Below are positions 1-32,717 of a stretch of DNA of 32,717 bases, one piece after another (within the stretch, counting starts at the first letter, position 1; the number at the start of each line of letters is the position of its first letter). Below the pieces are notes generated by a model. It was not told the DNA's origin. It saw only the letters and a program-made list of their open reading frames with translations, and did not search any database. This DNA is from Acidilobaceae archaeon (GTDB lineage: Archaea; Thermoproteota; Thermoprotei_A; Sulfolobales; Acidilobaceae): the NCBI GenBank assembly GCA_026995555.1, contig JALWOJ010000168.1, forward strand, positions 19,416 through 52,132, written 5' to 3'. The translations under genes were made by a program, and so were the position numbers.

Positions 1-841
1 TAAGATTTCCTGTTGTCCTAAAAGCTTCAAACGGTTTTAGCTGACGAAGATAATAGACGTCAGGAAATGCCTTGTTAAATAAAGTTGTCGATCTGCTAGT
101 CTTGGTTATGAACATGAGCGTTGTCCCGAATTCCCACGCATTCTTCAGGAATGCTGATAACAGTAATAATTTCTCTAACCACTCCAGAAAAGAGATCCAC
201 TCGACATCGTTATCACTTATATTTGATATGCCTACTTTATTTCGTATAATTCTCAACGTTGAAAGTGGACCGCTCTCAGAATTGCTCATTATTAAAGCTG
301 CCACGTCCTCCAGGGATGATATGTCTGGTATCTTTTTCGAAATCTCATTCAAAAGTTTATTGTATCCCCTAACATACCTGGCCTCCGGCCTATGTTTCAT
401 TAGAAGAAGAGACCTTAGACTTCCATCCCAGAGAAAGATATCTGGTCTGCAAGTCTCCAATACCTTCCTCGAAATCCAGAGTTCCATTATTTCTCTATAG
501 AGTGATATCCTTTCCTCCATACGCTGGGGAGGAACAATTACGTTAACGTCAGCTACACTTTCCTCGGTCACTATTTTATAAGAGTTCTTTTCAGACTTTA
601 TACATAGGGCTCCAGCTTTTACAAGATATATACTATAAGCCTCGAAATCAATGAGCCTCTGTCCACCATCCTCTGCAACGTGAAGAGGTGCCTCCTTTGC
701 AGGGGGAGGCAACTCCTTCAGTTCAACATTTTCATTATTAATGTCTTTGGACTTCTCGTAAAACATCTTAAGCAGCTCTTTTAGCTCGTCTCTTCTCCCT
801 ATAGCCGCCTCAATTACGTTCTTGAAATAATTCACTTCCAA
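1..841 (-). CDS. nurA: NurA-type nuclease, C-terminally truncated by the left window edge
   Basis: I translated the minus strand from TTG at 841 (GTG at 835 is an alternative): LEVNYFKNVIEAAIGRRDELKELL...PLHVAEDGGQRLIDFEAYSIYLVKAGALC...ETCRPDIFLWDGSLRSLLL... It stays open to base 1. The two acidic DG motifs (EDGG, WDGSL) and the position directly downstream of rad50 fit NurA. The ORF track shows only an antisense ORF here. Confidence 0.8.
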   Translation of the reverse strand, partial: MEVNYFKNVIEAAIGRRDELKELLKMFYEKSKDINNENVELKELPPPAKEAPLHVAEDGGQRLIDFEAYSIYLVKAGALCIKSEKNSYKIVTEESVADVNVIVPPQRMEERISLYREIMELWISRKVLETCRPDIFLWDGSLRSLLLMKHRPEARYVRGYNKLLNEISKKIPDISSLEDVAALIMSNSESGPLSTLRIIRNKVGISNISDNDVEWISFLEWLEKLLLLSAFLKNAWEFGTTLMFITKTSRSTTLFNKAFPDVYYLRQLKPFEAFRTTGNL

Positions 842-868
842 CGCGCCCCACAAACCGTTATATCGAAA

Positions 869-3676
869 TTACATAAGTTGCTCTCCAAGCGGTTTCAACA
901 AAGATCCTTGAGGACCCTTTGTAACCTCAAAAACCATGTCTGCCGCCTCAATTACGTCTCTGTCATGGGAAACTACGATAAGCTGTGGTATTCTCTCTCC
1001 TCCCTTAAATATCTTTAATATATTTACTAAGACCTTCCTTCTCTCTTCATCTAAGTTGTTGGTTGGCTCATCAAGTACTAAGAATCCTGTTTTTCTGGCC
1101 AGAAGAGCGTTGAGTGCTAAGACGAAAGCCAAGGCTATAGCTGTTCTCTCACCACCGCTTAACACTCCTAAGGGTACAGGCGTTCCATCACGGCTTACTG
1201 CCATTATATTAATTAAATCAAAGTTCTTTTCAACCTTTATACTTACAGCATTATAACTAAGATCGAACTTTGAAAGTATCTCAGTCATGAGGTCCTCCAA
1301 TTTAGCTAGATATTCTAAGAAGAGGAGCCTAGGTACCTTCTCAAACACTACGTCTCTTATGTATGTAAGAATCTCTAGCCTAAACTTTGCATCCTCAACG
1401 TTCCTAATGCTTTCATCTATTTCTCTTATTCTATCCTCAATGCTAAGGATTTCCTGACTTAATCTACTTAGCTTTTCTAGCAGATCCTTTAGCTCTTTGC
1501 TCTTTACTTGATAATCCCTTTCTGCAATTGTTAGAATTTTCTCCTTATTCTTCAATTCATCTAACTCAGAGGCAATTCTCTTAAGCTCCCTCCTCTTTTC
1601 CTCGAGCAACTTTGTGTGGGAAAAAACCTCCTGTTCAAGGGAATTCTTTTCTTTTTCTAACTCCTCGACAACCTTTAGCTTTTCTAAGGAATCATTTATG
1701 AGTTCTAAAGCTTGCTCTAGAGAAGCCGTTTTACATACATTCTTAAGCTCCTCTTCAAGCCTTTTCACTTCCTCAGAAACTCTGGAGATCTCTCCATTTA
1801 TTAATGAGATCGTCTTAGCAAGGCTTTCTAGTGAGGACTCAGGATCTTTTAAGAGAGACGAATCATGTTCTGCTACTATCTTTTTCGCTCTGTTAAATTC
1901 CTGTAACCTCTTAATAGCATCATCGTATTCTTCCTCAAGTTTTCTTATTCTTTGATTTAATAACTCTAATTTCTCTTTAATTGACTTCTTTCTGTCCTCT
2001 AAGGGTCCAATAGTCTCCATAATATTTACCAAGGAATCTCTGGCTTTCTTAAGGTCGTTTAACCTGAGCATTAAAAGATCCTTATTGTTTCTTAATTCTT
2101 GAAGTCTCCTCTCTATAACCTTTATCTTCCTTCCGAGAGAATCTATGTCCTTTCTAAACTCCTGCAATTGCGAGGTGAACTTACTTATGAGCTCTGTCTT
2201 TCTTTCTAAAGTTAAAGGTGCACCACAAAGTGGACATTTAGATTCCTTGGAGTCCTTAAGCAGGGATAAGGAGTTTTCTAACTCGTTGACACGAGTCTCA
2301 AGAAAGGACCTTTTAGTTTTAAAGGTCTGCAATTGTTCTTCTTTAGAAGAAATTTCCTCCGCGACTTTCTGTAAGGAAAGCTGGACGGCGTCAATCACGT
2401 CATCTATTTTCGTAATAATATTCTTGAGGCCCTCATTGATATCTAATCTATTTTTGATAATATCCATTATGTTCTTGAACACCCTTCTTTTTTGATTTTC
2501 TAACTCTTTAATTCTGCCCTCTACCTCTCCTAACACCTTTTGAAGTTTTCTATGCTCCTCTTTGACTTCTGCTAAAGAGGTCCTAATTTTCTCAAACTCT
2601 CTCTCAATACCCTTGTTGTATTTGATGATCTCCAGTGCCTCCTTAACCTCTTTCAACTTCTTTAGATCTAAAAGCATCCTTGAAATCTTACCACTTAACT
2701 CATAGTATCTTGTTGCCTTCTCATGATATTGGGCACAGTTGACGGCATTAGAAAGAGCAGTTAATTCAGCCTTAATACTCTCTAGCCTTGTAAGCTTAGA
2801 ATTGAGCTCTGACTCCAATTTAGATATTTCTCCACTAAGTTTCCTGACCCTATCCTCTAAAGCTAAGGCTCTCCCTCTGAACCTGTTGAGCTCATCAACC
2901 TTCTCACGTAGAGTTTCGACCTCCTTTTCCAGTTTGGCTTTAAGCCTTTCATATTTGTTCTGTTCTGTTCTCATATTCTCAAGCTTCTCTTGGAGTTCCT
3001 TCTTTTCTCTTCTCAGCCTTAGTATTAGATTATTGATCTCTCTTCTCCAAGTTCTCGTTGGGGCTAGTGAGTATTGAGTATTTTTGATCTTAACATCAAC
3101 AACGCTAAGCTCACCCATTAACTCTTTGGCCTTAGAGTACTCGGTAAGTCCGAAAACGTTCTCAAAAAACTTAATCCTCTCTCTGTTTTCACCTGAAGAA
3201 AGCAAATAAATTATGTTATCGAGACCTCCTTGTCTTATGACTACTGAGGAACCTATAACGCTCTCCAATCTGGCCTTTTCAATGCCCAGAATCTCTGAAA
3301 GTCTTTCCTTAACAGCCTTGACTCCTGAAGCCTCAACTCTCTTATTTCTCCTAAGAACGACCTGAGATGAACCTCTCTTATCAATAATTGATTCTATAAT
3401 GTAGATAACCTCTTCATTCTTCATATCATCAACTAACTCTAATGTGATCCTAGCTCTTGGAGATCTTTTATTAACTAGGTCAGCCTTCTTACTAGCTCTT
3501 AAAGCTTGCTGGGGCTGAGTTAAAGAGTAATATATGGCATCAACAAAGCTGCTCTTGCCCGATCCGTTTTCTCCGATAATTGCTATAACCCCTGAGTCAA
3601 GCTTTACGTTAACTTCTTTCAGATAACTAAGAAATCCTGAGATCTTCAATGATTTCAATCTTAATGTCATTGCCAC
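869..3676 (-). CDS. rad50: Rad50 SMC-family ATPase
   Basis: 935 aa. Walker A GENGSGKSSFVDA, long coiled coil with CPLC zinc hook (KCPLCGAPL), signature LSGGERTAIALAF, Walker B FLVLDEPTNNLD. Confidence 0.97.
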   Translation of the reverse strand: MAMTLRLKSLKISGFLSYLKEVNVKLDSGVIAIIGENGSGKSSFVDAIYYSLTQPQQALRASKKADLVNKRSPRARITLELVDDMKNEEVIYIIESIIDKRGSSQVVLRRNKRVEASGVKAVKERLSEILGIEKARLESVIGSSVVIRQGGLDNIIYLLSSGENRERIKFFENVFGLTEYSKAKELMGELSVVDVKIKNTQYSLAPTRTWRREINNLILRLRREKKELQEKLENMRTEQNKYERLKAKLEKEVETLREKVDELNRFRGRALALEDRVRKLSGEISKLESELNSKLTRLESIKAELTALSNAVNCAQYHEKATRYYELSGKISRMLLDLKKLKEVKEALEIIKYNKGIEREFEKIRTSLAEVKEEHRKLQKVLGEVEGRIKELENQKRRVFKNIMDIIKNRLDINEGLKNIITKIDDVIDAVQLSLQKVAEEISSKEEQLQTFKTKRSFLETRVNELENSLSLLKDSKESKCPLCGAPLTLERKTELISKFTSQLQEFRKDIDSLGRKIKVIERRLQELRNNKDLLMLRLNDLKKARDSLVNIMETIGPLEDRKKSIKEKLELLNQRIRKLEEEYDDAIKRLQEFNRAKKIVAEHDSSLLKDPESSLESLAKTISLINGEISRVSEEVKRLEEELKNVCKTASLEQALELINDSLEKLKVVEELEKEKNSLEQEVFSHTKLLEEKRRELKRIASELDELKNKEKILTIAERDYQVKSKELKDLLEKLSRLSQEILSIEDRIREIDESIRNVEDAKFRLEILTYIRDVVFEKVPRLLFLEYLAKLEDLMTEILSKFDLSYNAVSIKVEKNFDLINIMAVSRDGTPVPLGVLSGGERTAIALAFVLALNALLARKTGFLVLDEPTNNLDEERRKVLVNILKIFKGGERIPQLIVVSHDRDVIEAADMVFEVTKGPQGSLLKPLGEQLM

Positions 3677-4896
3677 GCGGTCCCCCTTAGGACTCTCTTC
3701 CAGGTCTCATAATTTCTCTCATCCAGCAAGTCATCGAGTATTTTCCTTACCCTCTCCTCCTCTCCCAGCGCCAATGCGTTCTTTAATTCAAGTATTAACT
3801 TTGAGAGCGTCCTATTCCCTGCCAAAAACTTAGATATGAGTTCTATTTCATCGATACCCGCAACGCTGTGAACCTGAGCTGCTTTCTCAGAAGTCCTTTT
3901 ATTAGGAAGTATCCTATAGATAATAATGGTTTTAAGTTCTTTCTCAAGATCAGAAATAAGACTTCTTATAAGTCCCAGAGATCTAACGTTCACAGGAGCC
4001 TCGATGTCTAAATGAATGACTGGCTCCTCGGGCTGCTCTGCACCAGCGTAAGCCATTATTTTAGCTCTTAACCTTTCCCTTAACATATTCTCGGAATTGA
4101 AACTAATTTTAGCAACGTAATGCTTTCTCACTTCAACGTTTGGTTGATGTATAATTGGTTCATCAGAGCTTATATCAACTATAAGAGGACCTCTTACATG
4201 AGAGCTCATAACCTCGTCTATCTTTAAAGGATATAGGCTTCCTGGATAAGCATATGTTGTACAATCGCTGCACCCTCTTGATATAAATCGAGTGTGGACG
4301 TGGCCTAGGGCTATGTAGCTGAAGGTTTTTGGTAATCTACTCGCTGGAACTACAGCATCCCATTTACAGGCCTCGTCAACTCCAAAGTGTCCTATCAATA
4401 CGGACTTTTTCTGACCTCTTCTCTTTACGATAGACTCTAAGGCAGGAATTATTGTATTAAAGAATTTTTTCTTAAGCTCTGAAGAGCCTCTAGGAAAAGG
4501 CACTGTGGCGAAGTCCACACCATCTATATTAACTACCAGGCTCTCAAGGCTGGAGGAATCTTGTAGGTTCGGATAGTAAACCCCGTCCAATGTCTCTGCG
4601 ATTATCTCTAGAGGACTTCTATCCCTGACTTTTGGTGTATCATGATCTCCTCCAGCTAAAATGACCTTAATTCCCTGCTCTTTAACCCTCTTTAAGATTC
4701 TTATTGCTCCCAGTAGAAAGTAATTGTCCGGTCTGGGCTGATCAAAAAGGTCTCCAGCGATTACTATAACATTCACCTTCTCGTTAGTAAGAACATCTAC
4801 AGCGCTTTCAAATGCCTTGAGAGTATCGTCTCTTAATTCTTGTCTCCCATAGAGTCTTGCACCAAGATGTACATCAGCAAGATGGCCTATTAGCAA
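3667..4896 (-). CDS. mre11: Mre11 DNA repair exonuclease
   Basis: 409 aa. Calcineurin-like phosphoesterase motifs HLADVHLG, VIAGDLFDQ, GGDHD, ALGHVH. Overlaps the rad50 start by 10 bp. Confidence 0.95.
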   Translation of the reverse strand: MLIGHLADVHLGARLYGRQELRDDTLKAFESAVDVLTNEKVNVIVIAGDLFDQPRPDNYFLLGAIRILKRVKEQGIKVILAGGDHDTPKVRDRSPLEIIAETLDGVYYPNLQDSSSLESLVVNIDGVDFATVPFPRGSSELKKKFFNTIIPALESIVKRRGQKKSVLIGHFGVDEACKWDAVVPASRLPKTFSYIALGHVHTRFISRGCSDCTTYAYPGSLYPLKIDEVMSSHVRGPLIVDISSDEPIIHQPNVEVRKHYVAKISFNSENMLRERLRAKIMAYAGAEQPEEPVIHLDIEAPVNVRSLGLIRSLISDLEKELKTIIIYRILPNKRTSEKAAQVHSVAGIDEIELISKFLAGNRTLSKLILELKNALALGEEERVRKILDDLLDERNYETWKRVLRGTAWQ

Positions 4897-5113
4897 GTGT
4901 TGCTCCCTCCACCCTTACTGTTACTAATATAGTAATACCTTACATAAAGGGTATGTCCTCTGAAACATTTCCCATTAAATTCCAACCTTTTTAAGAAACC
5001 TAATAGTCTTTTTAAAAATGCACTCAAGATGTAGAGATCAAACTCCAACCTCAGCTATCTTAATACTTTTGTTATTGACAGTAATACACTTAATAATTAT
5101 ATCGTATAAAACT

Positions 5114-5794
5114 TTATTTCAATCTTGTACAATTATTATTAAGCAAAGTTTCTATTTCTTTTGATAGCCTATGTCTTTTTTCTAGATCGATTATAAGGGC
5201 TTTGGTATCATCTATTAACCTTCTAGCAACATCAGCTTTGTGCCTTATACCTGGTGCTATTGCCTCAGGGTAGTCGAATTTTCTAAGCTCAAAATATATA
5301 AATTCCATAACTTTAAGTAATTTCCAAGCCATATCATAATTATCTTTTCTAATAAATTCTAAGGCCAGTCTTCTAAGCTCTCCCACTACGTCTCCCAAAC
5401 CCTGAAGATAGGGAACTGGCTGAACTCCCAGCTCTCCAGGCCCTTTAATATTGGAGCCTGTTATTATGTCGATAAATACTCTGGCTTCAACATACTCGGA
5501 GATCGCATTATAGATCATTCCAGAGTAGTAAATCTCCGGGTAATTCTTAACTAGGTTAAGCAGCTCCTTGGCAACCTCCTCAGTTCTCCGAAGATAGCTC
5601 TTCGCCTCGTTCAAATCGCCCTTGTGAACAGCTGTTATTGCCCAACCGCTGAACTTTATTACGTCCCTGGCCTTCTTTATTGCACTCTCCCTTATCGAAT
5701 CTCTCTCCGATAGATACTTATCCACCTCTTCTACTATATTTTTGAGCTTTTCCGGATCGAAAGTAAGCCTTATGGCCTCCTCCAAAAACAACAC
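5114..5794 (-). CDS. Translin/TRAX-family protein
   Basis: 226 aa, all-helical. ISEYVEARVFI and GLGDVVGELRRLALE resemble the conserved translin acidic and GD-GELRR motifs. Confidence 0.8.
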   Translation of the reverse strand: MLFLEEAIRLTFDPEKLKNIVEEVDKYLSERDSIRESAIKKARDVIKFSGWAITAVHKGDLNEAKSYLRRTEEVAKELLNLVKNYPEIYYSGMIYNAISEYVEARVFIDIITGSNIKGPGELGVQPVPYLQGLGDVVGELRRLALEFIRKDNYDMAWKLLKVMEFIYFELRKFDYPEAIAPGIRHKADVARRLIDDTKALIIDLEKRHRLSKEIETLLNNNCTRLK

Positions 5795-5855
5795 CTTGAT
5801 GAAACCAGTATGACCAATTTTAAAAACTCTTAAGAGATCTTTAGCTCCTGACAGT

Positions 5856-5932
<77 letters not shown>

Positions 5933-6101
5933 CCCCTCCATCATCTTACTGCCACGGGCCCGGCGCTATTATAATTGTGTCACACCCACATCTGCAAATC
6001 AAAAAAGTAGTGCAAGGGCGTGGATTGTGTTTCGCCTGTGTTAGCTGGCGCGGCCATTCTTTTTAGCCATTGAGCCCATATTTTGTTTTAGGGGCACCAA
6101 G

Positions 6102-6582
6102 TTGGCTGAGGCGCTGGTTATCCGTGGCCGCCTAGCCAGGCGTGTCAGGGAGGAGGCTGAAAAATACGGCCTTAGCGTCGATGAGTACCTTGTTGAGCTC
6201 CTGAGCCAGGGCTTAGACCCGAAGGACAGAGCTCAGGAGTATGTTGAGGCCGCAGAGGACCTGCTGAAGGAAGCTAGGGAAGGGTAATGTCCGACAAGCG
6301 GCCGAGAAACTATGGGGCGCAGCAGCACTAGCTATTAAAGCCTACGCCACCTCGGTGGAGGGTAAGAGATTAACAAGTCATGAGGAGCTGTGGGAGTGGA
6401 AGAGAAGGCTTGAAGACGAGCTCGGCGAGTGGGTCAGCGACGCTTGGGCCCAGGCCAGCGCCATGCACATCTGCTTTTACGAGGGCTGGTGCAAAGAGAA
6501 AGACATCGCCACCGCCCGAAAGAGGGTTGAAAAGCTGGTGAAGGAGGTAGCATCCCTAGTAGAAAAGGGGAAATCAGATTAA
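6102..6582 (+). pseudogene. Frameshifted PaREP1-family protein gene
   Basis: ORF 6102-6287 (MAEALVIRGRLARRVREEAEKYGLSVDEYLVELLSQGLDPKDRAQEYVEAAEDLLKEAREG*) continues in the +1 frame as KLGKGNVRQAAEKLWGAAALAIKAYATSVEGKRLTSHEELWEWKRRLEDELGEWVSDAWAQASAMHICFYEGW..., which looks like one PaREP1 protein split at about 6280. Confidence 0.75.
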
Positions 6583-6718
6583 ACCACTCCCCTCACCATC
6601 ATTTCCTCATTCTTCCTTATTTCCATTCATAGGATTATTGGGAGCACTCGTAAATACGTTCTACTGCTTGCACACCCACGCATATATACGGGAATACAAG
6701 CTATCTCATTAGGAAATG

Positions 6719-7015
6719 CTATACATGGTGCACATACATCCTAGCACCCATTGATAAGAAGGTGTGTATAGAAGCAGACATGCATCCCGGTAACACTAGC
6801 CCATAAGTCCGTTCCTCCAACTCATTCTCAAGGCTTCTCCTGAACCTCTGCAGTTTGTCATGCTCTTAAGAATCCTTATGAAAACCAGCACCGTTGGTTA
6901 AAGGAACCTTGAAGACAACCTGAGGAGCCTTATATAGGCTGTTTATTCCTTCATCAAATGATCTAAAGTCGGTTATTTTGTTTATAACGTTCCATTTAAC
7001 ATACAGACTTAACCA
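6719..7015 (-). pseudogene. Degenerate PaREP1-like remnant (tentative)
   Basis: One minus-strand frame of 99 codons with a single internal TAA: WLSLYVKWNVINKITDFRSFDEGINSLYKAPQVVFKVPLTNGAGFHKDS*EHDKLQRFRRSLENELEERTYGLVLPGCMSASIHTFLSMGARMYVHHV*. The segment HDKLQRFRRSLENELEE parallels HEELWEWKRRLEDELGE of the neighbouring PaREP1 gene. Confidence 0.35.
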
Positions 7016-7300
7016 TTAATATAGTTAGGCGCTTTGCCATGAGTGCTACACAACGGCAGACCATTACAACCATCTGCAACCGATTTTGAAGAAGGAAGGT
7101 AGCTGTTAGTGTAATGCTGGACGGTATAAAAATAGAAGCAAAAGATCTAATGCAAGAATATGTAACTTAGGTCATAATTTTGAGTATTTTTTAGTATATT
7201 ATGTTGACTAAACTCATATACATTATATATAACTGTTGCCTCTCTTATTTTTGTAATTGAGCAGAACCTGAGCATCTCTAACTTTACAAGGGGATTTTTT

Positions 7301-8263
7301 ATGAGCTCCCTTAAACTTGGGCTTGAGGTTGCCTCAATTGTCTTAATTTTAATAATGATCGTGTCCCTTCTGCCTATTGCACATGCAGGAACTTATGGAG
7401 GCAGATATACAGAATTTCAGTATAAAGATCTTAGGGTTATTGTCTATGAGAACATTTACAACCCAGACTATGTTATCAACTACAAGGGAATAAATTACAT
7501 AAGCCTGAACGCTGTAGGAAAGTTCATGTTCAGCGACCTTGAGGCGATTCCCAACATAAAGCCTGCTAAGAATGTTGGCGTTCTAACTCAGGAAGAGGTC
7601 TATAGCACCTTAAGTCCTCTTAAAAACTCTTTAACGATCTCGTTCATCTCTATATCGAAACGCTATGGAGGGGTTGAAATAGTTGTTGGGCCGAACGTTA
7701 ACCTAACAAAGGCATCTAGAATTCTTGCGGAAACCTTAGAGCCCCTGCTTGTAAGCAAAGGATATCATACATTAATGATAGTTCGACTTTTCTCAAACGC
7801 AAGCCCTAACGAGCTTGTAGGAGCCATGTATGCATATTCCAATCTCATATACTCTGCAATATCAAATCCTGGGAAGTACAAGAACGTCCCATCTTATCTG
7901 CTCCAGATAGCAAAGCTTGTGAACGCAAGCCTGCACAAATACCCTATCGAGATGCATGTCTTGGTGGGAGTAGGAGTTTATGGAAGTGTAGGAATAGACT
8001 TCTGGGGGCCCCAGCCGACCAAAAAGCAGGTCTATGAGCTTGTGAAGTGGTTAAGGAACAATGCTGGGTACAGCGACATACCTCTGACAATCACATTTCA
8101 TAAAGACCCTCCGCCGAAGGAATATCTTCTGATCGGACATGCTACTGAGAGCTCAAAGAAAGTGATAAATAGGATGGATCTCATAAGCCCTGCGATCCTA
8201 ATTCTTATCTCAACTTTGACATTGGTGGTTGCAACAACATATACATGGCTCCGGAAACATTAA
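7301..8263 (+). CDS. Predicted secreted, membrane-anchored protein of unknown function
   Basis: 320 aa. N-terminal hydrophobic signal ending LLPIAHA-G, C-terminal TM helix AILILISTLTLVVATTYTW followed by LRKH. Three N-glycosylation sequons (NLT, NAS, NAS). AT-rich promoter-like stretch upstream (cattatatataac). Confidence 0.75.
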   Translation: MSSLKLGLEVASIVLILIMIVSLLPIAHAGTYGGRYTEFQYKDLRVIVYENIYNPDYVINYKGINYISLNAVGKFMFSDLEAIPNIKPAKNVGVLTQEEVYSTLSPLKNSLTISFISISKRYGGVEIVVGPNVNLTKASRILAETLEPLLVSKGYHTLMIVRLFSNASPNELVGAMYAYSNLIYSAISNPGKYKNVPSYLLQIAKLVNASLHKYPIEMHVLVGVGVYGSVGIDFWGPQPTKKQVYELVKWLRNNAGYSDIPLTITFHKDPPPKEYLLIGHATESSKKVINRMDLISPAILILISTLTLVVATTYTWLRKH

Positions 8264-8288
8264 TTTTTTGAAAATCTAAGCAATCTAT

Positions 8289-9305
8289 CTAGACATATAT
8301 CTTCCAGAGTCTAGTAAGTTCATCGGGAACGTATACATCTGAAATCTTCTCTGTTCTATATTTTCTATGGAGGATCACCAGAATATTATCTATTCTTCTC
8401 TTAACCTCACCTATAACCTCTGCTCTGACATTAACAGATCTTAAAACCTCCAGAGCCTCATTCACCTTGTCATCGGGGACTGTAGCTATCAGGCTTCCGG
8501 AACTTATAAGTCTTAAAGGATCTATTCCAAGAGCCTTACATATAATTGAGGTCTCAGAGGCTATTGGGATTTTATCCTCCCAGATCTCCAACGTTGTCTT
8601 TGATGCATAAGCTATCTCACTTAGACCTCCTAAAATACCTCCTTCTGTAGGATCGTGCATGGAGGTTGCTAGGCCTCTCTCAGCTAAGGCAAGAGCTTCC
8701 TTAACGACACTCACATTTCTGATAAACCTTCTTGCAGAGTCTAGGACTTCCTCTTTAACGCCTCTTTCAATTAAGATCTCCCTAAAGTCGGTTGAAAGTA
8801 TAGCAGTTCCCTCTATGGCAGCTACTTTAGTCATGATGACTTTATCTCCAGGCTTAGCGCCTCCTGTTCTCACAAACCTGTTCTTATCTGTAATACCCAT
8901 GGCTGTAGTTGCTATTAGAGGTCTCTCCAGCTTGGGTGTGAACTCCGTATGTCCTCCAACAATCATAACTCCTATCTCCTTGGCAGCAACGTCCATCTGG
9001 CTTGTTATCTTATCTATAACGTCCTCAGGGGTGTTTTCAGGCAAGTAAAGGGTAGAGAGATACCACCTTGGCTTAGCTCCAGTGACGGCTATATCGTTGC
9101 TAACTATATGTATAGCTAACCAGCCCATAAGATCGACAGCGCCTGTGATCCCATCGGAATGGACCACTAAGACCTTATCATTACCTATATCTATTACAGC
9201 TGAGTCCTCCCCTATCTGAGGGCCCACTATTACATCAGGGTCCTTAATTCCGAGTCTTGTATAGATATACTTCTTCATGAGGTTCGGGGGAAACTTTCCG
9301 ATCAA
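8289..9305 (-). CDS. AIR synthase-related / HypE-like protein
   Basis: 338 aa. GEDSAVI, GGHTEFTP, HDPTEGGILGGLSEIA and SSGSLIATV match the PurM/HypE/SelD/ThiL superfamily. Confidence 0.8.
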   Translation of the reverse strand: MIGKFPPNLMKKYIYTRLGIKDPDVIVGPQIGEDSAVIDIGNDKVLVVHSDGITGAVDLMGWLAIHIVSNDIAVTGAKPRWYLSTLYLPENTPEDVIDKITSQMDVAAKEIGVMIVGGHTEFTPKLERPLIATTAMGITDKNRFVRTGGAKPGDKVIMTKVAAIEGTAILSTDFREILIERGVKEEVLDSARRFIRNVSVVKEALALAERGLATSMHDPTEGGILGGLSEIAYASKTTLEIWEDKIPIASETSIICKALGIDPLRLISSGSLIATVPDDKVNEALEVLRSVNVRAEVIGEVKRRIDNILVILHRKYRTEKISDVYVPDELTRLWKIYV

Positions 9306-9409
9306 CGAACTTCACCCGAGAGTCTGTTAAGGAGAGTAAGAATTATCTCTAGACATTCACCATAATATGCTAACAGCTTTATTGAAATAACTTGGTCTAT
9401 AATATTATG

Positions 9410-10336
9410 TCATAGAAGATTTGTAACGTTCTTTAAAAGTTCTGGATATCTTATCAGCTGATCAGCAGCTATCGTAACCACCCTTTGTCCTTTTTCAATC
9501 AGTCCGTCCCTAACTAGCTTCTGGAATGCAACAAAATTAGCTCCTGTGGACGGCCCGGGAAGTATTAAGAATCGCCTAAATATTTCCCTTATAGCTTTAA
9601 GGGCCTCTTCCAAGCTCACTTCAACTATAAAATCTACAACATTCTTGTGACGCTCAAAGAGCTCCGGAATCTTTGAGCTGACAAGACCTTCTATAGGTTT
9701 GAAGCCTCCTCCTCTCTTTTCCGAGAGGGCGGAACCTGTAGGAACAACTCCTGCGATCTTAACATTTTTCAATTTCTCCTTTATCCTTGTTCCAGCACCT
9801 GTAACAGTTCCTCCTGTTCCTATTCCCATTATGAAGAAATCAAAACCCTCCTCAACCTGGTTTAATATTTCTGGACCAGTGGTCTCATAATGAGCAAGGA
9901 AATTATCTTCGTTAGCATCCTGGTTAAGGAATACGCATCCTCTTTCCTCAGCAATGTTCTTCGCATCCTTAACACTTGTATCTTTCTTAACAATTAACAG
10001 TTCACCTCCATAAAGTCTCACAAGGTTTTTCTTGATATTAGAAGCGTATTCCTTAACCAAGAGTAAGCTCTTTAATCCTAAGAAGGAGGAGGCCCAGGCC
10101 ACCGAGACAGCAGTGTTACCGCTACTTAACTCGGCTACGCATTCACCTTCCTTAATCTTTCCTCTTTCAATAAGTCCCTTAATCATGTATACCGCTGTCC
10201 TGTCCTTATGACTACCCGTCGGATTGTCATATTCTAGTTTAAAACAAAGATCTATTCCATCAACGTTCATACATTTAATTCTTGTATTTCCTATTGTGCT
10301 TAAAAGGATCTTGAGCCTATCTTCAATGGACCTCAA
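9410..10336 (-). CDS. PLP-dependent cysteine synthase/threonine synthase-family enzyme
   Basis: 308 aa. PLP lysine motif NPTGSHKDRTA, ELSSGNTAVSVAW, GIGTGGTVTGAGTRIKE, PGPSTGANF. Confidence 0.85.
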   Translation of the reverse strand: MRSIEDRLKILLSTIGNTRIKCMNVDGIDLCFKLEYDNPTGSHKDRTAVYMIKGLIERGKIKEGECVAELSSGNTAVSVAWASSFLGLKSLLLVKEYASNIKKNLVRLYGGELLIVKKDTSVKDAKNIAEERGCVFLNQDANEDNFLAHYETTGPEILNQVEEGFDFFIMGIGTGGTVTGAGTRIKEKLKNVKIAGVVPTGSALSEKRGGGFKPIEGLVSSKIPELFERHKNVVDFIVEVSLEEALKAIREIFRRFLILPGPSTGANFVAFQKLVRDGLIEKGQRVVTIAADQLIRYPELLKNVTNLL

Positions 10337-10427
10337 CCTAAATCCCCTATCACCTTAAAACATTACAGTTAAAACCATAAAAATTATTTCATCCATTACT
10401 TAATAAACGGCTGAGGAGGCTTAAAAC

Positions 10428-11246
10428 ATGACTTCTAGTAAACTTATGAAGCCTGAGGAGGCTGTAGATCTAATTGAAGACGGAATGAGCATTACCGTGA
10501 GCGGAATAACATTTAGTAGGAATCCCATGATGCTAGTTTCTTATATCATAAAGTCTGGCAAGAAGGACCTTTATTTTATCGATAGAGAGCCCGGTTTTGC
10601 TTTGGATGTGTTAGTTGCTTCAGGCGCGGTTAATAGGATTAGAGCAAGTATGGTCACCTTTGAACTTTACGGACTGGCTCCGAGCGTTAGAAGATTTGTA
10701 GAAGAGGGAAAAGTAGAATTCATAGAGGATACATGTGGCGCCTTTGTTGCCGGACTTAGAGCTGGAGCTCAAGGAATACCTTTTATGCCTGTAAGAGGGG
10801 TTTTGGGTTCTGACCTAGTCAAACTCCATGAAAGGTTAGGAACGTGGAAGGTCATGAAGGATCCTTTCACAAATGAAGAGATCCTAGCTGTTAGAGCGAT
10901 AAGACCAGATGTGGCCATTATACATGTAAATTACAGCGACGAGTATGGAAATGCTGTTATTGAGGGACCAAGATACGAGGATGAACTTAAAGTTAGAGCT
11001 GCAAAGAAGGTTATAATAACCGCTGAGAAGATAGTGCCTACAGATTATATTAGAAAGTATGAATGTCCTCTTTCAGCAACAGCAATACATGTATCAGCTG
11101 TAGTTTGGGCCTCCAAGGGTGCATGGCCTACGGCCATGCACAACTGTTACGAAGCCGATTATAGTGCGATAGAGAGTTATTACAATGAGGCTAAGAAAGG
11201 GAATGCTATTTCCTGGATAGAGAGAAATCTACTAAGCAGGTGGTAG
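10428..11246 (+). CDS. CoA-transferase, alpha subunit (family I, glutaconate-type)
   Basis: 272 aa. N-terminal EAVDLIEDGMSITVSGI, GAFVAGLRAGAQGIPFMPVRGVLGSDL, HVNYSDEYGNAVIEGP. Followed directly by the beta subunit. Confidence 0.85.
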   Translation: MTSSKLMKPEEAVDLIEDGMSITVSGITFSRNPMMLVSYIIKSGKKDLYFIDREPGFALDVLVASGAVNRIRASMVTFELYGLAPSVRRFVEEGKVEFIEDTCGAFVAGLRAGAQGIPFMPVRGVLGSDLVKLHERLGTWKVMKDPFTNEEILAVRAIRPDVAIIHVNYSDEYGNAVIEGPRYEDELKVRAAKKVIITAEKIVPTDYIRKYECPLSATAIHVSAVVWASKGAWPTAMHNCYEADYSAIESYYNEAKKGNAISWIERNLLSRW

Positions 11247-11249
11247 ATT

Positions 11250-12008
11250 TTGGTCAGTCAAATAAAACCTAGACCTACAGATTACATGATAAAATGTATG
11301 GCAGAACTCATTAATGATGGAGATATTGTTTATCATGGACTTGCAAGTCAGATTCCTGTACTTTCTATGATCCTGGCAAGAGAAGCCTTAGGCAAAGACT
11401 TTATATGGCTAAGTGTTACGGAAGCCTATATGCCTCTTCCAGAAACTATAAGGTCCTATCCCTCCTCTGGGGATCCTTTTTCTGAAAAATTTGGTGTTGG
11501 AATAGTTCCTACTTATGACGTTTTTGACTTAGCGGCTCAAGGAAGAATAGACCTAATGTTTTTCGGTGCTGCTCAAGTAGATGAAAACGGTAATACAAAC
11601 CTCAGCGTGATAGGTAGATATGATAAACCGAAAGTCAGGTTACCAGGAGGTGCCGCGACTGCGTATCTATTCCCTCTCGTAAAGAGAATAGTTGTGTGGG
11701 CTCGACATGATAAAAGAACGCTCGTCAGAAGAGTTGATTTTGTGACAGGTCAAGGCTGGTTAAGAATTAAAAAAGGACTAGAACTATTGCTTTGTACGAA
11801 CAAGGGCTTAATTGAATATACAGACAAAGGTCCTATACTTAAGGCTGTTTTTGAGTATGAGGATGTAAAAGATGTGATAGAAAATGCTAGCATGAAGATC
11901 AATACTTCGAATAAACTATATTATTTAAGAGCTCCCAATGAAAAAGAGATGAAAATAATTCAATACCATGACCCTCTAGGACTAAGATATAAATTGGGCT
12001 ATGGCTAA
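11250..12008 (+). CDS. CoA-transferase, beta subunit (family I, glutaconate-type)
   Basis: 252 aa, TTG start. MAELINDGDIVYHGLASQIPVLSMILA, DLMFFGAAQVDENGNTNLSVIG, LPGGAATAYLFP, WARHDKRTLVRRVDFVTGQGW. Confidence 0.85.
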   Translation: MVSQIKPRPTDYMIKCMAELINDGDIVYHGLASQIPVLSMILAREALGKDFIWLSVTEAYMPLPETIRSYPSSGDPFSEKFGVGIVPTYDVFDLAAQGRIDLMFFGAAQVDENGNTNLSVIGRYDKPKVRLPGGAATAYLFPLVKRIVVWARHDKRTLVRRVDFVTGQGWLRIKKGLELLLCTNKGLIEYTDKGPILKAVFEYEDVKDVIENASMKINTSNKLYYLRAPNEKEMKIIQYHDPLGLRYKLGYG

Positions 12009-12109
12009 TTTTTCAATTTGTAAATATAATAAAGTCTGTGGCTAATAGAAAAGAATTATATTTTTTACAAAGAGAGATCCTTAAATTCTTACATTTGCAC
12101 TCTATTTGA

Positions 12110-13195
12110 TTGGGGGTTGGAGCCTTGAAGTTTCTGAGATGTAAACCAGATAAGATTCCGCCGAGTACGGGTTTCAAGATCTCCATAATAGGTGCTGGAC
12201 CCGCTGGTCTCGGTGCGGCAGGCCTACTCCGATGTTGGGGCCATGAAGTAGTAATTTATGACATGAACCCTGAACCAGGAGGCCTTGTAATGTTTGGAAT
12301 ACCAGTAACCAGAATAAAGAAGGAACCTGTGAGAGCTGGTATAAAAGAATTGATGGATGCAGGTGTCAAGTTTGTCTTAAGAACTAAAGTTGATATGACA
12401 AAGAGATATGGAGTTATTGATGATATAGTAAAGCCTGTTAACAAAATCCATCTGGAGGATGTGATAAAGGAGAGTGATGCTGTCCTTATAGCTACTGGAA
12501 CCTGGGCCACTAGGAGTATGGGTGCTGAGGGTGAAGATCTTTCTTGGATATATCCAGCAGCTGAATGGCTTGTTTCAGTTCACATGGCTATGTTTGGCTA
12601 CAAGAGCTGGGAGGAGGTGCCGAAACTTGAAGGAAGGATCCTTGTAATTGGTGGGGGCCTCACGGCTGCCGATGCTGTTCTAACCCCTCTATCATACGAA
12701 CAGTTTAAGGGGAAGGTTAAGGAGGTTGTTCTCAGTTACAGAAGGAGCAAAGAGTATGCGCCAATGGGGGCGAGAGAAATAGATCACTTAATATCTATCG
12801 GGGCGAAGTTCTGGCCTTTAACCCTTCCAGTTAAGTTCTATGAGGAAAATGGAAAGAAAATAGTAAGGTTTGTTAGGATGAAACTAGTGAAGGTTGAAGG
12901 TGAGAAGAGACCTAAACCTGTGCCTATAGAGGGCAGTGAGTTCGAAGAAGAATTTGACTATGTACTTAAAGCTGTAGGTGTTATACCTACTGCTCCTATC
13001 GAGGACGGTTGCTGTGGAATTAGATTAAACAAGAATGGGACCATAGTCACGGACGAGAACTTCATGACAACCAGAGAGGGCGTCTTTGCCGCTGGTGACG
13101 TAAGACATGGCCCTAGCCTGATAGGTCCAGCAATGAAAAGCGGTATGGATGCTGCCAGAGCCATACATAACTATCTTATGTCAAAGAAAAAATAA
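12110..13195 (+). CDS. GltD-like FAD/NAD(P)-dependent oxidoreductase (glutamate synthase small-subunit family)
   Basis: 361 aa. FAD site SIIGAGPAGLGAAGLL, YDMNPEPGGLVMFGIP, NAD(P) site VIGGGLTAAD, C-terminal VFAAGDVRHGPSLIGPAMKSG. No N-terminal Fe-S domain. Confidence 0.9.
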   Translation: MGVGALKFLRCKPDKIPPSTGFKISIIGAGPAGLGAAGLLRCWGHEVVIYDMNPEPGGLVMFGIPVTRIKKEPVRAGIKELMDAGVKFVLRTKVDMTKRYGVIDDIVKPVNKIHLEDVIKESDAVLIATGTWATRSMGAEGEDLSWIYPAAEWLVSVHMAMFGYKSWEEVPKLEGRILVIGGGLTAADAVLTPLSYEQFKGKVKEVVLSYRRSKEYAPMGAREIDHLISIGAKFWPLTLPVKFYEENGKKIVRFVRMKLVKVEGEKRPKPVPIEGSEFEEEFDYVLKAVGVIPTAPIEDGCCGIRLNKNGTIVTDENFMTTREGVFAAGDVRHGPSLIGPAMKSGMDAARAIHNYLMSKKK

Positions 13196-13197
13196 AG

Positions 13198-13260
13198 TCA
13201 GTGAAGGACCACTTCCACATCGTCCCCAAGAGGGGACTTAGGTCCCAGGGTAGACATCAT
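13198..13260 (-). ncRNA. Candidate C/D-box-like sRNA or structured RNA in a convergent intergenic gap (tentative)
   Basis: Minus strand: ATGATGT (C-box-like) ... CGATGTG (C'-like) ... CTGA (D box). The interior contains hairpin GTCCCC-TCTT-GGGGAC. Confidence 0.25.
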
Positions 13261-13302
13261 CCAAAGAGAAATAAGGTGAACAGAGGTTCATTTATTTTTA
13301 AA

Positions 13303-14346
13303 TTATTCATTTCCTGCGAAAAGTCTGATAGTGCTTATATCAATCATTGCTTCTGAAATGTCTATAAGATATCCTGCTATTCTTTCAATACTATCAAATA
13401 CCCTTAAGGCTAGTATATTTCCTTTCAATATTTCTCTATCCCTCACACCTCTCACCCTTTCCCTCAGCTTTGAAGCCTTCCTAGCTATCTCATGAGCTTT
13501 GATTTTAGACAATTGAATTAATGAGCTACAGGTGTTGCTTACAAGGGACTCAGCAATGTTCAACATATCGACAATCTCGTTCTTCGAAGAACATTTTTCA
13601 GGCCCAAGCCTTAAAAGCTCCGACGCTATAATAGTTGCATGATCTGCTATCCTTTCTATACTTTTTATTGCAATGAATATGTGAATAGTTTCAGCCATAG
13701 TTCTTAAGCCTAGTTCTGAGATCCTGAAGTTGCCTAGAAGAGCCCCTGTTAGTTGCTTTAATGCCAGAATATATAGCTTATCAACCAGCTGATCCCTTTC
13801 AATGACACTTTCTAAGAGCGTTTTTTCTAAGGAAATACATGCTCTACTTATATCGCTAATCATAGATTTGGTAACCTTACATGCTCTACTTATTACATCT
13901 AAAAATTTCATACTTCTAGGGTCTATTACTATATAAAATTTTAAGAAATTGGGGCCCTCCTCAAGAACGCTTAAACCTAGAGCTATCTCCTCAAGAAGCT
14001 TTCTTAGCTCAATAGCTTTTTCTCTATATTTCTCATCGAAGAGAACAATTATTTCGTTATAACCAGCTATGTAAGCTGAAATACATTCTCTTATGGTCTT
14101 TCCTATATCTTCTGGCTCAAGCTCAACTTTGGCTACATTTTTCTCTTTTCCCAGACCTGCGGTAGGAGGTTCTATAACTAGCGAGCCTGTAGGATTCTTT
14201 CTCACTACCAAGATAGCTCCGGGTTCTATCCTGTAAAGCTTTACCCAATCCTTGGGGAGGGAAATTATGAACGTTGACTTACCCACTATCTGAACCTTTC
14301 TATAATATACCGAAGCGTTTGCATCATAATTATTCTTACTCAACAC
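13303..14346 (-). CDS. AbrB/SpoVT-type DNA-binding domain fused to PhoU-like domains
   Basis: 347 aa. N-terminal RKVQIVGKSTFIISLPKDWVKLYRIEPGAILVVRKN (swapped-hairpin AbrB-like), then two helical repeats with AETIHIFIAIKSIERIADHATIIASELL and ...LRVFDSIERIAGYLIDISEAM (PhoU repeat motifs). Confidence 0.85.
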   Translation of the reverse strand: MLSKNNYDANASVYYRKVQIVGKSTFIISLPKDWVKLYRIEPGAILVVRKNPTGSLVIEPPTAGLGKEKNVAKVELEPEDIGKTIRECISAYIAGYNEIIVLFDEKYREKAIELRKLLEEIALGLSVLEEGPNFLKFYIVIDPRSMKFLDVISRACKVTKSMISDISRACISLEKTLLESVIERDQLVDKLYILALKQLTGALLGNFRISELGLRTMAETIHIFIAIKSIERIADHATIIASELLRLGPEKCSSKNEIVDMLNIAESLVSNTCSSLIQLSKIKAHEIARKASKLRERVRGVRDREILKGNILALRVFDSIERIAGYLIDISEAMIDISTIRLFAGNE

Positions 14347-14374
14347 CTTACACCGTCACTCCTTTAAGTAAAAC

Positions 14375-15925
14375 TTAGAAACCAAAACTTATGTTGGTAA
14401 CTGAAGAGAAGTTATATGATCTTCTACGTCTCCTCCTAGTTATCTTTAAGTAAGTATACCTAAGAGCAACAAGGTAAGTTACAACTTCAAGCCTACCAAG
14501 TAACATAGCCAAGATCAATATTATCTTCGCTCCTACTGGTGCCGCGGCTGAGGTTATTCCGACGCTTAATCCTACATTACCCATCGCACTTGCAACCTCA
14601 AACATTGAATCGGCTATTGAGTATTGGGGATAAAGGGCTGAGAGTGCCATAGACAAAAATAGGTGGGTTAACAGCATAGCTGTCATTACCGCTAAAACTC
14701 TTCTTATTAACTCACCATCTAGATAATATCTACCAAGCTTAACTCTTGGTCTATATCCTGAAGGATGAAGAAGAATACCTGACTCTATCCCTATGGTCTT
14801 AGCGGCAATAACTAAACGTAATATTTTTATTCCTCCTGCCGTTGAGAAGGCGCTACCTCCTAAAAGGGCTAAACCTGCTAGAAGTATCTTGTATGCATCG
14901 TCTGCCTTAGCCAAATTTCCTGCCTGAAACCCTGCAGTGGCACTACTTGACACTACATGGAATATTATTTGTAGAAGACTGAAGTTCCTTTGCATGTTAG
15001 GATTTACCTTCCACATAAGAATAGCTGCTATTATTGATAAACCAACAATTAGGGCCTGAGCCTTACTTTCCACACTTTCCTTTAAGTATTTAAACTTGCC
15101 AGTAAAAATTGCATAGTGGTCTTTAAAGTTCATCGCACCCCAATACATGACTAGCATTGCAACTATCAGTACTGCTGGTTTATTAAGATAATATCCTAAG
15201 CTCTGGGTATGTGTGGAAAAACCTGCGGTTGCTATGCCTGTCATTGCATGACTTATGGCATCATAGATGTTCATTCCAGCCAAATAGAACAGGGCCGCCC
15301 CTATCCCTGTTAAAGCTGTATAGATGATGAGAGCCTTTTTGGCTGTGGCTATCACGCTGGCCTCTATTTTTTCTTGTCTTCCTTCAGCAAGATATAGAGC
15401 CGCTGCTGAGATTCCTGGCTGGGCCATGATTCCTAACGTAAACACAACAATTCCTAGGCCTCCTTCCCACTGCATTACAGTTCTCCAAACCTGAAGCGTC
15501 TTAGGGATCTGTTCAACCCTAGGAACGTATATATGATGCCAACTACTTGGTTGACCTGTTAATATTGTTAATCCTGTAGTGGTCCACCCACTTACGCTTT
15601 CAAAGAGACCATCTATGTAAGGTATCTTTGCCGCCTTGGAGAAAGGAAATGCCTCAAGGACTGGTATGAGGATCCATGCCAAAACAGTAATGGAGACTGC
15701 CGTTGGAGGTCTTAGAGATGTTCTAGGTAGTTTTGAAAGTATAACTCCTATAACAAGATAAACTATTCCGTATGTCGACATTACTAAAGCAGGATCTACC
15801 TCAGACTCGGCACCCTTCACTATAAATAAAATGAGCCCATAGAGTCCTGAAGCCAAGAGGGCCGTGCTAGTTACCATTAATATGTAACCTATGTACGGTA
15901 ACGAGGTCGCTGGTATTCTCCTCAA
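14375..15925 (-). CDS. trkH: TrkH/KtrB-family potassium uptake transporter
   Basis: 516 aa membrane protein with four pore-loop glycine motifs (GWTTTGLTI, GIATAGFST, SSATAGFQAG, AMGNVGLSVG). TTG start. Confidence 0.9.
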   Translation of the reverse strand: MRRIPATSLPYIGYILMVTSTALLASGLYGLILFIVKGAESEVDPALVMSTYGIVYLVIGVILSKLPRTSLRPPTAVSITVLAWILIPVLEAFPFSKAAKIPYIDGLFESVSGWTTTGLTILTGQPSSWHHIYVPRVEQIPKTLQVWRTVMQWEGGLGIVVFTLGIMAQPGISAAALYLAEGRQEKIEASVIATAKKALIIYTALTGIGAALFYLAGMNIYDAISHAMTGIATAGFSTHTQSLGYYLNKPAVLIVAMLVMYWGAMNFKDHYAIFTGKFKYLKESVESKAQALIVGLSIIAAILMWKVNPNMQRNFSLLQIIFHVVSSSATAGFQAGNLAKADDAYKILLAGLALLGGSAFSTAGGIKILRLVIAAKTIGIESGILLHPSGYRPRVKLGRYYLDGELIRRVLAVMTAMLLTHLFLSMALSALYPQYSIADSMFEVASAMGNVGLSVGITSAAAPVGAKIILILAMLLGRLEVVTYLVALRYTYLKITRRRRRRSYNFSSVTNISFGF

Positions 15926-16005
15926 AGGTCATACCTCCTGAGGCTCCTCTCCGCGCTGGGCCTCCTCATCATCTCCTCGGGGTCGGAGGTTTCAGTCATA
16001 GCCAT
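15922..16005 (-). CDS. 27-aa micro-ORF overlapping and upstream of trkH
   Basis: Minus-strand ATG at 16005: MAMTETSDPEEMMRRPSAERSLRRYDL*. Its TGA (15922-15924) overlaps the trkH TTG start (15923-15925). AGGAGGT Shine-Dalgarno sits inside it, about 8 nt before the trkH start. Confidence 0.5.
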   Translation of the reverse strand: MAMTETSDPEEMMRRPSAERSLRRYDL

Positions 16006-16053
16006 TTAAAAGGAATAAAAGGTTAATTCAAATTAAAAACTTTAAATAAATTT

Positions 16054-16872
16054 TTAACATTTAACTTCAAGTATTCTCAACACTTTTTTAATTAATTTTA
16101 TGACCATCTCGTCAAAATCTTCTCCTTCATCAAAGATATCCCTAAGCATGTTTAAAATTTCTAGAGAGATTTTCTCGCACCTTCTATCAAACCTTTGAAC
16201 ATAATCCTTTGGCAGTTCTTCTCTCTTGATAAATGCAAGAGGGGCTAGTAGTTTTGTTAAATTCAATGCTTGTTCAACATCGTTACAACCAACAGAGGAT
16301 AACTCCTTTGAGGTGAAAGTAGCATAGCACATTATCTCATTTTCTAATCCTAGATCCCTTAGCAAGCGGAAAACTTCAAAATCTTTAACTATAGCTGCGG
16401 ATAGGCTCAGGGCTTTAGCAAGAAAGTCCCTCTCACATTTTGCAAGATCAGAATTTGAAGGTAACGACACCACGTAGTATTTCACTCCTGAGTGAAGGAC
16501 GCTATGAGTGGCCTCGTGTAAAATTATTGATCGCCTTGAATGATCATCTATTGCTTTGAGTTCGTTCACTATTAAATGTATTCTCGGCAAACCACTCCAA
16601 GCTTCATGCATAGCTGGATAAATACTAAGAACTCTTACACCTCTTCTAAATGCTTCTAGTTCTAAAAACCTTAGGGCTTTTTCCTTATTCTCATAAAAGT
16701 ACACATCCACTAAATAAGGTGTTGAAAAGCCTCTTCTGCGTACTAATGCATAAAATGAACTCAAGAGATCAATAGCCTTTTTTACAAATTCTTTATCAAC
16801 GTTCCCAACTAATTTTTTAACTATTTTTGTCTGCATATCCATCCTCATATTAATTGATAGTAAAGAGTGCAA
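16054..16872 (-). CDS. Uncharacterised putative zinc metallopeptidase (HExxH)
   Basis: 272 aa. SIILHEATHSVLHSG is an HExxH motif; downstream VKDFEVFRLLRDLGLENE is a candidate third-ligand helix. Confidence 0.65.
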   Translation of the reverse strand: MHSLLSINMRMDMQTKIVKKLVGNVDKEFVKKAIDLLSSFYALVRRRGFSTPYLVDVYFYENKEKALRFLELEAFRRGVRVLSIYPAMHEAWSGLPRIHLIVNELKAIDDHSRRSIILHEATHSVLHSGVKYYVVSLPSNSDLAKCERDFLAKALSLSAAIVKDFEVFRLLRDLGLENEIMCYATFTSKELSSVGCNDVEQALNLTKLLAPLAFIKREELPKDYVQRFDRRCEKISLEILNMLRDIFDEGEDFDEMVIKLIKKVLRILEVKC

Positions 16873-16911
16873 AAATTATTTAGTTCGAAGCTGACTTGGG
16901 TAAGAAAATAA

Positions 16912-16920
16912 TTTTATAAA
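16912..16920 (+). promoter_or_regulatory. Putative TATA box for atpAB
   Basis: ttttataaa lies about 42 bp upstream of the atpA ATG, with purine-rich ribosome-binding candidates (aaggagga, gggggt) in between. Confidence 0.4.
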
Positions 16921-16962
16921 GTGGTTTAAGGAGGACTTTCCTGGAAGTTAGCTGGGGGTTTA

Positions 16963-18792
16963 ATGGTGCCTTTAAGAGGAAGAATCGTCAGAATCTCTGG
17001 CCCTCTAGTTGTCGCTGAAGGAATGACAGGAGCCAAAATGTATGAGATGGTAAGAGTTGGAGAGGACAGACTTATAGGTGAAATAACAAGGATTCGCGGT
17101 GATCTAGCATATATTCAGGTCTATGAATCGACCTCAGGCTTACGTCCTGGGGAGCCAGTTGAAGGGACGGGCTATCCCTTAAGTGTAGAGCTTGGACCAG
17201 GGTTAATAGGGACTATATATGATGGCGTTCAAAGACCCCTTCCTTTAATAGCCGAGATCATAGCTAGCAAGATGCCACAGAGAAGAATGTTTATAGAAAG
17301 AGGAGTTGAAGCTCCACCCCTTCCTCGTGAGAAGAAGTGGAGTTTTACTCAAGGTGATCCTGATAAAAATTATAAACTTAGACCTGGAGACAAAGTTGAA
17401 CCAGGAGATGTTCTTGGTTGGGTCCAAGAGACCGAGATAATAAAACATAAAATCATGGTACCACCTGGTATTCATGGAAAGCTAAGATGGTTAGCTAGCG
17501 AGGGAGATTACACCATAACGGAACCTATTGCTGAAATTGAGATGGACGGTACCGTTAAAGAAATAACTATGTCTCATAGATGGCCTGTGAGAACTCCAAG
17601 ACCTTACAGGGAGAAGCTGGAGCCCACAGAGCCTCTTATAACTGGTATGAGGATAATTGATACCATGTTCCCTATGGCCAAAGGTGGAACGGGTGCCATA
17701 CCTGGAGGCTTTGGTACAGGGAAAACTGTGACCCTTCATTCCTTGGCTCAATGGAGCTCAGCTAACGTAGTTATTTACATAGGATGTGGGGAGAGAGGTA
17801 ACGAGATGACCGAAGTTCTAGTAAGATTTCCTAAATATAAAGATCCTTGGACAGGAAAGCCTCTTATGGAAAGAACGATATTGATTGCAAACACGAGCAA
17901 CATGCCAGTTGCCGCAAGAGAAGCAAGCATTTACACTGGTGTAACCCTCGCCGAGTATTATAGAGATATGGGTTATGATGTGCTACTTGTAGCCGACTCG
18001 ACTAGTAGATGGGCAGAGGCCCTTAGAGAGATCGCTGGAAGATTAGAGGAAATGCCTGCAGAGGAAGGTTATCCCAGTTATCTGGCTAGTAGGCTAGCGG
18101 AGTTCTATGAGAGAGCTGGAAGAGTCGTAGCCTTAGGAAATCCTGAGAGGCTAGGAAGCGTTACTCTCGTTGGCGCGGTAAGTCCTCCTGGAGGCGACTT
18201 TACAGAACCTGTAACGAGTCATACAAAGAGATTTATAAGAGTCTTTTGGGCTCTTGATACCAAACTTGCTTACAGCAGACATTACCCTGCAATAAACTGG
18301 CTCCTAAGCTATAGCGCTTATGTCGATACAGTCGAGAATTGGTGGAGTGAAAACGTTGATCCTCTTTGGAGAGAGTATAGAGATGAAGCTATGGCCATAC
18401 TGAACAGGGAAGATGAGCTAATGGAGATTGTTAGACTTGTTGGAACTGAAGGACTTGACGAAAAAGATAAATTGACTTTAGAGACTGCAAGGCTTATAAA
18501 AGATGGTTTCTTAAAACAGAATGCCTTCGATCCTATAGATGCTTTTTCACCACCCCTCAAACAGTTCAAACTGCTTAAGATGATAATAGACATCCACAGA
18601 AAAGCTCTTGAAATGATAGAGAGAGGCTTTACAGTAGCTCAAATAAAGGAAGCCCTAGGAAGGTTATATCTCGAGATAGTAAGAGCAAAGTTTACAATCC
18701 CTAACGATAAACTAGAGGAAATAGATGCTTTAGAAGAGAAGGTCATCAAGACATTAGAGGATTATGAGGCTAAGGTGATGGTTCATGGCTAG
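16963..18792 (+). CDS. atpA: A-type ATP synthase subunit A (catalytic)
   Basis: 609 aa. [18 protein letters not shown]-loop, [46 protein letters not shown]. Confidence 0.97.
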
Positions 18793-20182
18793 CCTAACTG
18801 GAGTTAGGGAATATACTAGGATTACTGAAATCAAAGGGCCATTGCTCATAGTTGAAGGAGTCTCTAGAGTTGCCTACGATGAAATAGTTGAAGTCGAGCT
18901 TTCCACGGGAGAGAAAAGGAGGGGTAGGGTCCTAGAGGTTAATAGAAATATTGCTGTAGTTCAAGTCTTTGAGGGCACTACCGGTATCACTACAACTGGG
19001 ACTAAAGTTAGGTTCTTAGGGAGACCTCTTGAGATACCATTAAGCGAGGATATGTTGGGCAGAGTCTTCAATGGTTTGGGCGAACCCATTGATGGCGGTC
19101 CACCCATAATTGCTGAGGAGAAAAGAGATGTTAATGGAGCACCTTTAAATCCTGCTGAGAGAGACTACCCTGAAGACTTCATACAGACCGGTGTGAGTGC
19201 AATAGATGGTATGAACACTCTAGTCAGAGGACAGAAGCTACCAATATTCAGTGGCAGCGGCTTACCTCACAACATTTTGGCTGCTCAGATAGCTAGGCAG
19301 GCAACTGTTAGAGGCGAGGAGGAAGAGTTTGCAGTTGTCTTTGCCGCAATAGGCATAAAGTATGATGATTACTACTTCTTTAAAAAGTTTTTCGAAGAGA
19401 CTGGAGCCCTTAACAGGGTAGCTATGTTTGTGAACCTAGCTGATGAGCCAGCCATGATTAGGCTAGTTACCCCGCGAACTGCACTAACATTAGCGGAATA
19501 TCTAGCTTACGAGAGAGACATGCATGTTTTGGTGATACTTACTGACATGACAAATTATGCAGAAGCCCTTAGAGAGATAAGTGCTGCAAGAGAAGAGGTT
19601 CCAGGCAGACAGGGATATCCCGGTTACCTTTATAGTGACCTGGCCAGCATCTATGAGAGGGCAGGAAGAGTTAAAGGCAAGAAGGGTAGCATAACGCAGA
19701 TGCCTATACTTACTATGCCTAACGACGATATAACGCATCCTATACCAGATTTGACAGGATATATAACTGAAGGGCAGATAGTTTTGAGCAGAGAATTATA
19801 TAACAGGGGCATTTATCCACCGATAAATGTCTTGATGAGCCTTTCAAGACTTATGAAGGAAGGGATAGGTCCTGGAAAGCCTAGAGAAGATCATGCCGAG
19901 GTTAGTAACCAGTTGTATGCGGCATACAGCAGGGGGGTAGAGCTTAGAAGTCTAGCTGCCGTTGTTGGAGAGGAGAGCCTAAGTAAAACTGAAAGACTTT
20001 ATTTGAAGTTTGCAGATGAATTTGAAAGAAAATTCCTAAGCCAGGGCACTAGAGAGAATAGAGATATAGAGAAGACGTTAGATCTGGCATGGGAGGTTCT
20101 ATCAATCTTACCCGAGGAGGAGCTCACAAACATAAGGGAAGAGTATGTTAGAAAGTATCATCCAAAGTATAAAGGGGGTTAA
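18785..20182 (+). CDS. atpB: A-type ATP synthase subunit B
   Basis: 465 aa. Starts with an 8-bp overlap of atp[70 protein letters not shown]. Confidence 0.97.
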
Positions 20183-20186
20183 TTTT

Positions 20187-21059
20187 TTGGAGCAGTTTCC
20201 AAAACCTCTCCTCAATGCCCTAAAAGAGGTACGCAAGGAGAGAGTTCGTGGAGCCGCCTGGTGCGCACTTAGAATAATTGAAGGTCTCCTAGATTCTTTA
20301 TCCGCAGGCAGTAAACTTTGTGGGATATCCGAAAAAGTATATAATGCAATAATAGAGGCCAATCCTTCTATGTCTAGCCTATACTGGGTGGCTATGACCT
20401 TTAAGAGAGGCTGCGAACTGGGAGATCCGGAGACCTATCTAAGAAGACTTCTCTTTGAGGTCTCTGAAGCTAGAAAAAGGATCCCCGATAATTCTTTGGG
20501 TATTCTGAAAAAAGGGTCCAGGATCATGACCATAAGTTACAGTAGTAACGTTGAGCTTGTCCTGAGGAATGCTTTTAGAAGGAAACTTTTAGAGGAAGTT
20601 ATAGCTCTGGAGTCAAGACCTGGAGGTGAAGGAATAAGACTTGCCCAAAGCCTGAAAGAGTTTGGAATTAACGTCAAGGTCATCCCGGACAGTACAATGC
20701 ATATATACATAAAAGATATAGATTTTGTTATGTCAGGGGCTGATACCATAACTAATGATGGTTGTCTTGTGCATAAAGTGGGTACTCAACTCCTAGCTAG
20801 AGTAGCTGCAAGAGAAGATGTACCTTTTATTGTTGTCTTTGAACCATTCAAAATAAACATGAGGTTGGACTGTTCAACAGCGCCTATAATCGAAAGAAGT
20901 TTTGAAATCGAAGGCTGGAAGAGCGAGGTCTATCCTCTTTTCGATATAACAACACCTGATCTCATATCAAAAGGGATAACGAGTGAGGGAATTTTTTCTT
21001 GGAGTGTAGATGAACTGAATAAAATAGCTGAGACCTTCTTAAAAAGGATCTTCGGCTAA
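20187..21059 (+). CDS. eIF-2B alpha/beta/delta-family protein (eIF2B-like or ribose-1,5-bisphosphate isomerase-like)
   Basis: GADTITNDGCLVHKVGTQLLARVAAREDVPFIVVFEPFK and FDITTPDLI are typical of the family. The ORF-track start (20145) lies inside atpB. TTG at 20187 (EQFPKPLLNAL) with upstream AAAGGGGG is the better start. Confidence 0.8.
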   Translation: MEQFPKPLLNALKEVRKERVRGAAWCALRIIEGLLDSLSAGSKLCGISEKVYNAIIEANPSMSSLYWVAMTFKRGCELGDPETYLRRLLFEVSEARKRIPDNSLGILKKGSRIMTISYSSNVELVLRNAFRRKLLEEVIALESRPGGEGIRLAQSLKEFGINVKVIPDSTMHIYIKDIDFVMSGADTITNDGCLVHKVGTQLLARVAAREDVPFIVVFEPFKINMRLDCSTAPIIERSFEIEGWKSEVYPLFDITTPDLISKGITSEGIFSWSVDELNKIAETFLKRIFG

Positions 21060-21085
21060 GATATTTCATAACTTGTTATCTTAAT

Positions 21086-21733
21086 TTAACATATTTTGCT
21101 GATCATTTTCTCTAATCTCTCCATTATTTTTTCACTAGTCTCTTCGATACTTAACTCCTTGGAGTTTACAACCTCGTTTATTATAATGAGATTGATCTTT
21201 TCGTTTACAAACCCCTTAAAAACTTTGTCGAAAGTCTCAAGTATTTTATATAACTCATTTTTTGTCTCATAGTACTCCTTAACCTTTCTTTCTCTAATTC
21301 TTCGAAGGGCTACATCGACATCTATCTTCAAATATATTACAACGTTTGGAGTTAATGCCCATTTATTCAAGTTCATGATCCAATCAATACCAACGTCCTT
21401 TCCTTGATATGCAAGACTCGAATACAGATATCTGTCGCTAACAACTATGTACCCTCTTTCTAGAGCACCCTTAATACCCTTTCTTCCAGGCAATGATGAA
21501 TCCTCAAAACAGTGCCAGTACCTGTCGGCTGCAAAGAGTAAAGAAAGAAGCTTTGGATCAGGTCTTTTTGTCTTTAAAAGCTCTCTTATTATCCTACCTA
21601 TAGGACCATTAGTAGGTTCCTTAGTATACACGACCTTACATCCCTTCTCCTTGAGCTTTTCAACTAATAATTTGGAATGCGTCGTTATCCCGCTTCCATC
21701 AATTCCTTCTAAGACTATAAACAAACCTTTCAT
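21086..21733 (-). CDS. tmk: Thymidylate kinase family protein with atypical P-loop
   Basis: Likely start is ATG at 21733 (MKGLFIVLEGIDGSGITTHSKLLVEKL), not 21847. DR(Y) motif VVSDRYLYSSLAYQG and PNVVIYLKIDVDVALRRI are standard TMPK features. Confidence 0.85.
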   Translation of the reverse strand: MKGLFIVLEGIDGSGITTHSKLLVEKLKEKGCKVVYTKEPTNGPIGRIIRELLKTKRPDPKLLSLLFAADRYWHCFEDSSLPGRKGIKGALERGYIVVSDRYLYSSLAYQGKDVGIDWIMNLNKWALTPNVVIYLKIDVDVALRRIRERKVKEYYETKNELYKILETFDKVFKGFVNEKINLIIINEVVNSKELSIEETSEKIMERLEKMISKIC

Positions 21734-21822
21734 ATAAATGATCCCCAAACTATACTGATATGTAAATACAAAAATAAAGTATAAATGGACCACTCGAATC
21801 ATTAAGAGAGGAAGAGTGAAAA

Positions 21823-22974
21823 TTGGTCGGAATAGCTGATCTTCCACTTCATAAGGGTAAGGTACCTCCTTGGATGTTAAAGCTTATGGAGAAAATGAGC
21901 GAATCTATCCTTAAAGTCTTAGTTGAAATGTACGGACCTGATGCGGTACTTAAAGGTCTTTCTGACCCCTTTTGGTTTCAAGCATTTAATAACGTTATAG
22001 GGATGGACTGGGACAGCAGCGGCTCGACAACCGTCTTAACTGGAATATTGAAAACTGTAACTTGGAGAAACCCTGAGTTAGGCATTATAGTTCTGGGTGG
22101 GAAGGGTGAGAAGGCCAAAGAAGTGCCTGAGGAAGTTAAAAGGATTCCAAATATATTCAAAATAGATCCCGAGAAAATAGTTAAATATAGCAAGCTTGCA
22201 GCAAGGGTAGACACCTCATTCCTACAGGATGGCTATGAACTTTATCATCATTCTGTGATAATATCTGAGTCTGGCAAAATCATTGTGATTCAACAGGGTA
22301 TGAATCTACACAACAAATTGGCAAGAAGGTATCATATTGATAGGTTTTCTGTTGAAGAACCTCATAGTGCCATAGCGGGCTTTACATCAAATCCTATACT
22401 TAATGCTACTTTAGCCGAGAGCCGTGAGGCCAGAAAAACTTACATAGATATCATATCAGACGGACCTAAGAAAATAATAAAAATGCTCGCGGAGACTAAT
22501 CGAATACTTAAAGGTATTCCAACTCTTGAGTCTTTCTTAAAAAATAATGATGAGAATAAACTTCCAAAGAGACAGCAAAAACCCTATTATAAACCAATAC
22601 AACCTAGTCCACAGTTAAGAAAGGCTCTGGAAGACCTCTCAAATTTCTCACCAAGTAATGATATAGAATTATGTCTAGCGCCTGGATTAGGACCTAAAGT
22701 GATTAGAGCCCTAGCTTTAATAGCAGATTTAATATACAACATTCCAACGAGCACAAAAGACTCGCTGACTCATCCTCTCGACCCGTTTGCTTATGCCTAT
22801 GCCGTAGGCGGTAAGGATAGGGTGCCTTACCCTTATAATAGGAAGACTGTTGAAAAAGTTGTCCTTACTCTAGAGGAGGCTGTTGAACTTGCTAAACTTG
22901 GTAAAAAAGAAAAGCTAAGGGTCATATTAAGACTCAGGAGGTTGTTGGACAGGATAAGGTACTTAGATTCTTAG
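21823..22974 (+). CDS. DUF763 family protein
   Basis: 383 aa, TTG start. MVGIADLPLHKGKVPPWMLKLM... and long central QQGMNL..ARRYH and ...PHSAIAGF... blocks recognised as DUF763. Confidence 0.85.
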   Translation: MVGIADLPLHKGKVPPWMLKLMEKMSESILKVLVEMYGPDAVLKGLSDPFWFQAFNNVIGMDWDSSGSTTVLTGILKTVTWRNPELGIIVLGGKGEKAKEVPEEVKRIPNIFKIDPEKIVKYSKLAARVDTSFLQDGYELYHHSVIISESGKIIVIQQGMNLHNKLARRYHIDRFSVEEPHSAIAGFTSNPILNATLAESREARKTYIDIISDGPKKIIKMLAETNRILKGIPTLESFLKNNDENKLPKRQQKPYYKPIQPSPQLRKALEDLSNFSPSNDIELCLAPGLGPKVIRALALIADLIYNIPTSTKDSLTHPLDPFAYAYAVGGKDRVPYPYNRKTVEKVVLTLEEAVELAKLGKKEKLRVILRLRRLLDRIRYLDS

Positions 22975-23774
22975 GCTGACAGGAAGCCTCCATCTACAGG
23001 AATTAGAGCGCCATGAACATAAGAGGCCAGATCGCTCGCTAGAAAGAGTACAACTCTTGCTACTTCGTCAGGATCGCCCATTCTTCCTAAAGGGAGTCTC
23101 GTCATAAAGTTTATGCCCGTTTTTATTATATCAATCTTGAGCTTAATTATTGCTTCTTTCCTTAACCTCTCAGTCCCTGGCGTTTTAATTCCTCCTGGAA
23201 CAACAGCATTCACTCTGAATCCTAGCTTTCCATATTCTTTGGCTAGGGCTCTTGTTAGGGCAAGGATCCCTGCCTTACTTATATCATAATGAACAAGGCC
23301 TTTGGCAAAAGGCATAATGGCCTCTATAGAACCTACATTTATTATTACGCCACCTTTATTTCCCCTTCTTTTTATCATATGTTGTGACATCCAAAAAGCC
23401 GAATATAAGTTGACCTTCATTATGAAATCTAGAAAGTTTTCGTCAACCTCCCTAAAGTCCTTAAATATGTAGACTCCGGCGTTATTAATGAGTATGTCCG
23501 GTTCCTTATCCTCTAGTTCGTTCCACAGTGAGTCGATCTCATCCTTTTTCGAGAGATCTTTCTTAAAGGAGAGAACTTCAACATTAAATACATTTTTTAT
23601 TTCTCGTTCTAAAGATCTTAAGCCTTCTTCATTTATGTCAACAATATAAAGGTCTGAACCAGCTTCAGCAAACCTAAGTGCTATGGCTCTACCTATTCCA
23701 GCAGCCGCTCCAGTTATCAAAGAAACCTTTCCCTTTAAGGATATAAGTTCCGATAAGGAAGGTCTGCTTACCAT
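22971..23774 (-). CDS. Short-chain dehydrogenase/reductase (SDR)
   Basis: 267 aa. TGAAAGIGRAIALRFAEAG, NNAGVY, catalytic HYDISKAG, RVNAVVPGGIKTPG, C-terminal HGALIPVDGG. Converges on DUF763 with a 4-nt overlap. Confidence 0.92.
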   Translation of the reverse strand: MVSRPSLSELISLKGKVSLITGAAAGIGRAIALRFAEAGSDLYIVDINEEGLRSLEREIKNVFNVEVLSFKKDLSKKDEIDSLWNELEDKEPDILINNAGVYIFKDFREVDENFLDFIMKVNLYSAFWMSQHMIKRRGNKGGVIINVGSIEAIMPFAKGLVHYDISKAGILALTRALAKEYGKLGFRVNAVVPGGIKTPGTERLRKEAIIKLKIDIIKTGINFMTRLPLGRMGDPDEVARVVLFLASDLASYVHGALIPVDGGFLSA

Positions 23775-23887
23775 AGATCACACCTCAAAATTAGACTTGT
23801 CTATGAGGGTTTATCTCCTTATATTGAAGGATGTAGAAAATGTTTAAAAGAGTTCAAGATCCAATTTCATCCATGGCGGGGTAACCT

Positions 23888-24056
23888 AGCGGGGTAGGGT
23901 AGCCTGGTAGCCCGCGGGAGGAGTGGGGCTTGGCCCCCTACCCGCGAAGCTCATAAGAGGCCCCCAGAAAGACCGACTGGGGGCGGCCTCGGAGACACAC
24001 CGAATAATTTCGGGTCGATCCCGAGGTCGGTGGTTCAAATCCACCCCCCGCTACCA
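23888..24056 (+). tRNA. Initiator tRNA-Met(CAT) with two candidate introns, CCA encoded
   Basis: Exon 1 AGCGGGGTAGGGTAGCCTGGTAGCCCGCGGG (23888-23918); middle exon GCTCATAA (23949-23956); exon 3 TCCCGAGGTCGGTGGTTCAAATCCACCCCCCGCTA (24019-24053) plus CCA. AGCGGGG/CCCCGCT gives the A1-U72 pair typical of archaeal initiators. Exons sum to 74 nt; candidate introns are about 30 and 62 nt. Confidence 0.85.
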
Positions 24057-24078
24057 TGTGGGGGCCCCGCCGCCATGT

Positions 24079-24861
24079 CTACTTCTTTTTACTTTCAAGA
24101 ACCTTGTTAGCCAGTTCCTGACCTCTAGGCACCCATGCCCCTAACCTTCTGGCATTTTCGATTATCCTTTCAAGAACTCTAATTCTCGCACCTCTACCTA
24201 TACATTGAGGATGAAACGTCAGAGCAACATAACCTGAAACCTCACTTGCATATTTTAGCTCTTCTAGCCACATCTTGAGGAGATCTTCAGGTGTAATACA
24301 CCTATTTGACTCCAAATAAACCCAGTCATCTAGTCTCCAATCAACAGGAAGTTCAACGACTTTTTTGTTTTCAATTTCAATTACATAAGGCCTTTCGTCG
24401 TCCATTAGACTACTATCATATAGAAAGTTATTATTCACAATATTATCTATTGTGTTGAAGCTAAACCTCCAATAAGGAGCTCTAAATCCTCTTGGCCTTT
24501 CACCCACAACTCTCTCTAGCGCAGCTACCATTTTCTTAAATACAGATAGCTCCTCATAATAGCTAAGCCTGTCCAATCTCTCATGCATATATCCGTGAGC
24601 GGCTATCTCATGACCTCTTCTCTTAATTTCTGATACCAGATATGGATACTTTTCTGCAACCCATCCAGGAACGAAGAACGTCGTCTTTAGACCAAATATG
24701 TCCAACGCTTCTAAAACTTTCTTAAGACCTATCCTCTCTGTAAATCTACCTCTGCTTAATGATATAGGCTCTTCTCCTCTAAGCCTCTCAGCCGAATCAA
24801 CGTCCAGATCAAACGTGAGGAAAAGGACAAAACGATATCCTTCAGGAATGAGGTCCAGCAA
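24079..24861 (-). CDS. Polysaccharide deacetylase (NodB-homology) family protein
   Basis: 260 aa. LTFDLDVDSAE, KTTFFVPGWVAEKYP, GHEIAAHGYMHERLD, RGFRAPYWRFSFNT. Confidence 0.9.
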   Translation of the reverse strand: MLDLIPEGYRFVLFLTFDLDVDSAERLRGEEPISLSRGRFTERIGLKKVLEALDIFGLKTTFFVPGWVAEKYPYLVSEIKRRGHEIAAHGYMHERLDRLSYYEELSVFKKMVAALERVVGERPRGFRAPYWRFSFNTIDNIVNNNFLYDSSLMDDERPYVIEIENKKVVELPVDWRLDDWVYLESNRCITPEDLLKMWLEELKYASEVSGYVALTFHPQCIGRGARIRVLERIIENARRLGAWVPRGQELANKVLESKKK

Positions 24862-24915
24862 GGTGTGCCCTAAATCAGAGATTTAAGCCTTTTAATTATA
24901 AACTTTAACTTTTAA

Positions 24916-25194
24916 TTACGCTCTTCTATGAACAGCCTCTACTTCCACTTCCTCCACTTCATCCAAAGACTTTATTATCTGTTCTAGTCTTTCCGTACCG
25001 CCTTCTACATCCTCTGGCATCTCAACTATTAACTTAAGGGCTTTTAAACCAAATGCTATAGGCTCTTCCCCGGAACTCCTTATAGAATATCCCTCAGGTA
25101 GCTTTGACGAAATCTTCTCTTTCAATTCATTGAGATCGATATCCAGAGAAGACGGAAACACCTTCATTATAACTAACACATTAGCCATATGCAT
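24916..25194 (-). CDS. Translation elongation factor 1-beta (aEF1B)
   Basis: MANVLVIMKVFPSSLDIDLNELKEKISSKLPEGYSIRSSGEEPIAFGLKALKLIVEMPEDVEGGTERLEQIIKSLDEVEEVEVEAVHRRA. Start at MHM/M (25194 or 25188), not 25218. Confidence 0.92.
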   Translation of the reverse strand: MHMANVLVIMKVFPSSLDIDLNELKEKISSKLPEGYSIRSSGEEPIAFGLKALKLIVEMPEDVEGGTERLEQIIKSLDEVEEVEVEAVHRRA

Positions 25195-25198
25195 CACC

Positions 25199-25420
25199 TT
25201 AAGGCCCTTCAAATCCACAGTACGGACACTTATAAGGAGTGCCTTGTCTTCTACATCTCTGGCATCTCCAGATTATGGCTTTTCCGCAGTTAGGACAGTA
25301 AAAGACAGTAGCCTTCTCTCCAGGATGAATTATTCTACCGCAACTTGAACATATGGGAGGCTGAATTGGATCGTAAACATCTATTCTTCTCGGCGTTACT
25401 GCAGCCACTCCTTTCCACAC
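25199..25420 (-). CDS. Small archaeal zinc-ribbon protein (HVO_2753-like)
   Basis: [50 protein letters not shown]: four CxxC knuckles. Directly upstream of aEF1B. Confidence 0.85.
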
Positions 25421-25541
25421 CCCTGAGCTCTGAAGAATTTTGAGACTTAAATTAATTCTTATCCTCTTATTCTACAGTCTTTCAAGCTAGAAAAGCAGAG
25501 ATTAACGAAACTATTGGAATACTAACAAAGCCTATCTAAAA

Positions 25542-25892
25542 CTAAACCTTAATTATCCTCGATATCTTTTTTAACCTTTCTACTTTATCTAGGATTTTTT
25601 CTTTAATTGTTTCGATGTTATTGGATATAATAAAAAGTCCTTTAGGATCTAGGAGGGATTCGTGACAGGTTCTAGGACTAGTAGTAATTTTAATGATTAG
25701 ATTATCGTTGCTACCACTGAATATATAAAGGAAGAAAACGAAACCTTTGGCATCAACACTTATCTCTACACACTCTCCCAAAGAGGAAGGTTTAGTAACC
25801 TTAAATCCTCTCTCTCTAAGAAACTCTACGAGAGACTTAACATTGTCCATGAGAGAGCTACTCATGTCGACATCGCCCAATAGTCTTTTCAA
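25542..25892 (-). CDS. Hypothetical protein
   Basis: 116-aa ORF, MKRLLGDVDMSSSLMDNVKSLVEFLRERGFKVTKPSSLGECVEIS... Fills the gap with plausible codon usage. No family recognised. Confidence 0.55.
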   Translation of the reverse strand: MKRLLGDVDMSSSLMDNVKSLVEFLRERGFKVTKPSSLGECVEISVDAKGFVFFLYIFSGSNDNLIIKITTSPRTCHESLLDPKGLFIISNNIETIKEKILDKVERLKKISRIIKV

Positions 25893-25928
25893 AATTTAAC
25901 TTTATGAACCTTTTCTTTAAAAGATCCC

Positions 25929-26858
25929 TTGGTGAAAAGTTTAGTGAAGTGTAGAGAGCTAAAAATTAGTTCTCTAGGCTATTCAACAATGGAAAACATA
26001 CCAATATATCACTTTGATCCTGGTCATACGGCCTTAAGGCTGATAAGCGTTCCTTTATTCAAGATACCCATAAACTTTCCTACAGATTTTCTCGAAAATC
26101 TTAACAGAGATCCCTCCGCCTACTCCTACAAATGTGTCGATATAACTGACCTTATTGAGCTGGCTAAGAGGTGGAGCGTTAGAGCTATTTTTCTTGATGG
26201 AATAGAACCACTCTCTATTCCCTACATAGACGTTTGCTTAAAAGAGTTAAAAGATGTAGGATTTCATGTGGGAGCCAGAACTCAAGGTGTCATCTCTTCT
26301 AAGACAGTTATGGAACTTGTTGATAACTCTATTCTCGACTTTCTCTTAGTTGATGTAAGTCCAGAGGGCTATTTTGACGTTGAAACGAAAATAACTGTTT
26401 ATAACTTTCTTCGTGAACTAACTTCCACAGATCTACATGTCGAAGTAGTTGTTCATATGGATGTGGAAAAGCCTCCACTTTTAGTGCCAATCATAAATAA
26501 TATAAGGAAAAGGAACATACCCCTGCATATAAAGGTTTATAATCCTAAAGGATTGGGATATAATCCCTTTTTAAAACTAACTTCAAGGAGCTTAGACTAT
26601 GTGTATGTACATGCGGGCGGTTTTTCCTTGCTCGACACGATATGTCCTAACTGTAAGAACTACATCGCTATAAGAGAAAGGGGTGTTCTGGTTAAACTTG
26701 AGCTTGCAGAAGATCTTAAGTGCCCCAAATGCGGAACACGTATACTTTTTCGGGGAGAAATTTCCAAGATGACCCCGAGAAGAGTGGTTAGAGAAACCAG
26801 AGGTGAGGTTATTTGGTATCATCTGAAGGCACTTCCTCTAAGGATAAGGAACTGTTAA
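25929..26858 (+). CDS. Radical-SAM-like paralogue lacking the CX3CX2C Fe-S motif, with C-terminal zinc ribbon
   Basis: 309 aa. IPIYHFDPGHTALRLISVPLFKIPINFPTDFLENLN aligns by eye with KPLMHFYPGSTVLSISTVGCNFFCKFCQNWEIS of the next gene, without the cysteines. The C-terminal CPNC-x22-CPKC ribbon has the same spacing as the next gene's CPRC-x22-CPRC. Confidence 0.7.
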   Translation: MVKSLVKCRELKISSLGYSTMENIPIYHFDPGHTALRLISVPLFKIPINFPTDFLENLNRDPSAYSYKCVDITDLIELAKRWSVRAIFLDGIEPLSIPYIDVCLKELKDVGFHVGARTQGVISSKTVMELVDNSILDFLLVDVSPEGYFDVETKITVYNFLRELTSTDLHVEVVVHMDVEKPPLLVPIINNIRKRNIPLHIKVYNPKGLGYNPFLKLTSRSLDYVYVHAGGFSLLDTICPNCKNYIAIRERGVLVKLELAEDLKCPKCGTRILFRGEISKMTPRRVVRETRGEVIWYHLKALPLRIRNC

Positions 26859-27934
26859 AGAAACCTTATGTGAGATTAGCCAGATTTTGGGAGCCTTTAA
26901 AAGACAAACCTGGATATGTAAGGTGTAACCTTTGTCATAGAAGGTGTATTATAGCTCCTGGAAAATATGGAGTTTGTGGAGTTCGAAAAAATATAGATGG
27001 GAAACTATATGTCCTTGTTTATGGTTTACTTACCGCTATGAACTTAGACCCGATAGAGAAAAAGCCTTTAATGCATTTCTACCCTGGAAGTACCGTTTTG
27101 AGTATATCTACTGTTGGTTGCAACTTCTTCTGCAAATTCTGTCAAAACTGGGAAATAAGCCAAAGCAGATTGGAAAAAGGGCTTTATGGTGAATATAAAA
27201 GTCCTGAAGAAGTCGTAAAGGCGGCCCTCGAATGGAAAGCTGATGGAATAACTTATACTTATAACGAGCCGACTATTTTTTACGAATTCATGTACGATAC
27301 TGCAAAGCTTGCTAAGGAAAAGGGGCTTTTCAATACGATGGTTACAAACGGATATATGACACCAGAGGCGATTAAAGAACTAGGCCCCTACATGGATGCT
27401 GCTACCGTCGATTTCAAGGGAGGAGGAAATAAAGAGTTCTACAGAAAGTTCATGGGTGTTCCAGATCCAGATCCCATCTTTGACTCAATATTAGAAATGA
27501 AAAGGCAGGGCTGGTGGATAGAAATAACGAATCTTGTCGTTCCAAAAGTTGGTGATAAAGAGGAAGACATTAGAAGACTAGCAAGGTGGATAGTTGAGAA
27601 TCTAGGCGATGAAACTCCTTTTCACTTGCTAAGATTTCATCCTGATTACCTGATGAGAGACTTTCCTGTAACACCGGTCAAAACTCTTGAAAAACTGGCT
27701 AAGATAGCTATGGGTGAAGGCCTAAAGCATGTATATATAGGGAACGTTCCGGGCCATCCATTGGAGAATACATATTGCCCTAGATGTGGATATCCCGTTA
27801 TTGAGAGAATGGGCTTTAGTATAGTAGCTTGGAAATTGAAAAAAGGCAACGTTTGTCCTAGATGCGGATATAAGCTTAATATAAGGGGAGAATATAGAGG
27901 AAAGAACTTGAGATTTCCGCTAAGTTTACTTTAG
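26813..27934 (+). CDS. AmmeMemoRadiSam-system-type radical SAM protein (PflA-like)
   Basis: 373 aa. CNLCHRRC-IIAPGKYGVCGVR, Fe-S motif GCNFFCKFCQNWEIS, TYNEPTIFYEFMYD, C-terminal ribbon CPRCGYPVIERMGF...VCPRCGYKLNIRG. TTG start at 26813 overlaps the upstream gene; GTG near 26869 is an alternative. Confidence 0.9.
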   Translation: MVSSEGTSSKDKELLKKPYVRLARFWEPLKDKPGYVRCNLCHRRCIIAPGKYGVCGVRKNIDGKLYVLVYGLLTAMNLDPIEKKPLMHFYPGSTVLSISTVGCNFFCKFCQNWEISQSRLEKGLYGEYKSPEEVVKAALEWKADGITYTYNEPTIFYEFMYDTAKLAKEKGLFNTMVTNGYMTPEAIKELGPYMDAATVDFKGGGNKEFYRKFMGVPDPDPIFDSILEMKRQGWWIEITNLVVPKVGDKEEDIRRLARWIVENLGDETPFHLLRFHPDYLMRDFPVTPVKTLEKLAKIAMGEGLKHVYIGNVPGHPLENTYCPRCGYPVIERMGFSIVAWKLKKGNVCPRCGYKLNIRGEYRGKNLRFPLSLL

Positions 27935-28156
27935 ACAAGTAAGTTTGAAATTTTTCAAACAAATTCACTCTATACTCTTGATATGATTTTAATAACGTCT
28001 AAAGAAGACTTTTGATATCTAATAAACTTTAGCGATGGTAAACTTACAAAGAAAAGTTATTAAAAGTTTATACAAGTCTTAAAGGCCTCAACTCTTATTA
28101 ACCCCGAACTCCTATGAAAATGAGGTCGTAAGGAGTGTAAGAGGTGTAAATGTATA

Positions 28157-28441
28157 TTGAAGTTCTGTCCTAAGTGTGGAGGAATAATGGTACCCAGAAA
28201 GAAAAACGGTAAGATAGTTCTAGTTTGTACACGTTGTGGATATGAAATGGAGGCTAGTGAAGATGATCTAAAAAGCTATATGGCTTCGTCCAAGGCCGAG
28301 AAAGAGTCACATGTCAAAACTACTGGCGAGATCTCTGAGGTCAAGACCGCGAGCTCTGAGAAGAACAAAGAGGAACTTGAACAGGCTAGGGAGAACTATT
28401 ATGAACTTGTCCTCGACCAGTTAGGAGAATATGGAGAGTAA
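28157..28441 (+). CDS. TFS/RpoM-like N-terminal zinc-ribbon protein lacking the C-terminal ribbon
   Basis: 94 aa, TTG start. MKFCPKCGGIMVPRKKNGKIVLVCTRCGYEME matches the RPB9/TFS N-ribbon, followed by an acidic tail ending ELVLDQLGEYGE with no second CxxC pair. Confidence 0.75.
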   Translation: MKFCPKCGGIMVPRKKNGKIVLVCTRCGYEMEASEDDLKSYMASSKAEKESHVKTTGEISEVKTASSEKNKEELEQARENYYELVLDQLGEYGE

Positions 28442-28481
28442 TTGTTTGTTAGTACCACAAATCTTTTAAATTAAAAGGTTA

Positions 28482-29210
28482 TTAAGATTTAGATACCAGG
28501 TTTAGATTTTCAAGTTCCTTAGATGCTTCATCAAGATCTTTATGAGTATCTATACTTCTCCAATAATACTCCTTTAAGCTATATTTTACAGCTTTTAGTC
28601 TTCCTTCAGCTGCCAATTTAGGAAAGACTAGTTTTTCTAAGTCGCCCTCCTCAGGCACATAATTAAATATCTCAGGTTTCATAGCATAGACTCCAGCGTT
28701 TATCCAATATTCTTCTAACACAGGTTTTTCTCTAAAACCCCTTATTAAATTGTTATTGTCTATATCTAACACACCATATGGACTTTTCAGTTGAACTGCT
28801 GCCATAGAAGCTATCACATTATTATCAAGAGAATTTAAAAGTGGTCTGGGATCTATGTTCGTTATTATGTCACCATTTAGAACAAGAAATCTATCTCTTT
28901 TTGATAAAATTCCAGAGGCATTCTTCAATGCACCTGCTGTACCTAAAGGTTCGTCCTCGACACTGTAAACTATAGTGACACCGTATTTAGATCCACTTCC
29001 CAACTCTTCGATAATCTTCTCCTTCAGCCAACCGGCCATAACTAATATCTCAGTGACACCGTATTTCTTAAGCCATTCGATTTGATGAACTATTATAGGT
29101 TTTCCAGCAACATGGAGAAGAGGCTTTGGAATTTTCTCTGTGAGAGGCCTTAACCTTTTTCCATAACCTCCTGCCAAAATAGCTGCTAACTCTCCCAAAG
29201 CGCTCCCCAT
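28482..29210 (-). CDS. NDP-sugar pyrophosphorylase / nucleotidyltransferase
   Basis: 242 aa. AAILAGGYGKRLRPLTEKIPKPLLHVAGKPII, VLNGDIITNIDP, WINAGVYAMKPEIF. Confidence 0.92.
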   Translation of the reverse strand: MGSALGELAAILAGGYGKRLRPLTEKIPKPLLHVAGKPIIVHQIEWLKKYGVTEILVMAGWLKEKIIEELGSGSKYGVTIVYSVEDEPLGTAGALKNASGILSKRDRFLVLNGDIITNIDPRPLLNSLDNNVIASMAAVQLKSPYGVLDIDNNNLIRGFREKPVLEEYWINAGVYAMKPEIFNYVPEEGDLEKLVFPKLAAEGRLKAVKYSLKEYYWRSIDTHKDLDEASKELENLNLVSKS

Positions 29211-29308
29211 TCAAGCACTTATAACCTACGGAGAAATTAATTTTATTGAACAGCTTTATTTAGAAACATCAGCTAAAGGCATCAAGTGATAACCATAAAA
29301 ACTAAAGA

Positions 29309-29836
29309 TTAGACAGGCTCTGGTTCATAACCTAGCTTTTCTGATACCCAAAGAGCCATTGCAAACAACACATCACTAACTCTGTTAAGAGCCTTTAATA
29401 GAATAGGGTTTATCTCTATCCTACCCTCCTCCATAACTCTTACCAAGCGACGTTCAGCTCTTCTAACAACCGTTCTTGCTACATGAAGTGCTGAGGCAGG
29501 CTTAGGACCTGAAGGTAAGACAAAATACTTTAAGGGGCTATTGTAATATTTGTCTGCGATCTCCTCTAACCATCTAACATCATCTTCAGTAACCTCTACG
29601 TTCTGTTTTGCTATGCTAAAGCCTATTTTAAACAGTATACTTTGAATTCTTCTTAATTCATTGTCAATATCCGACAAATAAAATGGTAGAAATGACCTTG
29701 CTAATCCTATAAAGCTGTTAGCTTCATCTAAGGTTCCTATAAATTCTATTATGGAACTACTCTTCGATATTCTATTTTTCAAAGCTGCACAAAAAGTGTA
29801 ACCGTCATCACCACTCCTTGTGTAAAGATGAGGCAA
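29309..29836 (-). CDS. PduO-type ATP:cob(I)alamin adenosyltransferase
   Basis: 175 aa. LYTRSGDDGYT, GTLDEANSFIGLAR, ALHVARTVVRRAERRLV, LNRVSDVLFAMALW. Confidence 0.9.
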   Translation of the reverse strand: MPHLYTRSGDDGYTFCAALKNRISKSSSIIEFIGTLDEANSFIGLARSFLPFYLSDIDNELRRIQSILFKIGFSIAKQNVEVTEDDVRWLEEIADKYYNSPLKYFVLPSGPKPASALHVARTVVRRAERRLVRVMEEGRIEINPILLKALNRVSDVLFAMALWVSEKLGYEPEPV

Positions 29837-29855
29837 AAAATCACCTCTTCTCTAA

Positions 29856-30023
29856 TTAGGCCTTTAATTTCGTTCCACGCTTTTTAGGTCTCAGATCCTT
29901 ACTTCCACATCTTCTACATTTAGTAGCTCCTGGCGGGTTTATTGCTCCGCATCTTCTACAGATCAACTTATTAAGAACTCTTTTTTCAAATATAGCTATT
30001 AGCTCGGGATCTGTTACTGGCAT
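29856..30023 (-). CDS. rpl40e: 50S ribosomal protein L40e
   Basis: [58 protein letters not shown] at 30023 gives the typical N-terminus; the track's 30065 start is probably too early. Confidence 0.93.
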
Positions 30024-30343
30024 TTTTCCTATTCCCCTCTTCTTGACCCTTGGGAACAAGGTCAATCAAATTTTTATAAAACTTTTGTTGTTAATAGTAG
30101 TTCTCTACAATTTAAGAAAAAGCTTTTCTTCTAATTCTTGTTTAATTTTGAGCAACTTTAATTTATAAAATATAACATATAGTAAATGTTTAAATCTTTA
30201 AGTCAAGTAATAATTATGAGATTTTAGTTTGTGCTAGAATGAATGAAGACTTAGATTAAGGTAAGAGATATTCATACATATATTACGCTTAGGTAGTCAC
30301 CTTATATATTCTCTTTTGTCCAAAATAACCTCAAAAGGAGTCG

Positions 30344-30649
30344 GTGAAGAAAACGATGTCGAGCTTAACCCAAAGAAGCAAAATGAAGATAAGAGGAGAA
30401 GCTCTTTGTCCGAAGTGTGGAAGTATAGGCATCTATGAATATATCCTAGAGGGGCCTATTGAAACCTCTTCTAAAGAAAAAAATGATGTTATTGAAATAA
30501 ACTATACCTTTAGATGTTTAGTCTGTGGTTATAAAGAAAGAAAGAAAATATTGGTCTCTCTCCAAGGTCTTTATCCCCTCAGACATTTACTGAACCCTGA
30601 GGTCAAGGTCTTTCTTGAAAAAATATATTTACTTTCGAAAGAGAGGTAG
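30344..30649 (+). CDS. Small zinc-finger protein, function unknown
   Basis: 101 aa. CPKCGSIGIYEYILEG...FRCLVCGYKERKK. Confidence 0.65.
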   Translation: MKKTMSSLTQRSKMKIRGEALCPKCGSIGIYEYILEGPIETSSKEKNDVIEINYTFRCLVCGYKERKKILVSLQGLYPLRHLLNPEVKVFLEKIYLLSKER

Positions 30650-30845
30650 CCTTAATAGGAAAGTAAAAAGGGTTCTGAGAGGAAGATTACACTTGACCAA
30701 GTGGTTACTTAAATGTACAGAATGTGGAAAAGAATGGATACTTTCAGCAAGTTTCCCTTTAGACAAAATGGGTAGAATCTATCATTACTGTCCTTATTGT
30801 AAAAAGAATACCTTTCACATAGTTGTTAGGAAGATAGAGGATTAA
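30615..30845 (+). CDS. Small zinc-finger protein, function unknown (start uncertain)
   Basis: 76 aa. CTECGKEWILSASFPLDKMGRIYHYCPYCKKNTFHIVV. The N-terminal part overlaps the previous gene; a TTG at LTKWLLKC is an alternative start. Confidence 0.6.
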   Translation: MKKYIYFRKRGSLNRKVKRVLRGRLHLTKWLLKCTECGKEWILSASFPLDKMGRIYHYCPYCKKNTFHIVVRKIED

Positions 30846-32256
30846 GTTCTATTTCTGGAGAGTTAGATCTTAAAACGGATAATTCTTCAATAAAGGCTTC
30901 TAAGCTCATAGTTTCTTGTTCTGTTTTGCTTCTTCTCCTTACAGTTACCGTATTGCTTTGAGCCTCTTTACTACCAACAACTACTATATAAGGCGTCCAA
31001 AGTCTTGCCGCCGTTCTTATTCTTGTTCCTAGACTTCTTGTTGGAGGATCTAAATATACTCTAACTAAATTCTCTATCAAACTTTTAATCATAACCGAAT
31101 AACTCATATTTTCTTCTTTTACAGGTATTATAGCAACCTGGAAGGGCGCTAACCAAAATGGAAATTGAGGAGTCTTTCCTTCCTCTGCAAGTCTTAGACC
31201 ATGGTCTAGTAAGGATTTAATTATATTTAGAAGAGGTCCTAAGAAGACTCCCTGAAATCCTCGTACCTTTAAAGACCCCCCGATAGGAACAAGACCCTTT
31301 GCCCTTGTTTTATAGAAGAACATCACTCCGTTGAATTCTAGGTCATAGTTTATTGTCAAACCAGTTTTTCCTACTTTTAATTCTATTATATGACTAGAAA
31401 TTTCGGGCATAAGATCATTAAAAGTGCTTAGATCTACGTTAGAGCTGTTCGAGGAACCGATGACTATTTCCTCCCCTGGAATATTAGCAGTTTTAATAAC
31501 AGGCTCCTTAACCCCGTACCTGACGGTATCCAAGACATCTTTGAGTATAAAGAAAATTTCCTGATCTAAGTCTTTAGTTAAAGAGTTTCTGCCTATACCT
31601 CCAGAAAACATGTATTCTTTCGCTCTAAGTGTCACAAGAGACCATTTTCTAATTTCGTTTATTAGTACGTAGCCCATACCCCTTAAGTTGGGGTAAACAC
31701 CAAATCTTTCAAAAAGCTCTATTGCTTTCTGGTCCCAAATTTTCTTATTTCCAAATTCAGTGGGAAGGTGTCCTTCTTTAGCAGCCTCACTTACGGTTAT
31801 TGTTTTTTCTTCCTTGTGCAGATAGAAAGCTTTTTGTGCTGAAGTCCTTGATCTTAGAGTTCTTGAAAGTTCGCACATAGGATGACCAGCACAAAAAACT
31901 TTGAAAGACTTGTACCAACCAAAGGGAGCTCTATGAACGTCGTAGCCCGACATTTTCCTTAACTTTTCCTCCATTCTTACAAGTACGTCATGTGCCTTTT
32001 TAGGTGGAGCTAGGTCTTGACTTAAATGTGCAAAAGGATAAATTAGTATTTTCTTTATCTTTACTCTCTTTGCATGTTCAATTATCTCTTTTATTGCAAG
32101 CTCTATCTCAGAACTTCCATCCTCTGACTCAACTGAGACAAAGGCCACAACAGACTCTCCTATATTCTCCTCCTTAGGTTCATCAGGCGGACTATCTATT
32201 GCGGGCTCTACAGCTTTGTACCAGGTATCCTTTGAGTGCATTAAAAGTATTTTCAT
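30826..32256 (-). CDS. ThrRS-ed: threonyl-tRNA synthetase editing plus anticodon-binding protein without an intact catalytic core
   Basis: 476 aa. N-terminal archaeal ThrRS editing domain (MKILLMHSKDTWYKAVEPA...YPFAHLSQDLAPPKKAHDVL...HRAPFGWYKSFKVFCAGHPMCELSRT). C-terminal anticodon-binding domain (FPFWLAPFQVAIIPV). The middle lacks recognisable class II ThrRS motif 2 and zinc ligands. Confidence 0.82.
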   Translation of the reverse strand: MKILLMHSKDTWYKAVEPAIDSPPDEPKEENIGESVVAFVSVESEDGSSEIELAIKEIIEHAKRVKIKKILIYPFAHLSQDLAPPKKAHDVLVRMEEKLRKMSGYDVHRAPFGWYKSFKVFCAGHPMCELSRTLRSRTSAQKAFYLHKEEKTITVSEAAKEGHLPTEFGNKKIWDQKAIELFERFGVYPNLRGMGYVLINEIRKWSLVTLRAKEYMFSGGIGRNSLTKDLDQEIFFILKDVLDTVRYGVKEPVIKTANIPGEEIVIGSSNSSNVDLSTFNDLMPEISSHIIELKVGKTGLTINYDLEFNGVMFFYKTRAKGLVPIGGSLKVRGFQGVFLGPLLNIIKSLLDHGLRLAEEGKTPQFPFWLAPFQVAIIPVKEENMSYSVMIKSLIENLVRVYLDPPTRSLGTRIRTAARLWTPYIVVVGSKEAQSNTVTVRRRSKTEQETMSLEAFIEELSVLRSNSPEIELNPLSS

Positions 32257-32337
32257 TAATCCTTCGACCTCAGAAGAAAAATATAGGTTTGGTCTGATAA
32301 AAAATTATCTTGATTTAAGTGCCGTCTCATTTAAAAA

Positions 32338-32717
32338 TTAACCTATCGGCACAATTTCATATGTAATATAATTCTCTGGCTGTCTCCTAACAACCTCAAG
32401 TTTGACCTTCATACCAACTCTCAGTTTCTTAGGATCTTTCTCTCTAACCCAAGCTAGCACTTGGACGCCGTTTGTCAATTTTGCTATTCCAACTATGTAA
32501 TCATCATAATGACCAAAGCTGTAAGGCTTAGTGTTTATTACAGTATAGGTCACTAACTCTCCTTCCTTGGGAAGTTCGATCCACTCAACTTCATCGTTTG
32601 GATCATCTGGACAATCCACCTGAGGCGGGAAGAATATTTTGTTTGTTTTTTTGCACCTTGTAGCCAATATCTTACCCTCAGACAGGCCTTCAAAGAATTT
32701 TCTTATTTTCTCTATAC
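32338..32717 (-). CDS. DUF35-type OB-fold protein (N-terminus beyond the right edge)
   Basis: The frame stays open to 32717: ...IEKIRKFFEGLSEGKILATRCKKTNKIFFPPQVDCPDDPNDEVEWIELPKEGELVTYTVI...VLAWVREKDPKKLRVGMKVKLEVV, typical of DUF35 helix, finger and OB fold. The track start at 32667 is internal. Confidence 0.85.
   Translation of the reverse strand, partial: IEKIRKFFEGLSEGKILATRCKKTNKIFFPPQVDCPDDPNDEVEWIELPKEGELVTYTVINTKPYSFGHYDDYIVGIAKLTNGVQVLAWVREKDPKKLRVGMKVKLEVVRRQPENYITYEIVPIG

Follow-up and report, generated by a model that had tools for sequence, protein, structure and literature searches.

The stretch of DNA analysed here (the window) comprises 32,717 nucleotides of a contig from an Acidilobaceae archaeon and carries two overlapping forward-strand genes at the positions and with the lengths given in an earlier note on this sequence. 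The upstream gene encodes a 309-aa protein, here named PsA, whose frame is open throughout, and the gene just downstream encodes the 373-aa radical-SAM protein of the AmmeMemoRadiSam system (referred to below as the enzyme), whose cysteines C103, C107 and C110 are numbered from the 373-aa open reading frame. Families within the order are coded f1 to f11, f1 being the family of the window. The locus contains the following features:

25929..26858, forward strand: PsA, Cys-less paralogue of the AmmeMemoRadiSam enzyme, 309 aa (BLASTP, hhalign, AlphaFold/Foldseek, family survey)
26055..26078, forward strand: lost CxxxCxxC site in PsA, with L43, P47 and F50 opposite C103, C107 and C110 of the enzyme (hhalign, MAFFT)
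26442..26444, forward strand: E172 of PsA, equivalent to E237 of the enzyme, the sole non-ribbon residue kept in all paralogue groups and the enzyme (column table)
26643..26732, forward strand: zinc-ribbon cysteines C239, C242, C265 and C268 of PsA (CPxC-x22-CPxC)
26813..26858, forward strand: 46-nt overlap of the PsA and enzyme genes; the next in-frame start, GTG at 26870, drops the conserved ELLxKPYVR
26813..27934, forward strand: AmmeMemoRadiSam system radical SAM enzyme, 373 aa, motif intact (TIGR04337, 342.5 bits against a cut-off of 220; CNFFCKFC)
26924..26977, forward strand: N-terminal cysteines C38, C41, C45 and C55 of the enzyme, without counterpart in the window PsA and kept in f4, f7 and f10 paralogues
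27119..27142, forward strand: intact CxxxCxxC of the enzyme (CNFFCKFC)
27776..27865, forward strand: zinc ribbon of the enzyme
28157..28441, forward strand: transcription factor S-like gene, conserved downstream neighbour of the pair in f1 (TIGR01384 match below cut-off; synteny)
28482..29210, reverse strand: sugar-phosphate nucleotidyltransferase-like gene, the next conserved f1 neighbour

PsA and the AmmeMemoRadiSam enzyme are true paralogues. The two window proteins, which the earlier note had aligned by eye, match in BLASTP (E 1e-9 over 298 aa), and the radical-SAM relationship proposed there also emerges when a PsA profile built from 21 family homologues is compared with the enzyme profile by hhalign (probability 99.35%, E 6e-21). 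The AlphaFold model of PsA (pLDDT 82, pTM 0.85) contains a partial TIM barrel of the radical-SAM type, and its top PDB match in Foldseek, the pyruvate formate-lyase activating enzyme (PFL-AE; E 2e-5), is also the top match of the enzyme model (pLDDT 92, pTM 0.90; E 7e-13). The solved structures that resemble the PsA model best are PFL-AE and QueE (PDB 3c8f and 5tgs), at TM-scores of only 0.44-0.58; both are catalytic proteins with an intact cluster and are not known to have a zinc ribbon. As sequence, profile and structure prediction agree, a radical-SAM fold of PsA is supported. The window PsA, at 15.1 bits, falls short of the TIGR04337 cut-off of 220 bits, and the Pfam radical-SAM model gives it 13 bits.

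The CxxxCxxC motif for the [4Fe-4S] cluster does not occur in the window PsA: hhalign places L43, P47 and F50 opposite the three cysteines of the enzyme, in agreement with the loss of all three Fe-S ligands described before. None of the other reading frames restores the motif, and a hidden cluster motif in another frame is thus ruled out. The four-cysteine motif found at the N-terminus of the enzyme is missing as well. The C-terminal ribbon has the spacing CPxC-x22-CPxC in both proteins, as had been noted, is followed by FRGE or IRGE, and keeps its four cysteines in every aligned PsA homologue. Outside the ribbon and apart from E172, residues E22 and R249 are kept in nearly every PsA group and H28 and H200 in most groups, f3 and f5 excepted; in the enzyme, all five of these residues and the ribbon cysteines are invariant. 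A column comparison reveals no counterpart in PsA of the D-x-K lysine K202 of the enzyme. Conversely, PsA has features without equivalent in the enzyme, namely G91, the C-terminal W296 and a near-invariant basic residue at position 117, which is K in the intact forms and R in f1, the enzyme having V. G91-I-E93 of the window PsA may correspond to the GGE-type SAM-binding motif; 96% of f1 proteins have the glycine and 73% the glutamate. Read from the sequences, this pattern of conservation would fit a binding surface that was kept and a radical chemistry that was lost.

AmmeMemoRadiSam systems are found across archaea and bacteria, and human relatives exist for two of their components; Memo-AMMECR1 systems are reportedly treated in a paper on a dioxygenase superfamily. 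Memo and AMMECR1 are indeed absent from the window, as the earlier note had it, and both are encoded elsewhere in the same genome (a stretch of assembly Ns breaks AMMECR1), which accordingly contains radical SAM enzyme, Memo and AMMECR1 together. Among 121 genomes of the order, the respective cut-offs are passed by the enzyme in 117, by Memo in 120 and by AMMECR1 in 119. A first survey for PsA gave a match in all 46 well-complete genomes among 60 relatives, many of these matches being the enzyme itself; the two proteins were told apart by their scores against an f1 family profile. With this profile, PsA is present in 25/25 f1 genomes that are at least 90% complete (E 1e-58 or better), an orthologue thus existing in every near-complete genome of the family, and it extends to seven more families within the order (f3, f4, f5, f6, f7, f10 and some f8). 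The same family-profile survey did not find it in f2, f9 and f11, where the enzyme is kept. PsA is an optional extra in an AmmeMemoRadiSam system that is nearly universal. It also occurs in two genomes from other orders of the class, L204 (G135) and L205 (G139), and the pair is conserved in relatives, NCBI records with the tandem arrangement including Acidilobaceae, Caldisphaera, Pyrodictiaceae and Desulfurococcales. A contig scan with the window PsA alone as query found nothing because its relatives are too distant, and the paralogue alignment offered no stretch conserved enough to serve as a query; the enzyme was taken as bait for contig scans in its stead. Plasmid records gave no match.

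The 46-nt overlap suggests that the two genes form one operon. It is probably real, since enzymes conserve the residues immediately preceding the later GTG, and the pair is thus probably translated from one message. The longest open reading frames overlap in 28 of 29 tandem PsA-enzyme pairs. Among the 25 f1 genomes, PsA lies directly before the enzyme in 15, near it on the opposite strand in two and unlinked in eight; unlinked PsA genes are found in two f1 genera and also in f3, f5, f6 and most of f7. PsA adjoins a PRPP synthetase gene, mostly in divergent orientation, in f3, f4, f5, f10, L104 and part of f1. Beyond the PRPP synthetase gene on the same side follow genes for a TrmG10-like methyltransferase and then RNase Z, and the other side of PsA carries the enzyme, if linked, followed by a GTPase (f3, f4, f8, f10 and L104) or transcription factor S (f1). 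Their shared place beside PRPP synthetase shows that the Cys-bearing and Cys-less PsA proteins are orthologues. The PRPP synthetase gene directly adjoins the enzyme gene, with PsA missing, in two of three f2 genomes and in those f9 genomes that were checked. In the genome of the window, PRPP synthetase is encoded on another contig and the downstream neighbours of the pair are kept. The f3 and f5 enzymes belong to another clade (support 100/99) and are encoded elsewhere, PsA having stayed in place; apparently, the native enzyme was replaced by another clade in f3, f5 and f11. The f3/f5/f11 enzymes L230-L234, L240, L241, L246 and L247, from another clade, have a CxWxC motif. The neighbours are housekeeping genes and provide no functional lead. 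In f6, PsA is about 235 aa long and lies beside the genes for the exosome proteins Rrp4 and Rrp41 (L041:6337-7026, L043:5889-6599 and L202:3916-4632). A 116-aa open reading frame of no known family, at 25542-25892 on the reverse strand of the window, has relatives close to the pair in both L056 and L062.

A motif census of 63 non-identical PsA proteins uncovered graded states of the cluster site. The full CxxxCxxC is found in 14 of them, comprising every f3 and f4 member of the set and L104, and beyond the set it is also intact in L205 and two more f3 proteins. L034 and L048 are among the orthologues in which the motif is intact. Thirteen of the 63 (f5, f7, f10 and L076) are without the first cysteine and have CxxC followed by one residue and a tryptophan. 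The first cysteine is also gone in f1, where one genus keeps a plain CxxC and most other members have two cysteines spaced more widely by an insertion (conservation of the two columns 96% and 85% over 26 rows); the window PsA, in which the second and third cysteines are gone too, is an extreme case. In f6 the cysteine loop is deleted and the tryptophan after the loop is still there, and f8 proteins have at most one of the three cysteines in the alignment. Enzyme-like N-terminal cysteines are still found in PsA proteins of f4, f7, f10 and L205. In the main tree, which was built without the motif columns, PsA and the enzyme form separate clades with 100/100 support, and a second tree agrees. The f3 family (intact) groups as sister to the f5 family (first cysteine lost) with support of 97/92, from which it follows, if lost cysteines do not return, that at least two separate losses of the first cysteine took place; the other cysteines, as far as the sequences tell, went later. 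The tree does not resolve the deep branches of the fast-evolving PsA proteins, two of its long branches join, and it is compatible with one complete loss of the motif as well as with several. In L204 and L205, from two outgroup orders, the two genes stand in tandem and each has its motif intact, so that this is the likely ancestral state. The separate clade, the ancestral place beside PRPP synthetase and the intact outgroup motifs together argue for an old duplication and a later, repeated loss. The earlier proposal of a tandem duplication followed by loss of the cluster thus stands in so far as it describes an ancient tandem pair and a later loss, and falls as an account of a recent or local event.

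Selection on both genes was estimated as dN/dS from close pairs by the method of Nei and Gojobori. Motif-less PsA pairs give 0.12-0.16, with 0.18 for one pair with nearly saturated sites, motif-bearing PsA pairs 0.13 and 0.21, and the enzyme 0.01-0.04. PsA is under constraint, weaker than that on the enzyme of the same genome by a factor of about three to eleven. Over a common set of genomes, PsA proteins are on average 30% identical in pairwise comparison and the enzymes 69%, and PsA evolves about 3.3 times faster. With dN/dS at 0.12-0.18 in motif-less pairs and the ribbon conserved, the view that PsA has not simply decayed is borne out.

We put at roughly one half the probability that PsA is a selected pseudoenzyme serving the AmmeMemoRadiSam enzyme as a non-catalytic partner. 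Its history started, in all likelihood, with a tandem pair beside PRPP synthetase, both members bearing intact cluster motifs; PsA then lost its motif in steps, as sequence, structure prediction, tree and synteny show, and selection has kept it folded, preserving the zinc ribbon, E22, H28, E172, H200, R249 and the basic residue at 117, K and later R. With all three cluster ligands lost, PsA should be unable to cleave SAM canonically. Made from the overlapping operon, it may bind the enzyme or its substrate through barrel and ribbon, and might regulate the enzyme or hold the substrate in position. Such a role is favoured by the shared residues and by the long persistence of the overlapping tandem; the unlinked pairs (8/25 in f1, as well as f3, f5, f6 and most of f7) and the replaced enzyme in f3 and f5 weaken it, and the presence of the enzyme without PsA in f2, f9 and f11 and the roughly 3.3-fold faster evolution of PsA also count against it. 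The more specific proposal that the Acidilobaceae-type enzyme is a heterodimer with a wholly cluster-less subunit, derived from an ancestral pair of active enzymes with intermediates alive in sister families, is weakened by the same unlinked pairs and replaced enzymes and is offered tentatively, at somewhat less than even odds.

Alternatively, PsA may have been neofunctionalised independently, its barrel and ribbon binding a ligand or nucleic acid and its adjacency to the enzyme being merely inherited. The absence of linkage in f3, f5, f6, f7 and two f1 genera, the retention of PsA where the native enzyme was replaced and its own conserved features (basic residue 117, G91 and W296) speak for this, as do neighbours that are often involved in RNA processing (TrmG10-like methyltransferase, RNase Z and the f6 exosome genes), although these are housekeeping genes whose linkage may be meaningless. 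However, the overlapping tandem is kept in several families and an outgroup order, and E22, H28, E172, H200, R249 and the ribbon are common to PsA and the enzyme, and we consider an independent function possible, with a probability of about one in three. That the first cysteine was lost first and the others persist, as CxxC plus W in f5, f7 and f10 and as the two wider-spaced cysteines in most of f1 (96% and 85%, 26 rows), could mean that PsA still holds a metal or other cofactor via the second and third cysteines, the window protein being a late exception. Yet two cysteines do not make a canonical site, sequence alone tells no chemistry, and with none of the three cysteines in the window protein and f6 and at most one in f8, this appears unlikely. 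A decaying copy heading for loss might be suspected from the fast evolution of PsA, its disappearance from f2, f9 and f11 and its reduced length of about 235 aa in f6, but is very improbable given a dN/dS of 0.12-0.18, ribbon cysteines in every aligned homologue and presence in 25/25 near-complete f1 genomes.

Pseudo-radical-SAM proteins are already known as a kind. PsA shares with the TIGR04337 enzyme the fold, the C-terminal double-CPxC ribbon and the conserved E/H/E/H/R residues, and differs from it in lacking the cluster cysteines and the N-terminal cysteine motif and in forming a separate clade. The NCBIfam family TIGR04347 (pseudo_SAM_Halo) is a radical-SAM relative that its curators call pseudo-SAM; with a cut-off of 525 bits, it is not among the matches of the window PsA, and a PsA orthologue scores 19 bits. 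Families of this kind may sit beside intact enzymes. The diphthamide enzyme Dph1-Dph2 is a paralogous heterodimer within a non-canonical radical-SAM system, with a Dph2-Dph2 dimer as its archaeal counterpart and an Fe-S cluster kept in both Dph1 and Dph2 (PMC11048331); its family is unrelated to the PsA pair and has no Pfam match here. The searched literature on pseudo or degenerate radical-SAM proteins and on AmmeMemoRadiSam has nothing on this pair and describes no cluster-less paralogue of the AmmeMemoRadiSam enzyme, and the wider literature may have one. Intact, one-cysteine-lost and cluster-less forms of a single orthologous locus make up a series that amounts to a natural experiment on the origin of a radical-SAM pseudoenzyme and makes the idea of a partner testable, and a selected non-catalytic twin would highlight residues and surfaces whose importance is independent of radical chemistry, such as E22, H28, E172, H200 and the ribbon.

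A further AmmeMemoRadiSam-like clade has CxFxCPWC-type motifs (L033:6628-7674, L035:6283-7347, L045:1718-2770, L050:6081-7163 and L105:1333-2433), and its member in Culexmicrobium (L105) stands in tandem with an ordinary AmmeMemoRadiSam enzyme. In Bathyarchaeota, a different radical-SAM protein of CTMRCxHC type (about 363 aa) regularly follows the enzyme (L107:7058-8251), and the same place is taken by this type in L112-L114, L118, L120, L125-L130, L132, L134 and L137-L140; association of the enzyme with another radical-SAM gene appears to be recurrent. Elsewhere in the window, the reverse-strand gene at 30826-32256 encodes an archaeal threonyl-tRNA editing domain and an anticodon-binding domain with no matched catalytic domain between them, and resembles the split ThrRS editing protein already known, and a full-length DUF763 protein is encoded at 21823-22974 on the forward strand.
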